Part shown: positions 1 to 64,000 of the stretch, one piece after another | Layout of the letters: each line of letters opens with the position of its first letter | Position numbering within the stretch: position 1 is the stretch's first letter | From: a bacterium HR21 | Lineage (GTDB): Bacteria; Bacteroidota; Ignavibacteria; Kapaibacteriales; HRBIN21 | Reading direction: 5' to 3' | NCBI GenBank assembly: GCA_002898295.1 | Contig: BEHX01000004.1 | Coordinates: 62,001 to 126,000, forward strand | DNA length: 64,000 nt | Translations under genes and position numbers: made by a program | The notes under the pieces: generated by a model | The model's database searches: none | The model's input: the letters and a program-made list of their open reading frames with translations, nothing else | Told to the model about the DNA's origin: nothing

Positions 1-216
1 GACTTCATGGCAACCGGCATCAGCACACCGTACGGGTTCAGCGTGCAGTACCTCGATGGCTCCCTGCTGGGGACTGTCTGGCTTCAGATTCCCGTCACAC
101 GCAGCTTGGCTCTCCGCTTCGATGGACGGGTCTTCGCCTGCGTGCTGCGCGACCCTCATCTGTGGGAACAGGAAACCCTGTTCCTGCCCTCGGTGCATCT
201 GGTGTTGAACTTCTAA
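1..216 (+). CDS. C-terminal end of an outer-membrane beta-barrel-like protein (5' truncated)
   Basis: The frame is open from the first base of the window, so the true start lies to the left. About 71 residues remain. They show alternating hydrophobic and polar stretches and end in the motif LVLNF. A terminal Phe after alternating residues is typical of proteins inserted by the BAM complex. It ends 14 bases before the next gene on the same strand, which encodes another exported protein, so the two may be co-transcribed. The family cannot be named from this fragment. Confidence 0.55.
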   Translation, partial: DFMATGISTPYGFSVQYLDGSLLGTVWLQIPVTRSLALRFDGRVFACVLRDPHLWEQETLFLPSVHLVLNF

Positions 217-230
217 CTCACGGGGTAACA

Positions 231-1643
231 ATGAAGGGCTTCCTGCTCGGCTTCCTGCTCGGAACGGCGTTGGGGTGGGCACAACAGCAGCCCTCCACTC
301 CGCGGACGACAACGCCTCTACCGGACTACGATACGGTGGTGGCAGCACTGAAGACTATTGACCCGAACATCTTGAAGTACTTCCCGCGGTGGCGGGTCTG
401 CGAGCCGAACTTGATGATCCAAATCCACCAAGCATTTCTCCTGCTGGGCTATCCGGCAGACGAGCTCGACATGCAGCGTATTATCGTCACAGCTGCCCCT
501 ACCGTCGTGCGCCCCGATGAGGAATTCGAGATTCTCCTGATCGAGTGCGGGAATGCTCGCATGGTCTCCTCGGAAATCGAAGCCAACATCCGCAGCCTGG
601 CAAGTTTCTTGTCTCATCCGAAACGCCCGTACTGCTACGAAGACATTCCCCCGAGTGTGCCTCCAACCCCAGCACAGCTCGAAGCTATTGTCAACTTCAC
701 TATGCCGACGCATGTCGGGCACGCTATCTCGGTTTCGCTCTTCGAGCAAAGCCTCAAGCTAGGGCGGAGTGGATTCTGGCTGCGAGCAAATCTCGGTGCT
801 GATCCCATTGGGTACCACTTCTGGTCGGCTGGGGTAGCACACGTTCTCCTGCAGCGCCCGCTGATTCGGAATGCTGACGAGCGCACGCAGAAGGCGATTC
901 CCCACCTGCTCGACGCTGTTCTCGGCGTCGGATACCGCATCACCGGTGGACTCGACCCCACCTTCCTCGGGGGTGTGATCCCTGTGCGCAAGCTCAATAC
1001 CGACGCCGGTGGACGGCTCCTGGCAGGGGTGGATTTCTCCTTCCCCTTCTACCCCCACGCAGGAACTGCGCTGCACGTTGAAATCCCGCTCCGCAGCATT
1101 GACCCATCGCACTCCATCAATCCGCAGACATACGCAATCTTGCCATTGGGACTAGACCGGGACCCCCTCCGCGCAGAAGACCCCACCGTCCAGATTTTCT
1201 CCGATAGCGTCGTTCCACTCCTCCGCTCCACCGGGCGATGGACTCTCTTCTACAACTGGTGGCCCGATCCGGATCGCCCCATCCACTTCTTCCGGTTCGA
1301 TGTCGGCATCAGCTACGCTGAGGTCCAGGAAGCCGCTCTGGTGCGGCATCCAGATGGCAGCACTGCGCTCGCCCGCGAAGGCATCAGGGGCTTGAACACG
1401 TACAAGCCGCGCGAGTTCGGCGATTGGCTCTACCTGCGCCTTGAGTACCGCAATCAGAGCAGCTTCCCCTTCGGAATCGCCTTGCAGTACTCGAACCAGA
1501 TTCTCCTGGGACGGGCATACGTGCCTCTCATCGGACGCTGGCTCTACCTAGAGGGCAAGTACGCTACCCCGCTGCGTCCGTTGCGTCCTTTCGAGACACG
1601 GCACTTCTTCATGGTCTCACCGCTATTCCGGATCACGCTCTGA
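231..1643 (+). CDS. Unknown exported protein, probably envelope-associated
   Basis: 470 residues. The ATG at 231 gives a clean signal peptide (MKGFLLGFLLGTALGWAQ), whereas an upstream in-frame start at 162 would put residues ahead of it and overlap the previous gene. The mature part begins with a Pro/Thr-rich linker. The N-terminal region (about 40-180) contains several Cys, and the rest is rich in aromatic residues with many alternating strands, ending SPLFRITL, compatible with a beta-barrel. I do not recognise a family. It sits between a beta-barrel fragment and a VWA-OmpA protein (24-base gap), which suggests a role in the outer membrane or periplasm. Confidence 0.7.
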   Translation: MKGFLLGFLLGTALGWAQQQPSTPRTTTPLPDYDTVVAALKTIDPNILKYFPRWRVCEPNLMIQIHQAFLLLGYPADELDMQRIIVTAAPTVVRPDEEFEILLIECGNARMVSSEIEANIRSLASFLSHPKRPYCYEDIPPSVPPTPAQLEAIVNFTMPTHVGHAISVSLFEQSLKLGRSGFWLRANLGADPIGYHFWSAGVAHVLLQRPLIRNADERTQKAIPHLLDAVLGVGYRITGGLDPTFLGGVIPVRKLNTDAGGRLLAGVDFSFPFYPHAGTALHVEIPLRSIDPSHSINPQTYAILPLGLDRDPLRAEDPTVQIFSDSVVPLLRSTGRWTLFYNWWPDPDRPIHFFRFDVGISYAEVQEAALVRHPDGSTALAREGIRGLNTYKPREFGDWLYLRLEYRNQSSFPFGIALQYSNQILLGRAYVPLIGRWLYLEGKYATPLRPLRPFETRHFFMVSPLFRITL

Positions 1644-1667
1644 AGCTTCCTCACTTCTCCCGATGAC

Positions 1668-2987
1668 ATGCGCTGGGCTGCACCTCTGCTTGTCGCCGGC
1701 TTCCTCCAGACGGTCGTGACTGCCCAGCAAGAGCCCTCAGGTGCCGACACAAGCGTGCTCCTCCAGCGCCGTCTACTGGAGCAGGCCCGTATCCAGCCCC
1801 GTTCTCCTGCCCTCCAGCTCCGGCTACACAACGTCGACATCTCCCACTTTCCCGAAATCAACCTGATTGTCGAGGTCATCGGCGAGAGCCCCGATACGCT
1901 CCGAGCGGAAGACTTTACGGTGATCGAAAATGAACGCGTCTACCCTGTCCTGTCCGTCGGACGCCTCTCGCCACAGCGCCGCGTCCCGGTTGACTTCATC
2001 TTTGTCATTGACGTCACCGGTACCATGCAGGCGTACATCAACGGGGTGCGGGACAACATTGAACGCTTCACCCGGACGCTGCTCCTGCACGGCATCGACT
2101 ACCGGCTGGGGCTGCTGTTGTTCTCCGATGTGATCGAACGCGTCTACCCCCCGACGGAAGACGTCAAGGAGTTCCTCAGCTGGATTTCCCGCATCTGGGC
2201 AAGCGGCGGAATGGATGAGAAGGAAAATGCCTTGGAAGCCCTCGCCGAAGCCGCTCGTACTGCCTTTCGACCGGCAGCCAATCGTGTCATTGTCCTCATC
2301 ACCGACGCCCCGTACCATCAGAAAGGCGAACGCGGGTACGGACGCACGGACTTCACCACCGAGAACATCATCGAGTTCCTGCGCCAGCATCAAGTCCGAG
2401 TCTTCTGCATTACCCGTCCGGAGTTGAAAGAGTACCGCCGCATTGCTGAGGCAACACGTGGCGCTGTCTACGACATTCAGCTCCCCTTTTCTCAAATCCT
2501 GGACCGCTACGCTGCTGAGTTGACCAACCTCTGGGTGCTGACGTACCGAACCGGGGAAGATATCCCACCGGACTCTGTCCGGGTTGCCATCCTGGACCGG
2601 GAACGCCGCCAGCTGGTTCGGCAGGTCATCCCCGTCGTTGCCATTGGACGGAAATTCATCCTGGAGCACCTGCTCTTTGAGACCAATAGCACAGCGCTTC
2701 CCGATACAGTCCCGGAGCTGGAAATCATCGCTCGCTTCCTGAAGCGCCGTCCTGAGGTGGTCATCCGCATTGAAGGGCATACCGATAACCGGGGCACATC
2801 GTTGTACAACCGACGTCTCTCCTTGCGGCGCGCCGAGAGTGTCCGGCAGTATTTACTGCGGCGCGGCGTACCGAGCCGGCAGCTCATCGTTGTCGGTTTC
2901 GGGGACACCCGCCCTATTGCTGATAACGAAACGGAGTTCGGGCGCAGCCTCAATCGGCGGGTAGAGATCGTTATCGTGCGGAAGTGA
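1668..2987 (+). CDS. Exported VWA-OmpA protein (peptidoglycan-binding)
   Basis: 439 residues. A signal peptide (to about residue 20, ending VVTAQQ) is followed by a von Willebrand factor A domain (about 100-290). Its first metal-binding motif reads DVTGTM (D115), a variant of DxSxS. A C-terminal OmpA domain (about 330-438) carries the hallmark EGHTDNRG and NRRVEIV motifs that bind diaminopimelate in peptidoglycan. The likely role is anchoring a protein-binding VWA module to the cell wall from the periplasm. The 3' end overlaps the convergent mreD by 17 bases. The domain calls are firm; the partner is unknown. Confidence 0.85.
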   Translation: MRWAAPLLVAGFLQTVVTAQQEPSGADTSVLLQRRLLEQARIQPRSPALQLRLHNVDISHFPEINLIVEVIGESPDTLRAEDFTVIENERVYPVLSVGRLSPQRRVPVDFIFVIDVTGTMQAYINGVRDNIERFTRTLLLHGIDYRLGLLLFSDVIERVYPPTEDVKEFLSWISRIWASGGMDEKENALEALAEAARTAFRPAANRVIVLITDAPYHQKGERGYGRTDFTTENIIEFLRQHQVRVFCITRPELKEYRRIAEATRGAVYDIQLPFSQILDRYAAELTNLWVLTYRTGEDIPPDSVRVAILDRERRQLVRQVIPVVAIGRKFILEHLLFETNSTALPDTVPELEIIARFLKRRPEVVIRIEGHTDNRGTSLYNRRLSLRRAESVRQYLLRRGVPSRQLIVVGFGDTRPIADNETEFGRSLNRRVEIVIVRK

Positions 2988-3513
2988 GTCCCCGCCGTTC
3001 CCACAGGCGCCATCCCAGCAGCAGGAGAACTGCCAGCAGGAGCGTATATCCCGTGGCTGCCCCCGTGTACTTGAGTACGAAGAGCAGCGGCGGCACATCG
3101 AGCGGATGGACAAAAAGGGCAAAGTAGGCGAGGTTGTGGACGACAATTCCCACGGCGAAGATGCCGCTCAGACGCCAGAGCTGGAGCGCCCGGAGCCACT
3201 CTGGATCGTCCAGATGCGCAAAGAAGCCCCCGACGAAGCCCGCCAGTGTCTTGGCGAAAGCGTGCAGCCCAAGCTGTCCCTGCATGACCACATCGAGCAG
3301 GAGTCCGCTCGCAAACCCGGCAACGGTTCCTGCCACTTGCCCTTCCCGCAAGGCAATCCACAGTGTCAGCACGACCAGCAGGTCTGGCACGATGCCGGCA
3401 ACGGCAAGGAGGGGGAACAGGAGCACTTGGAGCAGAACGCCGCAGAGCGCTGCGATCGCATAGCCCAGAATGCGCAACCAGACACGTGCGCCCGGCAGGG
3501 GAACACGCGCCAT
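2971..3513 (-). CDS. mreD: Rod shape-determining protein MreD
   Basis: 180 residues, almost entirely hydrophobic, with about five membrane segments. It has the family signature of Pro-Asp in the first loop (GIVPDLLVVL) and a GLLLD motif in a later helix. MreD is an inner-membrane component of the elongasome that works with MreC, MreB, RodA and PBP2 in lateral wall growth. It starts one base after the mreC stop codon, so the two are translationally coupled. mreB, rodA and pbpA are not seen in this window. Its end overlaps the convergent VWA-OmpA gene. Confidence 0.9.
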   Translation of the reverse strand: MARVPLPGARVWLRILGYAIAALCGVLLQVLLFPLLAVAGIVPDLLVVLTLWIALREGQVAGTVAGFASGLLLDVVMQGQLGLHAFAKTLAGFVGGFFAHLDDPEWLRALQLWRLSGIFAVGIVVHNLAYFALFVHPLDVPPLLFVLKYTGAATGYTLLLAVLLLLGWRLWERRGLTSAR

Positions 3514-3514
3514 G

Positions 3515-4354
3515 TCACCGCGTTAGCCCCAGGAACCGTTCTTCCAGCGCCCGACGCTCCGGATTGGGAACGTGCCTGAGCACCACAACATACCGCACTG
3601 CCCGCGCCGGTACCAGAGGTGCAACGACGATGCGGTGAAACGGCAATGTCGGCTCACGCTGCACGTCGCGAACCACTCCAATGGGCAAATCCGGCGGGAA
3701 ACGGTCGCTTGCCGCCGAGGTCACGACGCGCTCGCCTGCCTGCACCGGGATTGAGCTGGGAACGTAGTGGACGACGAACTTCCCCTCCTCCTCCCACGCC
3801 AAGATGCCTTCAGCTCCCGACGACTGGAGCCGTACGGCAACACGCACATGCCGATTCTCGAGCAACTCCACCACCGCAAAATGTTGGCTCACTGCTCGTA
3901 CACTCCCGAGCAACCCAAAGGGTGACAGCACCGGCATGCCCGGGCGAAGACCATCGGCGGCTCCCCGATTGAGCGTTGCAAACGCCTGGAGCTGTCCAAT
4001 CGTGATCCCAAGCACTTCCGCCGGAACTGCCTCTGGAAACCTCTGTTCCCGCAGTCCGAGAAGCTGGCGCAGCTGCTGGTTTTCCGCAAAAGCCCGTCGC
4101 AGTTGGGTTACCTCCAGCATCAGCTCAGTGTTGAGCTGGCGCAGGAGCTCATTTTCCCGCTCCAGTCCTCCAGGGTGCAGCAGTCCACCTGTCAGACGCT
4201 GCACCATCCCGATACTCACCAGCCAGAGGACAGAAACCCCGGGGACACGCACCGGATCGAGCGCCATCAATCCCAGAGAAGCCAGAAGGAGCGCGACAAG
4301 CACCACATACGCCCGCAAGCGGACAACCACGAGGGCAAGGCGCTGGACCACCAT
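3515..4354 (-). CDS. mreC: Rod shape-determining protein MreC
   Basis: 279 residues: an N-terminal membrane anchor (about 15-35), a coiled coil (about 60-95, rich in Leu, Gln and Glu) and a periplasmic beta-domain with the conserved GLLGSVRAV segment. The C-terminus is short. MreC links the cytoplasmic MreB filament to periplasmic wall synthases. It lies 20 bases downstream of the 3-hydroxyacyl-CoA dehydrogenase gene and directly upstream of mreD on the same strand. Confidence 0.92.
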   Translation of the reverse strand: MVVQRLALVVVRLRAYVVLVALLLASLGLMALDPVRVPGVSVLWLVSIGMVQRLTGGLLHPGGLERENELLRQLNTELMLEVTQLRRAFAENQQLRQLLGLREQRFPEAVPAEVLGITIGQLQAFATLNRGAADGLRPGMPVLSPFGLLGSVRAVSQHFAVVELLENRHVRVAVRLQSSGAEGILAWEEEGKFVVHYVPSSIPVQAGERVVTSAASDRFPPDLPIGVVRDVQREPTLPFHRIVVAPLVPARAVRYVVVLRHVPNPERRALEERFLGLTR

Positions 4355-4374
4355 CGGCGTGCCCGCGCAGCACC

Positions 4375-5226
4375 TCAGCTGCTGTACTCGTAAAATCCGC
4401 GTCCGGTCTTCCGTCCCAGCCGCCCGGCAGCAACCATCTTCCGCAGCAGCGGACAGGGACGGTACTTGTCATCGCCTAGCTCGCGGTGGAGCACCTCCAG
4501 AATCGCCAAACAGACATCCAATCCGATAAGGTCCGCCAGCGCCAGTGGACCCATCGGATGGTTCATCCCCAAACGCATCACCGTGTCAATGTCCTCCGCC
4601 GAGGCAATCCCCTCCATGAGGCAGTAGATCGCCTCGTTGATCATCGGCATCAGGATACGGTTCGAGACAAAGCCGGGGTAGTCCTGGACACAGACAGGGG
4701 TTTTCCCAACCCGACGCGCTAGCTCCTCTGCCACCCGATAGGTCTCCTCGCTCGTTGCCAAGCCGCGGACAAGCTCACAGAGCTGCATGACCGGTACGGG
4801 ATTGAAGAAGTGCATGCCGATGAAGCGCTCCGGACGCCGCGTCCCGGCTGCCAGCCACGTAATCGAGATGGAAGAGGTGTTGCTGGCGAAGATGACCTCT
4901 GGCGGGCAGATTGGGTCAATTCGAGCGAACAGCTGCCGCTTCAGCTCCGGATGCTCGGGAGCTGCTTCAATGACAAACTCCGCCTCGGCTGCCACCGATT
5001 CCAGCTCCGTCCCGAAATGGATGCGTGCCAGTACCGCCTGCTTTTCCTCTTCGGTCAAAATGCCCTTCTGCACTTGGCGCCCCAAATTGCGTTCAATGGT
5101 CGAACGCGCCCGCTGGAGCACTTCCTCCGCCACATCCACCGCGAATACTCGGAAGCCATGCTGGGCAAATACATGGGCAATCCCGCTGCCCATTGTCCCG
5201 GCGCCAATGACGAGCACCTTCTCCAT
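4375..5226 (-). CDS. 3-hydroxyacyl-CoA (3-hydroxybutyryl-CoA) dehydrogenase
   Basis: 283 residues. The start at 5226 ([15 protein letters not shown]) places the NAD-binding Rossmann motif at the N-terminus and has a purine-rich ribosome site; an upstream in-frame ATG would add an unlikely leader. The N-terminal NAD domain is followed by the catalytic [11 protein letters not shown] motif and the C-terminal helical dimer domain ([19 protein letters not shown]-like segment). It oxidises 3-hydroxyacyl-CoA to 3-oxoacyl-CoA. The length matches single-domain Hbd/PaaH enzymes. With PaaABCD and two crotonases in the same window it could serve phenylacetate degradation, but general fatty-acid or butyrate metabolism is equally possible. 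It is first gene of a run with mreC and mreD. Confidence 0.9.
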
Positions 5227-5339
5227 GCGCTGAAGCTCTCTCCCGTCCAACACGCCGCGAAAATACGGCACCGCTCCTCCTCCCCTGTGTGCAATACGCT
5301 CTCTAAACGGCACGTCCCTGCACTAGCACTAGCTGCCAC

Positions 5340-6680
5340 ATGCACGAACCCAGCATGGACCGCAGATCACCGCAGCGCCAGAGCTCCTCTGCCGCTCCAA
5401 CAGTGGCAATTGTCACGCTGGGCTGTAGCAAGAACACGGTAGACTCCGAGACACTCGCGGCGTACCTGCGTGCCCATGGCGTTGAGCTTACTGACTCGGA
5501 CACGGCCGAGACGCTGATTATCAACACGTGCGGCTTCATTGACGCAGCAAAGCGGGAAAGCATCGAGGTCATCCTGGAGGCAATCGAGCGCAAGCGCACC
5601 GGAGCACTTCGCCGGCTTATCGTGACCGGCTGCCTCTCTGCCCGGTATGCTGAGGAACTCCGCCGAGAGCTGCCGGAGGTGGACTACTTCTTCGGCACGG
5701 AAGCCTATGAGCCGATTGTGCGCCTGCTGAGCGGTGACTTCCGCTACGAGCTGCTCGGTGAGCGGGAGCTCTCCACGCCGAAGCATTACGCCTACCTGAA
5801 GATCGCCGAGGGATGCGATCATCCGTGCTCCTTCTGTGCAATCCCGCTCATGCGCGGGCGCTACCGCTCCCGCCCCCTGGAGGACCTCCTCCACGAAGCC
5901 CGCAACCTTGCCGCACGCGGCGTCCGGGAACTCATCCTGATTGCCCAAGACACCACCTTCTACGGCGTCGATCTCTACGGGCGCCGCCGGATTGGCGACC
6001 TGCTCGCGGCACTGAGCGAAATTCCTGGCATTGCCTGGATTCGGCTCCTCTACACATACCCAGCACACTTCCCCGAAGAGCTCCTCGATGTCATGGCACA
6101 ATGCCCCCCTGTGTGCCGCTACCTGGACATACCGCTCCAGCACATCTCCACCCCCGTTCTGACCTCGATGCGCCGGGGCATAACTCGGCGAGCAATCGAG
6201 CGGCTGCTGGAGACTATCCGCACCCGAGTGCCAGGCATTACCCTGCGGACGACCTTCATCGTCGGCTATCCTAACGAGACGGAAGAGCGCTTCGCCGAGC
6301 TTTACGACTTCGTTCGCCAGGCACGGTTTGAGCGCTTGGGGGTCTTCCCCTACTCCCACGAAGAGGGCACTGCTGCCTGGATTCTGGGCGATCCCATCCC
6401 CGCTTCAGTCAAGCACGAGCGGTTGCGCGCCCTCATGGAGCTGCAGCGCGACATCTCCCGAGAGCTCAACCGCGCGAAAATCGGTACCCTCCAGCGGGTT
6501 CTGGTGGACGAGTGCCTGGCTCCGGGCGAGTACCGGGGACGGACCGAAGCCGATGCCCCGGAGGTTGACAACGAGGTCTTCTTCCGCTCAGACTCCCCCA
6601 TTGAAATCGGCAGCTTCGTGACCGTGGCAATCGAAGATGCAACGGATTACGAACTCTACGGCACGGTGGTGGCTCGCTAG
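5340..6680 (+). CDS. rimO: Ribosomal protein S12 methylthiotransferase RimO
   Basis: 446 residues. It has the UPF0004 N-terminal domain with the RimO-type GCSKNTVDSE motif (C29), the radical-SAM domain with CxxxCxxC at C159/C163/C166, and a C-terminal TRAM domain (about 385-446). The enzyme carries two 4Fe-4S clusters and adds a methylthio group to an Asp of ribosomal protein S12. The GCSKN motif favours RimO over the tRNA enzyme MiaB. Another ATG lies at 5355. The 3' end overlaps the next gene by 44 bases. Confidence 0.93.
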   Translation: MHEPSMDRRSPQRQSSSAAPTVAIVTLGCSKNTVDSETLAAYLRAHGVELTDSDTAETLIINTCGFIDAAKRESIEVILEAIERKRTGALRRLIVTGCLSARYAEELRRELPEVDYFFGTEAYEPIVRLLSGDFRYELLGERELSTPKHYAYLKIAEGCDHPCSFCAIPLMRGRYRSRPLEDLLHEARNLAARGVRELILIAQDTTFYGVDLYGRRRIGDLLAALSEIPGIAWIRLLYTYPAHFPEELLDVMAQCPPVCRYLDIPLQHISTPVLTSMRRGITRRAIERLLETIRTRVPGITLRTTFIVGYPNETEERFAELYDFVRQARFERLGVFPYSHEEGTAAWILGDPIPASVKHERLRALMELQRDISRELNRAKIGTLQRVLVDECLAPGEYRGRTEADAPEVDNEVFFRSDSPIEIGSFVTVAIEDATDYELYGTVVAR

Positions 6681-7920
6681 AGCAGCGCTACTCTGCTGCA
6701 TCACGTGCCGCCTCGCCGTGGCTCAGGACATACAGCCGCTAGCGGACCTTTTCTGCACCGCAGCAGAGTTTCCGGATTCCAATGCCCGCCTGGACGTCTG
6801 GACCATCGTTCCGTATGCTACACTGACTTTCCGCCCCGGCGATACGGTAGGCTTCTCCGCCTCCTACCTGCTGAACCTGACCCTCCGGGACAGTCTCGGA
6901 AACCTGGTACGCCAGTACTCATACCGGCGAAATGTCGCTGCCCCGACCTATGCCGTTGCACAGGGTGCAACAGCCGCTTTCGACCGCGTTCAGACGGTTA
7001 CCCATCTGCCGCCTGGGAGCTACACAATCACGGTGCTGCTGACCGACGCTGCCAGCAACCGGGAATACCGCATCGTACGGAAGTACACCGTTCCCGATTA
7101 CCGGCGCGCCGAGCTTGCCCTCAGCAGTATCCTCCTGGCAAGCCGCGTCGAAGAGCGTCCTGACAAGCCCGTCATCACCCCGTTTTTTGCCGAAAATCTG
7201 GCCCAGCTGGAGGAACGCCCGTTCGCCGTACTGGAACTTCTCAGCACTGCCCCACGCGAGAGCCTAACAGTTGTTGCCGAGCTGCTCACGCTGGACCATA
7301 CCCTGCAAGGCGTACTGTACCGTGGGACTTCCTCGTTTCCCCGCGGACGCCATTTACTCATCCTCCCGTTGCAGTTGCCACCGGAACTCCCCAGCGGCAC
7401 GCAGCTCCTTCGGGTACGCCTGGAGCAGGGCGGTGTCCCCGTGGCGCAGAGTGAACGTTCCGTCCGCTTCCGGTGGGTCTTCTGGGGGCGCGCCGTTGAA
7501 GACCTCGACCAGGCAATTCGCCAGCTCCGCTACGTTGCCACACAGGAGCAGCTCGATAGCATCGCCTCTGCTCCCAGCGCAGCAGAGAAGAAACGCCGCT
7601 TCGAAGCCTTCTGGGCAGCTCTGGATCCAACCCCGGGCACGCTCCGCAATGAAGCCTTCGAGGAATACTACAACCGCATCGCGCAAGCAAACCGACTCTT
7701 CCGCAGCTACATGGAAGGCTGGCTGACCGACCGTGGCATGGTCTACATTATCTTCGGTCCGCCGCTGCGCCGGGAACAGTTCCAAAGCGATGGGCGCCAG
7801 TACGAACGCTGGACGTACGCAGACCGGGAGTTTCTCTTCGTCGATTATACCGGCTTCGGCGACTATCGCCTGTTGACACCTCTCCCCCCGGGAGCGAAGT
7901 ACCGCTACCAGGGAGCGTAG
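6637..7920 (+). CDS. Exported GWxTD domain protein
   Basis: 427 residues. The predicted signal peptide (about 1-29, ending RLAVAQ) is encoded partly inside rimO, because the only good in-frame start (6637) overlaps rimO by 44 bases. The middle is beta-rich. The C-terminal third holds the GWxTD signature (GWLTDRGMVYIIFGPP, near residue 362) followed by a Tyr/Trp-rich stretch. GWxTD proteins are common in Bacteroidota, Acidobacteriota and relatives; their function is unknown. The sequence suggests a periplasmic or outer-membrane location. Confidence 0.85.
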   Translation: MQRITNSTARWWLARAALLCCITCRLAVAQDIQPLADLFCTAAEFPDSNARLDVWTIVPYATLTFRPGDTVGFSASYLLNLTLRDSLGNLVRQYSYRRNVAAPTYAVAQGATAAFDRVQTVTHLPPGSYTITVLLTDAASNREYRIVRKYTVPDYRRAELALSSILLASRVEERPDKPVITPFFAENLAQLEERPFAVLELLSTAPRESLTVVAELLTLDHTLQGVLYRGTSSFPRGRHLLILPLQLPPELPSGTQLLRVRLEQGGVPVAQSERSVRFRWVFWGRAVEDLDQAIRQLRYVATQEQLDSIASAPSAAEKKRRFEAFWAALDPTPGTLRNEAFEEYYNRIAQANRLFRSYMEGWLTDRGMVYIIFGPPLRREQFQSDGRQYERWTYADREFLFVDYTGFGDYRLLTPLPPGAKYRYQGA

Positions 7921-7975
7921 CGATGCGGCTCCGCTCGTGGCAGAACAGGGCATCGTGGATTGGGATGCGCAGGTC

Positions 7976-8581
7976 ATGCACAGCGGTCACGGAATAGCAC
8001 TCGGTACGGTAGCAGACCTATGGCGCCCCAGCGACCGGGCGCTGGGGGTGCTCTACGATGCGCTGCTCATCGTCTCTGGCAGTGCTCTGACCGCCCTCCT
8101 GGCGCAGGGGGCTATACCTCTGCCCTGGACTCCCGTGCCAGTCACGGGGCAAACTCTGGCTGTTCTGCTGCTCGGGGCGCTACTGGGTGCCCGCCGTGCG
8201 GCGGCATGTATGGGGCTGTACCTAGTGGAGGGAGCCCTCGGGCTTCCCGTCTTCGCGCTGGGCACCGGTGGTGTTGCACGCCTTCTGGGTCCAACAGGTG
8301 GCTACCTCTGGGGCTTCGTTCCCGCCGCTTGGCTGATTGGCTGGCTCTCCGAACACGGTTGGGACCGACGTTTCTCCACCACTGTGGCAGCAATGCTGGC
8401 AGGCAATGCCCTCATCTACCTCTTTGGTCTGCCCTGGCTGGCGCTGTTTGTCGGCTGGGATGCGGTTCTCCGTGCTGGTCTCCTTCCCTTCGTGCCTGGA
8501 GACCTCTGCAAACTCCTCCTGGCTGCTCTCGTGCTGCCCAGTATCTGGCGCTGGCTTCGGCGCTTGCCGCCACGCCCATAG
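7976..8581 (+). CDS. bioY: Biotin transporter substrate-binding component BioY
   Basis: About 201 residues from the ATG at 7976; a GTG at 7937 in the same frame would add 13 residues, and the choice is uncertain. The protein has six hydrophobic segments and the BioY signatures: PWTPVPVTGQT near the first helices, GARRAAACMGLYLVEGALGLPVF, and GPTGGYLWGF. It is the S-component that captures biotin for an ECF transporter. No ECF ATPase or EcfT is nearby, so it either works alone or shares an energising module encoded elsewhere. It ends 53 bases from the convergent methyltransferase gene. Confidence 0.92.
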   Translation: MHSGHGIALGTVADLWRPSDRALGVLYDALLIVSGSALTALLAQGAIPLPWTPVPVTGQTLAVLLLGALLGARRAAACMGLYLVEGALGLPVFALGTGGVARLLGPTGGYLWGFVPAAWLIGWLSEHGWDRRFSTTVAAMLAGNALIYLFGLPWLALFVGWDAVLRAGLLPFVPGDLCKLLLAALVLPSIWRWLRRLPPRP

Positions 8582-8634
8582 CCTCGCAGGCTCAGCTCTG
8601 CAATCAGACCACTTCCGGACGCCTGGAAAAGCCC

Positions 8635-9930
8635 TCAGCGAGTTCCCCACTGCATTCCCTCACTGTGCCGCCGTTCTGCCTCTACCTTGAGAAATCGCTC
8701 CCGGTAGCGATGCCAGACAGTTCGGTCAGCGTCCGCTAAGCCCATCGCAACCATCTTACGGTTGATGAAGAGGCGATTGCGCAAGTACAGGTACGCCCGT
8801 ATCGGTGCCCCCTCGTGCTCCGGTAGCCCCTCGCTGCGCAGGATCACCCGTTTGCCCACGACGAACTGTCGCAAGTACGCCATGGCATGCTCACGGCGCT
8901 CCGGAGGCACGGTGATGCCAAGTAGCTGGACAATCCATCCGTTCTCCAGCTGCACAGTGCGCTCATCCACGAGAGCGGTGACTCTGTAGATTGCCTCACT
9001 GCCGAGGCTTATCCGTTTGGGATCAGCAAGCGGTCTGGCGTCTTTCACCCTTGGCACGTAGTCTCCAGGTGGCTCAACAGGGGGCAAAGCCTGTACTCGG
9101 CGGACAATGCTGACCGGCGGTGTCTCCCGTTCCATACCGAGCCTCTGGCAAATGATGGGCACACACGCGGGCTGGATTTCGTAACCGATGGCATTGCGCC
9201 CCAGCTCCAGAGCAACCTTGACTGTTGTTCCGCTGCCGAGGAAGGGGTCCAAAACTGTCTCGCCGACGAAAGAGAACATGCGGATGAGCCGCCTGGGCAA
9301 TTCTTCCGGAAACATTGCCTCATGCATGACCTGCCGCTCACCAGCGAACTCCCAGTGCCCGCTGAAGAACTCCTTCCACTCCTCCCGGCTCAACCGGGAG
9401 GCTTGCCGCGCTGCCGGGGGCACCGGCTCCCGTACACTGCGCTGTCCAGGCTTTCTGAACAGCAGGACGAACTCGTAATCTACCTCTACGATGCCGTTCG
9501 GCGGATACGGGAATGACCCCATAACGACCGCACCGCCGGTCGGGCGCATCGTGGTCTTCTTGCGCCAGATGATAGCACCCATGTAGTCAAAGCCAAGCGT
9601 CTCGCATTGAGCAATGATTTCCGCATGGAGGGGAATGACCCTGTAGCGCCCATAGAGAGCGGCACGGGCAAAGTGGTCCCCGACGTTGATACAGAGCCGC
9701 CGTCCAGGCTTGAGCACACGCCAGCACTCACGCCAGACACGGCTCAAATCGCGCAAGTATTCGTGCAAGCTCTGCCCGTAGCCGATTTGCCCCTTCACAC
9801 CGTAGTCCTTGAGGTGCCAGTACGGTGGCGAGGTGACCACAAGGTGCACGCTCTCATCGGCAAGCTCCGCCATGGTACGGCTATCGGCAAGGTAGATGCG
9901 AGCCTCAGCGGGCATGGGCAGCGCCTGCAT
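8635..9930 (-). CDS. Beta-class DNA methyltransferase fused to a degenerate SNase-like domain
   Basis: 431 residues. Residues 1-300 are a DNA amino-methyltransferase: catalytic motif IV TSPPYW (about 33-38) precedes the SAM-binding motif DPFLGSGTT (about 228-236), the beta-class order. TSPPY favours N4-cytosine over N6-adenine. Residues about 315-425 align by eye with a staphylococcal-nuclease fold (VDERTVQLENG, QLLGITVPPE, AYLYLRNRLFINRKMVAMGLA). The calcium and catalytic positions appear replaced: R324 at SNase Asp21, Q335 at Arg35, T340 at Asp40. This domain is therefore probably a binding module. No restriction endonuclease lies nearby, so it looks like an orphan methyltransferase. A second start (MPAEARI, 9915) is possible. 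Confidence 0.85.
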   Translation of the reverse strand: MQALPMPAEARIYLADSRTMAELADESVHLVVTSPPYWHLKDYGVKGQIGYGQSLHEYLRDLSRVWRECWRVLKPGRRLCINVGDHFARAALYGRYRVIPLHAEIIAQCETLGFDYMGAIIWRKKTTMRPTGGAVVMGSFPYPPNGIVEVDYEFVLLFRKPGQRSVREPVPPAARQASRLSREEWKEFFSGHWEFAGERQVMHEAMFPEELPRRLIRMFSFVGETVLDPFLGSGTTVKVALELGRNAIGYEIQPACVPIICQRLGMERETPPVSIVRRVQALPPVEPPGDYVPRVKDARPLADPKRISLGSEAIYRVTALVDERTVQLENGWIVQLLGITVPPERREHAMAYLRQFVVGKRVILRSEGLPEHEGAPIRAYLYLRNRLFINRKMVAMGLADADRTVWHRYRERFLKVEAERRHSEGMQWGTR

Positions 9931-9941
9931 GGGAGTCCATC

Positions 9942-9970
9942 AAAAAACCCCTGGCAGCAACCAGGGGCTT
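9942..9970 (-). terminator. Rho-independent terminator of the tRNA-Ala/tRNA-Asp unit
   Basis: A perfect 7-bp stem (9948-9954 with 9961-9967) and a 6-base loop are followed on the minus strand by six T residues (9942-9947). It lies 13 bases after the tRNA-Asp 3' end and 12 bases before the methyltransferase start codon, so it ends tRNA transcription and may also limit read-through into the methyltransferase. Confidence 0.8.
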
Positions 9971-9982
9971 GAGGGCACGATG

Positions 9983-10056
9983 CGGGGCCGACGAGACTCG
10001 AACTCGCGTCCTCCTGCGTGACAGGCAGGCGCTCTAACCAGCTGAGCTACGGCCCC
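9983..10056 (-). tRNA. tRNA-Asp (GTC)
   Basis: 74 bases. The acceptor stem GGGGCCG/CGGCCCC is perfect, the discriminator is G, and the anticodon stem CCTGC/GCAGG frames the loop CTGTCAC with anticodon GTC. The T-arm has the usual GTTCGAGTC. No CCA is encoded. It follows tRNA-Ala by 8 bases in the same transcript. Confidence 0.95.
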
Positions 10057-10064
10057 GAAGACCG

Positions 10065-10137
10065 TGGACCCGAGGGGATTTGAACCCCTGACCTCGTGAA
10101 TGCCATTCACGCGCTCTCCCACCTGAGCTACGGGCCC
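10065..10137 (-). tRNA. tRNA-Ala (GGC)
   Basis: 73 bases. The acceptor stem GGGCCCG/CGGGTCC contains one G-T pair and the discriminator is A. The anticodon stem CGTGA/TCACG holds the loop ATGGCAT with anticodon GGC. The T-arm contains GTTCAAATC. No CCA is encoded. It is the first gene of the tRNA-Ala/tRNA-Asp transcript. Confidence 0.95.
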
Positions 10138-10155
10138 AATCCCGAGACGGCACCG

Positions 10156-10163
10156 CAAAATTA
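10156..10163 (-). promoter_or_regulatory. Putative -7 promoter element (TAATTTTG) of the tRNA-Ala/Asp unit
   Basis: The minus strand reads TAATTTTG, a full match to the Bacteroidetes-type element TAnnTTTG, ending 18 bases before the tRNA-Ala 5' end. No clear TTTG is seen at the -33 position. The same motif recurs in front of other genes here. Confidence 0.5.
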
Positions 10164-10191
10164 CAGCACATGCGCATTCCACGCCGTCCGG

Positions 10192-11565
10192 CTACGGGAG
10201 CAATAGCGGGCGATACCAACGCTGCAGCCCAGCAGTCACCACAAGCCCATACCAACCGGGGACAAGCCCAGCAATTCGCCACCGACTTCCCGCCTGTCCG
10301 GCGTATCGGCTCACACAGCGTCCGAACAAGTCAACCAGTTCGAGAGTTACCCAGCGCTGCGCCTCAATAGTGATCCCCTGCCCCTCCTGCCGGAGGACTG
10401 CCGGAAACGCATCCGAGCTCCCCTCTCCGATACCCTGCCCCTTGGGGACAAGCTCAACGATTTTGTCATCGCCCGGGCGCGGCGAGCCGCGACCATCCCG
10501 GTTGCTGGTAGCAAGAAAGACTCGCCCTTTCGGGGTTACTAGAACATCACGCAACCGTCCTAAGCCCAGCGCATACGGAATGACTTCCGTAATACGGCGT
10601 CCATCCTCAGAGAGCCGGAGTTGGAAGAGTGTACTGCCTTTGAGCGTGACCAACAGCAGTGAATGGCGAAAGCGCGGCAGAAAAGCGAAGGTAGAATCGT
10701 AGTATGCCAGCCCACACGGTGCCACTGTTGGGGTCCATGCATAGAGCGGCTCGACGACAGCGGAATCCTGGCAGAACTGCTGTTCAGCAGGGGTATCGCA
10801 GAAGCCCTCGACCGCGGGCCAGCCGTAGTTCCTCCCGGGCTGGAGGAGATTGATCTCGTCGTCGGTATTAGCCCCATGCTCGGAGCCGTAGATGAGTCCG
10901 CCACGCCCGAGCGCCAGTCCCTGCGAGTTTCGCAACCCCCATGCCCACACCGGGCTTCCCGGCAAGGGGTTATCCGGGGGCACACTCCCATCCCAGCGTA
11001 TCCGGAGCACTTTACCGCTGAGCGATTCCAGCTGCTGTGACAATTGCGGCACGCCTCCTTCCCCGACGGTCAGCAGAACCGTACGGTCCGGCAGCGCCAA
11101 AAAGCGGCAGCCTGCATGAATATTGCCCACCCGAATCCCGGAGAGCAAGACCTGGGGCTCGACCAAGGTGTCCCGGTCACCGTCGTAGCGGTAGCGGACA
11201 ATCTGGAGCTCAACCGGAAAGCGGGTTCCCTGCACCGTATAGGCAAGCAAGACCCAGGGCGTATCGGGGAAGTTCGGGTGGAGCGCCATTCCCAGCAGTC
11301 CGGTCTCGCTGTAGGCGTAAAGTCCGGGGATGCTCGCTAGGAGCACTCGCTGCTCACCCGTCTCCGGATGGATACGGCTGACTCGCCCGGGACGCTCCGT
11401 GCACCAGAGCCAGCCGTCGGCTCCCCAGAGGACGGACCAGGGAACCTGCAACCCCTGAGCAACGACACGCAGCTCGAATTCCCACCCCTGTGCAGTGCTC
11501 GGTGGCTGCCCACAGGCAGCCAGGAGAAGTGCCCCGAGAGCAGTGGATACAAACCTATCCCGCAT
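10192..11565 (-). CDS. PQQ-type sorbosone/glucose dehydrogenase-like lipoprotein with T9SS-like C-terminus
   Basis: 457 residues from the ATG at 11565, which has a GAGAGG ribosome site and overlaps the thrS end by 11 bases. The N-terminus has a lipobox (LLAAC). The body is a six-bladed propeller of the soluble aldose sugar dehydrogenase type: VPWSVLWGADGWLWCTERPG, GLLGMALHPNF, an internal YGSEHG and a NYGWP segment. These enzymes oxidise sugars in the periplasm with PQQ. The last 60 residues (LVDLFGRCVS, IAGLVPGWYGLVV, RPLLLP) resemble a type A T9SS sorting domain. Catalysis is inferred from the family only. Confidence 0.85.
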   Translation of the reverse strand: MRDRFVSTALGALLLAACGQPPSTAQGWEFELRVVAQGLQVPWSVLWGADGWLWCTERPGRVSRIHPETGEQRVLLASIPGLYAYSETGLLGMALHPNFPDTPWVLLAYTVQGTRFPVELQIVRYRYDGDRDTLVEPQVLLSGIRVGNIHAGCRFLALPDRTVLLTVGEGGVPQLSQQLESLSGKVLRIRWDGSVPPDNPLPGSPVWAWGLRNSQGLALGRGGLIYGSEHGANTDDEINLLQPGRNYGWPAVEGFCDTPAEQQFCQDSAVVEPLYAWTPTVAPCGLAYYDSTFAFLPRFRHSLLLVTLKGSTLFQLRLSEDGRRITEVIPYALGLGRLRDVLVTPKGRVFLATSNRDGRGSPRPGDDKIVELVPKGQGIGEGSSDAFPAVLRQEGQGITIEAQRWVTLELVDLFGRCVSRYAGQAGSRWRIAGLVPGWYGLVVTAGLQRWYRPLLLP

Positions 11566-13522
11566 GCGACCTCTCGGCTCCAGGAACATTCAGCTCAGCA
11601 AACCAGCGCAGAAGCTCCTCCAGGCTCCGGCTCCCCAGGTCGCCCACCCCATGCTGCCGGACAGCAATGGTACCGGTCTGCAGCTCCTTGCGCCCGAGGA
11701 TAAGCAGGAAGGGAATTTTCCGGTGTTCCGCCTCGGCAATCTTGCGCTGGAGACGCTCCGAGCGCACATCGGTCTGCACGCGGTAGCCCGCCTCCTGAAG
11801 ACGTTCGGCAAGCTGATAAGCTGCCTCGTGCTGGGCATCCGTGATCGGCAACACAACTGCCTGAACCGGTGCCAGCCAGAAGGGGAAATTGCCCGCGTAG
11901 TGCTCAATGAGAATCCCGATGAAGCGCTCCAGCGACCCGAACGGTGCCCGGTGAATGATAACCGGACGGTGCGGCTGTCCATCCGGACCGATGTACTCCA
12001 GCCCAAAGCGTTCGGGCATGACATAATCTACCTGGACCGTGCCCAGCTGCCAGCGCCGTCCCAAGGCATCGCGCACGATAAAGTCAATCTTCGGTCCGTA
12101 GAAAGCTGCTTCCCCGATGCCGATCGTGTACTCCAGCCCCAGCTCATCGGCGACCTCCTGAATTTCCCGCTGAGCCCGTTCCCAGAGTGCTCGATCGCCC
12201 CCGTACTTGCTCTCATTCTCATCCCGGAAGGAGAGCCGGATATCTACCGGCATGCCGAAGATGCGGAAGACGTACTGGGTCAGGTCGACCACGGCTTTGA
12301 TCTCCTCTTTGAGTTGCTCCGGCGTGCAGTAGATGTGCGCATCGTCCTGCGTAAAGCCGCGCACCCGCACCAGCCCATTGAGCTCGCCCGATTGCTCGTA
12401 CCGGTAGACCGTTCCGAACTCCGCCAAGCGCAGGGGAAGCTCCCGATAGCTGCGCGGTTTTGCAGCGTAAATCTGGTGGTGGTGCGGGCAATTCATTGGC
12501 TTGAGCAGGTACTCTTCGTGCTCGTCGAGCCGCATTGGAGGGAACTGGGAATCGGCATAGTAGGGGTAGTGCCCCGAGGTCTTGTACAGCTGCAAATTGC
12601 CGATGTGGGGAGTGATGACCTCCTGGTATCCGCGCTTGAGCTGCTCCCGGCGTAGGAAGGCTTCCAGCGTTCGGCGCACAACCGTCCCATTGGGCAACCA
12701 GATCGGCAGCCCAGGTCCGACAGCAGGGGTCAGCAGGAAGAGCTCCAACTCACGCCCGAGCTTCCGATGATCCCGTCGGTCGGCTTCCTGCCGCAGCCGG
12801 AGGAACTCCTCCAGCTGCTCTTGCTCGGGAAAGCAGATGCCGTAGATACGGGTCAGCATCGGATTGCGGCTGTCACCACGCCAGTAGGCACCGGCGATGC
12901 TGAGCAGCTTCGGGTACCGGAGCATGCCCGTGGAGGGGACATGCGTCCCTCTGCACAAGTCTACGAAATTGCCCTGCCGGTAAAACGTGATGGGCTGCCC
13001 GCGGAGCTCGTGGAGAATTTCCAACTTGTACGGATTCGGGCACTGCTCCCGGTAGTAGCGCACGGCATCTTCCCAGGAGACTTCGAGCCGCTCGAAAGGG
13101 ACATCGCGCGCGGCGAGCTCCCGCATCTTGTCCTCAATGCGAGGCAGGTCCTCGGCAGAGAGCGTCACTCCCTCGGGGAGCTCCACATCGTAGTAGAAGC
13201 CTTGCTCGATGGGCGGACCGATCGCAAACTTGATGCCTGGATAGAGTGCCTCCAATGCTTCCGCCATAAGGTGTGCCGCGGAATGCCAGAAAATCTGTCT
13301 GCCCTCCTCGTCCTCGAACGTCAAAATCCGCAGGCGCCCACTTTCCTGGAGCGGACGGGAAAGATCGTAGATGACACCGTTGAGCTCCACTCCAACAGCA
13401 GCTGCCGCTTTCTCGGGAAACAGCGCTTCGACAACCTCTTTGCCAGTAATTCCCCGGGGGAACTCAGAGGTAACGCCGTTTTCGAGCTGCAATTGGATGC
13501 GTTCCGCCACAACAACGTCCAT
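11555..13522 (-). CDS. thrS: Threonyl-tRNA synthetase
   Basis: 655 residues, normal length. Domains in order: TGS (about 1-75), editing domain with HSAAHLMAEAL (HxxxH) and the CRGTH zinc/editing motif, class II catalytic core with MNCPHHHQIY and the motif 2 region FGTVYRYEQSGELNGLVRVRGFTQDDAHIY, and a C-terminal anticodon-binding domain. It charges tRNA-Thr. It lies 61 bases downstream of the C25 peptidase gene and overlaps the next gene by 11 bases, so it is probably part of a long minus-strand operon. In some bacteria thrS leads the infC-rpmI-rplT cluster; here that cluster is at 50-51 kb. Confidence 0.97.
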   Translation of the reverse strand: MDVVVAERIQLQLENGVTSEFPRGITGKEVVEALFPEKAAAAVGVELNGVIYDLSRPLQESGRLRILTFEDEEGRQIFWHSAAHLMAEALEALYPGIKFAIGPPIEQGFYYDVELPEGVTLSAEDLPRIEDKMRELAARDVPFERLEVSWEDAVRYYREQCPNPYKLEILHELRGQPITFYRQGNFVDLCRGTHVPSTGMLRYPKLLSIAGAYWRGDSRNPMLTRIYGICFPEQEQLEEFLRLRQEADRRDHRKLGRELELFLLTPAVGPGLPIWLPNGTVVRRTLEAFLRREQLKRGYQEVITPHIGNLQLYKTSGHYPYYADSQFPPMRLDEHEEYLLKPMNCPHHHQIYAAKPRSYRELPLRLAEFGTVYRYEQSGELNGLVRVRGFTQDDAHIYCTPEQLKEEIKAVVDLTQYVFRIFGMPVDIRLSFRDENESKYGGDRALWERAQREIQEVADELGLEYTIGIGEAAFYGPKIDFIVRDALGRRWQLGTVQVDYVMPERFGLEYIGPDGQPHRPVIIHRAPFGSLERFIGILIEHYAGNFPFWLAPVQAVVLPITDAQHEAAYQLAERLQEAGYRVQTDVRSERLQRKIAEAEHRKIPFLLILGRKELQTGTIAVRQHGVGDLGSRSLEELLRWFAELNVPGAERSHAG

Positions 13523-13583
13523 TGCTCACCCCGCCTTGGTCAGACCCGCGGTGAAGACGTTGACCGTTCTAGGGCATTGCCGC

Positions 13584-16500
13584 TCAGGGCAGCAGGACGA
13601 ACATACCGGAAATCCCGGCATCCGGACCCATGGCAGGGATCCAGATGCGCCAGAAGTACACGCCCGGTCCAACAGGCTGTCCTAGGGGGCGGCGCACCTC
13701 CCACCTCCAGACATTCTCGCCAACAACAAGGGAAAGCTCTTCCGTCCAGAGCCGTTCTCCCAACAGGGAGAAGACCTCCGCACGAGCCTGCTCCCGGAGG
13801 CGGTAGCCGTCGTAGGCAAAGCGAACGGTAGGTACATCGCCGCGGCGGGCCGGGACAGGATACTGCTGCAGGAGTCGCACAGCAAGGCGATCTGTCACAG
13901 TCAGCAACAGGCTTACCGTGTCTCGCAGTCCTGCGGCATCCTCGCCGACTGCCCATACGAGCACATGTCCCAAAGGAAGACGCGGCGGACGGAAGCGCAG
14001 CGCTGCTCGAAGCGTCGGGGTTCGGAGACGAGCCGGAACGGAATCCAGCTCCGTGCTTGGATAGAAACGGTACTCCGCTGCCGTTGTGCTATCCATCGGG
14101 GTCCCTTCGATCCAGACCCGGGGTACCGGCACGCTGCCACCGAGCGGAGCCTCTGCACCGGTATCCGTGAGCAGAAGCCACAGCAGCGGCTGCCGAGAAA
14201 TTGCCTTGCCGGAATCCAGGAGCACAACACTGTCCCCATCCTGCCACCAGAGCTGGAGCTGCGGCGGGAGCGTATCCAGTCCGAGTCGGTACGGGATCTC
14301 TGCCTCGTTGTTGAACCGATAGAGCTCCCCGGCAGCGCTGGCAGTACCCCACAAGGTTCCCTCGCGCTCCCATCCAGCGGTAGGCAGCGAGAGCTGCAGC
14401 TCTTCAGAGCCATTCGGGGCAAGCACAAGGGTTGGCAGCGTCAGGGAGGCTCGCTCCCGGACACCACCCAGCGAGCGTGTCCGAAGCCGAACCCCGATTG
14501 TGGTTGCCTCAGCCCGCAGCGCGCGATTCCAGACTCGGAGCCGCACCGGGAGCGTATCTCCGAGCACGACGGAAGGGGCTTGCAGCGACTGTGGGGAGAG
14601 GGCAAGCTCCCCTTGCGGCTCGAACTCCAGCGTGATTTGGGACAGCTCAGGCAGAGATGTGCCTGAATCCGGTGCTGTTGCCTCCAGCTCCAGCTGCACG
14701 TATGCATAGCGTTCTGCCGCAAGATCGAGTCTGCTCTCCCCCCGCCCGAGCCAGAGAAGATCGATGGCGGAGTCCTCCAAGCTCTGACGCCCGTAAACAG
14801 CGAGCGTCCACTGCTGTGGCTCAGAGAGCTGGAGCGTCAGACTCCCCAGGCGGCGCGCCGGACCAATCCACGGCGTCAGGACACGCCCTCTGTCTACTGG
14901 GCGCACAAGGTCTGCGGCAAGACGGAGGCTATCGCCGCGGCGGAAGCCCTCAACCGGGTTTCCCGCCCTGCCGCCCCGCAGCCCGATGAAGGCAAAAGCA
15001 ACGGGAGCACGCTCCAGCGAATCCCCGAGCCGACTCCCGTAGAGCGTCCGCAGCAGCTGCCGCAACGTATCCAACTGCGCTGCTGAAAACCGCCACAGCC
15101 CCTCGCCGGAGAGCACCCAGACTAGGTACTGCCCCGGCTGGACGGAATCTCGGACCAGGCTCAGGAAATACCCAGCATCCTCGCTCTGCCCCGTCCTGCC
15201 CGTCCGGTAGAAGCGCACGCGCACTGCCGAATCCCGAGGGGAGAGCACCACCGCTCCGATACCTGCTTCCTGTTCGAGCTCCAGCACCGGCTCTGCCTCA
15301 ATGCGGATGAGCGCCCGGCTCCGGACCGGATCGGAGACAAGCTCCAGCCTCCGACGCCACTGGCGCAAGCGCACTCCTGTTGCCACCGGGTCCATGTTCC
15401 ACAGCGTCGCTGCCGCCAGGTCGCTACCAGCCTGGCGCCACCGTACCCACCGCAGGCTCGGGGTGGAATCGACCCAGAAGGGCACCTCCAGCCACTGCGT
15501 CCAGAGTGTGTCCGCCACGGCTCGTGCCCGAATGCGGAAGCGATAGCCCGCGCCAGGCTCCAGGACACTGCTCGGCTCCCAGTCAACAACCTCATCGAAT
15601 CGGGAAAACGCCGCCGTGTCTGTTGCCCGTTCCAAAAGCTGCTCCCCTTGCCAGAGCTCCGCCTCATAGAGGAAATCCGCAGCCGAACCCAGAGGAGTCA
15701 GCACTCGGAAGCGCCCACGACCGGGCGGCAGATGCCAGAAGGGCAGAGGTTCCAGAGGGAGCAGCTGGCGCTGTCGCACACGGTAGGCAAGCCGTGCACG
15801 GTTGTTCTGCCACGTCCGCTCCGGGACAAGGCTATCCGGATTGAGCTCAACCCAGAGCTGATGCTCCCCCACACCACACCATGACGCCGGCAGGAGCGTA
15901 TCCACGACCTGGCTACTCCTGAGCGCACCCAGGGAAAGCCACAACGTATCGCCGTCCCCGTGCAGGAGCCGAAGATGCCACGGACGCTGCGGCACAAGCC
16001 CGAGATTCCCCACCGCCACGCGAATGCGGACCGAATCGCCGACAGTAAATTCCGTCATCGGAATCCCCTCCCCACGGTGGAGGAAGGGCGTTCCCGGGAG
16101 CACAAACAGCTCCGGCACCGTATCCACAGGGAAGCGCAGCAGCGGATCGCCCAGCAGCGTATGTTGGAGTACGGTTGCCCGGTAAATATCCTGTGCCACG
16201 AAAGGCACCAGCGGGAGACGCGCCGCCGCATAGAGTGGTCCCAGCAGACGCAGCGGCTGTTCGACCAGATTCTGCACGAAGTAGTGCTTGACGGTACGCT
16301 CCACAATGTCCCAGCCAATGCCGGACATCCCCAGCGCAGCAACCATCCCCCGCCGGGGCGCCATGAGATACTGTTCGTTGAAGGAGCGCACGTACGGAAC
16401 AGCGAAGTTGCCCATCGAGCAGGAAAGCGTCAAGAGAATGCCCTGCCGTTCTGTGTTGGAGAGGCGCTGTGGCTCCCAACCCTGAAGCTCCATATTGGCT

Positions 16501-19265
16501 TCGGCACCATGCCCGAAGTAGATGGTAACTCCTGCTCCCGCTTCCAGCAGCTGGCGAATTTGGGGACCGTAGCGGCTACTGCTGGGTTCCGGCGTCTCCT
16601 TCTGGATGACCACCGGCTCCATGCCCAAGCGCTGGGTCAGCCAGCTATAGTAGGTGTCCATCGTGTCGGTAAAGCCGTAACCGAAGAGCAGCAGGGCACG
16701 TTTGCGCCAGAGCTCATCGGCAGCAGCTTCCCATGCCTGGAGTTTGTCGAGAAACGCCGCCGCTTCTGAGCTATCAACCGCTGGGATGCGCCCGACGAAG
16801 AGCTCAGGCACGTAATCATCGCCGTCGAGCAAGGTGTACCAGTAATCACTCGGCGGGACACCGTATGCTGGAATCAGGTTCGGCTTCGGATACCCGAGCA
16901 GGTTCCGGGCATCCCAGTTTGCCGTTCCCAGCAGGAGGAGGAACTGCGGAGCCGGTGCTTGCCAGCGCGTGTAGGCATACTGCAGAAACGCCTTGAGCGC
17001 CTGCGGAGTCATCCGTCCATACCCGAAGGCAATGGCAATGTCGCGTGGTGTAACCACACGAGCGCTCACCCCATGCGTCCGCTGACGGTATTGCGCCCAG
17101 CGATGGGCAACACCCTGCAGAGCTGGTGGGGCAACCACGACAACATCTGCCTGCGGTTCCGGCGCCAGCAGCTGCGGAGGCTCCTCGCGCTCGAGCCGCG
17201 CTCGCTCCCACTGTCCACGGTCAGCCATCCACAGGAAAGCGGTATCCTGAGCAGAGAGCGGCACAGTGACAGCGTACCGTGCTCCCTGTCCAGGACGGAC
17301 CCAGAGTAGGTTTGCCCAGCTGTCCCGGGGTGCTCTCTGTTCACGCACACTGGTCGTATCCCCAAGCTGCACTGCCCACACCCACGCTCCTCCCGGCACG
17401 GCTGCCTCTCTGCCGACGCCCCACTGGCGAAGGAGGGCAACCACCGTGCTCGGCAGCTCCTCCAGGCTTGCCCCGACAAGCTCGCTACCGACGGGAAGCT
17501 GCTGGAGAAACTGCTGCAGCTCTGCAGCTCTCCCGGCGGGAAACCACCGCTGCCGCCATATCCTCCCAGATGGCTCCCGCCAAAGACAGGCACTTCCAGC
17601 TTCCTCAGCGCGGAGTACCAGGCTATCCCCGAGGAACATCTCCAGCCGGGGACGGCGTCCCGAACGGGCAGCAACACGAACCAGCTCCTCTTCCTGCCCC
17701 TCAACCAGCGCTGCTCGTCCCCGTAGGGTGTCCAGCACGACCACGGTCGAGCTCCGGAACCCATGCACCAGCAGCCTCCCTGCCTGCCCAGCAGTCGCAA
17801 CTCCTCCGTACCATTCCCCACCAAGAGCCACCGGTAGTAGCCGCCCCTGGAGCTCCACGAAGTCGATGCCCTGCTGTGCTGCCGAGCAGAGTGCGCTCGT
17901 ATCGGCTGCCAATGAACGAACCTGGAGGCGATTCCACCCTGCCGACCACGCCCCCGCCGGAAGCTCGTATTCCCATCGCAAGTCTCCCCATCCGCCCAGT
18001 TGAGCCAGCGCAAGCGTATCGCCATTGAGGAGGATCAACAGGCGATGCTCCGGGGCACATGCTGGAAGAGCGTTGAGGCGATACCCCCGCAGGACCATCC
18101 GGATAGTGCCGGACATCGGTAGCTGGAGGGAATCCTCCCACACGCTTCGCCCAGCCTGGAGAAGTGCCCAATACCATCCCTCTCCGGGCGCCGTCTCCGT
18201 CCACGAGCGGAAAAAGCCTTCGTAGACACCGGTGACATACACACGCTCCTGCTCCCGGTGGATGAGAGTCGGCAGGCTTTCGAGCTCCCCATCGGCAGAG
18301 GGTTCCTCCCGGAAGGCGGCGAAGCGCTGTCCTGAGGCACTGTCCTGCAAGACCAGGAAGAAGGACTCTGCTGCCGTGTACGTATCCCACCAGGTCGTGT
18401 CCCCCGCTGCCCGACGTCCGAAGAAGAAGAGCGTATCGGTCTCGTCGAGCGTGCCATCCCGATCGCGGAGGAGAATTGGGACAGACCGACCGCGCCAGAA
18501 CAACGCCAGACGCGCTGCCGGAGCCCCACGCCACTCCGGCATCACCTGCAGCAGCTCACTGACGGCAATGACGGCGATACCATCACGGACCGTGCTGACC
18601 CGAACAAACGGGCGCTCCGGGACAAACGGCTCCTCCACCACCGATCTCACCTCCGGTGGGTGACGGAAGAGGGGAGCGTGTTCAGCATTGAGCAACAGCT
18701 GTCCCCAGGCAGCTTCTCCCAGCGCCCACGGCTGCGCCCGAACTTCCGCTGCTACCGGCATAGGATACCGCAGCCGGACCCGCAGCTCCGTCCACACGGA
18801 CAGCCGCTTCTGCTCGGGTTCATAGTGCCACGGGCAGATGCGCAGTAGTGCCAGCGGAATCCCCCGCCAGCGCCCGAGGTACTCGAGCCGGACCGCAGAC
18901 TCAAGTGCACCACACGGCTTTGCCGGAGCATTCTGGAGCACCGCGCCGACTGTTGACAACTCTACCGCTTCCCAGCTGCGCACACCCAGCGGCTCGCTTG
19001 TCAGCTCCGGGAAGCACCCCGCACAGGGGAGCGCCACAAGGTAGCTGACGCACTCTGCCGCTGCTGCCTGGGAATCCGGCGGCAACACTGCCCCCGGCTC
19101 CTTGAGCACAGCCCAGACCTGTCCACCGGGTGTTGTCCGAATGTGGGCGTGAGGAAAGCGCACGTGGAGTTCAAGTCCCTCGCTGGTAAGCTTTCGCTGG
19201 AGCTCCGCTGCAGCATGGCTGACAAGACCCAATCCTACAGCGGCTCCGATGAGCGCCCAGCGCAT
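13584..19265 (-). CDS. Very long C25 (gingipain/PorU-type) cysteine peptidase with T9SS sorting domain
   Basis: 1893 residues from the ATG at 19265, preceded by AGAGGAAGA. A signal peptide (to about residue 22) is followed by a large beta-rich region and then a C25 peptidase domain (about 700-1080). Its catalytic dyad is visible: His919 in YFGHG and Cys949 in LSCSMGN. A CARDB-like adhesive domain follows, then about 600 residues of further beta modules. A C-terminal sorting-like domain begins at VRLLQQYPVP and ends YFWRIW...MFVLLP. PorU, the T9SS sortase, is usually about 1100-1300 residues, so this is either an enlarged PorU or a secreted gingipain-like peptidase. Its cell-surface location is inferred. 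Confidence 0.85.
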   Translation of the reverse strand: MRWALIGAAVGLGLVSHAAAELQRKLTSEGLELHVRFPHAHIRTTPGGQVWAVLKEPGAVLPPDSQAAAAECVSYLVALPCAGCFPELTSEPLGVRSWEAVELSTVGAVLQNAPAKPCGALESAVRLEYLGRWRGIPLALLRICPWHYEPEQKRLSVWTELRVRLRYPMPVAAEVRAQPWALGEAAWGQLLLNAEHAPLFRHPPEVRSVVEEPFVPERPFVRVSTVRDGIAVIAVSELLQVMPEWRGAPAARLALFWRGRSVPILLRDRDGTLDETDTLFFFGRRAAGDTTWWDTYTAAESFFLVLQDSASGQRFAAFREEPSADGELESLPTLIHREQERVYVTGVYEGFFRSWTETAPGEGWYWALLQAGRSVWEDSLQLPMSGTIRMVLRGYRLNALPACAPEHRLLILLNGDTLALAQLGGWGDLRWEYELPAGAWSAGWNRLQVRSLAADTSALCSAAQQGIDFVELQGRLLPVALGGEWYGGVATAGQAGRLLVHGFRSSTVVVLDTLRGRAALVEGQEEELVRVAARSGRRPRLEMFLGDSLVLRAEEAGSACLWREPSGRIWRQRWFPAGRAAELQQFLQQLPVGSELVGASLEELPSTVVALLRQWGVGREAAVPGGAWVWAVQLGDTTSVREQRAPRDSWANLLWVRPGQGARYAVTVPLSAQDTAFLWMADRGQWERARLEREEPPQLLAPEPQADVVVVAPPALQGVAHRWAQYRQRTHGVSARVVTPRDIAIAFGYGRMTPQALKAFLQYAYTRWQAPAPQFLLLLGTANWDARNLLGYPKPNLIPAYGVPPSDYWYTLLDGDDYVPELFVGRIPAVDSSEAAAFLDKLQAWEAAADELWRKRALLLFGYGFTDTMDTYYSWLTQRLGMEPVVIQKETPEPSSSRYGPQIRQLLEAGAGVTIYFGHGAEANMELQGWEPQRLSNTERQGILLTLSCSMGNFAVPYVRSFNEQYLMAPRRGMVAALGMSGIGWDIVERTVKHYFVQNLVEQPLRLLGPLYAAARLPLVPFVAQDIYRATVLQHTLLGDPLLRFPVDTVPELFVLPGTPFLHRGEGIPMTEFTVGDSVRIRVAVGNLGLVPQRPWHLRLLHGDGDTLWLSLGALRSSQVVDTLLPASWCGVGEHQLWVELNPDSLVPERTWQNNRARLAYRVRQRQLLPLEPLPFWHLPPGRGRFRVLTPLGSAADFLYEAELWQGEQLLERATDTAAFSRFDEVVDWEPSSVLEPGAGYRFRIRARAVADTLWTQWLEVPFWVDSTPSLRWVRWRQAGSDLAAATLWNMDPVATGVRLRQWRRRLELVSDPVRSRALIRIEAEPVLELEQEAGIGAVVLSPRDSAVRVRFYRTGRTGQSEDAGYFLSLVRDSVQPGQYLVWVLSGEGLWRFSAAQLDTLRQLLRTLYGSRLGDSLERAPVAFAFIGLRGGRAGNPVEGFRRGDSLRLAADLVRPVDRGRVLTPWIGPARRLGSLTLQLSEPQQWTLAVYGRQSLEDSAIDLLWLGRGESRLDLAAERYAYVQLELEATAPDSGTSLPELSQITLEFEPQGELALSPQSLQAPSVVLGDTLPVRLRVWNRALRAEATTIGVRLRTRSLGGVRERASLTLPTLVLAPNGSEELQLSLPTAGWEREGTLWGTASAAGELYRFNNEAEIPYRLGLDTLPPQLQLWWQDGDSVVLLDSGKAISRQPLLWLLLTDTGAEAPLGGSVPVPRVWIEGTPMDSTTAAEYRFYPSTELDSVPARLRTPTLRAALRFRPPRLPLGHVLVWAVGEDAAGLRDTVSLLLTVTDRLAVRLLQQYPVPARRGDVPTVRFAYDGYRLREQARAEVFSLLGERLWTEELSLVVGENVWRWEVRRPLGQPVGPGVYFWRIWIPAMGPDAGISGMFVLLP

Positions 19266-19318
19266 TCTTCCTCTGGCACCGCCCAACCGCAGCCAGCTCA
19301 GACTGCGGGCAGGGACGT

Positions 19319-20641
19319 TTACGATTTGCCCTGGTTTGCCTTCGTCTCAACCGCTTCCCGGATGCCGATGAGGATCTTCTGACTGATCTCCTCGGCAATC
19401 ATCCGCTTGACCGTGTCATCGGAGGTCAAGTACTCGGTGATCGCTTGCTCGACACGCCGGCGAATCATCTCGGTCGTTCCCCCTTCGAGGGCTTCCGCCA
19501 GCCGATGGATGTCGCGCGACTGCTGCTCCAAAGTCTCCAACTGTCCACGGGCAGCGTCTTCCATCTTCTTGAGCATCTTGTCCACCCGCTCTTCCGCCTC
19601 GGTGTAGAAGAGCGTGAAGGCGAGCAGCGTCAACATGGAGAACTCCAAGAAAATGGCGAACAGAATCAGTGTCGGGCGCGTTGCCGGAATGAATTTCAGT
19701 CCACGAATTCCGATAGCGATGATTAGCAGTGCTGCCCCTCCGTAAGCCAAGCCCGTCACTGCGTTGGAGTACTGCTCTGCGAAATGGTGGCTCATGTAGA
19801 GCCGCAGCGCTTTACCAATACGCAGCCGGTTCTGCCTCCACAGCTGAGCAGCCCGTGTATCAATGATTTCCCGGGCAACGAAGTCGGAGAAGTACTCCCG
19901 AATCCGGTTGTCGAGAATCTCCCGCCGGAACTTCACCGGGTCCGTCTCCGGGGTGAAGGCGTCTTCGAAGCGAACCGGGTACTTGCGCGAACCTGCTTGT
20001 TCCTCCGGCATGGTACGCTCCCAGACATAGCGGAAGACGCGTTCAAGGTAGCTCCACTCCAGCTTTGTCAGCTCCTCGTCGCGCATGACCAGCACGTTGA
20101 TGACCTCCTCGCTGAAGCCCGTCTGAATGCGCACCTTCGCCTTAGTCTCTTCCATTGCTTCCTCGACCTTGGCAGCCATCAGCCCAACGGTGGGTGGGAG
20201 AATGAGGGTGAGCAACACGGCGATGAGGAAGCCGATATCGAGCGAGAGGATAATGAAGCCGAAGGGTTCCAAAATGATGGGATCTTCGCCCAGCTTCGGG
20301 GCCTTTGCCAACCATTCCCCAGCGGCTTTCGTATAGCCATGCTCCTGTTCCGTCCGTGCCTTCGGCGTGAAATCGAAGATGTACTCCCGGTTGATGTACT
20401 CCCGCCGCACCTCCATACCGGCAAACTTCTCTCCCTCTGCTGAGGGAGTAGCGTAGACCCCACGGAAATTGACCAGCGGTTTGCCCGTTACCGGCTTGAA
20501 TTGCGTGATGAAGAAATACTCAACAATGCGGGGGAGGAGCAGCGTGTGGAAGAGCCAGGTTGAGCCGAGGAACAGCAAGAGGAAAAGCCCATAGTGCACA
20601 ACCCCGGCGTGCGCTGCTCGGGCTTGCTGAGGCTTTGCCAT
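19319..20641 (-). CDS. Unknown polytopic membrane protein with coiled coils
   Basis: 440 residues. A membrane segment near the N-terminus (about 17-37) is followed by an extracytoplasmic stretch with GVYATPSAEGEKFAG and Tyr-rich residues. A second membrane hairpin lies near 125-155, then a charged helical region, two more membrane segments (about 290-345), and a C-terminal coiled coil (about 350-435) rich in Glu, Arg and Gln. I do not recognise the family. It starts the minus-strand run that continues with the C25 peptidase 53 bases downstream. That pairing hints at, but does not show, a role in T9SS or envelope organisation. Confidence 0.8.
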   Translation of the reverse strand: MAKPQQARAAHAGVVHYGLFLLLFLGSTWLFHTLLLPRIVEYFFITQFKPVTGKPLVNFRGVYATPSAEGEKFAGMEVRREYINREYIFDFTPKARTEQEHGYTKAAGEWLAKAPKLGEDPIILEPFGFIILSLDIGFLIAVLLTLILPPTVGLMAAKVEEAMEETKAKVRIQTGFSEEVINVLVMRDEELTKLEWSYLERVFRYVWERTMPEEQAGSRKYPVRFEDAFTPETDPVKFRREILDNRIREYFSDFVAREIIDTRAAQLWRQNRLRIGKALRLYMSHHFAEQYSNAVTGLAYGGAALLIIAIGIRGLKFIPATRPTLILFAIFLEFSMLTLLAFTLFYTEAEERVDKMLKKMEDAARGQLETLEQQSRDIHRLAEALEGGTTEMIRRRVEQAITEYLTSDDTVKRMIAEEISQKILIGIREAVETKANQGKS

Positions 20642-20690
20642 GGGAAGGCTCCGCTACCGTTCAACCAGAGACCTTACGAAGCCGCAATAT

Positions 20691-20710
20691 AAGGGGTTTG
20701 CCCCTTTTTA
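20691..20710 (+). terminator. Terminator-like hairpin between divergent genes
   Basis: AAGGGG (20691-20696) pairs with CCCCTT (20701-20706) around the loop TTTG, and T residues follow on the plus strand. It lies between two divergent start codons, where a terminator is not expected. It could end antisense transcription or act as a leader attenuator of the lysine aminotransferase gene. The minus strand also has an AT-rich TTATATT next to it. Confidence 0.4.
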
Positions 20711-20785
20711 CCGGGCTACGACTCAACACGAGCATGTCTCCTCCTTCGTTGCTCGGGCAGGTTGGTTCAGGCAAGCAAGTGCTCC

Positions 20786-22180
20786 ATGACGGCGTTGTCC
20801 ATCCTTGAAGAGCTGCTCTCGCCGGATGCCCAGGCGTATGAGCCGATGTTTCGGGTATCCCCTGAGGAGGTACTGGCGGAACTGCGCAAGCATATCCTGC
20901 TCGATGGGTTTGACCTGGTAGTTGATCTGGAGCGGAGCCGGACACCGCAGATTGTCGAGGCACGCTCCGGGGCGGCGTACATTGATCTTTTCACCTGCTT
21001 TGCCTCGATGCCGTTGGGCTTCAACCACCCGAAGCTCTTCGAGCCCGGATTCCTGCGCCAGCTGTTACTGGCAGCGCTCAATAAGCCATCGAATTCTGAC
21101 GTGTACACCGAGCAGTATGCCACCTTTGTCAAAACGCTCTTCGCCCTGGCTGTGCCGCCGGCGTTCCGGTATGCCTTCTTCATCGAGGGGGGCGCGCTCG
21201 CGGTGGAAAACGCCCTCAAGGTTGCGTTCGATTGGAAGGTACGCCAGAACTTCCGCAAAGGCTATCCATTCGAGCGTGGGCATCAGATCATCCACTTCCG
21301 GCGCGCCTTCCACGGACGGAGCGGCTATACTCTCTCGCTGACGAACACAGACCCTGTCAAGACGATGTACTTTCCGAAATTCCCCTGGCCCCGGATTCAC
21401 AATCCAGCGCTCCGCTTTCCGCTGACCGAGCAGGTGCTCGAACAGGTCATTCGAGAAGAGCAGGAAGCGCTTGCCCAGATCAAACAGGCGTTCCATGAGC
21501 ATCGCGACGACATTGCCGCCATCATCGTCGAACCGATCCAGGGTGAAGGCGGGGACAATCACTTCCGCGCGGAATTCCTCCAAGCTCTACGGCAGCTGGC
21601 TGATGAGAACGACGCACTGCTCATCTTCGACGAGGTCCAAACCGGGGTTGGGCTCACCGGCACCATGTGGGCGCATGAGCAGTTCGGCGTCACCCCCGAT
21701 ATCCTGGTCTTCGGCAAAAAGATGCAAGTCTGCGGCATCCTCGTCACCGAGCGGGTCGAGACCGAACCCGAGAACGTCTTCCACGTTCCGGGTCGCATCA
21801 ACTCCACCTGGGGAGGCAATCTGGTCGATATGGTACGCGCCACCCGCTACCTGGAAATCATCCACGAAGACAACCTTCTGGACAACGTCCGCCGGGTAGG
21901 GGCGCATCTCCTGCAACGGCTCTGCCAGCTCCAAGCAGAATTCCCTGAGCTCATCAGCAACGTGCGAGGACGTGGATTGTTCTGTGCCTTCGATCTGCCC
22001 AACGACACCGTCCGGCGTCGCTTCCGTCAGCTTGCTTTCCAGCATCGGCTGCTCCTCCTCCCGTGCGGGGAACGCTCCATCCGCTTCCGTCCACCCCTGA
22101 ACCTGACCGAGGACGTGGTGGACGAGGCATGCGAGCGCATCCGGCGTTTCCTGCCCGAGCTCCGACGGGAGCTAGCGTAA
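20786..22180 (+). CDS. lat: L-lysine 6-transaminase
   Basis: 464 residues from the ATG at 20786; the open frame extends to a TTG at 20762, but the ATG start fits the family. It is a class III PLP aminotransferase with IIVEPIQGEGGDNHF, LLIFDEVQTGVGLTGTMWAHEQFGVTPDILVFGKKMQVCGIL (second Lys of GKK binds PLP) and the Lat-specific LDGFDLVVDLERS and NKPSNSDVYTEQYA segments. It moves the epsilon-amino group of lysine to 2-oxoglutarate, giving aminoadipate semialdehyde. No saccharopine or aminoadipate genes lie nearby. Its end overlaps the convergent phosphoesterase gene by 9 bases. Confidence 0.9.
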   Translation: MTALSILEELLSPDAQAYEPMFRVSPEEVLAELRKHILLDGFDLVVDLERSRTPQIVEARSGAAYIDLFTCFASMPLGFNHPKLFEPGFLRQLLLAALNKPSNSDVYTEQYATFVKTLFALAVPPAFRYAFFIEGGALAVENALKVAFDWKVRQNFRKGYPFERGHQIIHFRRAFHGRSGYTLSLTNTDPVKTMYFPKFPWPRIHNPALRFPLTEQVLEQVIREEQEALAQIKQAFHEHRDDIAAIIVEPIQGEGGDNHFRAEFLQALRQLADENDALLIFDEVQTGVGLTGTMWAHEQFGVTPDILVFGKKMQVCGILVTERVETEPENVFHVPGRINSTWGGNLVDMVRATRYLEIIHEDNLLDNVRRVGAHLLQRLCQLQAEFPELISNVRGRGLFCAFDLPNDTVRRRFRQLAFQHRLLLLPCGERSIRFRPPLNLTEDVVDEACERIRRFLPELRRELA

Positions 22181-23179
22181 ATACGCCCGCGCCCGCTCCA
22201 CGAGCCGATGGCAGATGTCTTGTAAATCCCCCTCGGGAATGCGTGCACCGGCAGCATTCGGATGCCCGCCCCCACCGAATTCCGCGGCGAATTCGTGGAC
22301 CGTGATCCCCGAACGGGAACGGAACGAGATCTTGATACCTCCTTCGATGGGGAGCTCCACTACCAGCAGTCCAATCTGCACTCCGCGGACAGACAGCGTG
22401 TACTGGGCAAAGCCCTCGATGTCCTCCTCCAACGCCCCGGTCCGGAGAAACGCCTCTCGGGGAATCACCAAAAGACAGAGACGCCCCTCGTGGTACAGCT
22501 CCATAGCAGCGAGCACCTCACCCAGCAGGCGCATCCGAGCTATGGACCATGACTGGAAGACGTGCTCGTGGACCGCTGCCACATCCACCCCAAGCTCCAC
22601 AAGCTCGGCAACGGTCCGATGGACATCGGGTCCCACGCTCGAGTACGCAAAGCTGCCCGTATCGGTCATAATCGCCGTGTAGAGCGCCAGCGCAATCTCC
22701 GGCGTGCGATATGGTCCCCCCAGGAAGCGGAGAAAGCGCCAGAGGAGCTCCCCAGTAGCACAGGCTGCCGGGTCTACGATGGTGATATCAGCGAAGGGCT
22801 GCGGCTGGAGGTGATGGTCGATGACGAGCTTGGCTGCCGGGGAGCGGGCAACCGCTTCGGCCAGCGCTCCGAGCCGATGGAGCTCGCTGGTATCCAGCAC
22901 CACGATAGCATCCGCCGCGGCAATGTCTGCCGCATCCCGCTCTGCTGCATACCGGCGGATGACCTCTACGCCGGGCAAGAACCGCAGCGGCGCCGGCACA
23001 GGGCTGTGGAAGACAACCACCGGAGCTTTCCCTTGTGCCCGCAAGTAATGCCAGAGAGCCAGCACAGAGCCAACACTGTCGCCATCGGGATGGATGTGCG
23101 AGGTCAGCACAACGGAATGACTCTGACAGAGCACCTGCTGCGCCTGCTGGAATGCGGTGCGGAGGTCACTGTGCTGCAC
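22172..23179 (-). CDS. DHH-family phosphoesterase (NrnA-like oligoribonuclease / pAp phosphatase)
   Basis: 335 residues. The DHH domain shows SHIHPDGDSVGS, a VLDTSE motif and the DHH triad in VIDHHLQP, which coordinate two Mn ions. The C-terminal DHHA1 domain has the GGGGHPNAAGARI loop. NrnA enzymes degrade short RNAs and dephosphorylate 3'-phosphoadenosine 5'-phosphate. It starts 3 bases after the metallophosphoesterase stop and is last in a three-gene minus-strand operon. Confidence 0.88.
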   Translation of the reverse strand: MQHSDLRTAFQQAQQVLCQSHSVVLTSHIHPDGDSVGSVLALWHYLRAQGKAPVVVFHSPVPAPLRFLPGVEVIRRYAAERDAADIAAADAIVVLDTSELHRLGALAEAVARSPAAKLVIDHHLQPQPFADITIVDPAACATGELLWRFLRFLGGPYRTPEIALALYTAIMTDTGSFAYSSVGPDVHRTVAELVELGVDVAAVHEHVFQSWSIARMRLLGEVLAAMELYHEGRLCLLVIPREAFLRTGALEEDIEGFAQYTLSVRGVQIGLLVVELPIEGGIKISFRSRSGITVHEFAAEFGGGGHPNAAGARIPEGDLQDICHRLVERARAYLR

Positions 23180-23182
23180 TCT

Positions 23183-24394
23183 TTACCCCCTCTCTGCTGC
23201 AACAAGCCGAATGTGAGTAATCTCCGGCGGAGCATTCCAGCGCACCGGAATGCCTACCGTTCCAACGCCTCGCGTCACATACATCCACACCTTCGGACGG
23301 AGAGCAGACCAGTACGTCCCCGCCACGTACGGGGAAACCAGCGCCGCCGGGGAGAGTGCAAAGGAACCAATCTCTGCCACGACAATCTGCCCGCCGTGCG
23401 TATGCCCAGCAATCACCGCGTCTGCTCCCAGCAGGGCAAGCTGCTCAAAGTAATACGGGCGATGGCACAGCACAATGCATGGCTTTGGGACACGCTCCAT
23501 GAGGCGTTCCCACGCCGAAAGCACCCCATCGGGATTGCGCCCGCGCTCGACATACTCGGGCAGGAAGCGGGCGTAGAAGTCATCAATGCCTGCCAGCGTC
23601 AGCACCGCCCCACCGCGCTCCAGAGTGACTGCCTCATTGCGCAGCAAGCGGATCCCCGCTTGCTCAATTTCCCGGCAGATACGCTCGACCTCACCGGAGA
23701 AGTAGTCATGGTTGCCCGTGATAGCAAAGACACCGAGGGGCGCTCGCAGGTCCGCAAAGGCTTCCGCAAAGGGGTAAATCTCCCAGGTGCGGTTGATGAT
23801 GAAATCGCCGGGCAGAACGATGAGATCGCACCCGAGCTCTTCGAGCTCCCGGCGGTACCGTTCCATCTGGGGACGCTGCATGAAGGGACCAGAGTGGATA
23901 TCGCTCAGCACCCCGAGTGTGAGCCCGTCTAACTGCGGCGGGAGCCCGGCAATGGGGAGCTCCACGAACTCGACATGCCCTTGCCGGCGCTGGGTCATTG
24001 CTAGAAGTTGCCCGGAGATCGCCAGACTTGCCCCTCCCAGGAGGGTGATTCGGAGAAAGCGTCGCCGCTCTGGCTGGAGCACCGTCGGCGACCGCCGCTT
24101 CCGAAGCCAGCCCCCGAAGCGCCCCACCGTCAGCACAAGCCCGGTGACAGCAACGCTGAATCCCCACATCCACAGAGTCCGCCACACCTCCGCCGACCAC
24201 GCCAACGGCATCGGCTTATAGAGCAGCAGCCAGTAGAAAAACGGCAAATGCCCGCTTCCGACCAGCAGCAGGAGAATCCACTTCCCCTTCGGAGAGAGCT
24301 GACGCCACAGCCACTGCCAGCCCGGAAGCTGAGCAAGCAGCAACATACACAGTCCACTAGCAGCCAGGACTAGCGCGATTGGTCCGCTTGGCAT
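23183..24394 (-). CDS. Membrane-anchored calcineurin-type metallophosphoesterase
   Basis: 403 residues. Three to four hydrophobic segments occupy about 5-105, followed by a short RRRFLRI twin-Arg-like stretch and another hydrophobic patch (about 130-150). The catalytic domain has all metallophosphatase motifs in order: SDIHSG, LPGDF, TGNHDYF, CHRP and GHTHGG. This layout matches the YaeI/YkuE group of membrane metallophosphoesterases, but the substrate cannot be assigned. It lies between the SAM hydrolase and the NrnA-like gene in one operon. Confidence 0.88.
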   Translation of the reverse strand: MPSGPIALVLAASGLCMLLLAQLPGWQWLWRQLSPKGKWILLLLVGSGHLPFFYWLLLYKPMPLAWSAEVWRTLWMWGFSVAVTGLVLTVGRFGGWLRKRRSPTVLQPERRRFLRITLLGGASLAISGQLLAMTQRRQGHVEFVELPIAGLPPQLDGLTLGVLSDIHSGPFMQRPQMERYRRELEELGCDLIVLPGDFIINRTWEIYPFAEAFADLRAPLGVFAITGNHDYFSGEVERICREIEQAGIRLLRNEAVTLERGGAVLTLAGIDDFYARFLPEYVERGRNPDGVLSAWERLMERVPKPCIVLCHRPYYFEQLALLGADAVIAGHTHGGQIVVAEIGSFALSPAALVSPYVAGTYWSALRPKVWMYVTRGVGTVGIPVRWNAPPEITHIRLVAAERG

Positions 24395-24444
24395 CTCCCA
24401 ACTCCGGAAGGGAACACAGAAGACGAATGCCCTCCGTTCCCATG

Positions 24445-25251
24445 TTAGACACGCCAGGCTCGCACGGACTCACCCAGCGTGATTTGGAGCTGGATTGCCG
24501 CACTCCCATTGCGGCAGGCAATCTCCAGCAGTCCATCACTGCCCACGTAGGCGCACAACTCCCCTTCGGCAACATCGGCAAAGGTCCGGCTAATGCCGGC
24601 AATGATGTGCGACCGCACTGCTACCCGCCACTGCGCCCGCTCCTGTAACGAGGCGCCGATCTGCAATCGCTCCGCCGGCAAAGAGGTGATGAGGTTGCCA
24701 AACCGATCAATGTGCAACACCTCACCAACCCAGACCCCATCACGTTCCTCGCAGCGCGGGGGTGGAAGTTGCTGCAAGCTCCTGACCGCAATCGGCATCC
24801 CGAGCTGCTCTAAGCGGACTCCCTGCGCCAGATAAGCAGCCGCTGGGGCGAAGATATCCCGCCCGTGGAAGGTCGAGCTGACCACAGGCAGCCGATAGGC
24901 AGGATTCTCCAACACTACGGCACGCTCGGCACCGTAGCGCTGGAGCACGAAACTCAAAAGCCCGTTGTCCGGTGCAACGAAGTACTTACGGTTGATCTCC
25001 ACGGCAACCGCCCGCCGCTCTGTCCCCACCCCGGGGTCAACCACCGCAACGAAAATGGAGCCGTCGGGGAAATACGGCTCCGCCGCCCAGAGCGCATAGG
25101 CTCCCTGCCGAACCTGCTGCGGACGCACATGGTGGAGCAGGTCAATCACGGTTGCCTGCGGTGCGATGCGCGCGATGACGCCTTTGAGGACCCCGACATA
25201 GGTATCCTGCAAGCCATAGTCTGTCAGCAACACAATCGGTCCGCTTGCCAT
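24445..25251 (-). CDS. SAM hydroxide adenosyltransferase (DUF62 / SAM hydrolase)
   Basis: 268 residues from the ATG at 25251 (MASGPIVLLTDYG), since family members begin right at this motif. Conserved features are LLTDYGLQDTYVG, VVDPGVGT, APDNGLL and FHGRDIFAPAAA. The family splits S-adenosylmethionine into adenosine and methionine using water; fluorinases and chlorinases are relatives. It is the first gene of the operon with the metallophosphoesterase and the NrnA-like enzyme. All three could act on nucleotide by-products, although that link is only inferred. Confidence 0.9.
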   Translation of the reverse strand: MASGPIVLLTDYGLQDTYVGVLKGVIARIAPQATVIDLLHHVRPQQVRQGAYALWAAEPYFPDGSIFVAVVDPGVGTERRAVAVEINRKYFVAPDNGLLSFVLQRYGAERAVVLENPAYRLPVVSSTFHGRDIFAPAAAYLAQGVRLEQLGMPIAVRSLQQLPPPRCEERDGVWVGEVLHIDRFGNLITSLPAERLQIGASLQERAQWRVAVRSHIIAGISRTFADVAEGELCAYVGSDGLLEIACRNGSAAIQLQITLGESVRAWRV

Positions 25252-25370
25252 CACCGGTCCTGCGCCAATTCGGTGCGACACAGAAAGACGAACAAGCCTC
25301 TGCCAAGAGGCTCTGAAGGGATTTCGCATTTTTGTACTGCTCTGAGCTGTCTGTGCCGGAGATTCCGCAT

Positions 25371-26588
25371 ATGGTGCTCCGCTATCCCCAGTGGCTCATC
25401 GTTGCCGTACTTGCTGCATGCCTCACCGGCGGGTGCAACGATGCTCCCTCGACCGTCGGGGCAGAATTCCTGCCTGATACGAGCCAGCTACGGGTGCTTT
25501 CCTCTGAAGACACCCTGCTGATCGAAGCGACCTTTACCGAGCGCATTGCCCAACCACTGTTCAATACTGGCATCCTCTACCTGGGACGGGTTGGTAACCT
25601 AGAGGCTCGCACACTGCTGCGGTTCACCGACATTCCGGAAACGCTCGCCACGGTGAGCCCCGACCAGATCCTGAGCGCAACGCTGATTCTGACACCACAA
25701 CGCTATGCGCTGGGCGACACCAGCAGCGGTGCAACCTTTGTCCCTTTCCGCATCCACAAGGTGTTGCGCCTGTGGACTCCGCAGGCAACCTGGGATAGCC
25801 TCTTTGCTGCCGGAGACGCTGGAATACTGGACCCTGTGGAGTTGGGACAGTGGGACGCCCCAATCCCGCTGCAGGACACTGTGGAACCTGTCCGTGTAGA
25901 GCTCTCCTCTGCCGGACGAGAACTCCTGGCGGAATGGTTCCGGTGGCAAGCCGATAGTACACTGCGCCAGCAGATTTACGGCATTGCTCTTGTCCCCAGT
26001 CCGGGCGCCCAGGCAGTGCGGGCTTTCTCCACCCAGGCAATCGGGCAGCTGACCCGTCCTGCCCCCATGCTGGAAGTTGTCTACCGACGTAGCCCCGACC
26101 AGAATGACACCTTGCGCTTGACTGCTGGCTATGCAGGGAGCTTCCTCTCACCGGTTGCGGCAGATACCTCGCAGTACCTTGTTCTCCAGCCGGGCATCGC
26201 TTACCGTCCAGCGCTGTCCATCCGCTTGGATGCTCTCCCAGCGCTTGCCGCTCTCCATCGGGCTGAGCTCCGCTTACCACTGGACACCGCTGCCTGCTGG
26301 ACAGGGAATCGGGAACGCAGTCGTTTCCTGATTCTGACCCCTGCTGACTCCGGCGCACCGTCGTGGCTGACGACAACGGCAACGTACGATGCCACAAGCG
26401 GCGCATACATCAGCAAGAGCATTGCCCCGATGCTCGAATACTGGCTGCGCCGCAGCCGTCGGGGAAAGCTCCTGATCACTCTGCAGGGAGCAGAGCTCTA
26501 CGGACACCTTGACCGGTTGACGCTGCGTCGGCTCGGCTCTGCGGTCCCAGAGCTGATTCTGGTCTACTCAGAACGCCCGCAGCCATGA
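25371..26588 (+). CDS. Unknown lipoprotein with beta-sandwich repeats (DNRLRE-like)
   Basis: 405 residues from the ATG at 25371. The signal sequence ends in a lipobox (CLTGGC), so the protein should be lipid-anchored. The remainder resembles carbohydrate-binding-like beta-sandwich modules: ARTLLRFTDI, SATLILTPQ, VRVELSSAGRELLAEW, and a second half with LHRAELRLPLDT. Many such proteins in this phylum are annotated DUF4270, and the organisation here (lipobox, then FLPDTSQ and a DT-rich opening) fits that, but I cannot confirm it. It overlaps the next gene by 4 bases, implying a coupled pair. A near-match promoter element lies at 25327-25334. Confidence 0.7.
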   Translation: MVLRYPQWLIVAVLAACLTGGCNDAPSTVGAEFLPDTSQLRVLSSEDTLLIEATFTERIAQPLFNTGILYLGRVGNLEARTLLRFTDIPETLATVSPDQILSATLILTPQRYALGDTSSGATFVPFRIHKVLRLWTPQATWDSLFAAGDAGILDPVELGQWDAPIPLQDTVEPVRVELSSAGRELLAEWFRWQADSTLRQQIYGIALVPSPGAQAVRAFSTQAIGQLTRPAPMLEVVYRRSPDQNDTLRLTAGYAGSFLSPVAADTSQYLVLQPGIAYRPALSIRLDALPALAALHRAELRLPLDTAACWTGNRERSRFLILTPADSGAPSWLTTTATYDATSGAYISKSIAPMLEYWLRRSRRGKLLITLQGAELYGHLDRLTLRRLGSAVPELILVYSERPQP

Positions 26589-27808
26589 GTATGCGGACAC
26601 TGCCTCTACTGGTGTGTACCGCCGCCTTTGCATGGGCGCAGGGCGGCTCGAACTACTCCGTCTTCGGCATCGGGGACCTGCGTCCCAGCATTGGCGCCTT
26701 CTACGACGGGGCAGCCTCGCTCGCGGTTGCCCTCCCATCCCCACAGGGCATCAGCACGGTCAATCCGGCGCTGTGGACCTTTGTCCGCAGCACTCGTCTG
26801 CAGGGGGGCTACCGTTTCCACCAGCAGAGCATCAGCGGGGAAGCAGGGACGCGTGCTCAGAACAACGGCAAAGTCGAAGGGCTGCTCTTGCTCTTTGCCA
26901 TTGATACCGCCGCTGGCTGGAGTGGCAGCTTTGGCTTCTATCCCTTGAGCTCTGTCAACGCTGCTGTGAGAGTCCCCCTTGGCGTGCAGAGGCTGGAGGA
27001 TACCCTTCGCGGGAGCTATTCCGTGCTCTCCTCCGGTGGCATCTCGGTGTTGCACGGCGGTGTTGCAGTCAAGCCCCTGTCCCGGCTCGGTGTGGGGGTC
27101 GCTGTACGCTACTACTTCGGGCTTTTCCGGGCTGACCACATCACACGCGTGGAAGACCCATGGGCAGCCCCCGACACTTTCTCCATTGCCGATTGGCTCT
27201 CCGGGGTGGGTGCCATCCTGGGAGCCTGGTACCAACCGCTCCCGAACTGGCTCCTCGGGGTTGCCGTCTCGCTACCGGCACGGATGACAACGCAGCAAGT
27301 GTGGCGCTACTCATTTGCACATACGTACACGGACACGAGCCTGACTAAGGAATTCCGCTGGCGTCTGCCGGCATTCGCTGCCGCCGGGCTTTCTTACCAG
27401 CGGGGGCGGACTGTTGTGGCAGTGGAGCTAGGCTATGCTGCCCTCAGCTCGTTGACCTATCGCTCAGCCCCGCGGGTAGAATTCCAGCCTCTTTTCCGGC
27501 TTTCGGCAAGCCTTGTGCGGATTCCGCCCGCGAGCAAGGTAGGTCGCACCTTCTGGGAACAGCTGGGGCTATCTGCCGGTGTCAGCTGGCAGCGACTCTA
27601 CTACCGCGTTGACGGGCGCTCGATTTCGGAAACTGCTGCTGCCTGCGGTATTGGCTTCCCGCTGGGGCGTTCGGCTCTCATGGAAGTCGCTTGTCAGGCA
27701 GGTGTTCGCGGGAAACAGGCTCCAGGGCTTGTGCGAGAATGGTTCGGGCGCTTCACCTTCAGCCTCAGCCTCAGCGACCAATGGTTTATCGCCGGACGCC
27801 GCCGCTAG
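26585..27808 (+). CDS. Outer-membrane beta-barrel protein
   Basis: 407 residues. A signal peptide (MSMRTLPLLVCTAAFAWAQ) precedes a motif typical of FadL/OMPP1-like proteins of this phylum: NYSVFGIGDLRP, then a DGAASLAVALPSPQGISTVNPALWTF stretch. The rest is made of alternating strands with frequent aromatic residues and ends LSLSDQWFIAGRRR. It is coupled by a 4-base overlap to the preceding lipoprotein gene, so the two may form an outer-membrane pair. Substrate unknown. The 3' end overlaps rfaE2 by 23 bases. Confidence 0.75.
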   Translation: MSMRTLPLLVCTAAFAWAQGGSNYSVFGIGDLRPSIGAFYDGAASLAVALPSPQGISTVNPALWTFVRSTRLQGGYRFHQQSISGEAGTRAQNNGKVEGLLLLFAIDTAAGWSGSFGFYPLSSVNAAVRVPLGVQRLEDTLRGSYSVLSSGGISVLHGGVAVKPLSRLGVGVAVRYYFGLFRADHITRVEDPWAAPDTFSIADWLSGVGAILGAWYQPLPNWLLGVAVSLPARMTTQQVWRYSFAHTYTDTSLTKEFRWRLPAFAAAGLSYQRGRTVVAVELGYAALSSLTYRSAPRVEFQPLFRLSASLVRIPPASKVGRTFWEQLGLSAGVSWQRLYYRVDGRSISETAAACGIGFPLGRSALMEVACQAGVRGKQAPGLVREWFGRFTFSLSLSDQWFIAGRRR

Positions 27809-28274
27809 AGTAGCGGCGGAGAATTTCCTCGATCATCCCCGTCGTGGAGTATCCCGAAAGGTACGGGAGCACAATCACCGTGCCTCCCCAGGACTGGACC
27901 AGTGGTGCCCCAGCTATTTGTTCCGGGGCATAGTCGCCACCTTTGACCAGAACATCGGGCTGCAGCTCGGCAATGAGCGCTTCCGGAGTGTCTTCCTCGA
28001 AGAGGGTCACGAAATCTACCGGCTTCAGCGCGGCAACCAGTGCAGCGCGCTCTTCCTGTGAACGGAGCGGACGATTCTCCCCTTTGAGGCGCCGCACGGA
28101 GGCATCGGTATTGATGCCTACGATGAGCACGTCACCGAGACACCGTGCCTGCTCCAAGTAGCGCACGTGCCCTAGATGCAGCAGGTCGAAACAGCCGTTG
28201 GTGAACACAATGCGTTTGCCATCGGCTCGAAGGTGGCGACACAGCGCAGCCAGAAGCGGGCGTGGCACAACCAT
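27786..28274 (-). CDS. rfaE2: D-glycero-beta-D-manno-heptose 1-phosphate adenylyltransferase
   Basis: 162 residues. It is a nucleotidyltransferase with the signature FTNGCFDLLHLGHVRYLEQA (HxGH-type site) and a C-terminal GYSTTGMIEEILRRY tail typical of RfaE domain II. It activates heptose-1-phosphate to ADP-heptose for LPS core synthesis. Its ATG overlaps the rfaE1 stop by one base (TGATG), so the two functions, fused as HldE in enterobacteria, are separate but coupled here. Confidence 0.93.
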   Translation of the reverse strand: MVVPRPLLAALCRHLRADGKRIVFTNGCFDLLHLGHVRYLEQARCLGDVLIVGINTDASVRRLKGENRPLRSQEERAALVAALKPVDFVTLFEEDTPEALIAELQPDVLVKGGDYAPEQIAGAPLVQSWGGTVIVLPYLSGYSTTGMIEEILRRYSSGGVRR

Positions 28275-29266
28275 CAGAGCCTCCCGTGCGTGACAGCTTC
28301 GAGCAAAGCCTCGGGTCTGACGGGCACAACGCCGGGTTCAGCACATACCAGTCCAGCAGCGAAGTTTGCCAGAGCTGCTGCCTCGCGGAAGCTGGCTCCT
28401 GCGACCAACGCCGCTGCAACCGTTGCAATCACGGTGTCTCCGGCACCGGAGACATCGGCAACGTGGCGTGCTTGTGTGGGGATGTACGTTTCCGTGCCTT
28501 CAGCTTCCCAGAGGAACATCCCTTCCTCGCCCAGTGTCAGGAGCACGGCATGACAGCGGAGGCGCTGCTGGAGCTGCTGTGCCGCCCGGCGGATGTCCTC
28601 CTGCGTCCGCAACGGCATCTGTAGCGCCTGCGCCGCTTCCCGGCGGTTCGGCTTGAAGAGCGTCACACCCGTGTAGGCAAAGAAGTTCTCCTGCTTCGGA
28701 TCGACCAGGACTGGGATTCCGCGACGGCGCATCAGGGCGATAACGCTGCCGATGAGCTCCGGTGTCAGCATGCCCTTGTTGTAGTCCTGGAAGATGAGCG
28801 CCTCAACATCCTCAGCTTCCTCCAGCACGGCTAACACCCGGGCAGCATGGGTACTGTTGACAGGAGCGCGAAGCTCGCGGTCTACTCGCACCAGGTGTTG
28901 CCGATTGCCCAGAATGCGAATCTTCTCCGTGGTTGGTCGGCTGGGGTCACGGAGGAGCCCGTCGGTTTCACAGCCGAGCTGCTCGAGCAACGCACGGACA
29001 AGCTCCCCGGCAGCATCGTCGCCGATAACGCCGATGAGCAACGGCTGGAGCCCGAGGCTGTGTAGGTTGTGGGCAACATTGGCTGCCCCACCCAGGCGTG
29101 CCTGCTCCTCTTCGAGATCGACCACGGGGACTGGGGCTTCAGGCGAAATCCGCGTCACGCTTCCCCAGAAGTAGCGGTCGAGCATGATATCACCGAGGAC
29201 CGCAACCCGCCGTCCTCGACAGCGTTCCAGTAACTCCTGTGCTCGTTCCACAGTGAGGCTTTCCAT
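28274..29266 (-). CDS. rfaE1: D-glycero-beta-D-manno-heptose-7-phosphate kinase
   Basis: 330 residues from the ATG at 29266 (MESLTVERAQELL). It is a PfkB/ribokinase-family kinase with GDIMLDRYFWG at the N-terminus, GGAANVAHNL, and the C-terminal ATP/anion-hole motif DVSGAGDTVIAT. It phosphorylates heptose-7-phosphate at C1. It is coupled to rfaE2. A TAGTTTTG promoter element lies 51 bases upstream. Confidence 0.93.
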   Translation of the reverse strand: MESLTVERAQELLERCRGRRVAVLGDIMLDRYFWGSVTRISPEAPVPVVDLEEEQARLGGAANVAHNLHSLGLQPLLIGVIGDDAAGELVRALLEQLGCETDGLLRDPSRPTTEKIRILGNRQHLVRVDRELRAPVNSTHAARVLAVLEEAEDVEALIFQDYNKGMLTPELIGSVIALMRRRGIPVLVDPKQENFFAYTGVTLFKPNRREAAQALQMPLRTQEDIRRAAQQLQQRLRCHAVLLTLGEEGMFLWEAEGTETYIPTQARHVADVSGAGDTVIATVAAALVAGASFREAAALANFAAGLVCAEPGVVPVRPEALLEAVTHGRL

Positions 29267-29317
29267 GAGCTTGACCTTTGCGCCAAAATGCCGAAACAGA
29301 AAGACGTGGAACGAGTA

Positions 29318-29325
29318 CAAAACTA
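29318..29325 (-). promoter_or_regulatory. Putative -7 promoter element (TAGTTTTG) for rfaE1-rfaE2
   Basis: The minus strand reads TAGTTTTG, a full match to TAnnTTTG, 51 bases before the rfaE1 start in the region divergent to clpC. No clear -33 TTTG is present. Confidence 0.4.
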
Positions 29326-29443
29326 CCGCTCCATGGGCGAACGCTGCAGCACGGCAGCACTGCAATAAAGCCGCTCCGTGCTGCGTCCCAAGGCGCAGAC
29401 AGAGCTTGTTAGACCAAGCACCGCTTCCTCAGCGGGACCAGCA

Positions 29444-31933
29444 ATGGAAGGGAACTTCTCGCAGCGGATGCAAGAGGTGATTCGGCTCAGCCGGGAGGAA
29501 GCGCTCCGGCTCGGGCATGATTACATCGGCACGGAGCACCTCCTGCTGGCCATCTTGCGCGAAGGCGGGGGAATGGCTGTCCGGATCTTGCGCAATTTAG
29601 GTGTTGACCTGCTCCGCCTCCAGCGCGCTATTGAAGACAATGTCCGCACCTACGGCGGGACCTTGACCATCGGCAACATCCCGCTGACAAAGCAAGCCGA
29701 GCGCGTCCTGAAGCTGAGCTACCTGGAAGCTCGAGCGTTGAAGTCCGACCTGATCGGCACGGAACACCTGCTGTTGGCTCTGCTGCGAGAAGGCGATACC
29801 ATCGCGGCGCAAATCCTGGCGCACTTCAACGTCTCGTACGACGCCGCCCGGCAGGAGTTGCAAAACATCCTCAGCGGACGCCCCAGCACCCCACGCTCAG
29901 AGCGCATGGGACGAGCCCGCCCGACCGAGCGCGTCAAAACCCCCGTGCTGGACAATTTCGGTCGGGACCTGACCAAGCTCGCCCTCGAAGGAAAGCTAGA
30001 TCCCGTCATCGGGCGGGAGAAGGAAATCGAGCGTGTGGCGCAGGTCCTCTCGCGGCGCAAGAAGAACAACCCCGTCCTCATTGGCGAACCCGGAGTCGGC
30101 AAGACAGCTATCGTCGAAGGGCTCGCTCTGCGGATCGTTGAACGGAAAGTGCCGCGGGTTCTGCTGGACAAGCGGATCGTCACGCTGGACTTAGCAGCCC
30201 TGGTTGCGGGCACGAAGTACCGTGGGCAGTTCGAAGAACGGGTCAAAGCCATCTTGAATGAGCTGGAGAAAGCGCGGGACGTCATCCTCTTCATTGACGA
30301 GCTCCACACCTTGGTGGGAGCCGGTGGCGCTTCCGGTTCGCTGGATGCTTCCAACATGTTCAAGCCCGCGCTCGCACGCGGCGAAATCCAGTGCATCGGT
30401 GCCACCACGCTGGACGAGTACCGGCAGTACATCGAGAAGGATGGAGCGCTCGAGCGCCGATTTCAGAAAATCCTCATCGACCCTCCCAGCCCGGAGGAAA
30501 CCTTCCGCATCCTCATGAACATCAAGGACCGCTACGAAGCCCACCACGGGGTGGTCTACACCGAGGAAGCTGTCCGCGCCTGCGTGCGCTTGGCAGAGCG
30601 CTATATCACCGACCGCTACCTTCCCGATAAAGCCATCGATGTCCTGGACGAAGCCGGTGCCCGGGTTCATCTGGCACACTTGACCGTCCCGAAGGAAATC
30701 ACCGAGCTCGAGGAGCGCATCGAGCAAATCCGGCAGCAGAAAAACCAGGTTGTCCGGATGCAGAACTTCGAGGAAGCAGCGCGCCTGCGCGACCTGGAAA
30801 AGAAGCTCCAAGCTGAACTGGAGGCACTCAAAGAGGAGTGGGAGCTGCGCTCCGCCGAAATGGTCTACCCCGTTACGGAAGAGGATGTGGCTGAAGTCGT
30901 GGCAATGATGACCGGTATCCCGGTCAACAAGGTCGCCGAAAGCGAGCAGCAGAAACTGCTCCACCTGGAGGAGGAGCTCAAAAAGCACGTCGTCGGGCAG
31001 GACGAGGCAATCGAGCACCTGGTCCGGGCAATCCGTCGGGCACGAGCAGGCTTGAAAGACCCCAATCGCCCCATCGGCTCGTTCATGTTCCTGGGACCTA
31101 CAGGGGTAGGTAAAACCGAGCTGGCAAAAGCTCTCGCCCGCTGTCTGTTCGACACCGAGGATGCCCTCATCCGCATTGACATGAGCGAGTACATGGAGAA
31201 GCACTCCGTTTCGCGCCTCATCGGCGCCCCGCCCGGCTACGTAGGCTACGAAGAAGGCGGTCAGCTCACAGAAAAGGTCCGCCGCAAGCCCTACAGCATC
31301 ATCCTGCTGGACGAGATCGAAAAGGCGCACCCCGATGTCTTCAACATCCTGCTCCAGGTCCTCGATGACGGCATCCTCACCGATGGACTCGGACGCCGAG
31401 TAGACTTCAAGAACACCATCATCATCATGACCAGCAACATTGGCACCCGTGACCTGAAGGCTGGCGGCAAAATCGGCTTTACGGCAAATCCAGAAACAGA
31501 TGACTACGAAACGCTCCGCAGCACCATTGAAGAAGCCGTACGTCGCCTCTTCAATCCGGAGTTCCTCAACCGCATCGACGAGTACATCATCTTCCGCCCG
31601 CTCCGGCGCGAGCACATCTCGCGCATTATCGACATCCAGCTCCAGCGACTGCTCAAGCGGCTCGAGGTCCAGCACATCACGGTGGAGCTGACGAAATCTG
31701 CCCGCGAGTTCCTCGTAGACAAAGGCTTCGATGAGAAGTTCGGTGCCCGCCCGCTCCGGCGTGCTCTCCAGCGCTACTTGGAAGATCCGCTGGCAGAGGA
31801 AATTCTCCGGGGCACAATCAGAGAAAACGCCCGGGTCCGTGTTCGATACGACAAGAAGCTCAACCGCCTGGTCTTCACCGACATCTCCCAGCAGGCAAGC
31901 CCCGCTGAGGAGAAAGTCGAAGAAGAAGGCTAA
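29444..31933 (+). CDS. clpC: ATP-dependent Clp protease ATP-binding subunit ClpC
   Basis: 829 residues from the ATG at 29444. Domains: two Clp-N repeats (about 1-145), the first AAA+ domain with GEPGVGKT, a UVR/middle coiled-coil region (about 415-460), the second AAA+ domain with GPTGVGKT and a C-terminal D2-small domain. The UVR segment marks ClpC rather than ClpA or ClpB. It unfolds substrates for ClpP. clpP is not in this window. It is followed by rlmN after 27 bases. Confidence 0.95.
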
Positions 31934-31960
31934 AGCCTGACGCAGCCTTCTGAGAAACCC

Positions 31961-33076
31961 ATGCGGATACTCCCACTCAACGCCGGTGGCAAGCTCCACC
32001 TCAAAGGACTCTCCCGCCTCGAGCTGGAACAGCTCTTCCAGGGCTGGGGAGAACCACGCTACCGCGCTGTCCAGCTCCTCGAATGGCTCTACGCCAAGGG
32101 AGTCGAAGACTTCGAGAAGATGACCAATCTGCCGCACACTCTGCGCCAGCGCCTGGCAGCAGAATGCACACCGCATACCCTTCGGTTGGAGGCGGCTGAG
32201 CGCTCCGAGCAGGATGGAACCCTCAAATTCCTCTTCCGTCTGCCCGATGGGGCAGCAATCGAGTCTGTCCTGATCCCTGCAGAAGATGCCGAAGGGCGCC
32301 TCCGACGGCTGACACTGTGCGTCTCCACGCAAGTCGGCTGCCCGCTGGGCTGTGCCTTCTGCGCCACGGCTTCCCTGAGGCTGCGGCGGAACCTCAACGC
32401 AGCGGAAATCGTCGACCAGCTCCTCCAAGCCCGGGCTCTGACCGGACAGCGCATCACGAACCTGGTCTTCATGGGCATGGGAGAGCCTCTTCTGAACTTG
32501 GAAGCAGTCCTGACCGCCGTGCGTATCTGGACCGATCCGGCAGCAGCGCTGCTTTCCCCACGCCGGATCACTCTCTCGACAGCTGGGCTTGTGCCGGAAA
32601 TCTACCGCTTGGCAGACTCTGGCATCCGCATCAAGCTGGCAATCTCCTTGCACACGACGGACCAGCAGCTGCGGGAACAGCTCATGCCGATTGCCCGCCG
32701 CTACCCTGTGACCGAGCTGCAGAAAGCTGCCCGCTACTACGCCGAGCATACCCGCCGCCCAGTCACGTACGAATACATCCTCTTCGACCGCCTCAACGAT
32801 ACACCCGCCGACGCCGACGCCCTGGCTCGTTTTGCCCGGGCAAGCGCGGTTGCCAAAATCAACCTCATCCCCTTCCACCCGATTGACTTCATCGGACCCT
32901 CCGGCATTGGGGCAACACTCCGCCCCAGCCCCCCGGAGCGAATCCGAGCCTTCCAAGAGCGCCTGCGCCGACACGGTCTTGCTGTCTTTCTCCGCTCCTC
33001 AAGCGGTCTGGACATCAAAGCTGCCTGTGGACAGTTAGCCCTCTCCTGGCAGCACCCGGCGGTATCCCCATCGTGA
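31961..33076 (+). CDS. rlmN: Dual-specificity 23S rRNA/tRNA adenine-C2 methyltransferase RlmN
   Basis: 371 residues. The radical-SAM cluster motif CxxxCxxC is at C127/C131/C134 (GCPLGCAFCA). The conserved catalytic Cys near the C-terminus is C356 (KAACGQL). Other family motifs are VFMGMGEPLLN and SLHTTDQQLREQLMP. It methylates A2503 of 23S rRNA and A37 of some tRNAs. It probably shares a transcript with clpC. Confidence 0.95.
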   Translation: MRILPLNAGGKLHLKGLSRLELEQLFQGWGEPRYRAVQLLEWLYAKGVEDFEKMTNLPHTLRQRLAAECTPHTLRLEAAERSEQDGTLKFLFRLPDGAAIESVLIPAEDAEGRLRRLTLCVSTQVGCPLGCAFCATASLRLRRNLNAAEIVDQLLQARALTGQRITNLVFMGMGEPLLNLEAVLTAVRIWTDPAAALLSPRRITLSTAGLVPEIYRLADSGIRIKLAISLHTTDQQLREQLMPIARRYPVTELQKAARYYAEHTRRPVTYEYILFDRLNDTPADADALARFARASAVAKINLIPFHPIDFIGPSGIGATLRPSPPERIRAFQERLRRHGLAVFLRSSSGLDIKAACGQLALSWQHPAVSPS

Positions 33077-33169
33077 CCCCATCAGCGCCTCCCCTGACAC
33101 GCATCAGCTGCATGCCTCCTGGAGCAGGGTAGTTTCGCCCCCGCTCAACAACCCTGCACTGGAGCGCGG

Positions 33170-35827
33170 ATGGGAATCTTCTACGGAGCCGAACCGTATC
33201 GGCTCAAGACCATCGAACCTCTGCGTCTTCTGCCGCCAGAGGAGCGCCGCCAGGCGCTGGAACGAGCCGGATACAACGTCTTCCGGCTGTCCCACGAAGA
33301 GGTCTTCCTCACGTTCGCCCATTTCCGTGGACTCCACGCAATGAGCGACTCCCAATGGTCCGGCATGCTCATCGGGGACGAAGCGTACGCCGGCAGCCGG
33401 AACTTCTTCCACCTGGAGCAGAGTGCCCGATCGGCTTTCGCCACCTCGTGGCTGATCCCTACGCACCGAGGACGCGGCGCACTGAACCTCCTGGCTCACG
33501 CCTGTTTCCCCAAAGGCACCCTGCTCTTCCACGGTCCGCTGAGCCCCTTGGAGGAATTCCACTTCCGCCGCTTCGGAGCGCGACTGGTCCCTGTGCCGGT
33601 TGTCTGGACTGATACCGGTATCGCTCCCCAGCAGGAATTCCTGCAGGAGATGCTCGCCGAGGAGGTGCCGCAGTACTTCTACTGGCGCCTGTCTCCCGAA
33701 GGACTCGGTTTCCCGCCGTCGGACCTGCGCACTCTGCGCCGCATCTTCGCGATGCTGGCAGAGCGTGGTGTCCGCATTCTCTGGAACGCTTCGGGGTGTT
33801 TTGCCCATTGCGCTGTGCAGGGACTCTCCCCAGACATCCTGCGGGAGCTTGCCCGACACGCCTTCGTGGTGCTCTGGAACGCCCGCGAGGACGGATTCTC
33901 CCACACTGGTGCTCTCCTCTGCGGCACAGACCCGGAGCTATACCAGTCCCTCCAGGCATTGGTAGTCGTCTACGAAGGGCTCCACACCTACGGCGGGCTT
34001 GCCGGACGGGACATGGAGGCAATTGCCCGGGGTATGCAGGAAGCCCTGACCCGCCCAGAGCTTTTCCAGCACCACTGGCAGCTCCGCACGTGGCTCCAGC
34101 GCGAGCTCCACCGCCGGGGATTCCAGGTCGGAGAACTCCAGAGCCTGTGGGGAATCCACCTTTCAGCAGCAGACTTCGGACGGCAGGACACGCTCGAGCA
34201 CCTTGCCGCATTGGCAGCGGCACTCTACCTGCTTTCCGGCATCAGCATCGGCATCAACGCCGACCGACTGTGGATCGCGCTCCCCTTACGCCGATACATG
34301 CCTGAGCACTTCCTCTACCTCCTGACCGCTCTGGAGCGCCTCCGCGAAGGAGCCGCGTCTGTCCCGCTTCTGCGTCCTGACGCCCCTCTGACCGAGTTCT
34401 GGCACGAAGATGCCACCTTCACTCCCTTGGGCGATTTCCCCGAAATCTGCGTTCTGCCCCCTGCGTCTCTGCCGCCGTACCGGATCAAGCACGTCGAGCT
34501 GCTGCTCCGACGGAGCCGGGAGGAGCGTCACCGCGCCCTGTGTCAGGCAGGCTACAATACGTTCCTGCTCCGCTCTGAGGATGTCTTCATCGACCTACTG
34601 ACCGACTCCGGGACCTCTGCTCAGAGCGACCAGCAGTGGGCAGAACTGCTCCGTGCTCCGGAGCCGCTCAACCGAAGCGCCGCTTGGGAGATTTTTGCCG
34701 AAACGGTTCGCCAGGTACTTGGCTTTCCTTACGTTCTGGTCACCCACCAGGGGCGAGCTGCCGAGCACATTCTCTCGCAGACCCTGATTCGTCCCGGACA
34801 GTACGTGCTCAACAACATGTATTTCACCACCACCCGGGAACACCAGGAGCGCGCCGGGGGCATCTTTGTGGATCTCATCATCCCGGAAGCCCATGACCCA
34901 GAGAACCCTCACCCCTTCAAAGGCGATATGGACACGGAGGCAGTGGAAGACTTCATCCACCGCCACGGTGCCGACCAGATTGCTTACATCTGCTTGGAGA
35001 TGAATGTCAACATGGCAGGCGGGCAGCCTGTCTCGCTTGAGGGGACACGCCGCTTGGCAGCTGTGGCGCGGCACTACGGTATCCCGCTCATCTTTGACGC
35101 CACACGCTGTGCGGAGAATGCCTACCTTATTCGCCAGCGCGAGCCCGGACAGCACGAGCGCTCAATTGCCGAGATCCTCCGCGAGCTGATGAGCTACGCC
35201 GATGGGCTGACCTTCTCAGCGAAGAAGGACGTCCTGGTCAACATCGGCGGCTTTCTTGCCCTCCGCGATGAGCAGCTCTACCGGCGAATGGTCCGCCTGC
35301 TGCGTCTCTTCGAGGGCGAGCCCTACACCGGCGGCTTGGCTGCCCGGGACCTCCTGGCAATGGCACAAGGATTACGGGAGATGCTCGCGCTGGAGTATCT
35401 GCGCTCTCGCATCGAACAAGTCCAGCAATTCGGTGCTGCCCTCCAGGCAGCGGGAATCCCCATTGTGGTGCCCATAGGCGGGCACGCCGTTTACGTCGAT
35501 GCCGCGCGCGTTTTCCCCCACATCCCGCAGGACTGCTTCCCTGCCCAGTGCTTGGCAGCTGAACTGTACCGAGAAAGCGGTGTTCGCTCAATGGAACGGG
35601 GAACTGTCTCGGCCGGGCGCGACCCGCGCACAGGGCGCCATCGGTATCCGAAACTGGAGTTGGTCCGTCTGACACTCCCCCGCCGCGTTTACACTTCCGC
35701 CCATCTGGAAGCTGTGGTCGAAGGACTCCAAGCCGTGCTGCGGCGCCGGGACACCGTGCGCGGGCTGCGGATGGTCTACGAGCCGCCCGTCCTGCGGTTC
35801 TTCACAGCCCGCTTTGAGCCTCTCTAA
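33170..35827 (+). CDS. Double-length tyrosine phenol-lyase-like protein (fused pseudo-heterodimer)
   Basis: 885 residues, about twice the family length (456). Residues about 435-885 match a full tyrosine phenol-lyase: TDSGT, THQGRA, MYFTTTREHQE, FDATRC, the PLP lysine K686 in SAKKD, phenol-contacting M808/R810 in SMERG, R833 (equivalent of Arg404) and LRFFTARF. The spacing R810-R833 equals Arg381-Arg404 of the Citrobacter enzyme. SMERG favours tyrosine over tryptophan. This half has lost the tyrosine loop: the Tyr71 position is Leu. Residues 1-425 are a second copy that keeps GDEAYAGSRNF (Y73) and YEGLHTYGGLAGRDMEA but has no PLP lysine (WNARED), a Trp in place of Arg404 and an altered cofactor site. 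Expected reaction if active: L-tyrosine to phenol, pyruvate and ammonia. A ribosome site GGAGCG precedes the ATG, and a weak promoter element lies at 33130. The stop overlaps the convergent htrA by 4 bases. Confidence 0.85.
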   Translation: MGIFYGAEPYRLKTIEPLRLLPPEERRQALERAGYNVFRLSHEEVFLTFAHFRGLHAMSDSQWSGMLIGDEAYAGSRNFFHLEQSARSAFATSWLIPTHRGRGALNLLAHACFPKGTLLFHGPLSPLEEFHFRRFGARLVPVPVVWTDTGIAPQQEFLQEMLAEEVPQYFYWRLSPEGLGFPPSDLRTLRRIFAMLAERGVRILWNASGCFAHCAVQGLSPDILRELARHAFVVLWNAREDGFSHTGALLCGTDPELYQSLQALVVVYEGLHTYGGLAGRDMEAIARGMQEALTRPELFQHHWQLRTWLQRELHRRGFQVGELQSLWGIHLSAADFGRQDTLEHLAALAAALYLLSGISIGINADRLWIALPLRRYMPEHFLYLLTALERLREGAASVPLLRPDAPLTEFWHEDATFTPLGDFPEICVLPPASLPPYRIKHVELLLRRSREERHRALCQAGYNTFLLRSEDVFIDLLTDSGTSAQSDQQWAELLRAPEPLNRSAAWEIFAETVRQVLGFPYVLVTHQGRAAEHILSQTLIRPGQYVLNNMYFTTTREHQERAGGIFVDLIIPEAHDPENPHPFKGDMDTEAVEDFIHRHGADQIAYICLEMNVNMAGGQPVSLEGTRRLAAVARHYGIPLIFDATRCAENAYLIRQREPGQHERSIAEILRELMSYADGLTFSAKKDVLVNIGGFLALRDEQLYRRMVRLLRLFEGEPYTGGLAARDLLAMAQGLREMLALEYLRSRIEQVQQFGAALQAAGIPIVVPIGGHAVYVDAARVFPHIPQDCFPAQCLAAELYRESGVRSMERGTVSAGRDPRTGRHRYPKLELVRLTLPRRVYTSAHLEAVVEGLQAVLRRRDTVRGLRMVYEPPVLRFFTARFEPL

Positions 35828-37383
35828 GAGGGGAGTTCCAGCGAGACCAGTCGTCGGAGAACCTCACCATTGGGTCCGACGGAAACAACCCGCAACAGCA
35901 CCGCCTCACTGGGCTTGCGCTGTCCGAGCAAGCGCCGGAATTCCGACACCGATCGCACGGGGACATCGCCTACATGCGTGATAACATCTCCCCGCCGCAA
36001 GCCGCGCTCCCAGGCATGGCTGTACGGGGTGACGCGTGTTACCTCGACTCCCTGATCTACCTCCAGCTGGTTGCGAGCTCGCTCCGAGAGCGGTCCGACA
36101 CTGAAGCCCAGCTTGTCCAAATCCACCGAGCGCGTTGCTTCCTTTTCCGCCTCGGAGTCCGTCTGGTCGGTACGCTCGGCAGCGGCTGTATCCTCTTCCC
36201 GACGGCGCAATGTAACGGTTTTCTCCATTCTCTTCCCGTCACGCCAGAGGGTCAGGCGCACGGTTTGCCCAGCCCGCCGCGTTGCAACTAAGCCCTGCAG
36301 ATGGTTGGGGCTTTTGACAGGGATGCCATCGAATTCCAAGATCACATCGCCCACTTTGATGCCGGCTCGCTCCGCTGCCCCACCGGGGAGCACGTTGGAG
36401 ACAATGGCTCCCTGCGGTTTTTCCAGCCCAATGGCTTTCGCCGTCACGGCATCCACAGGCTGAATCTGCACTCCAATGTAGCCGCGATCGATCTTGCCGT
36501 CTTCCATGAGGTCTTCGACCACAGCCCGGACGATGTCAACCGGGACAGCAAAACCGTAGCCCTGGTAGAAGCCCGTGGTGGTAGCAATCGCCGTATTGAT
36601 GCCGATGAGCGCTCCCTGCAACGTAAAGAGCCCACCGCCGCTGTTGCCGGGGTTGATTGCCGCATCGGTCTGGATGAAGTTCTCCACCGCATAGGGATCT
36701 CCCCCGATGACCCCAAGCCCCCCACGCCCGATTGCGCTGATGATGCCCGCCGTCACCGTAGAGCGCAAGCCCAGAGGATTCCCAACAGCAATGACCCACT
36801 CGCCGACCTGGATATCCTCCACGTTGCCGAAATAGGCAGGCTTCAGCCCCTTGGTCTCGACTTTCAGGAGCGCCAAGTCTGTGAGCGGATCGCGACCGAT
36901 GATTTTCGCCCGGTACTCTTTCCCATCGTACGTGAAAACTCGGATGTCCCCATCCTTTGCGCCGGCAACCACGTGATTGTTCGTGACAATGTACCCGTCC
37001 TCCGTGACAATGACACCGGAGCCCTGCGCTTGCCGTGGCGGGGGAGTGCTCTCAGGTTCCTGCTCCTCGAAGAAACGCCGGAAGGGACCGAAAAACTCGA
37101 AAATATCTCTGGACTCCTTGTCCTTGCTCACAACGCGAATTCCTACAACCGACGGCATAACGGCATTCGCAACCTCGACGAAGACCCGGTTGAGCTGTCG
37201 CACACTCTCGCTGAGCTGGATAGGAGGTTGCGCTGCCCCAAGCCGCGCCGAGGTAGACGGACGCGATTGCGCCAACACTGTGCCAATCGCACTCCCGGAG
37301 CCGACGTGGGAGACCAGCACAATCCCGAGCACCATCCCGATAGCAACCAGAGCGATCGCGGCAAAGAGCGTTCGCCGGTCCAT
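35824..37383 (-). CDS. HtrA/DegP-type periplasmic serine protease
   Basis: 519 residues from the ATG at 37383 (MDRRTLF). An N-terminal membrane anchor or signal (about 5-28) precedes a trypsin-like domain with a complete triad: H137 in TNNHVV, D169 in LTDLALL and S248 in GNSGGG. Two PDZ domains follow (about 285-385 and 420-519), separated by a charged linker. It degrades misfolded envelope proteins. It is downstream of a coiled-coil protein gene on the same strand (66-base gap). Confidence 0.93.
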   Translation of the reverse strand: MDRRTLFAAIALVAIGMVLGIVLVSHVGSGSAIGTVLAQSRPSTSARLGAAQPPIQLSESVRQLNRVFVEVANAVMPSVVGIRVVSKDKESRDIFEFFGPFRRFFEEQEPESTPPPRQAQGSGVIVTEDGYIVTNNHVVAGAKDGDIRVFTYDGKEYRAKIIGRDPLTDLALLKVETKGLKPAYFGNVEDIQVGEWVIAVGNPLGLRSTVTAGIISAIGRGGLGVIGGDPYAVENFIQTDAAINPGNSGGGLFTLQGALIGINTAIATTTGFYQGYGFAVPVDIVRAVVEDLMEDGKIDRGYIGVQIQPVDAVTAKAIGLEKPQGAIVSNVLPGGAAERAGIKVGDVILEFDGIPVKSPNHLQGLVATRRAGQTVRLTLWRDGKRMEKTVTLRRREEDTAAAERTDQTDSEAEKEATRSVDLDKLGFSVGPLSERARNQLEVDQGVEVTRVTPYSHAWERGLRRGDVITHVGDVPVRSVSEFRRLLGQRKPSEAVLLRVVSVGPNGEVLRRLVSLELPS

Positions 37384-37449
37384 TGTGTCCACGCAAGGGT
37401 GTTCAACACACACGCTGTGTCTTTAGACGAAGCCTCCGGGGACGTCGTA

Positions 37450-38253
37450 TTAGCCGTGAAGGATTCCCAGAAGGAGTGCCGCCAGGACTCCAGCAGTGAG
37501 GAGTGCGAAGACAATCCGGAGCGCCTTCATCCGCCGTTCGAGGGCGGTAAGACGCTGCCGCAACAGCACAAGCTCTTCCCCCGCCACTGGAGGTTGGGAG
37601 GGTGGCTCCACTGGTTGTGGTGCCGGTTCCTCCTGTGTCCACTGGAGCAGTACCGTAGCCAGCTCTGTCAGCTGCGCCTCCAGTGTCTGGAAACGCGGTT
37701 CCAGGTTCTGCAGGAGCTGGCGTCGGAGCTGCTCGGGATTGACCGTGGTGCGGAGTTCCTCAAGCTGTCGCTGGAGCTCTCCGATATCCCGCCGCAGAAG
37801 GAGCCGGATGGCTTCCACCCGCTGCTCCCACTGCCGGAGCTCCTCCTGGAGACTCCGCAACACGAGCGCAACTTTCTGCTCCGTTCCCCGAACCAGGGTT
37901 TCTACCTGCACAATAGCCTCCGCGACCTGACCAGCGAACTGCTCGGGCAGCTGCTGCAGACGCGCAGAGTCCGCCTCAATGCGTGCCAGCCGTGCATGGA
38001 GCTCGTGGAAGGTTGCGGTCCGCTGCAGGAGCGGCGCGATGAGGGTATCGAACTCCCGGCGGAGATGCTCCAGGAAAGCAGCTGCCTGCTCGCGGAAGCG
38101 GTCGGTTTCCTGCTGGAAGCGTTCCCGGTGCTGCTGGAGGTTCTGGAGCAACTCCTCTACGTGGGTGAATGCTTCGGCATACGCCTGCGCCTGCTGCCGG
38201 ACGGTTTCGAAGAGAGCCAAAATTTCCGTGCTCAGCGCCTTGCTTCCCGCCAT
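37450..38253 (-). CDS. Unknown coiled-coil protein with C-terminal membrane anchor
   Basis: 267 residues from the ATG at 38253 (MAGSKALSTEIL). Nearly the whole protein to about residue 195 is predicted coiled coil, rich in Gln, Glu, Leu and Arg. A Pro-rich linker (PAPQPVEPPSQPPV) follows, then a basic stretch (LERRMKALR) and one membrane segment at the very end (FALLTAGVLAALLLGIL), so it looks tail-anchored with a long cytoplasmic rod. The start overlaps the upstream small gene by 22 bases. I do not recognise the family. Confidence 0.7.
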   Translation of the reverse strand: MAGSKALSTEILALFETVRQQAQAYAEAFTHVEELLQNLQQHRERFQQETDRFREQAAAFLEHLRREFDTLIAPLLQRTATFHELHARLARIEADSARLQQLPEQFAGQVAEAIVQVETLVRGTEQKVALVLRSLQEELRQWEQRVEAIRLLLRRDIGELQRQLEELRTTVNPEQLRRQLLQNLEPRFQTLEAQLTELATVLLQWTQEEPAPQPVEPPSQPPVAGEELVLLRQRLTALERRMKALRIVFALLTAGVLAALLLGILHG

Positions 38254-38522
38254 GGGCGCGTGTACTCCAGAAAGTAGCTCAGCGCGGCGCACAGCTCCGC
38301 CAGCAGCTCGCGCTCGAGCTCCGGGACGGGTTCTGGCGAGCACCGGAGGAGAATCTCGTACATGTCCTGGCGAAATCGTTCGTCTTCCCGAACAAGCTGT
38401 GCACAATGCTCCTGCAGAAACGCATAGAGCAGCCCTTCTTCCGCCAGCTCCTCGTAGAAGCGACGAGGAACCCCATGGCGGAAGTACCAGGCACGAAGCG
38501 GTATCGGCTTCTCCGATGCCAT
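38232..38522 (-). CDS. Small protein of unknown function
   Basis: 96 residues from the ATG at 38522 (MASEKPIPLRAWYFRHG). It is charged, Glu/Arg/Leu-rich and probably all-helical, with no signal peptide and few Cys. It overlaps the start of the coiled-coil gene by 22 bases on the same strand, which suggests translational coupling and a shared job. Its start codon faces the relA/spoT gene. No homologue is recognised. Confidence 0.6.
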   Translation of the reverse strand: MASEKPIPLRAWYFRHGVPRRFYEELAEEGLLYAFLQEHCAQLVREDERFRQDMYEILLRCSPEPVPELERELLAELCAALSYFLEYTRPWREARR

Positions 38523-38579
38523 TGCTGGAGTGCTGTGCAGCAGCGGAGTGTATCGGCAGCTCTGCAGGAAACCTAAACC

Positions 38580-40802
38580 ATGGCTGAGGTGCACTCAGCG
38601 GTCGTCCCTAACTCCGTAGCTCCTGACGCCTTGCTGGAATCGCTCCTGGCAGACTGCCGCGCGGCGCTGCCGAAGTGCGACGAGCAGCTCATCCGCAAAG
38701 CGTTCGACTTCTGCGTTGACGCCCACCGCGAGAGTGTTCGCGCTTCTGGCGAGCCGTACTACACCCATCCGGTCGAAGTCGCCCGCATCGTTGCCCGAGA
38801 AATCGCCCTCGACGACATCTCCGTTGCTGCAGCACTGCTGCACGACGTCATCGAGGACACCGAGTTTACCGTGCAGGACATCCAGGCAGAATTCGGCACT
38901 ACGATCGCTGACATTGTCGACAGCGTTACGAAAATCGCCGATATCGTCGAGAACCGCACCATCACCGAAGCCGAGACGTACCGCAAATTACTCCTTTCCC
39001 TCATCCGCGACGTGCGTGCGATTCTGATCAAGCTCGCCGACCGCCTGCACAACATGCGCACCATCGATGCCCTACCCCCGGAGCGCCGCCACCGCATCGC
39101 CCGGGAAACGCTCGATATCTATGCCCCCTTCGCCCATCGGCTGGGCTTGGCAAACCTGAAGTGGGAGCTGGAAGACCTTGCTTTCAAAGTCCTCAATCCC
39201 AGCGCCTACCTCCTGGTGGCAAAAGCCCTTCAGGAAACCCGTGCCGAGCGGGAAGCGTATATCCAGCGCGTCATTGCCCCGATTGAGCAGCACCTGCGCG
39301 CCCACGGACTACGCTTCGAAATCACCGGACGCCCGAAAAACCTCTACTCCATCTACCAGAAGATGCTCACCCGCGGCAAGGCGCTGGAAGAGATCTACGA
39401 CCTCTTCGCCATCCGCATCATCCTGGAGACCGACGACAGCAACGAGTGCTACTTCGCCTATGGTCTGGTCACCCAGCTCTACACCCCGATCCCGGAACGT
39501 TTCAAGGACTTCATCGCTGTCCCGAAGAAGAACGGCTACCGCTCGCTCCACACTACGGTCATCGGACCCGAAGGGCGCCCGGTAGAGATCCAAATCCGCA
39601 CGCGTGCGATGCATGAGATTGCCGAACGCGGAGTTGCCGCGCACTTCCGCTACAAAGCCGAACAGGGCGTTTCCCCAGCCTGGAATGATGACCCCGAGCT
39701 GGAAGAGTGGATCCAGTGGGTTCGCGAGCTCTTCGAGAAACGTTCCCGCGAAGAAGCTGCCCAGGAGTTCCTGGAAAGCTTCCGCCTCAACCTCTACCAG
39801 GACGAAATCTACGTCTTCACCCCGAAGGGCGAGCTGAAGCGCCTGCCGAAGGGCGCCACCCCGCTTGACTTCGCCTTCGCTATCCATACGGAAATCGGGC
39901 ACCACTGCATCGGTGCGAAGGTCAACGGGCGCATCGTTCCGCTCGACTACAAGCTGCAGACAGGTGACCAGGTCGAAATCCTCACCTCCAAGCACCAGGC
40001 ACCGAGCCGGGATTGGGAACAGATCGTTGTGACCCATAAAGCCAAATCCTACATTCGCCGCTACCTCAACGAGCAGAAGCGTCTCAAGCAGCACGAGGGA
40101 CAGCAGCTCCTGGAAAAGCGCCTCCGGAAGCTCAACCTCACCATTGCTCCAGAAGAACTCGACCGCATTGCCCACGCGCTCAAGTACGAGAACCGCTCTG
40201 CCCTCTTCTACGCGCTCGGCACCGGTGCCATCAGCCCGGAGTTCGTCATCGATTTGCTGCAGACGAAATCCGCCCGAGCGCCGGAGAATGCTCCCTTGCC
40301 CTCGGCGGAACAGATTACCGAGGTTGCTCGCCGGCACAGCACTGGGATTGAGCTCCTGGATACCCCAACCGATGGCACCCCGCTGCTATACTCCTACGCT
40401 CGCTGCTGTAACCCTATCCCAGGCGATGAGATCGTCGGCATTATCACTATCGGCAGCGGCATCCGCGTTCACCGCCGGAGCTGCCCGAATGTACAGGAGC
40501 TGCTCGCCGCAAACCACCCCCGTCTGGTCCAGCTCCGCTGGGGCAACGTCGGGGAGGAACAATTCCTGACAGCCCTGCGCATCACCGGCGACGATCGCCC
40601 CGGCATGCTCCACAACATCACGAAAGCTATCCTTTCGTGCGAGCGCACGAATATCCGCAGCGTCAACATTGACAGCTACGGTGGCATCTTCGAGGGGATC
40701 TTCACCCTCTATGTCCGCAACACCGAGCAGCTGGAACGCATCATCGAGAAACTGCGCCGCATCCGTGGTATCCATACCGTGACCCGCTTCGAAGGACCTT
40801 AG
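38580..40802 (+). CDS. Bifunctional (p)ppGpp synthetase/hydrolase RelA/SpoT
   Basis: 740 residues. Domains: HD hydrolase (LLHDVIEDTEFT near 88-98, LADRLHNMRT), synthetase (GYRSLHTTVIG near 320), TGS (about 405-465), helical/zinc-finger-like region with YARCCNPIPGDEIVG, and a C-terminal ACT domain (about 665-740). Intact HD and synthetase motifs indicate a bifunctional Rel enzyme that makes and degrades the stringent-response alarmone. It is divergent from the small gene at 38232 and overlaps the convergent 40799 gene by 4 bases. Confidence 0.95.
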   Translation: MAEVHSAVVPNSVAPDALLESLLADCRAALPKCDEQLIRKAFDFCVDAHRESVRASGEPYYTHPVEVARIVAREIALDDISVAAALLHDVIEDTEFTVQDIQAEFGTTIADIVDSVTKIADIVENRTITEAETYRKLLLSLIRDVRAILIKLADRLHNMRTIDALPPERRHRIARETLDIYAPFAHRLGLANLKWELEDLAFKVLNPSAYLLVAKALQETRAEREAYIQRVIAPIEQHLRAHGLRFEITGRPKNLYSIYQKMLTRGKALEEIYDLFAIRIILETDDSNECYFAYGLVTQLYTPIPERFKDFIAVPKKNGYRSLHTTVIGPEGRPVEIQIRTRAMHEIAERGVAAHFRYKAEQGVSPAWNDDPELEEWIQWVRELFEKRSREEAAQEFLESFRLNLYQDEIYVFTPKGELKRLPKGATPLDFAFAIHTEIGHHCIGAKVNGRIVPLDYKLQTGDQVEILTSKHQAPSRDWEQIVVTHKAKSYIRRYLNEQKRLKQHEGQQLLEKRLRKLNLTIAPEELDRIAHALKYENRSALFYALGTGAISPEFVIDLLQTKSARAPENAPLPSAEQITEVARRHSTGIELLDTPTDGTPLLYSYARCCNPIPGDEIVGIITIGSGIRVHRRSCPNVQELLAANHPRLVQLRWGNVGEEQFLTALRITGDDRPGMLHNITKAILSCERTNIRSVNIDSYGGIFEGIFTLYVRNTEQLERIIEKLRRIRGIHTVTRFEGP

Positions 40803-42052
40803 GTCTTGAGCCGCTTCTTGCGCGCTGCCGGGAAGAGCACGTTGTTCAAGATGAGCCGATACCCCGGTGAATTCGGATAGAGCGACAGATCCGTCGGCGG
40901 ATCCCCGACAGCATGCTGGTAGTCCTCCGGGTCGTGTCCACCGTACCAGGCGAACATACCCCGCCCAACCGTGCCATAGATGTACTTGACCTCGTTCGTG
41001 CCGTCGCGCTTTGCCAGGATCACCACCGAGGGCTTCAGCAGCTCCTCGCGGAAAGCCGTCGTCTGCCCCAGGAAGCCATGAATGACGTTGGCATGACACT
41101 GCGTCAGCATTGTCGGCACGGGATCGTACTTGGCAGAGAACTCCACCAGCGTGAAGTAATCCACGCTCGGGTCGGCTAACCCGGTCGGACCCACGTCAAT
41201 GTTGGAGAACTCGTAAACGTACGGGTTCATCTCCAGGGTGAAATTCTGAAAAGCGAACGTACGGGAGAAATCCAGCTTCCGGTTCGCTTCCGGATCGGCA
41301 GGATCGCCGTCGAACATCTCCGCGCAAATATCCACATCCCGGGCAGCTAGTGCAATATCGTACGTATCTGTGGCGCTGCACATTGCGAACATAAAGCCGC
41401 CGTTGATGACGTACTCACGAATTTTCTCCACCACCGCTTTCTTCAGCTCCGAGACTTTCCGAAAGCCCAGCTTGCGCGCGGTCGCCTCTTGGAGAGCGAC
41501 CTGCTGCTGGTACCAGGTCGTGTGGGCAAAGGCTGCCCAGAACTTGCCGTACTGCCCGGTGAAGTCCTCGTGGTGGAGGTGGAGCCAGTCATAGTCTTTG
41601 AGCTTCCCGGCAAGCACCTCTTCGTCCCAGACCTTGTCATAGGGAATCCCCGCGTAGTCGAGCACCAGCTGCACGGCATCATCCCACGGCTTGGCTGTTG
41701 GCATCACGTAGACTGCCAAGCGAGGTGCCCGCTCCAGGCGGACAACATCCATGTTGACATCGGGGCGTTGGACTTCAGCATAGATTTCGGCTGCCTGTGC
41801 TGCCGAGAGCACCTCGAAGCTTACCCCGCGGTGTTGACACTCCAGCGCGAGCTCCGGCACGTAGTCCATCAGGAACGAGCCGCCACGGTAGTTGAGCAGC
41901 CAGTCCACCCACCGCCCTTGCAGGAGATTCCAGTACGCCACCCCGTACGCCTTGAGATGGTTGTTCTGCGCAAGATCCATCGGGATAAGGAGCTTCTGCT
42001 GTGCCCAGAGTGTCCCAGCAAGGAAGACGAGCACACCGAATGACCGCATCAT
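40799..42052 (-). CDS. Exported protein of the family often labelled asparagine synthetase B in Bacteroidota
   Basis: 417 residues. A signal peptide (MMRSFGVLVFLAGTLWAQ) is followed by LLIPMDLAQNNHLKAYGVAYW and a DWLLNYRGGSFLMD motif. I recall this N-terminus from Bacteroidota proteins named asparagine synthetase B, but no AsnB glutaminase (N-terminal Cys) or PP-loop synthetase motif is present, so that name looks wrong. The middle has a Rossmann-like stretch (NGGFMFAMCSATDTYDIALAA) and the end GRGMFAWYGGHDPEDYQH. A periplasmic or surface location is expected; function unknown. Confidence 0.65.
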   Translation of the reverse strand: MMRSFGVLVFLAGTLWAQQKLLIPMDLAQNNHLKAYGVAYWNLLQGRWVDWLLNYRGGSFLMDYVPELALECQHRGVSFEVLSAAQAAEIYAEVQRPDVNMDVVRLERAPRLAVYVMPTAKPWDDAVQLVLDYAGIPYDKVWDEEVLAGKLKDYDWLHLHHEDFTGQYGKFWAAFAHTTWYQQQVALQEATARKLGFRKVSELKKAVVEKIREYVINGGFMFAMCSATDTYDIALAARDVDICAEMFDGDPADPEANRKLDFSRTFAFQNFTLEMNPYVYEFSNIDVGPTGLADPSVDYFTLVEFSAKYDPVPTMLTQCHANVIHGFLGQTTAFREELLKPSVVILAKRDGTNEVKYIYGTVGRGMFAWYGGHDPEDYQHAVGDPPTDLSLYPNSPGYRLILNNVLFPAARKKRLKT

Positions 42053-42123
42053 AGCCGTCTCCTGCGCCGTTCGGTAGCCGAAGACGCATGTTCAGACGCA
42101 GTAGCGTAAGCTCCCAAAGGCGG

Positions 42124-42131
42124 TAATTTTG
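42124..42131 (+). promoter_or_regulatory. Putative -7 promoter element (TAATTTTG) for the crotonase genes
   Basis: TAATTTTG ends 27 bases before the ATG at 42159 and is identical to the element upstream of tRNA-Ala. No -33 TTTG is evident. Confidence 0.45.
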
Positions 42132-42158
42132 TGTGACCACAGCGAGCTCTTCTGCGCC

Positions 42159-42941
42159 ATGGAGTACCAGTGCATTCGCGTCTACCGTCCGGAGAGCAAC
42201 CCCCGCATCGGCGCTGTGCAGCTCAATCGTCCCGACAAGCTCAATGCCCTGAGCCTCCAGCTCATGGACGAGCTGATCTCCGCGCTGGAAGCCTTCGATG
42301 CGGACCCGGACATTGGCTGCATGGTGCTCCACGGCACCGAGCGTGCCTTCGCTGCCGGTGCCGATATCGATGAGATGGCCGATGCCGACAGCGTCGAGAT
42401 GCTCCTGCGAGACCAGTTCCGGAAATGGGAACGCATTGCCGCGCTGAAAAAGCCCCTGATTGCTGCCGTCAGTGGCTATGCCCTCGGCGGTGGCTGTGAG
42501 CTGGCGCTGCTCTGCGACATGATCGTTGCCAGCGAAACTGCTCAGTTCGGACAGCCCGAAATCAACATTGGCGTCATGCCAGGTGCCGGTGGTACCCAGC
42601 GCCTGACCCGCATTGTGGGGAAAGCTCTCGCTATGGAGCTGGTCCTGACCGGACGCTTTCTCTCGGCTCAGGAAGCCTACCGACTCGGGCTGGTCAACCG
42701 CGTGGCGCCGGTAGAACTCTACCTGGAAGAGGCTTTCGCCTTGGCATCACTGATTGCCTCGAAGCCGCCCATCGCTGTCCGCCTGGCAAAAGAAGCTGTC
42801 TTGAAAGCCTTCAGCACCCCGCTGGAGCTCGGGATCGAGTTTGAACGGAAGAACTTCTACCTGCTCTTCTCCACCGCTGACCAGAAAGAGGGTATGCACG
42901 CCTTTCAGCAGAAGCGCCTCCCACAGTGGCAAGGACGGTAG
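42159..42941 (+). CDS. Enoyl-CoA hydratase (PaaF/crotonase type)
   Basis: 260 residues from the ATG at 42159 (MEYQCIRVY). Crotonase fold with the oxyanion-hole motif AFAAGADIDEM, the GYALGGGCELALLCD motif and FGQPEINIGVMPGAGGTQRL, whose Glu residues supply the two catalytic carboxylates of hydratases. It hydrates 2-enoyl-CoA to 3-hydroxyacyl-CoA. It is followed 4 bases later by a PaaG-like isomerase, so phenylacetate or fatty-acid degradation is the likely context. Confidence 0.9.
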   Translation: MEYQCIRVYRPESNPRIGAVQLNRPDKLNALSLQLMDELISALEAFDADPDIGCMVLHGTERAFAAGADIDEMADADSVEMLLRDQFRKWERIAALKKPLIAAVSGYALGGGCELALLCDMIVASETAQFGQPEINIGVMPGAGGTQRLTRIVGKALAMELVLTGRFLSAQEAYRLGLVNRVAPVELYLEEAFALASLIASKPPIAVRLAKEAVLKAFSTPLELGIEFERKNFYLLFSTADQKEGMHAFQQKRLPQWQGR

Positions 42942-42945
42942 CACT

Positions 42946-43764
42946 ATGGCAGGGGAACCAATGGCATACCAAACCGTGCTCGTCGAGCAGCAGGGGAACG
43001 TCCTGACGGTCACGCTCAACCGTCCGGAAGCCTACAATGCTGTCAATGCCCAGATGGGGGAAGAGTTGCTCTCCATTGTGCGCGCAGCTGCGACCGACTC
43101 AACAGTGCGCTGCCTTGTCCTGACCGGTGCTGGGAAAGCCTTCTGCTCTGGGCAGGACCTCAAGGAAGTCCCCTCTGGATCGACGTCCTTTTTCTTGGAA
43201 GTGCTCCGGCAGCGGTACAATCCTCTCATCCGTGCACTGCGGTCTTTGCCCAAGCCTGTCATCGGTGCCATCAATGGGGTTGCTGCCGGTGCAGGGCTGG
43301 CTCTGGCATTAGCTACCGACTTCCGAATCATGAGCAGCTCTGCCCGCCTGGTCGAAGCCTTTATCGGGATTGCCCTGGTGCCCGATTCCGGATCGAGCTT
43401 CTTCTACGTGCGCTCCCTCGGGTATGCCCGCGCCTTTGAGTTTGCTACGCTCAACAAACCCATCTCAGCTGAGCAAGCACAGCAACTGGGGCTGGTCAAT
43501 TGGGTGGTCTCCCCCGAAGTCTTCCCAACCGCCGTGCGCCGCTTCGCCGAACTCTACGCCCAGGGTCCGACGCGAACCTACGGCTACGTCAAAGAGCTGC
43601 TCAACCGTGCCCTGACCGCCTCGCTTGACGACATGCTCGAGCTGGAAGCCGAATACCAACAGCGCGCTGGAGAAACCCCCGACTACATTGAAGGTGTACG
43701 TGCCTTTCGAGAAAAACGCCCGCCGCGCTTTACGGGGAGCTTGGACACGGGAACCTCCAGGTAA
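42946..43764 (+). CDS. paaG: Crotonase-family isomerase, PaaG-like (epoxyphenylacetyl-CoA isomerase)
   Basis: 272 residues from the ATG at 42946. Crotonase fold with AFCSGQDLKEV, GVAAGAGLALALATD and VEAFIGIALVPDSGSSFF. The Asp in LVPDSG is the single catalytic acid that marks isomerases such as PaaG, in place of the second hydratase Glu. PaaG opens 1,2-epoxyphenylacetyl-CoA to the oxepin form, the step after PaaABCE. The gene symbol rests on these motifs and on paaABCD elsewhere in the window. It is coupled to the upstream hydratase gene. Confidence 0.8.
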   Translation: MAGEPMAYQTVLVEQQGNVLTVTLNRPEAYNAVNAQMGEELLSIVRAAATDSTVRCLVLTGAGKAFCSGQDLKEVPSGSTSFFLEVLRQRYNPLIRALRSLPKPVIGAINGVAAGAGLALALATDFRIMSSSARLVEAFIGIALVPDSGSSFFYVRSLGYARAFEFATLNKPISAEQAQQLGLVNWVVSPEVFPTAVRRFAELYAQGPTRTYGYVKELLNRALTASLDDMLELEAEYQQRAGETPDYIEGVRAFREKRPPRFTGSLDTGTSR

Positions 43765-43787
43765 GCGCACCGGGCAGCTGTTAGGGA

Positions 43788-44666
43788 ATGGGACTCCGTC
43801 AACTCTGGCGCCGGTGGAAATTCCGGAAGGGACTCCCGGCAAGCATCCGCCTGGTCATCAGCGACGTTGACGGCACGCTCGTCAGCGGTGAGGAACCTAT
43901 CCCTGCCTCCACAGCAGCGCTCCTCCGCGGGCTTGAGCAAGCCGGTCTCCACTTCGCTCTGGCCAGCGCTCGCCCCTATCCCAGCATTGCTCATCTGGCA
44001 CAGCATGCCGGGCTTGCCGCCTGGATCATCTCCCTCGACGGAGCTTTGCTCCATTCGCCTACGGGAGAGCTCCTCTTCGCTGCCGCCTTTCCAGAGGAGC
44101 TCCTCGACAGCCTCCTGGAGCTCGGCAGCCACTACCGGCTCGAGTACGCTGCCTTTACCCCTGAGGAGCTGCTCTCCACCCCCGGGGTGCATATCCCGTC
44201 GTACTTGGATGACCCTGGACTGCGCCGCCGCATTGTCCAGCTGCGGCGGGATTTCTTCCAGAGTCCCGTCGTCATGCTCTGGGTCAGCGCCCCCCATCCG
44301 CAGGCGGCAGGCTTTCTCAAAGCACTTGACCAGCTCCCGCGCCCGCTCCGGCGCCAGCTCACGCTAGCTGCGGCTGAATCTACTTCGCTGCCCGGTACCA
44401 CTCTCCTTGAGCTCCGGATGCGGACCGCGGACAAGGGAACCGCTGCGGAAGTCCTCCGGCGCCATCTCCGGCTCCCCCGCTCAGCTCTCCTGGCAGTTGG
44501 CGACTTCCGCAACGACCTGCCACTCTTCCGGGTTTGCGGCTACCGCGTGGCAATGGCGGACGCCGTTGCCGAACTCCGCAGTCAAGCCGACTGGGTAACC
44601 TCCCGCCCGGCGTCCGAACGCGGCATCGAGGAACTGCTTCTGCTGCTCCAGGAAGCTCGCCGCTGA
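43788..44666 (+). CDS. HAD-superfamily phosphatase (Cof type)
   Basis: 292 residues. HAD motif I is ISDVDGTLVS near residue 26, motif II lies in LASARPYPSI, and motifs III/IV are the Lys in RTADKGTAAEVLRRH and AVGDFRNDLPLF. The large C2B-type cap between about 85 and 195 is typical of Cof phosphatases acting on sugar phosphates or similar small molecules. It follows paaG by 23 bases, probably in the same transcript. Substrate unknown. Confidence 0.85.
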   Translation: MGLRQLWRRWKFRKGLPASIRLVISDVDGTLVSGEEPIPASTAALLRGLEQAGLHFALASARPYPSIAHLAQHAGLAAWIISLDGALLHSPTGELLFAAAFPEELLDSLLELGSHYRLEYAAFTPEELLSTPGVHIPSYLDDPGLRRRIVQLRRDFFQSPVVMLWVSAPHPQAAGFLKALDQLPRPLRRQLTLAAAESTSLPGTTLLELRMRTADKGTAAEVLRRHLRLPRSALLAVGDFRNDLPLFRVCGYRVAMADAVAELRSQADWVTSRPASERGIEELLLLLQEARR

Positions 44667-44694
44667 AACTCTCTACAGGGCTGCTCCCCCCCGC

Positions 44695-45225
44695 CTACCC
44701 CCAGCAGAGCTCACAGTAAGCGCAGACTCGGCACAAGGGCATGAAGGCAACGGCAGGAGGAGTAGGGAGCGCCTCAATCTGCTGAATTCCCCGCAATGCT
44801 TCCCCGACCTGCGCCTCCAGCTCCGGCGTGAGCCGGACTTCTTCCCGGCGACGTTCCCGAGGAAACCGGAGCTCGCCGCTGAGCTCCCCGGCACCTATCC
44901 AGCGCAAGTAAAGCAGGTAGTAGGCAACTTGTAATCGGGCGGCTTCAGCAAGCTTGCGCGAGTACTTGATCTCGAGCACCTTCCCCTGGCTTTCCAGCAC
45001 GTCGATGCGGATCAGCTCGTCGATGAGAATCTCCCGCCGCGGAAGCTCCGGGTATGCCCGCTCGTGCAGGAGCCGTCCTAAGGCAACTCGCTCCGAGAGC
45101 GGCTCCATACGTACCCCCTTCGCATAGAGCCAGACCTTCCGGGCACACACAACCCAGTAGTTGACCTTGACACCATTTGTGCGCAGCTGCTCGAACTCCT
45201 CCTCCGACAGCGGGCGCGGCGGCAT
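44695..45225 (-). CDS. cas4: CRISPR-associated exonuclease Cas4 (solo)
   Basis: 176 residues. The RecB-type nuclease site is visible as H54, D75, E85 and K87 (LEIKYSRK), with the QxxxY motif at Q99. A 4Fe-4S cluster is predicted from C27 and the C-terminal group C165/C168/C171/C174 (LCRVCAYCELC). These are the diagnostic Cas4 features; in CRISPR adaptation Cas4 trims prespacers. There are no cas1, cas2, effector genes or repeat array in this window. The gene is 24 bases downstream of a TonB-receptor-like gene on the same strand. Confidence 0.9.
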   Translation of the reverse strand: MPPRPLSEEEFEQLRTNGVKVNYWVVCARKVWLYAKGVRMEPLSERVALGRLLHERAYPELPRREILIDELIRIDVLESQGKVLEIKYSRKLAEAARLQVAYYLLYLRWIGAGELSGELRFPRERRREEVRLTPELEAQVGEALRGIQQIEALPTPPAVAFMPLCRVCAYCELCWG

Positions 45226-45249
45226 GCGCTCCGTGCACCGTGGGAAGAC

Positions 45250-48093
45250 TCACAGCGCGAAATTCCGAAGCCGGTAGCTAAGCATCAGCATCGCATAGCG
45301 CCCCAGCAGCTGCGTTGTGGAATCCTCCACATACTGCCCTGTGACCACCCGAGCAATGCCCTTGTTCTGCCCGAGGACATCGGTCACCACGAGCCGAAGC
45401 TCTGCCGCATTGTTCTGCAGAAAACGGTAGCCTACCCCGAGATTCCACAGCGTGATGGGCTTGTCCAGCTCGCCTCCCAACCCGGTGTATTTGCTCCATC
45501 GGAGCTGCGACAGCAATACCCACGAACCAGGCATGAGTGTGAAATCGGCGCTGAACTGGTGCTGGAGGTAATCGCTCTGCCCTGTTGCTGCTGTTGTCCG
45601 CACGCGGTTGGCAGAGAGGGTGTAAGAGAGCATGAAATCCACCTGCTGGCTCCAGTTGCTGCTCAGCGAGAGCCCAACAGCAGGCGCATACCACTCCGTG
45701 GACACCCGCTTGCCATTGACCAGGGAAGGAGAGCGCATGTAGTCGAAGGACATGTTCGCATTGAGCGTGCTGCGGAGCCACGGGACGGGCATCCCCACAA
45801 CCCAGAACGTGCGTCCGCTCCAGGATGCATCCAGATTGACCGGCGTCGTGTACTGCCCCCCGCGAGCCAAGGGGAAACCCCGAATGAGGGTATCCCGCTC
45901 AGCGATGAGGGTTGCTGTTGTGATGGGATCGACAGTGTACATCAGCCGGAGCATGGCGAAGAAGAAGGAGCCACCCAGCAGATTCGCCCGATGGTACCGG
46001 GCAAAGAGAAGATGCGTAAAGCTGGGCTGGAGTTCGGGATTCCCCGAAGACAGTGCCATCGGGTTACTGTTGTCCACCACGTTCTGTAGCTGCGACGCGG
46101 TGGGAAGGGTCACAAAGGAACGATAGACCGCACGCAGGTTCTCCGTCCGCGTCGGACGCCACTCTGCCATCAGGAAGGGGAGCCAAAAGCTGAAACGGCG
46201 CTCAACTGCCCAAGGAGTTGCCCGCTGCTCTTCTGCCCGCAGCACGTACCATGAGTAGTCCAGCCGGGCATTCCACTGAAAGGCTCGACCCTGGTACAGG
46301 TAAGCTACTCCTGCCCGCTGCTCGCCAGCGCGGCGCAGCAGCCGGGAGGTCAAGGAAGGCAGGGGCAATTCCGTTGTCCCCTGGCTCCCCCAGGCATCCT
46401 GCTCCGCCGTACTCCACTCCCAGGCAGGATTGTAGCGCACCTGCAGGATGTGGAGGCTATCGAAGGGTTCTGAATACGTTACGTTCACTTCCAGAGAGCC
46501 CGTTGGCTGAGACCGCTCCAGGCGGAGAGAAAGTGTGGAGTCCCACCGTTGGGGAACAAGACCGGAGAGCTCTACTTTCTGCTGGGACCGCTGCGTCCGC
46601 GGGTTGTACTCGCCAGTGAGCTCCACCGACAGAGAGCGCCCGGGAGCAAAGCGCCGAACGAAGAGCAACTGCGACGAGCTCTGCAGCGCTCGCGTGGTCG
46701 TTGTTGTGCTCATCGCGCTGCGGGAAAGCGTATCGCCTGAAGAGCTTGCTGCAAAGCTCCACGTTACCGGGGTACTCTCCGTCGGCTGGAAGGCAAGCCG
46801 TGGTACGAAAAGGAGTGTCGTCGTAGTATCGGGGGAGAACTCCACCCGGAGGTTGAGACGGTGTGTGCCCAAGGTTCCCTCCGAATGGCTCTGTTCGCCA
46901 TAGAAGGACCCGAGCGTATCGCCGCCGAAGTATTGCCGCTGCAGGCGGGTATCAGAGGTGTTCAGCAAGGTGTTGAAGATGTAGCTCCCCGTTACCTCCA
47001 GCCACCGTCCCCAGCGGTTCGAGTACATGCCGCCGAGAGCATGGGCAGTATTGATACCACCCTGTTCGGGAACGAAGAAAGTGCCAATCTGGGCAAACGG
47101 TCCGCGAGGTCCCCCACGCTGCATTCCTGGCGGTGGACCAGGGAAGCGCCCTCCTTGGAACATCATACGTAGCACCGTCGGTGGGGGTCCTCCCGAAGGC
47201 TGCTGCCCGGCGAAATTGACAATGCCGAGAATGTCATCGAGAGCGAAGTTCTGCTGGTTGACGTTGTTACTGAGTCCCACCAGGGAGAAGCGCAGCGTGT
47301 CACGGAAGAAGTTCAGCGTTGCTCCTGCCTGGTAGCGGGTTGTTGTGCCATAGCCGCCGTAGAGGCGCCCGAAGCGCCCGGTTCGCATCGCCGGGTTCGT
47401 GATGATATTGAGGGTCTTCTCCGTTGAGCCGGGGTCTCGGATGCCCGTCAGCCGCGCCTGTTCGCTTTCCCGGTCAAAGATCTGCACCGATTGCACAACC
47501 TCCGCCGGCAGAGTACGCAGCACTGCCATCGGGTCCTGTCCGAAGAATTCCCGTCCATCGACGAGCACGCGCTGGACCGTCTCGCCCTGCGCCTGGATTT
47601 GTCCCCCTTGGATCGTCACCCCGGGAAGCTTGCGCACGAGGTCTTCTGCCGTCGCATCCGGGTTGACCCTGTAGGCAGAGGCAGCGTACTCGACCGTGTC
47701 CTCCTTGACTGTAGCCCGCTCTTGGACAGCTTCGACCGTGACTTCGCCAGCCCGTATCGCATCCGTCTCAAGCTGCAGCTCTCCAAGGTCCTGGTCTTGC
47801 CGGAGCAAGACCCTCCGGTGCAGTGTCCGGTAGCCCACAGAGCTTACCCGCAGCTGGTACTGTCCCGGCTGCGGGAGCACAAGCTCGAACTCTCCCCGAG
47901 CGTTCGCCACCGCTCCCCACCGCTTGGTGGTATCGGGGAGCCAGAGCATGAGTACCGTCGCCCCGGGAATGGCTGCCCGCTGCGCATCAACGACGCGTCC
48001 GGTGACTCGAATCGGCGCTTGCGCCGGGCTTTCTCGGGAACAGCACAGCAGAACAAGGAAACCCGCGAGCAGGACGCGATGGGAATCTCTCAT
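45250..48093 (-). CDS. TonB-dependent-receptor-like outer membrane protein
   Basis: 947 residues. A signal peptide (to about residue 25) is followed by a carboxypeptidase-regulatory-like beta-sandwich (about 28-110), a plug domain (about 125-225; VEYAASAYRVNPDATAEDLVRKLPGV, VLVDGREFFG) and a long beta-barrel. The barrel resembles the OMP_b-brl type of Bacteroidota rather than classical siderophore receptors. Around 335-365 it has a Gly/Pro-rich insert (FPGPPPGMQRGGPRGPF). The substrate is unknown. It follows a LolD-type ATPase gene by 63 bases. Confidence 0.85.
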   Translation of the reverse strand: MRDSHRVLLAGFLVLLCCSRESPAQAPIRVTGRVVDAQRAAIPGATVLMLWLPDTTKRWGAVANARGEFELVLPQPGQYQLRVSSVGYRTLHRRVLLRQDQDLGELQLETDAIRAGEVTVEAVQERATVKEDTVEYAASAYRVNPDATAEDLVRKLPGVTIQGGQIQAQGETVQRVLVDGREFFGQDPMAVLRTLPAEVVQSVQIFDRESEQARLTGIRDPGSTEKTLNIITNPAMRTGRFGRLYGGYGTTTRYQAGATLNFFRDTLRFSLVGLSNNVNQQNFALDDILGIVNFAGQQPSGGPPPTVLRMMFQGGRFPGPPPGMQRGGPRGPFAQIGTFFVPEQGGINTAHALGGMYSNRWGRWLEVTGSYIFNTLLNTSDTRLQRQYFGGDTLGSFYGEQSHSEGTLGTHRLNLRVEFSPDTTTTLLFVPRLAFQPTESTPVTWSFAASSSGDTLSRSAMSTTTTTRALQSSSQLLFVRRFAPGRSLSVELTGEYNPRTQRSQQKVELSGLVPQRWDSTLSLRLERSQPTGSLEVNVTYSEPFDSLHILQVRYNPAWEWSTAEQDAWGSQGTTELPLPSLTSRLLRRAGEQRAGVAYLYQGRAFQWNARLDYSWYVLRAEEQRATPWAVERRFSFWLPFLMAEWRPTRTENLRAVYRSFVTLPTASQLQNVVDNSNPMALSSGNPELQPSFTHLLFARYHRANLLGGSFFFAMLRLMYTVDPITTATLIAERDTLIRGFPLARGGQYTTPVNLDASWSGRTFWVVGMPVPWLRSTLNANMSFDYMRSPSLVNGKRVSTEWYAPAVGLSLSSNWSQQVDFMLSYTLSANRVRTTAATGQSDYLQHQFSADFTLMPGSWVLLSQLRWSKYTGLGGELDKPITLWNLGVGYRFLQNNAAELRLVVTDVLGQNKGIARVVTGQYVEDSTTQLLGRYAMLMLSYRLRNFAL

Positions 48094-48156
48094 CGGTACA
48101 TCGGTGATGGTACGACCGCTGGCTCCCTTAGACTGCGGAAAGCTCCGCTCGGTTTA

Positions 48157-48858
48157 TCAGACAGCTGGCTCAGGCAGGAGCTGTCCATCGCGCAGGAAGA
48201 GCACCCGATCGGCTGCGGCTGCCAGCGAGGGACTATGGGTTGCCAGGAGGAGGGTGCTGCCGAACTGCTGCCGCAGCTCTTCAAGCAGTGAGAGGACGGC
48301 ACTGGCGTTTGCAGAATCAAGGCTCCCGGTGGGTTCATCTGCCAACAGCAATGCAGGACGGTTGATGAGGGCACGGGCGATAGCGACGCGCTGCTGTTCA
48401 CCCCCGGAGAGTTCCGCGGGACGATGGTCAGCACGATGGGTCATCCCAACGCGTTCGAGCAACTCCCATGCCTGCTGGCGTGCTTGCCCCCAGGGAACAC
48501 CAGCGATGAGAGCAGGAAGCATGACGTTTTCCACCGCCGTCAGTTCCGGAAGCAGATGGTACGCCTGGAAGATGAAGCCCAGGGCACGATTGCGCAACCA
48601 CGCCAGCTCTTCGGCGCTGAGCTCAGCGTACCGGTACAGGCGGTTGCCGAAGTGCATCTCAATGGAACCGGAATCGGGCACATCGAGCGTACCGAGCAGG
48701 TGGAGCAACGTGCTTTTGCCGGCGCCGGAAGGTCCAACAAGGGCAACGAACTCCCCCGGTTGCAGCTCCAGCGAAACCCCACGGAGTGCCGGGGTATCGT
48801 GAGGGGCATATCGGGAGTAGTTTTTGACCAGCTGGCAGGCGCGAAGCAGAACGCTCAT
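48157..48858 (-). CDS. ABC transporter ATP-binding protein (LolD/MacB type)
   Basis: 233 residues. Walker A GPSGAGKST, Q-loop FIFQAYHLLPELT, signature LSGGEQQR, Walker B LLLADEPTGSLD and H-loop THSP are all intact. The sequence is closest in style to LolD, which powers lipoprotein release with LolCE, or to MacB-like exporters. No permease is adjacent, which is unusual. Its ATG overlaps the pheS stop by 4 bases, so its synthesis is coupled to pheS. Confidence 0.88.
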   Translation of the reverse strand: MSVLLRACQLVKNYSRYAPHDTPALRGVSLELQPGEFVALVGPSGAGKSTLLHLLGTLDVPDSGSIEMHFGNRLYRYAELSAEELAWLRNRALGFIFQAYHLLPELTAVENVMLPALIAGVPWGQARQQAWELLERVGMTHRADHRPAELSGGEQQRVAIARALINRPALLLADEPTGSLDSANASAVLSLLEELRQQFGSTLLLATHSPSLAAAADRVLFLRDGQLLPEPAV

Positions 48859-49871
48859 CGAAACTGTCGCAGTAGGCGCAAATCGTTCTGGTAGAGCAGG
48901 CGGATATCATCCAGCCCCAGGCGCAACATCGCGATGCGCTCAATGCCCATTCCGAAAGCGAAACCGATGTACTCCTCCGGGTCAATCCCGCCGTTGCGCA
49001 GCACTGCTGGGTGCACCATCCCACAGCCACAGATTTCCAGCCAGCCGCCGCCCTTACAGACACGGCATCCGGCACCGCGGCAGAGGAAGCAGCGGATGTC
49101 CATCTCAGCGCTCGGCTCGGTGAAAGGGAAGAAAGAAGGGCGGAAACGGTACTCGGTCTGTGCTCCATACATCTGGCGGGCAAAGGCAACCAGAATAGCC
49201 TTCAGCTCCGCAAAGCTTGTGGACCGGTCCACCACCAAGCCTTCGACTTGGTGGAACTCCGCCAGCGAGCGTGGGTTGATTTCCTCGTTCCGGTAAACCC
49301 GTCCGGGAACGATTGCCCGAATTGGCGGAGGCAGCGCCCGCATGAGCCGAATCTGAACCGGCGAGGTGTGGGTACGCAACAGAATTTGCCGATCTGCTGT
49401 CAGGAAGAAGGTGTCCTGCATATCACGGGCGGGATGTTCCGGCGGGAAATTTAAAGCGGTGAAGTTATGCTCATCATCCTCGATATCGGGACCTTCGGCA
49501 ACGACGAAGCCCAGGCGTGAGAAGATGGCAACGATGTCATCGAGCACCTGTTGAATGGGATGGCGCCCGCCGAGGAAGCTCTGCCGTCCCGGCAGGAAGA
49601 GGTCGTAGGAGAGCTGTTCCTCGGCGAGCTCCTCGAGGCGCTGCTGGAGCTCGGCGTAGCGTTTCCGGACGGTTTCCTCCAGGGCGTTGAGGATTCGCCC
49701 GAGTTCGGGCTTCTGCTCCGGGGGAAGCTGGCGAAAGCGCTCGCGGAGGCGCCCGAGCGTGCCGCGGCGCACCAGATGGCGCAAGCGGAACTGCTCGAGC
49801 TCCTCAGCCGTGCGGATGGCATCCAACTCAGCGTGGAGCTGGCGCTGGAGTTCGTGCAGCTCCTCGAGCAT
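48855..49871 (-). CDS. pheS: Phenylalanyl-tRNA synthetase alpha subunit
   Basis: 338 residues. An N-terminal coiled coil (about 1-95) is followed by the class II core with GRHPIQQVLDDIV, the motif 2 region GRVYRNEEINPRSLAEFHQVEGLVVD, FRPSFFPFTEPSAEMDI and the GMGIERIAMLRLGLDDIR motif 3. A Cys-rich segment (CFLCRGAGCRVCKGGGW) is present. It charges tRNA-Phe together with PheT, which is not encoded downstream here; a LolD-type gene takes its usual place. Confidence 0.96.
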   Translation of the reverse strand: MLEELHELQRQLHAELDAIRTAEELEQFRLRHLVRRGTLGRLRERFRQLPPEQKPELGRILNALEETVRKRYAELQQRLEELAEEQLSYDLFLPGRQSFLGGRHPIQQVLDDIVAIFSRLGFVVAEGPDIEDDEHNFTALNFPPEHPARDMQDTFFLTADRQILLRTHTSPVQIRLMRALPPPIRAIVPGRVYRNEEINPRSLAEFHQVEGLVVDRSTSFAELKAILVAFARQMYGAQTEYRFRPSFFPFTEPSAEMDIRCFLCRGAGCRVCKGGGWLEICGCGMVHPAVLRNGGIDPEEYIGFAFGMGIERIAMLRLGLDDIRLLYQNDLRLLRQFR

Positions 49872-49880
49872 GGGGGAATC

Positions 49881-50225
49881 TCACTGGAGAGCCGTCTGCA
49901 CAATCTGGCGGAAGACCTCCGGACGGTTCATCGCCAGGTCTGCCAAGAGCTTGCGGTTGAGTTGAATATTCTTCTGCCGCAGGGCGTACATGAGGCGGGA
50001 GTAGGTTGTCCCCTGCTGCCGGGCTGCAGCATTGATCCGCACAATCCAGAGGCGGCGGAAATGCCGCTTGCGCTGGCGCCGGTCACGGTAAGCGTACTGC
50101 AGAGCTTTGGCAACGTGATCCTTGGCTTGGCGCAGGAGCTTGCTCCGCGCACCCCAGTAGCCTTTAGCGAGCTTGAGGAGCTTTTTCCGACGTTCACGCG
50201 AGGCGACCCGATTCCGTGCGCGCAT
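49881..50225 (-). CDS. rplT: Ribosomal protein L20
   Basis: 114 residues, the standard length. Conserved L20 motifs are present: [19 protein letters not shown] near the N-terminus and [19 protein letters not shown]20 is an early assembly protein of the large subunit and in several bacteria represses its own operon. It sits in the infC-rpmI-rplT-pheS order, 9 bases before pheS. Confidence 0.97.
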
Positions 50226-50255
50226 CTGTTCAGGACAACACTGCGTGGGACCTAC

Positions 50256-50453
50256 TCATCGCAGGCAGAGCATGCGCTCCACACGCCGGCGGTCAGCACT
50301 GCTGACCAGCGCAGGACGCCGGAGCCGCCGCTTCCGCTTCCGGGATTTGCCCACCAGAAGGTGGCTCCGATACGCGCGGTTGCGCTTCAGCTTGCCCGTT
50401 GCCGTCAATGCGAAGCGCTTGGCTGCCGAGCGATTTGTCTTCACCTTCGGCAT
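50256..50453 (-). CDS. rpmI: Ribosomal protein L35
   Basis: 65 residues from the ATG at 50453 (MPKVKTNRSAAKRF), the canonical L35 N-terminus; upstream in-frame starts are not used in this family. It is highly basic (KRNRAYRSHLLVGKSRKRKRRLR). It lies between infC (29 bases) and rplT (30 bases). Confidence 0.97.
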   Translation of the reverse strand: MPKVKTNRSAAKRFALTATGKLKRNRAYRSHLLVGKSRKRKRRLRRPALVSSADRRRVERMLCLR

Positions 50454-50482
50454 CTCTCTGGCGTTGCGACTCTGGGACATGT

Positions 50483-51079
50483 TCAGCTTTGCTCCTGTGC
50501 TGAGCGGGATTCCTGTTCGTCGAGCTGCTTGCGCTGGATCTTGACCCGATCCGGCGAGACAATCAGGGTCATCATTCTCCCTTCGAGCTTGGCCGGCTGA
50601 TCCAATTTCCCAATGTCTTCGAGCGCTTTCCAGAAGCGGTTGAGTAACTCCTCCCCACGCTCCGTGTAGAGGATCTCCCGCCCGCGGAAGAGCACGGTTG
50701 CTTTGACCTTGTGTCCGTCGAGGAGGAACTCCCGAGCGTGACGGACTTTGAAGTTGAAGTCGTGCACGTCTGTGTTCGCTTTGAAGCGGATTTCCTTGAT
50801 CTGATGTTGCTGTTGCTGCCGGCGCTGGTGGCGCTCTTTCTTCTGCAGCTCATAGGCGAACTTGCTGTAGTCCATCAGCTTGCACACCGGCGGCTGTGCC
50901 TGCGGAGCTACCTCGATGAGGTCGAGCCCAACCCGTTGGGCATACTCCAGCGCTTCACGCCGGCGCATGATCCCGATGGTTTTCCCTTGGGCATCTACAA
51001 CCCGGACTTCCGGTGCGGTAATCTCTTCGTTGACACGGTAGCGATGTTGCGCCACTGCGACTGGATGCAACCGTTTCAC
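50483..51079 (-). CDS. infC: Translation initiation factor IF-3
   Basis: 198 residues from a GTG at 51079, chosen because GGAGGAG lies 6 bases upstream. The N-domain (RVNEEITAPEVRVVD, GIMRRREALEYA) and C-domain (EIRFKANTDVHDFNFKVRHAREFL) are intact, with a long basic linker. IF-3 checks initiator tRNA and prevents premature subunit joining. Rare start codons are a known feature of infC that gives feedback control by IF-3. The gene is just downstream of tRNA-Leu and a terminator-like hairpin. Confidence 0.96.
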   Translation of the reverse strand: MKRLHPVAVAQHRYRVNEEITAPEVRVVDAQGKTIGIMRRREALEYAQRVGLDLIEVAPQAQPPVCKLMDYSKFAYELQKKERHQRRQQQQHQIKEIRFKANTDVHDFNFKVRHAREFLLDGHKVKATVLFRGREILYTERGEELLNRFWKALEDIGKLDQPAKLEGRMMTLIVSPDRVKIQRKQLDEQESRSAQEQS

Positions 51080-51096
51080 ACACGCTCCTCCGCTGT

Positions 51097-51126
51097 AATA
51101 AAAACAAGCCCGCCGCTCCCAGCGGG
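51097..51126 (-). terminator. Terminator-like hairpin between tRNA-Leu and infC
   Basis: On the minus strand a GC stem (51122-51126 with 51109-51113, with an alternative inner stem CCGCT/AGCGG) is followed by CTTGTTTTTATT. It ends about 18 bases before the infC GTG and 7 bases after tRNA-Leu. It can terminate tRNA-Leu, or it can act as an attenuator for the infC operon if the tRNA promoter also drives infC. Confidence 0.65.
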
Positions 51127-51132
51127 ACCGAG

Positions 51133-51214
<82 letters not shown>

Positions 51215-51226
51215 GCCCTGGGCATG

Positions 51227-51234
51227 CAAAAATA
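51227..51234 (-). promoter_or_regulatory. Putative -7 promoter element (TATTTTTG) for tRNA-Leu and possibly infC operon
   Basis: The minus strand reads TATTTTTG, a full TAnnTTTG match ending 12 bases before the tRNA-Leu 5' end. The adjacent CTTTG is too close to be a -33 element. Confidence 0.45.
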
Positions 51235-51351
51235 CAAAGAGGGCGCCCAACGCCCCGGGTCTACGCTCTGTGCCGCGGGCTTGTTTTTCGTTTGGTACTG
51301 CGGTTGTATATTCGTAAGGTGGTGACATGTACGTCGGCACCCGCAGGACCT

Positions 51352-53445
51352 ATGCGGGGATGGCATGGTGGGATTCTGGCAGCAGTTGCCCTCCTGTGGG
51401 GATGCAGTAGCATTGCGCCCACGCGCTGGCTGGTATCGTACCACTCCCCTTCCCCGATGAGGGCTGCTCCCGTCCTGCTGCGAGATGAATTTACAGAGCT
51501 CGACGATCCCGATACCGTCTCTGCTGGAATTTCCACCGCGGATTCTGCCCTGGCGCCCTTCCTGGAGCACGCCCGCGCCTACTACTTGCAAGCGCTCCAG
51601 TTCATCGAGCAGGGCGATACGGCTCGTGCAGCAGCCGCCTTCGAACGCGCGGTGTCCATCCTGCATTCGCTGAGCGCAACCCCGAAGCTTTCCCGCTCGG
51701 TGGAATTCTCCGAGCTGGTACAGTCCGTTTTGGAAGACTACGAAACCTACATCCGCTCGGCAGAGCTGGTGGACCCGAATTCGGGCTTCTTCCTCATCCG
51801 CGAGCAGTTGCTCCGGCTTGTCGAAGAAGTTGAAGCACAGCGGCGGGTTGCCCCGTTGCCCGAGCTGAGCTCTTCGGAGCCGGTTGCCGGACTGCTCCCT
51901 GCGACCACCATTCCCCTGCCTCGCAACGAATGGGTCGAACGCGCCCTGGAGTTCCTCACCAAAGACCGGGGACGGCGCTTTATGCAGCGCTGGCTGGAAC
52001 GGAGCGGACGCTTCTTCCCACTGATCCGCCGCATCCTCGCCGAGGAGAAGATGCCCGAGGAGCTCGCTTACCTCACCATGATCGAAAGCGGGCTCAATCC
52101 ATTCGCCGTCTCCTGGGCAGGAGCCGTCGGACTCTGGCAGTTCATCCGCTCCACCGGGGAACTCTACGGCTTGCGCGTCACCCCTTGGGTTGATGAACGC
52201 CGGGATCCGGAAAAGTCCACCCGCGCTGCCCTGCAACACCTGCGAGATCTCTATACCGAATTCGGCGACTGGCATCTGGCATTGGCTGCCTACAACTGTG
52301 GTGCCCAGGCAGTGCGCCGGGCACTGCTCCAGGCTTCCCGTTCCCACAGCGATTCCCTCCCCTCCCCGTCCCAGCTCAGCTTCTGGGACATCCGGGAGTA
52401 CCTTCCGCGGGAGACGCGGAACTACGTCCCACTCTACATCGCCACAACGCTGATTGCCCTCAATCCCCGAGCCTACGGTTTCGAGGGGCTGACCTACGAA
52501 CCCGAATACGTCTACGACACCTACGAGCTGAACGAACCGATGAACCTCTCGGCTCTCGCCCGCTGCCTGGCTATCACCCCCGACAGCCTCCGGCAGCTCA
52601 ATCCGGAACTGCTGACAATGAGTACCCCGCCAGATATGCTCCCGTATCGGCTCAAAATTCCGCTCGGTACACGCGGACTTCTCGCACAATGCCTTCTGAC
52701 ACTTTCCCCGAAGGAGAAACAGCCTTGGATTGTGCACACCGTTCGCCGCAGAGAGTCGCTCGCCTCCATTGCTGCCCGCTACGGAGTCTCCGTGGAGGAG
52801 ATCCGCCGGATCAACCGTGTGGGCAAGCGCCTCCGTCCGGGGATGCGCCTGCGTATCCCTGTGGTGCCCTCTCCCTCAGCTGCGCCGGAAACGCTGCCAG
52901 CCCCTCCGACTCAGGCGGTTGCTGACAGTGCCCCGAGAGTCTCGCCACAGTACTCTCGAATCCGTGTTCACGTTGTTCGTCGCGGGCAAACCCTGTCCGA
53001 GATTGCCGCTCTCTATGGCGTCACGGTTGCCCAGCTGAAAGCTTGGAACGGGCTCCGCAGCGAGCGGATCCGCGCCGGGCAAAAACTGCGGATTTACCTC
53101 TCCACCCCCGTCGCCGTTCTCCACCGCGTCCGACGTGGGGAAACTGCTCACGCTATTGCGCAACGCTACGGCGTCAGCGTTGAGGACCTGCGACGCTGGA
53201 ATCCAAGCAGCTTCCGCCGGGGACGGCTCCTGGCAGGAACAACGTTGCGCATCTACCTTTCTTCCCCCGCTCCATTGGACGGCACAACAGCGCAATCCCC
53301 GGGACGCACGTACATCGTACAACCGGGGGATACGCTCTTCTCGATTGCCCGCCGTTTCGGCGTTAGCGTTGAGGAACTCCGCAAGCACAACGACCTTGAC
53401 GGCGACGTCATCTGGGTTGGGCAACAACTCCGCATACCGCAGTAA
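51352..53445 (+). CDS. MltD-like membrane-bound lytic transglycosylase with four LysM domains
   Basis: 697 residues from the ATG at 51352. The signal sequence ends in a lipobox (LLWGC), so it is a lipoprotein. A helical region precedes an SLT domain (about 210-390) with the catalytic E245 in MIESGLNP, GAVGLWQF and AYNCGAQAVRRAL. Four LysM repeats follow (about 460-510, 540-590, 590-640 and 650-697; each has a GxTL-type start, YGVSVEEL and LRI motif). It cleaves peptidoglycan glycan strands. A TATATTCG element at 51307 may be its promoter. Confidence 0.92.
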   Translation: MRGWHGGILAAVALLWGCSSIAPTRWLVSYHSPSPMRAAPVLLRDEFTELDDPDTVSAGISTADSALAPFLEHARAYYLQALQFIEQGDTARAAAAFERAVSILHSLSATPKLSRSVEFSELVQSVLEDYETYIRSAELVDPNSGFFLIREQLLRLVEEVEAQRRVAPLPELSSSEPVAGLLPATTIPLPRNEWVERALEFLTKDRGRRFMQRWLERSGRFFPLIRRILAEEKMPEELAYLTMIESGLNPFAVSWAGAVGLWQFIRSTGELYGLRVTPWVDERRDPEKSTRAALQHLRDLYTEFGDWHLALAAYNCGAQAVRRALLQASRSHSDSLPSPSQLSFWDIREYLPRETRNYVPLYIATTLIALNPRAYGFEGLTYEPEYVYDTYELNEPMNLSALARCLAITPDSLRQLNPELLTMSTPPDMLPYRLKIPLGTRGLLAQCLLTLSPKEKQPWIVHTVRRRESLASIAARYGVSVEEIRRINRVGKRLRPGMRLRIPVVPSPSAAPETLPAPPTQAVADSAPRVSPQYSRIRVHVVRRGQTLSEIAALYGVTVAQLKAWNGLRSERIRAGQKLRIYLSTPVAVLHRVRRGETAHAIAQRYGVSVEDLRRWNPSSFRRGRLLAGTTLRIYLSSPAPLDGTTAQSPGRTYIVQPGDTLFSIARRFGVSVEELRKHNDLDGDVIWVGQQLRIPQ

Positions 53446-53466
53446 CTACCACCGAGGGTCCACCGC

Positions 53467-54669
53467 ATGATGCTGCCCCTGAGGCAGCCGGCTCTTCTGG
53501 TCACAGGCATCCTCTGGGGACATCACCTGGCAGCCCGCCTGTTTCGCCGCCAGGAATCGCTGACCCCATTCCTGAAATCCCTCTTCGAACACCTGCCGCT
53601 GGCAGCTGTCGTGGTGGACGAGCGCGACACCGTCCTGCGCATCAACCCCGCTTTCACCGAGCTTTTCGGGTACACTGCTTCCGAAGCCGTCGGACGCCCC
53701 ATCGACGTGCTCATCATCCCGGAGGAGCTCCGTGCCGAAGGGAAACGCTTCACCGAAGCAGCACTCCACGGGGAGCCCATCAGCACAGAGACTCTGCGGC
53801 AATGCCGCTCCGGGGAACGGATTCCGGTTTGGCTGCGCGCAATCCCTGTCCACACATTCGGGCGTCGGCTCGGCGTGCTGGCTCTCTACCAAGACATCCG
53901 CCCACTGCATACACATCGCCAGCAGCTCCAGCAGCTCATCGAAGAGCTCCGGCAGCTCAACGCCACGAAAGACCACCTCATGGCAGTCATCTCCCATGAC
54001 CTGCGTGCCCCGCTGGCAACTGCCCAGGGACTCGTCGGACTCATCTTGGCAGACGCCCATTCTCCTGATGCCGTCACCGACCACGCAACCAAGCTCCAGA
54101 AGCTCCTCCGGGAACAACTGGAGCTGGTCAACGAGCTGCTGGAGTTCTCCCGAACAGAAACCGGGCGCCAAACACTGGAAATCGGCGAGCTTGATCTGTG
54201 CGAAATTCTCACCAACGCCGTGGATACCGTCGCCCTGGCTGCCTATAGCAAACAAATCCAGCTGGTGCCTTCTTTCCCCGACGAACCCATCCGGATGCAG
54301 GGAGACGCCCAGAAGCTCCAGCGTATCTTCACGAACCTCCTGGCAAACGCGATCAAGTTCACCCCTGAAAACGGTCGTGTCGAGCTCCAGGCTTGGGTTG
54401 AAGCCGGAAGCCCACGGCCCGTTGTGGTGCGCATCCGCGACAGCGGTATCGGCATCCCTCCGGAGCAGCTGCCCCACCTCTTTGAACCGTTTAGCCCTGC
54501 CCGGCAGCGGGGAACACGCGGAGAGAGCGGCACCGGGTTGGGGTTAGCGATTGTGAAACGCTTCGTTGACATGCACGGTGGGGTCATCACCGTGGAGAGC
54601 ACCCCTGGGCAAGGAACCACGTTCGTGCTCCGCTTTCCCTCTGCTGTCCCGGTACAGCCGGCACTGTGA
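53467..54669 (+). CDS. PAS-domain sensor histidine kinase
   Basis: 400 residues. A short hydrophobic N-terminus is followed by a PAS domain (about 40-150; INPAFTELFGYTASEAVGRP) and a HisKA dimerisation domain with the phospho-acceptor H177 in ISHDLRAPLAT. An HATPase domain carries the N box (NLLANAIKFTPENG), G1 (DSGIGIPPEQ), F box and G2 (GTGLGLAIVKRFVDMHGG). It lies 21 bases after the MltD-like gene. No response regulator is nearby, so its partner is elsewhere. Confidence 0.92.
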   Translation: MMLPLRQPALLVTGILWGHHLAARLFRRQESLTPFLKSLFEHLPLAAVVVDERDTVLRINPAFTELFGYTASEAVGRPIDVLIIPEELRAEGKRFTEAALHGEPISTETLRQCRSGERIPVWLRAIPVHTFGRRLGVLALYQDIRPLHTHRQQLQQLIEELRQLNATKDHLMAVISHDLRAPLATAQGLVGLILADAHSPDAVTDHATKLQKLLREQLELVNELLEFSRTETGRQTLEIGELDLCEILTNAVDTVALAAYSKQIQLVPSFPDEPIRMQGDAQKLQRIFTNLLANAIKFTPENGRVELQAWVEAGSPRPVVVRIRDSGIGIPPEQLPHLFEPFSPARQRGTRGESGTGLGLAIVKRFVDMHGGVITVESTPGQGTTFVLRFPSAVPVQPAL

Positions 54670-54687
54670 AGGCTGGGAAAGCGCTCG

Positions 54688-54695
54688 TATTTTTG
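54688..54695 (+). promoter_or_regulatory. Putative -7 promoter element (TATTTTTG)
   Basis: A full match to TAnnTTTG, 19 bases after the histidine kinase stop codon and 41 bases before the ATG at 54737. It suggests the barrel gene has its own transcript. Confidence 0.4.
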
Positions 54696-54736
54696 CCTCT
54701 GGAAGCGCTGTCATGTCGAGTTGTGCGAGGAACCCC

Positions 54737-55489
54737 ATGCTGCCTCTCCGGATGCTGCTTGTGGCGCTCTGTGTCTGCCGACTCTTTGCCCAGCAGGATG
54801 AGTTGGATTTGGACCGACTGGAAATTCCGACACCCACATCGGAACCCTCGGTGCCGTACTTCAGCCTTGGAGGTGGCTTCATCGGCATGTTTCTCTTCCC
54901 CGGATTGGACGCGCTCAATGCCAAGACGGAACAATGGCAGCTGGGGAGCTTTTCCCGTCCGCTGTTCCTCTCAGGCATCGAAGGCGTGGTGACCCTCGGG
55001 GTAATACCGAATCTGCGAATCGGGGTCTTCGGGATTGGAGGCAGCAAGCAGTTGGAGAGGAGTCTCAGTGCGGATACGCAGCGGCAGGCTGAATTTTTCC
55101 TGGGCGCCACCGGCTTCTCTGTCGCCTATGCCCTGGTTCCCGTCCGTTCCCTCGCCGTGTTGCCGACCCTCTCCGGCGGCTGGGGAACGATCCGGCTTGA
55201 ATTTGCCCAATCCCCGACGCGGACTCGCTGGGATGAGCTCGCCCCGGGACTCGGCACGGCAAGCTCACTGCAGCGTCTGAGTGCCTCGTACTTCTTCGTT
55301 CACCCACAGCTCTACTTTGAGTATGCCCCGTTACCTTTCCTGATGCTGCGCCTCGGTGGGGGCTACCAGTTCTCCTTCGTGGGAGAATGGAAGCAGAACC
55401 GCATTGCAACAACCGAGGGAGTTCCCTCCGGGGTGAATGCCTCCGGGGCATCAGCGCAGTTTGCTATTTTCGTAGGGCTTTTCAACTGA
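54737..55489 (+). CDS. Small outer-membrane beta-barrel-like protein
   Basis: 250 residues from the ATG at 54737, which has GAGGAA just upstream and gives a signal peptide (MLPLRMLLVALCVCRLFAQQ); an alternative ATG lies at 54713. The mature protein has an acidic N-terminus, then alternating strands with many Gly and aromatic residues, ending FAIFVGLFN. No specific family is recognised. It lies 4 bases before tRNA(CAT). Confidence 0.75.
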   Translation: MLPLRMLLVALCVCRLFAQQDELDLDRLEIPTPTSEPSVPYFSLGGGFIGMFLFPGLDALNAKTEQWQLGSFSRPLFLSGIEGVVTLGVIPNLRIGVFGIGGSKQLERSLSADTQRQAEFFLGATGFSVAYALVPVRSLAVLPTLSGGWGTIRLEFAQSPTRTRWDELAPGLGTASSLQRLSASYFFVHPQLYFEYAPLPFLMLRLGGGYQFSFVGEWKQNRIATTEGVPSGVNASGASAQFAIFVGLFN

Positions 55490-55493
55490 TGGA

Positions 55494-55566
55494 GGGCCCG
55501 TAGCTCAATGGTCAGAGCAGCGGACTCATAATCCGTGGGTTGCAGGTTCGAGTCCTGCCGGGCCCA
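55494..55566 (+). tRNA. tRNA with CAT anticodon (Met elongator or Ile2)
   Basis: 73 bases. The acceptor stem GGGCCCG/CGGGCCC is perfect and the discriminator is A. The anticodon stem GCGGA/TCCGT holds the loop CTCATAA. CAT can mean elongator Met, or Ile2 if the C is lysidinylated by TilS; sequence alone does not decide. It is not the initiator type, because G1-C72 is paired. A TATTTTCG element lies at 55465. Confidence 0.92.
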
Positions 55567-55571
55567 CCCTG

Positions 55572-57200
55572 TCACCGATGTCCCTGCTGCGGCAGAACTT
55601 CGTGCAGGAGCTTTTCCAGGTGTTCGATACGGGCTTCAAGCTCCTTGAGCGCCTCGATGAGCACGGCAACCAGGCGGGTATAATCCACACCGAGGACCTC
55701 TCCTGCAGCATCCCGTTGGACAATCTCGGGCACAACAGCAGCAACTTCCTCAGCCAGAAGCCCCAGATCGTCTGCGCCCCCATACTCCGGCTTCCAGCGG
55801 AACCGCACACCCCGAAGACGGCGCACCAGCTCCATCGGCGCCTCGATGGGGCGCACCGCCTCTTTGAAGCGGCGGGAGGACTGAGCAATGAGCTGGTGGT
55901 GGAGGACAAGCTCCCCCGTGGGGAGTAAGCGCATCCGCAGTTGGTCGCCCGTATAGAAGCGCAGTTCGGCTGTCTCACGCTGCCGTACCTCCGCCGTTCC
56001 ATCTGCTGCAACCCCGATATCGAAGCCGTCTGTCGCTGCCGTCCCGGTTGTGCTCCCAGCCGTGAACTTGTGGTAGCTCCCTGCGGCTGCCTCCTGGTGG
56101 AGGAGTGCCTGGGGTGTTGCGATGCCGATGCCGATGGAGCCACTGTGGGTCATTCGGACACGCTCCACCGGTGTTGTGCTGCCCACCGGTGTGGTTGCAA
56201 AAGACAGATCCGTCGGCAGAGAACCCGTCGAAGCTGCTGCACCGCGGAGAGCCCGAATCTGCGCCTGCGCTCCGAGCTGGGAGTTATCCCCAAAGTCTAC
56301 GCTCACCAACACCGCTCCCGCGCTCGTGTTGGAAGCTGTCTGCCGGAAAAGGAGCTGCACCGGGGCGCCAGCGGTCGTATTGCGAACCTCCAGATCCGCC
56401 GTGCTGCCCGGCGGAGTCGTTGAAGGCATCACTGCCAGCGGCTTGTCGAACCATGCACCGTAATCGCCACCGACGGTCCGCACACCGAAGGTCTTGTTGT
56501 TGGTCGCATGGTACCCCAGATAGCCGGTTACCGACGTATAACCGCTCCCGGAGAGCTGCCCACCGATTGCAGCGTAGGCAGCTGTCGTGCTCGTCGAGGT
56601 ATGGACTGCGCGGATGGCGTCGTAGCTGTTGCTGGCGCTGGTGACGTAGAGCCGCGCCGTGGTTGCCGGCGGGCTACTGGTGCCGATTGCAACCCCGCTG
56701 GAGGTTCCACCGGAAAAGCTCAACACTTTCCCGGCAAGGTTGATGTCCGTGCTTGCCGTCAGGGTGCCCCCCAGCTGAATATCCGTGCCGACTTTGCTGA
56801 GCCCGTTACTCGCCGTTACGTTCACCAGCCCTGCCGGGCTGACCCAAGAAGCGTTTCCGGAGGCATCGCTCTGCAGGATGTAGCCGGCAGCTGCCCCGGT
56901 CGGCAGCTGGAACCCTATCGCCCGCAATGTCCCGACAACATCGAGCGTTGCCTGTGGGTTTGCCGTTCCGATGCCCAGGCGGGACGCAGTGTTATCCCAG
57001 AAGAGCTGGGCAGCCCAGACAGGGGCAGCCCCAATCCCCTGCGAGACCAACAGCTGTCCGGTCGTGCCGGGATTGGGTACGATGCCCAGGAAGAGTTCGC
57101 CTGTCAGGTGCAGCTGCCGTGCAATGAGTCCGGGCGTCTGTGCCCAGGCACTCCCAGCAGTACCGAGCACCACAAGGATACTGACCAGAGCGCAGCGCAT
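55572..57200 (-). CDS. Exported fibre-like protein with C-terminal S74 intramolecular chaperone
   Basis: 542 residues from the ATG at 57200 (MRCALVSILVVLGTAGSAWAQ, a signal peptide). The body is a low-complexity beta-rich stalk (Gly, Ser, Thr and Ala; LGIGTANPQATLDVVGTL, a motif of host-encoded and phage fibre proteins). The last 110 residues are a peptidase S74 chaperone domain: SSRRFKEAVRPIEAPMELVRRLRGVRFRW, LGLLAEEVAAVVPEIV and VDYTRLVAVLIEALKEL. Such domains trimerise phage tail spikes and then cleave themselves off. Here the protein has its own secretion signal. It follows paaD by 66 bases. Confidence 0.88.
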   Translation of the reverse strand: MRCALVSILVVLGTAGSAWAQTPGLIARQLHLTGELFLGIVPNPGTTGQLLVSQGIGAAPVWAAQLFWDNTASRLGIGTANPQATLDVVGTLRAIGFQLPTGAAAGYILQSDASGNASWVSPAGLVNVTASNGLSKVGTDIQLGGTLTASTDINLAGKVLSFSGGTSSGVAIGTSSPPATTARLYVTSASNSYDAIRAVHTSTSTTAAYAAIGGQLSGSGYTSVTGYLGYHATNNKTFGVRTVGGDYGAWFDKPLAVMPSTTPPGSTADLEVRNTTAGAPVQLLFRQTASNTSAGAVLVSVDFGDNSQLGAQAQIRALRGAAASTGSLPTDLSFATTPVGSTTPVERVRMTHSGSIGIGIATPQALLHQEAAAGSYHKFTAGSTTGTAATDGFDIGVAADGTAEVRQRETAELRFYTGDQLRMRLLPTGELVLHHQLIAQSSRRFKEAVRPIEAPMELVRRLRGVRFRWKPEYGGADDLGLLAEEVAAVVPEIVQRDAAGEVLGVDYTRLVAVLIEALKELEARIEHLEKLLHEVLPQQGHR

Positions 57201-57266
57201 CGTTCCTCCGCGATGTGGTGGGACATCCATCGCTCCGGGGCAGCTTCACAACCCCGAGCAGTATGC

Positions 57267-57758
57267 TCAGACGGGTTTGAACTGCTCAAAGGCTTGACCG
57301 CACGCGGTACAGTAGTAGATAGCTCGGCACAACGTCGGACCAAAGGGGGATCGGAGCTGCGTTTCCATGCTGCCGCAGTAAGGGCACTCGACCGGCTCCT
57401 GCAGCAAGCTCAGCGGGAACTCCGGTCCCTCATAGAGCGGTGGCGGTGCGATTCCGAAGCGACGCAGGACCTCACGGGCACGCTCGGAGAGACGATTTGT
57501 ATTCCACGGTGGGTCATAGGTGACCTCCACCCGGACTTCCCGCAGCGGCAAACGGCGGAGGCGTTCCTCGATTTCCGAGCAGATCAGCGCCGTTGCTGGG
57601 CAGCCAACAAACGTTGGGGTAATCTTGACCAGGACTCGCCCCTGTTGGCTATCGAGCTGGACATCAGCGACAATGCCCATATCAGTGATGGTCAGCTGCG
57701 GGATTTCGGGATCGCAGATGGTCTGGAGCTCGCGCCAGATGTCTTCCTGGGTTACCAT
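57267..57758 (-). CDS. paaD: Phenylacetate-CoA epoxidase subunit PaaD
   Basis: 163 residues. An N-terminal MIP18/DUF59 domain (WRELQTICDPEIPQLTITDMGIV) precedes a C-terminal zinc-ribbon (CPYCGS, YYCTACGQAF). PaaD is thought to assist FeS or diiron assembly of the PaaABCE epoxidase. It overlaps the paaC end by 7 bases, and the order paaABCD matches other genomes. Confidence 0.93.
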   Translation of the reverse strand: MVTQEDIWRELQTICDPEIPQLTITDMGIVADVQLDSQQGRVLVKITPTFVGCPATALICSEIEERLRRLPLREVRVEVTYDPPWNTNRLSERAREVLRRFGIAPPPLYEGPEFPLSLLQEPVECPYCGSMETQLRSPFGPTLCRAIYYCTACGQAFEQFKPV

Positions 57759-58525
57759 TCCGCCTCCGGCTCACTGCGGATGACCTCTCCCATCTCGTCG
57801 AGCAGAGGCTGCAAGTACTCTGTGTGAATCCCCCGCCGCCCTCCGTACGCCGGGGTCAGTGTTGCGATGTCAGGGAGCTGCAGCTGCGCCTGGTGGAGAA
57901 TCGGGGTGATGCTCTCCAGCCAGCGCTCCTGCAGGACATGTTCCCCGGGGAAGATCCCCGCCTCAGCGAGGACCTCGTCGTATGGACCCGGCTCAAAGAT
58001 ACCGAGCGCTAAAGGGAGCGTCTGCTCGAGCGCCTGCTGCATCCGCTGGTGGCTCTCTTCGGTTCCCTTCGCCCCGAGATGCACAACCCACTGCGTGGCA
58101 TGAAGGACATGGTACTTGAGCTCCCCACGCACTTTGCGGGCAAGCTGAGCCAGAGGCTCGTACCGTGAGCGTTCCAGCAAATGGTAGCGCCACTGCTCGG
58201 CGATATCGAAGAGGAAATGCCGCATAAGGCTGAAGTCGTACCCGCCGTTAGGATACTCCACCAGGTGACAGCAGCGGAACTCCGGCGCATCACGGAAGAA
58301 GGCGATCCGATCGGGCTCTGCCTCCCCGAGGCGGTGCAAGAGCTGGTAGAGCGCATAGGCATGCCCGAGCTTGTCCTGGGCAATGGAGGAGAAAGCGATA
58401 TCCTCCTCCAGAATCGGTCCCAACCCCGTCCATTCCGAATGGCGGTGACCCAGGATGAGGACGTCATCAGCCATGCGGTAGAGGAGGTCTTTGACCGCGG
58501 GCACCAGTTCCGGGGCAAGGGTCAT
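57752..58525 (-). CDS. paaC: Phenylacetate-CoA epoxidase subunit PaaC
   Basis: 257 residues from the ATG at 58525. It is a ferritin-like helical protein with SEWTGLGPILEEDIAFSSIAQDKLGHAYALYQL and HATQWVVHLGAKGTEESHQRMQQAL. It is the structural partner of PaaA and keeps the fold with a degenerate metal site. The start codon overlaps the paaB end by 4 bases. Confidence 0.94.
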   Translation of the reverse strand: MTLAPELVPAVKDLLYRMADDVLILGHRHSEWTGLGPILEEDIAFSSIAQDKLGHAYALYQLLHRLGEAEPDRIAFFRDAPEFRCCHLVEYPNGGYDFSLMRHFLFDIAEQWRYHLLERSRYEPLAQLARKVRGELKYHVLHATQWVVHLGAKGTEESHQRMQQALEQTLPLALGIFEPGPYDEVLAEAGIFPGEHVLQERWLESITPILHQAQLQLPDIATLTPAYGGRRGIHTEYLQPLLDEMGEVIRSEPEAEW

Positions 58526-58929
58526 TGAGTGTCTGCCTGCTGTTGCTGCTTCTTGAGACGCAGGAGTTTCTGCACCACTTTGTAAGCATCCGGCTCGCGG
58601 TAGGTCTTCTCGGGCGTGGTCTCGAACATATCGGCATCGTTCGGATGGAAGGCATAAATGTCGGCGGTGCGGACAACCCAGAGGGCGTACGTTCTGCCCC
58701 GGCGGCAGTAATTCTCTTTTGCCAGCACCAGAGCCATCTCTGGATCGGGAGCATGGACGGTGCCCACATGGATGGGCTGATCGCCTGGCTTCTCTTTCCA
58801 GAAGACCTCGTACGGTTCCCACTCATCCAGAGGCGGCTTCGGGGCAAAAGGGGGCAGCTCCTCGGGAATGTTCATTCGGGTCACCCGTGGGTCGAGCGAG
58901 CGGATGGTTGCCGTCTGCGGTGCCGACAT
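58522..58929 (-). CDS. paaB: Phenylacetate-CoA epoxidase subunit PaaB
   Basis: 135 residues, somewhat longer than the usual 95 because of an N-terminal extension. The core matches PaaB: EPYEVFWKEKPGDQPIHVGTVHAPDPEMALVLAKENYCRRG followed by ALWVVRTADI. PaaB bridges PaaAC dimers. It overlaps paaC by 4 bases and lies 28 bases after paaA. Confidence 0.93.
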   Translation of the reverse strand: MSAPQTATIRSLDPRVTRMNIPEELPPFAPKPPLDEWEPYEVFWKEKPGDQPIHVGTVHAPDPEMALVLAKENYCRRGRTYALWVVRTADIYAFHPNDADMFETTPEKTYREPDAYKVVQKLLRLKKQQQQADTQ

Positions 58930-58957
58930 GGCTCACCCCCACGCGTGGGACAGCCCT

Positions 58958-59938
58958 TCAGAAGAGCGGTTCGACGTACTGCCTATCCGGCTTGAGCAAG
59001 GCGCGGCGGACCCAGGCACCGAGCTCATCGGCCATACGACGCACTGCTAGGCGCTCCCGATTGCACGGTCCGTTGCCATTGATGACGCGCCAGAACTCAT
59101 CCCAATCCGGATCGGAGTATTCCCACTTCCCCGTCTCCGGATTCTTCCGCAGGTTGGGGTCTGGGATGCTCAGCCCAAGCTCCCAGATTTTCGGCACATA
59201 GGCATCGAGGAACATCTGGCGCATCTCGTCGTTGCTGGCCATTTTTACCTTCCAGCGCAGCAGCTTTTCGCTGTGCACTGACATGTGGTCGGGCGGACCG
59301 AAGAAGTGCATAATGGGCTTCCACCAGCGGTTGAGCGCTTCTTGGAGCATCTGGCGCTGCCGCTTCGTCCCACTGGCGAGCGTGACAACGTTGTCGTAGC
59401 CGTATTTCAAATGGAAGGCTTCCTCCTTGCAGATACGCTCCAGCGCACGGGCATACGGACCGTAGGACCCCTTGCTGTTGAGCGTTTGATTGATAATCGC
59501 CCCGGCATCAATGAGCCAGGCGATGATGGCGGTATCTGCCCAGGTCAGCGCTGGGTAGTTGAAGACATTGGAGTACTTCGCTTTGCCACTGAGAAGGTCG
59601 CTGATCATCTGCTCGCGGGGCTTGCCCAGAGTCTCCGCCGCGCTATAGAGGAGCTGCGCATGCCCGACTTCATCCTGGACTTTTGCCATAAGCGCCAGCT
59701 TCCGCTTGAAGCCGGGAGCGCGAGTAATCCAGGTTCCCTCAGGCAGAGCGCCGATGATTTCCGAATGAGCGTGCTGCTCGATCATGCGCAGGACCTGCCG
59801 CCGGTACTCGCGGGGCATCCAGTCATGCGGCTCAATTTTCTCCCCGCGGGCAATCCGGTCTTCGAACTCTGCCAGCTTTTCCGGGTCCTCGTGCTCAACT
59901 CCCTTCAACGGCTCAACAAGGCTGAGATTGCCGTACAT
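58958..59938 (-). CDS. paaA: Phenylacetate-CoA epoxidase catalytic subunit PaaA
   Basis: 326 residues from the ATG at 59938 ([11 protein letters not shown]). It is a diiron ferritin-like monooxygenase with metal-binding ExxH motifs in [18 protein letters not shown] and [13 protein letters not shown], plus [26 protein letters not shown]. It inserts oxygen into phenylacetyl-CoA, forming the 1,2-epoxide. It is the first of paaABCD and lies 67 bases after the Fur-family gene on the same strand. The reductase gene paaE is not in the cluster. Confidence 0.95.
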
Positions 59939-60005
59939 GAGCCCTCTCCCTACTGGTCGAACTCGTCCTTCGTTGACGAACACCGTTCCTGCTCATTGCC
60001 CATGG

Positions 60006-60488
60006 CTATCCGAGCCGGTGCGGACACTCTGCCAGCCGCGGACAGCGAGCGAAGATGTGCAGTGAGTGCCGCACCGCCCGCAGGGAGTACTGCTGGGCAA
60101 TCTGCTGGACCAGCTCCCGGAGCTGCGGGAAGCAGAACTCAACCATACGCCCGCAGTCTGTGCAGAATAGGTGGTCGTGGTTCGGGAGCCGAGCCGCCAG
60201 CTCGTACTTCATGCTCCCGCCATCGAAGGAATGGCGCACGACAAGATCGCACTGCCGTAAGAGCTCCAAGGTGGAGTAGACTGTCGCCCGCGAGACTTTG
60301 TCGCCCTTCGTGTGCATGTAGACATAGAGCTCATCGGCAGTGAAATGCCCCGGCATCTCTGCCACCCGCTCCAGAATCCGCATCCGCTCGCTGGTGTTCC
60401 GGTAACGCTGCTCCTGCAGAAATGCCGCAAAGTGCCGTTTGAGCTCGTCCATGTCAACGGCTGTCGGTTTCGCCTCGGGTGCTTCCAT
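60006..60488 (-). CDS. Fur-family metalloregulator
   Basis: 160 residues from the ATG at 60488 (MEAPEAKPTAV). The winged-helix DNA-binding domain is RNTSERMRILERVAEM and VSRATVYSTLELLRQCDLV. The dimer and metal domain has HDHLFCTDCGRMVEF with the first Cys pair; a second group lies near the end (CPRLAECPHR). Whether it is Fur, PerR or Zur cannot be told from sequence. It is upstream of paaA on the same strand and divergent from a TonB receptor (128-base intergenic). The divergent receptor points to iron control. Confidence 0.88.
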   Translation of the reverse strand: MEAPEAKPTAVDMDELKRHFAAFLQEQRYRNTSERMRILERVAEMPGHFTADELYVYMHTKGDKVSRATVYSTLELLRQCDLVVRHSFDGGSMKYELAARLPNHDHLFCTDCGRMVEFCFPQLRELVQQIAQQYSLRAVRHSLHIFARCPRLAECPHRLG

Positions 60489-60518
60489 TGTGCTGGATCG
60501 GGTAACTTGGACCAGGAA

Positions 60519-60526
60519 CAAATATA
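60519..60526 (-). promoter_or_regulatory. Putative -7 promoter element (TATATTTG) for the Fur-family gene
   Basis: The minus strand reads TATATTTG, a full TAnnTTTG match, 30 bases before the ATG at 60488. No TTTG at -33 and no clear 19-bp Fur palindrome are seen. Confidence 0.4.
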
Positions 60527-60586
60527 CGGAAGCTGCGCGGGCAGGCATCCTGACAGCAGACTCTGCAGAGAGCTGAGCAGAACTGC

Positions 60587-60594
60587 TAATTTTG
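60587..60594 (+). promoter_or_regulatory. Putative -7 promoter element (TAATTTTG) for the TonB receptor
   Basis: TAATTTTG ends 22 bases before the ATG at 60617, matching the elements upstream of tRNA-Ala and the crotonase genes in sequence and spacing. Confidence 0.5.
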
Positions 60595-60616
60595 CTTCGG
60601 TATACTTCGCACTGCC

Positions 60617-62752
60617 ATGCAGTCTCAACCTCTGAGGTTGCTCGTTGGAGTTCTCCTTGCCTGCGCGGCGGCGAGCGGAATCCCGGCAGCATCGTCTCAA
60701 GCGCCTCTGGTACCGGCAGAAGATACCGTTCGGCTCTACCGTGCTCCGGAAGTCGTCGTCACGGGCTCGCGCAATCCAAGCGTTGCCGACTACACCCCGG
60801 TCCGGGTTGAGGTCTTCCCACGCCCAGCTGGCGCCGTAGAGGCACTCACGGTCGCGGAGGTGCTGGAGGAATCCGCCGGCGTTCTCCAGCAATACCGGGT
60901 CCGGAGCGGTATTCAGCTCATGGGGCTGGAACCGGCGTATACTCTCGTCCTGCTCAACGGGCAACCGCTCACTGGGCGTGTTGCGGGCGTATTGGACCTG
61001 CGCCGCATCCCCCTGGGGAACGTCGAGCGCATTGAGATTGTCAAAGGACCAATGTCGAGCCTCTACGGGAGCGCAGCATTGGGCGGGGTTGTCAACATCC
61101 TCACTCCACGCCCCCACAACGGCTGGGAAGGACAGCTGCAGCTCCAGCACACTACCCGAGCTGGGTCCGAACTCCACGCGCGGCTGGGCTATGGCAACCA
61201 CCAGCTCTCCGGGCTGCTTTACGGCTTTGTGCACCACGCCGATCCTTTCGAAGTGGTCCAGGACACGCTGTCCTTTCCCTACGCTGGCATTATGGCGTCA
61301 GCACTCCAAGCGAGCGCCTGGTGGCACCCCCTCCCACTGTGGGAGCTCCGACTCGACGGACGTCTGTTCCAGAGCCGGACCCGCGGGGCTTTCGCGGAAA
61401 GCTTTGGCGGGCAGCTCGCTGTCAATGAAGGCGCTTTCCAGCAGCGGGAATGGAGCGCAGCAGCAACGCTTGCATGGACATCTCGCCGTGCCCGGCTCCA
61501 GGTAGGCGCCTTCGGCAACCAGTACCAGGAGCTCTATGACTGGGTTGTGCCACAAAACGGGAGTACCCGCGACGACTTCCGCCAGCGCCTCGGGCGGTTC
61601 TGGGCACAGTACGATCTGCTCTGGAACATCCGCTACCGCTTCACCGCCGGGGCAGAACTCCTTCTGGAAGACGTGCTCGGTACTCGGTACCCCGAGCAGC
61701 CGTTTGTCCGGACTGTGGCAGCATTCACGCAGTGGGAAGGGACACCGTACGAGTGGCTCTCCTATGCCCTCAGCCTCCGTTGGGATGGAACTTCTGCCTA
61801 CGGGGGACATTGGAATCCGAAGGCAGCATTCCTCCTACGCCCGTGGGGAAATCGGGCAGTTCAGTTCCGCTTCTCTTTCGGAACAGGGTTCCGGGCACCG
61901 GATTTCCGCCAGCTTTTTGTCCGCTTCACTAATCGGTTGCAAGGTGCTGGATACGCCTTGCTGGGAGCCCGGCAGCTGGGGCTTGAGCTGGAGCCAGAGC
62001 GCTCCCGAGCAGGGGACGCCAGCGTACTGCTCCTGCTCGATGACTGCCTTCGGCTGGCTCCCTGGGCGCGGGAGTGGACACTGGAGGTGCGCCTCTTCGC
62101 TAACTGGGTACGCAATCTGATTGAGCCTTTCTACGTTGGGCGTCAAGATGGGCTGGACATCTATTCCTACCGCAACCTTGCTCGCATCGCCACGCGAGGC
62201 GTCGAGGTGACCCTCCGAGGCATCGTAGAGCTCCCTGGGCGGTGGCAGCTTCAGGCACGGGCGGCATATCAATTCCTCGATGCCGTTGATCTCGATGTCC
62301 TCGACGCTATCGCCGCTGGCACTGCGGGGACACAGGACCCCACCACTGGGCGTTTCCAGCCATTACGGCGCTCTGACTACGGTGGTCTCTGGGGGCGCTC
62401 CCGTCATAGCTTGGCTGGACTCCTCCAGCTGCACTATCTCCCCACAGGGACGGCTCTGAGCCTGCGTCTCCAGCACCGGAGCCGCTTCGGCGACGAAGCT
62501 CTTGACCGCAACGGTATTGCCGTGCTTTCCCCACCGCGCCGTGTCTTGGACCGCCCCGAAGAGTACGTGGCTGGCTTCTGGAATCTCAGTGGCTGGCTCG
62601 TGCAGCAGTGGCGTTTCCCTCCCACAGTGCTCTGGCTCAGTGTTGGGGTGCGCAATGCTCTCAACGTGCTCCGCCCTCGCTTCCTGCCGCACCTGGTCGG
62701 ACGCCAATGGTTTATCACGGGCACCCTCCAGTGGAGCACTACCGCGCGATGA
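60617..62752 (+). CDS. TonB-dependent outer membrane receptor
   Basis: 711 residues. A signal peptide (to about 26) is followed by a TonB-box-like APEVVVTGSR, a plug domain (about 55-165; LNGQPLTGRVAGVLDLRRIPLGNVERIEIVKGPMSSLYGSAALGGVVNI) and a beta-barrel to the end. The barrel contains a typical LEPERSR motif and ends with ITGTLQWSTTAR. It resembles siderophore, cobalamin or heme receptors of the BtuB/CirA type, with substrate unknown. The gene is divergent from the Fur-family regulator, which suggests iron-dependent control. The 3' end overlaps the convergent gene by 14 bases. Confidence 0.9.
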   Translation: MQSQPLRLLVGVLLACAAASGIPAASSQAPLVPAEDTVRLYRAPEVVVTGSRNPSVADYTPVRVEVFPRPAGAVEALTVAEVLEESAGVLQQYRVRSGIQLMGLEPAYTLVLLNGQPLTGRVAGVLDLRRIPLGNVERIEIVKGPMSSLYGSAALGGVVNILTPRPHNGWEGQLQLQHTTRAGSELHARLGYGNHQLSGLLYGFVHHADPFEVVQDTLSFPYAGIMASALQASAWWHPLPLWELRLDGRLFQSRTRGAFAESFGGQLAVNEGAFQQREWSAAATLAWTSRRARLQVGAFGNQYQELYDWVVPQNGSTRDDFRQRLGRFWAQYDLLWNIRYRFTAGAELLLEDVLGTRYPEQPFVRTVAAFTQWEGTPYEWLSYALSLRWDGTSAYGGHWNPKAAFLLRPWGNRAVQFRFSFGTGFRAPDFRQLFVRFTNRLQGAGYALLGARQLGLELEPERSRAGDASVLLLLDDCLRLAPWAREWTLEVRLFANWVRNLIEPFYVGRQDGLDIYSYRNLARIATRGVEVTLRGIVELPGRWQLQARAAYQFLDAVDLDVLDAIAAGTAGTQDPTTGRFQPLRRSDYGGLWGRSRHSLAGLLQLHYLPTGTALSLRLQHRSRFGDEALDRNGIAVLSPPRRVLDRPEEYVAGFWNLSGWLVQQWRFPPTVLWLSVGVRNALNVLRPRFLPHLVGRQWFITGTLQWSTTAR

Positions 62753-64000
62753 GCACCGGCTGAGCTCGGGATGTCGTACCGGTCCGCAGCCGGAGCCAGT
62801 AGACCCCCGGCGGGAGCGTCGCCACGGAGAGGCTAGCATGGTAGATGCCCGCTGGAACCGATTCCCACAAAAGGCTCACAACAGAGCGCCCGTGGATGTC
62901 GGAGAGCTCCAGCCAGAGGGGTCCTCCATGAGCAACTCCGAAGCGTACGATGAGTTCCTCTGCTGCAGGCTGTGGGAAGGGTGGATCCAGAAAGCTTACC
63001 GCCCCACCCTGTTCTAAGCGGAAGTGCACACCGCAGCGATCGGTCCCGACGTAGTCTTTGCCTACAAGCTGGCTCCGCACCACAAGCGGCAGTGCTACGC
63101 ACGCAGTTCCCACCTGCAGCGTATCCTCGTACTGCCCGAGTTGGGGCGTCAGCGGGGCAAAGCAGATGCGCAGCTCTCGGCTCTCTCCCGGCGGAATGAC
63201 CAGCGGCAGCTGCCCAGGTGGGACGGAAAATGCCGTCTGCCGGCGCAAGGGGACTGTCTCTATCCGCACGGGGAAGCGCCCGGTATTGACCAAGAGCACC
63301 GGTTCACAGCGAAGCTCTCCAAAGGTGCTCGGCGGGACAGTGAGCACCCCTGGCTGGGGCACACGAAGCTGCACCGTAAAGCCGGGCAGTGTATCAGCAA
63401 CCACACGCTCGTTTCCCGCGCGGTCGCGCACCCGAAACGCATACCAGGCATCCTCGAACGGATTCTGGACCCGTACCTGGACGGTCCCCCGCAGCGAATC
63501 GAGCAGCCGCCAAGTAACCGTGCAATTGACCTCCTGCAGCACCTCCACCGCTGCGATGCCGGAGGCAGGCAGCACCGTATCACTGACCACGAGCACTTCT
63601 TCCCACCCACAGGAATCCCGCCACCGCTGCACCGTCGGAGGCTCCTCATCTGCCCCGAGGATCACCAACAGCTGCGCGGCGCTGTCCACCACCAGACAGC
63701 TATCGGCAAGGAGCAGCCGCGCTTCGTAGCGTCCCTTCTGCACAGCCACAAAGCAGAGCCGCACACGCCGGGATTCCCCGGGCAACACAACCGAATCGGG
63801 TGGCTCAACTGTCACACTCGCCTGCGGCGGCAGATTCCCCAGAAACCGAAGGTGTTCAATCCGCCGGGGGAAGCTCCCCACATTGCGGAGCGTGAACTCC
63901 GCACAGTGAAGCTGGTCGTCTACCAGGAGCTGCAGGACCAGTGCTGCCGGCTCCACCCGCAGCGTAAAGCCCGGAATATCGAATTTCCAAATCTGCTCCA
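62739..64000 (-). CDS. C-terminal part of a T9SS-exported protein with Ig-like domains (5' truncated)
   Basis: The frame is open to the right edge of the window, so the start lies beyond 64000. About 420 residues are visible. They contain repeated beta-sandwich modules of the ASH/choice-of-anchor type (LCFVAVQKGRYEARLLL, LRICFAPLTPQLGQYEDTL). The C-terminal 80 residues are a type A T9SS sorting domain: LDPPFPQPAAEELIVRFGV, LELSDIHGRSVVSLL, LPPGVYWLRLRTG. The protein should be secreted or surface-attached through T9SS. Function unknown. Confidence 0.85.
   Translation of the reverse strand, partial: EQIWKFDIPGFTLRVEPAALVLQLLVDDQLHCAEFTLRNVGSFPRRIEHLRFLGNLPPQASVTVEPPDSVVLPGESRRVRLCFVAVQKGRYEARLLLADSCLVVDSAAQLLVILGADEEPPTVQRWRDSCGWEEVLVVSDTVLPASGIAAVEVLQEVNCTVTWRLLDSLRGTVQVRVQNPFEDAWYAFRVRDRAGNERVVADTLPGFTVQLRVPQPGVLTVPPSTFGELRCEPVLLVNTGRFPVRIETVPLRRQTAFSVPPGQLPLVIPPGESRELRICFAPLTPQLGQYEDTLQVGTACVALPLVVRSQLVGKDYVGTDRCGVHFRLEQGGAVSFLDPPFPQPAAEELIVRFGVAHGGPLWLELSDIHGRSVVSLLWESVPAGIYHASLSVATLPPGVYWLRLRTGTTSRAQPVLIAR

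What the first reader, a model, noticed from the sequence alone, without database searches (positions are those of the whole stretch)
8635..9930. DNA methyltransferase fused to an SNase-like domain whose catalytic residues are lost
Seen: motif IV TSPPYW and motif I DPFLGSGTT in residues 1-300, then an SNase-like pattern from residue 315 (VDERTVQLENG, QLLGITVPPE, RAYLYLRN, MVAMGLA). By eye the calcium and catalytic positions are R324, Q335 and T340 instead of Asp21, Arg35 and Asp40. Inference: a nucleic-acid-binding or protein-binding module guiding an orphan methyltransferase. I know of no commonly described methyltransferase-SNase fusion.
Basis: partly seen in the sequence, partly recalled or inferred. 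Interest (0 to 1): 0.6.

Follow-up and report, generated by a model that had tools for sequence, protein, structure and literature searches.

The report
CTAG-type methyltransferase with dead nuclease domain
This gene encodes a DNA-marking enzyme that carries a nuclease-shaped domain which has lost its cutting residues; hundreds of relatives share this design and most sit next to a MjaI-type restriction enzyme, so the gene here looks like a stand-alone survivor of a widespread restriction-modification system whose odd extra domain is kept by selection and probably grips DNA.

Summary
The gene lies on the minus strand (9930 to 8635; 431 aa). Residues 1-268 are a beta-class amino-methyltransferase (Pfam N6_N4_Mtase, 1.6e-44). 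Residues ~310-420 have a staphylococcal-nuclease fold: Pfam SNase is sub-threshold for this protein alone, but 64 of 66 relatives match it (best 1.2e-9), and a confident AlphaFold model finds S. aureus nuclease as top PDB fold (E 1e-6, TM 0.67-0.75). The nuclease residues are lost in the whole family, not just here: none of 104 aligned members has Asp at the Asp40 position. The domain is basic and under purifying selection (dN/dS 0.05-0.18 in solitary pairs). The window gene has none, its genome has none, and a congener shows the empty site. So it is a horizontally acquired, solitary member of a MjaI-type restriction-modification family, probably making N4-methylcytosine at CTAG. The pseudo-nuclease domain most likely acts as a DNA-backbone clamp, as the unrelated C-terminal domain of CcrM does. 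I found no published description of this fusion in the papers searched.

The parts
8635..9930 (-). Solitary DNA methyltransferase with C-terminal SNase-like domain, 431 aa (P0001)
9127..9930 (-). Beta-class amino-methyltransferase core, residues 1-268: motif IV TSPPYW (33-38), motif I DPFLGSGTT (228-236)
   Evidence: Pfam N6_N4_Mtase 1.6e-44; closest solved structure TTHA0409, 2zie, E 5.5e-62; Foldseek 2zif E 1.5e-25
8668..9003 (-). SNase-fold domain without catalytic residues, about residues 310-421
7937..8581 (+). bioY-like gene; 53 bp from the end of the MTase gene, convergent; not part of the system, marks the insertion site. The name is my reading of the sequence; only the synteny was tested
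9982..10056 (-). tRNA-Asp(gtc); the MTase gene lies just beyond its 3' end, where congeners have no MTase
10064..10137 (-). tRNA-Ala(ggc), conserved flank of the insertion site

Best explanation
The gene encodes a solitary beta-class cytosine-N4 methyltransferase from a widespread MjaI-type restriction-modification family (predicted target CTAG). It was acquired horizontally at a tRNA-Asp locus and is now without its restriction enzyme. Its C-terminal domain is a staphylococcal-nuclease fold that has lost the calcium-binding and catalytic residues throughout the family. I propose that it is kept as a basic DNA-backbone clamp serving the methyltransferase, binding flanking or non-target-strand DNA while the N-terminal core reads the site, flips and methylates the cytosine; this is how the unrelated C-terminal domain of the CcrM dimer works. 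Shown here: domain identity and fold, loss of catalytic residues, purifying selection, pairing with RE_MjaI genes, absence of the partner in this genome, and the empty site in a congener. Inferred: m4C chemistry (from motif IV TSPPY and relatives), CTAG specificity (from the partner family, homology to M.MthZI and partial motif avoidance), and the clamp role.
For: Domain: Pfam SNase in 64 of 66 members; PDB profile hits shown are all staphylococcal nuclease; Foldseek hits shown are all S. aureus nuclease, 297 matches at E <= 0.001. Loss of catalysis: position 340 (Asp40) is never Asp in 104 rows; position 324 (Asp21) is Asp in 8 and highly variable; position 376 (Arg87) is Arg in 5. Function retained: dN/dS of the domain 0.05-0.18 in solitary pairs L093/L098, L091/L108 and L020/L024; net charge mean +5.7, positive in 98% of members, +5 here. 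R-M origin: 74 of 111 loci found by ORF clustering with a ~200 aa gene beside the MTase, 72 of them adjacent on the same strand; five tested representatives are PF09568 RE_MjaI at 4e-12 to 2e-59; tblastn adds four more with near-full matches and one cut by the contig end (L006), and finds remnants in L004, L007, L008, L036 and L102. Solitary here: no RE_MjaI in the genome, no remnant in the window. Acquisition: 5 congeners lack the gene; in G298 bioY is directly followed by tRNA-Asp; nearest relatives are Chloroflexota and Armatimonadota. CTAG: pFZ1, the plasmid with the pair M.MthZI / MjaI-family REase, encodes a core 34% identical to this one; M.MthZI is a characterised 4mC CTAG MTase (PMC5867850). 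CTAG is the palindromic tetramer most depleted relative to a congener without the MTase in G003, G008 and G013. CcrM precedent: PMC6787082.
Against: CTAG is rare in many genomes regardless; genus g70 (0.06-0.08 with and 0.08-0.09 without) and the cross-genus comparisons of G137 and G125 do not support a link, and this genome's CTAG ratio (0.28) lies within the range of its congeners (0.00-0.54). The core is only 34% identical to M.MthZI, with differences around motif IV, so specificity could differ. No DNA-bound structure or assay exists for the domain; basic charge and the CcrM analogy are indirect. The domain could instead mediate dimerisation.
Confidence: 0.62

Rival explanations
1. The SNase-like domain is mainly a protein-protein module: it dimerises the methyltransferase or docks the cognate MjaI-type endonuclease.
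For: SNase-fold domains without catalytic residues serve as scaffolds in other proteins (own knowledge); most members are encoded next to the endonuclease.
Against: The domain is intact and under purifying selection in members with no endonuclease, so docking the endonuclease cannot be its only role. Dimerisation was not tested; in CcrM the dimer forms mainly through the MTase domains.
Confidence: 0.25
2. The domain is part of target recognition and sets or extends the sequence specificity.
For: It is basic and fused to the core in all full-length members examined.
Against: The beta-class core contains its own recognition region; M.MthZI and M.MjaI (303-364 aa) are too short to hold the domain and yet methylate CTAG. 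The domain is less conserved than the protein as a whole (mean column identity 40% against 56%).
Confidence: 0.15
3. The domain is still a nuclease with a rearranged active site, making the protein a one-gene restriction-modification enzyme.
For: The fold is kept and the Arg35 position is Arg or Lys in 79 of 104 members.
Against: Asp40 is absent from all 104 members and Asp21 and Arg87 are not conserved; here Arg35 is Gln. The invariant residues G338, Y380, N385, F388 and N390 are not the acidic set a metal site needs. A separate endonuclease gene does the cutting in most systems.
Confidence: 0.04

Closest known systems
MthZI / MjaI-type CTAG restriction-modification systems (M.MthZI on pFZ1; R in Pfam PF09568)
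   Same: Homologous beta-class core (34% identity over 297 columns) and the same endonuclease family as genetic partner in most relatives.
   Different: M.MthZI is 355 aa with a different, short C-terminus; no SNase-like domain is recognisable there. The window member has no endonuclease.
TTHA0409 of Thermus thermophilus (PDB 2zie/2zif/2zig)
   Same: Closest solved core by sequence and fold.
   Different: 297 aa; lacks the C-terminal domain.
Orphan CTAG methyltransferase HVO_0794 of Haloferax volcanii
   Same: Solitary 4mC methyltransferase homologous to M.MthZI (PMC5867850).
   Different: About 364 aa (gene of 1095 bp), conserved across Halobacteria; the window gene is a patchy, horizontally acquired bacterial gene with the extra domain.
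CcrM (PDB 6pbd)
   Same: Beta-class core plus a C-terminal DNA-binding domain that grips the non-target strand (PMC6787082).
   Different: CcrM methylates adenine and its C-terminal domain resembles SAND/PWWP, not SNase.
Staphylococcal nuclease (PF00565)
   Same: Fold of the C-terminal domain.
   Different: Asp21, Asp40 and Arg87 not retained; no nuclease activity expected.

Membership tests
Beta-class amino-methyltransferase (N6_N4_Mtase, PF01555) | Pfam match over gathering score, motif IV before motif I | tested here: met
   153 bits against cut-off 26.7; TSPPYW at 33-38, DPFLGSGTT at 228-236
Beta-class amino-methyltransferase (N6_N4_Mtase, PF01555) | N4-cytosine rather than N6-adenine product | not testable with these tools
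   Predicted from S/T-S-P-P-Y motif IV and from M.MthZI; no assay
MjaI-type (CTAG) restriction-modification system | Adjacent RE_MjaI (PF09568) endonuclease gene | tested here: not met
   Absent from window and genome; present in about 70% of relatives. The gene is a relative of such MTases, not a complete system
MjaI-type (CTAG) restriction-modification system | Specificity for CTAG | tested here: inconclusive
   Avoidance supports it in G003, G008 and G013, not in g70, G137 or G125
Staphylococcal nuclease homologues (PF00565), fold | SNase fold | tested here: met
   Foldseek E 1e-6, TM 0.67/0.75; 64 of 66 relatives match the Pfam model at E <= 0.1; the window protein alone is below the gathering score
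Staphylococcal nuclease homologues (PF00565), active nuclease | Asp21, Arg35, Asp40, Glu43, Arg87 | tested here: not met
   R324, Q335, T340, P343, P376 here; no Asp at position 340 in any of 104 members

The most novel reading that the evidence does not exclude
A whole family of bacterial and archaeal DNA methyltransferases has recruited a dead staphylococcal-nuclease fold as a conserved DNA clamp. It would be a pseudo-nuclease kept for DNA modification in both complete restriction-modification systems and solitary enzymes, an arrangement not described in the literature I could search.
Probability: 0.5. Interest if true: 0.55.

Novelty: new variant of a known kind. Interest (0 to 1): 0.42.

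Why it matters
It would show how a nuclease fold was turned into a binding module in a DNA-modifying enzyme, parallel to catalytically dead nuclease folds in other proteins, and would give a second solution, after CcrM, to how beta-class methyltransferases hold the DNA strand that they do not methylate. Because restriction partners were lost repeatedly while the domain stayed under selection, the family is also a natural series for studying how restriction-modification systems become solitary methyltransferases. It tells annotators that the SNase-like match here does not mean a nuclease.

Tried and rejected
Pfam and NCBIfam on the single protein gave only a sub-threshold SNase hit, so family profile and structure were used instead. 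A shared-ORF neighbourhood survey at first listed 37 loci as lacking the endonuclease; tblastn showed that four of these have near-full matches missed by the ORF picker (L010, L033, L042, L058), that L006 is cut by the contig end and that five others keep fragments, so the first count was corrected. CTAG avoidance pooled over the fetched loci (0.20 with and 0.21 without endonuclease) was uninformative and was replaced by within-genus comparisons. Phage and plasmid collections gave no full-length relative with the SNase domain among the records listed. Four literature searches aimed at the fusion or at its closest structure found no description of the fusion; subscription journals and REBASE could not be searched. 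A still-active nuclease was considered and rejected on the residues.

Full report
OBSERVATION. The finding's coordinates hold one open reading frame of 431 codons on the minus strand, 9930 to 8635. Residues 1-268 are a beta-class amino-methyltransferase (Pfam N6_N4_Mtase, 153 bits, E 1.6e-44) with motif IV TSPPYW and motif I DPFLGSGTT in that order. The nearest solved structure is TTHA0409 (E 5.5e-62; Foldseek E 1.5e-25), which ends where the core ends.

C-TERMINAL DOMAIN. The single sequence gives only a weak SNase match (E 0.044, or 0.0049-0.0092 for the C-terminal part alone). The family settles it: of 66 diverse members, 64 match Pfam SNase at E <= 0.1, best 1.2e-9; the family profile retrieves staphylococcal nuclease chains from the PDB; and the predicted domain (mean pLDDT 89) has S. 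aureus nuclease as its best solved matches (E 1e-6, TM 0.67 by query and 0.75 by target).

CATALYTIC RESIDUES. In 104 aligned members the column of Asp40 (T340 here) holds Lys in 51, Arg in 11, Glu in 10 and never Asp among the residues counted. The column of Asp21 (R324) is highly variable, with Asp in 8. The column of Arg87 (P376) has Arg in 5. The column of Arg35 (Q335) keeps Arg or Lys in 79, Gln here. The loss is therefore family-wide and old, not a decay in this gene. Invariant residues of the domain are G338, Y380, N385, F388 and N390.

THE DOMAIN IS KEPT BY SELECTION. Pairs of close relatives give dN/dS of 0.05-0.18 for the domain in members without an endonuclease (L093/L098 0.05, L091/L108 0.11, L020/L024 0.18) and similar values in most others; L084/L085 (0.47) rests on very few changes. 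The domain carries a mean net charge of +5.7 over 118 residues, positive in 98% of members, as expected for a nucleic-acid-binding surface, though charge alone does not prove it.

FAMILY AND CONTEXT. They come from bacteria and archaea of many phyla. Clustering the neighbouring ORFs of 111 loci showed one dominant neighbour in 74 loci: a ~200 aa gene which in 72 cases touches or overlaps the end of the methyltransferase gene on the same strand, or starts within some tens of bases of it (in L023 it is on the opposite strand, in L047 1.8 kb away). Five tested representatives are PF09568, MjaI restriction endonuclease. A tblastn check added four loci with near-full matches and one cut by the contig end, and found remnants in L004, L007, L008, L036 and L102. 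On a tree of 99 members the states 'endonuclease present', 'absent' and 'fragment' need 15 changes, so loss, and perhaps regain, is recurrent. The window member has no such gene in the window or in its 95%-complete genome.

ARRIVAL IN THIS GENOME. Five other species of the genus lack the gene. In G298 the same bioY-like gene is followed directly by the same tRNA-Asp/tRNA-Ala pair and dehydrogenase-like gene, with no methyltransferase between them. The nearest relatives are in Chloroflexota and Armatimonadota, many of them from hot-spring samples to judge by their names (65-74% identity). Horizontal gain at the 3' side of tRNA-Asp is the simplest reading; no integrase or repeat was looked for.

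SPECIFICITY. The plasmid pFZ1 of Methanothermobacter carries a methyltransferase 34% identical to this core next to a gene annotated as MjaI family endonuclease. M.MthZI is a characterised 4mC CTAG enzyme, and M.MjaI and M.BfaI are its homologues (PMC5867850). As an independent test I compared palindromic tetramers in genomes with and without the system. CTAG is the most relatively depleted tetramer in G003 and G008 (0.03 and 0.09, against 0.25 in congener G050) and in G013 (0.10, against 0.21 in G034). It is not in g70, where genomes with and without the system are equally low, nor in the cross-genus comparisons of G137 and G125. CTAG is therefore likely but not shown.

MECHANISM. By analogy with CcrM, whose C-terminal domain holds the non-target strand in trans within a dimer (PMC6787082), I propose that the pseudo-nuclease domain is a DNA clamp. 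A role only in docking the endonuclease is argued against by its maintenance in solitary members; a role in choosing the site is argued against by shorter CTAG enzymes that lack it. Dimerisation remains open.

VERDICT. It is a new variant of a known kind, of moderate interest.

Noticed in passing
window and G000:C1 stretches: GGCC (observed/expected 0.07) and TTAA (0.04) are strongly avoided in this genome; congeners vary (GGCC 0.03-0.80, TTAA 0.54-0.94). This suggests other restriction systems with these targets, now or in the past.
   Followed up: no
L002 (G000:C1:327868-328602): A second methyltransferase of the same core family without the SNase-like domain, in this genome; relatives of it may occur in congeners G297 and G301.
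   Followed up: no
L004:4424-6362: In the L004 locus a second N6_N4_Mtase gene and a ~290 aa gene lie between the methyltransferase and a remnant of the MjaI-type endonuclease, as if another restriction system had been inserted into this one.
   Followed up: partly
L087:2723-3853 and L104:401-1504: Where the endonuclease is missing, two loci have a similar ~370 aa gene (looks like DUF262/GmrS-type by eye) in its place beside the methyltransferase.
   Followed up: no
L084, L085 (G008, G003): The genome search reports one in-frame TGA inside the methyltransferase match of both genomes, yet a 411-residue open frame is also listed; the TGA seems to lie near the end of the match.
   Followed up: no
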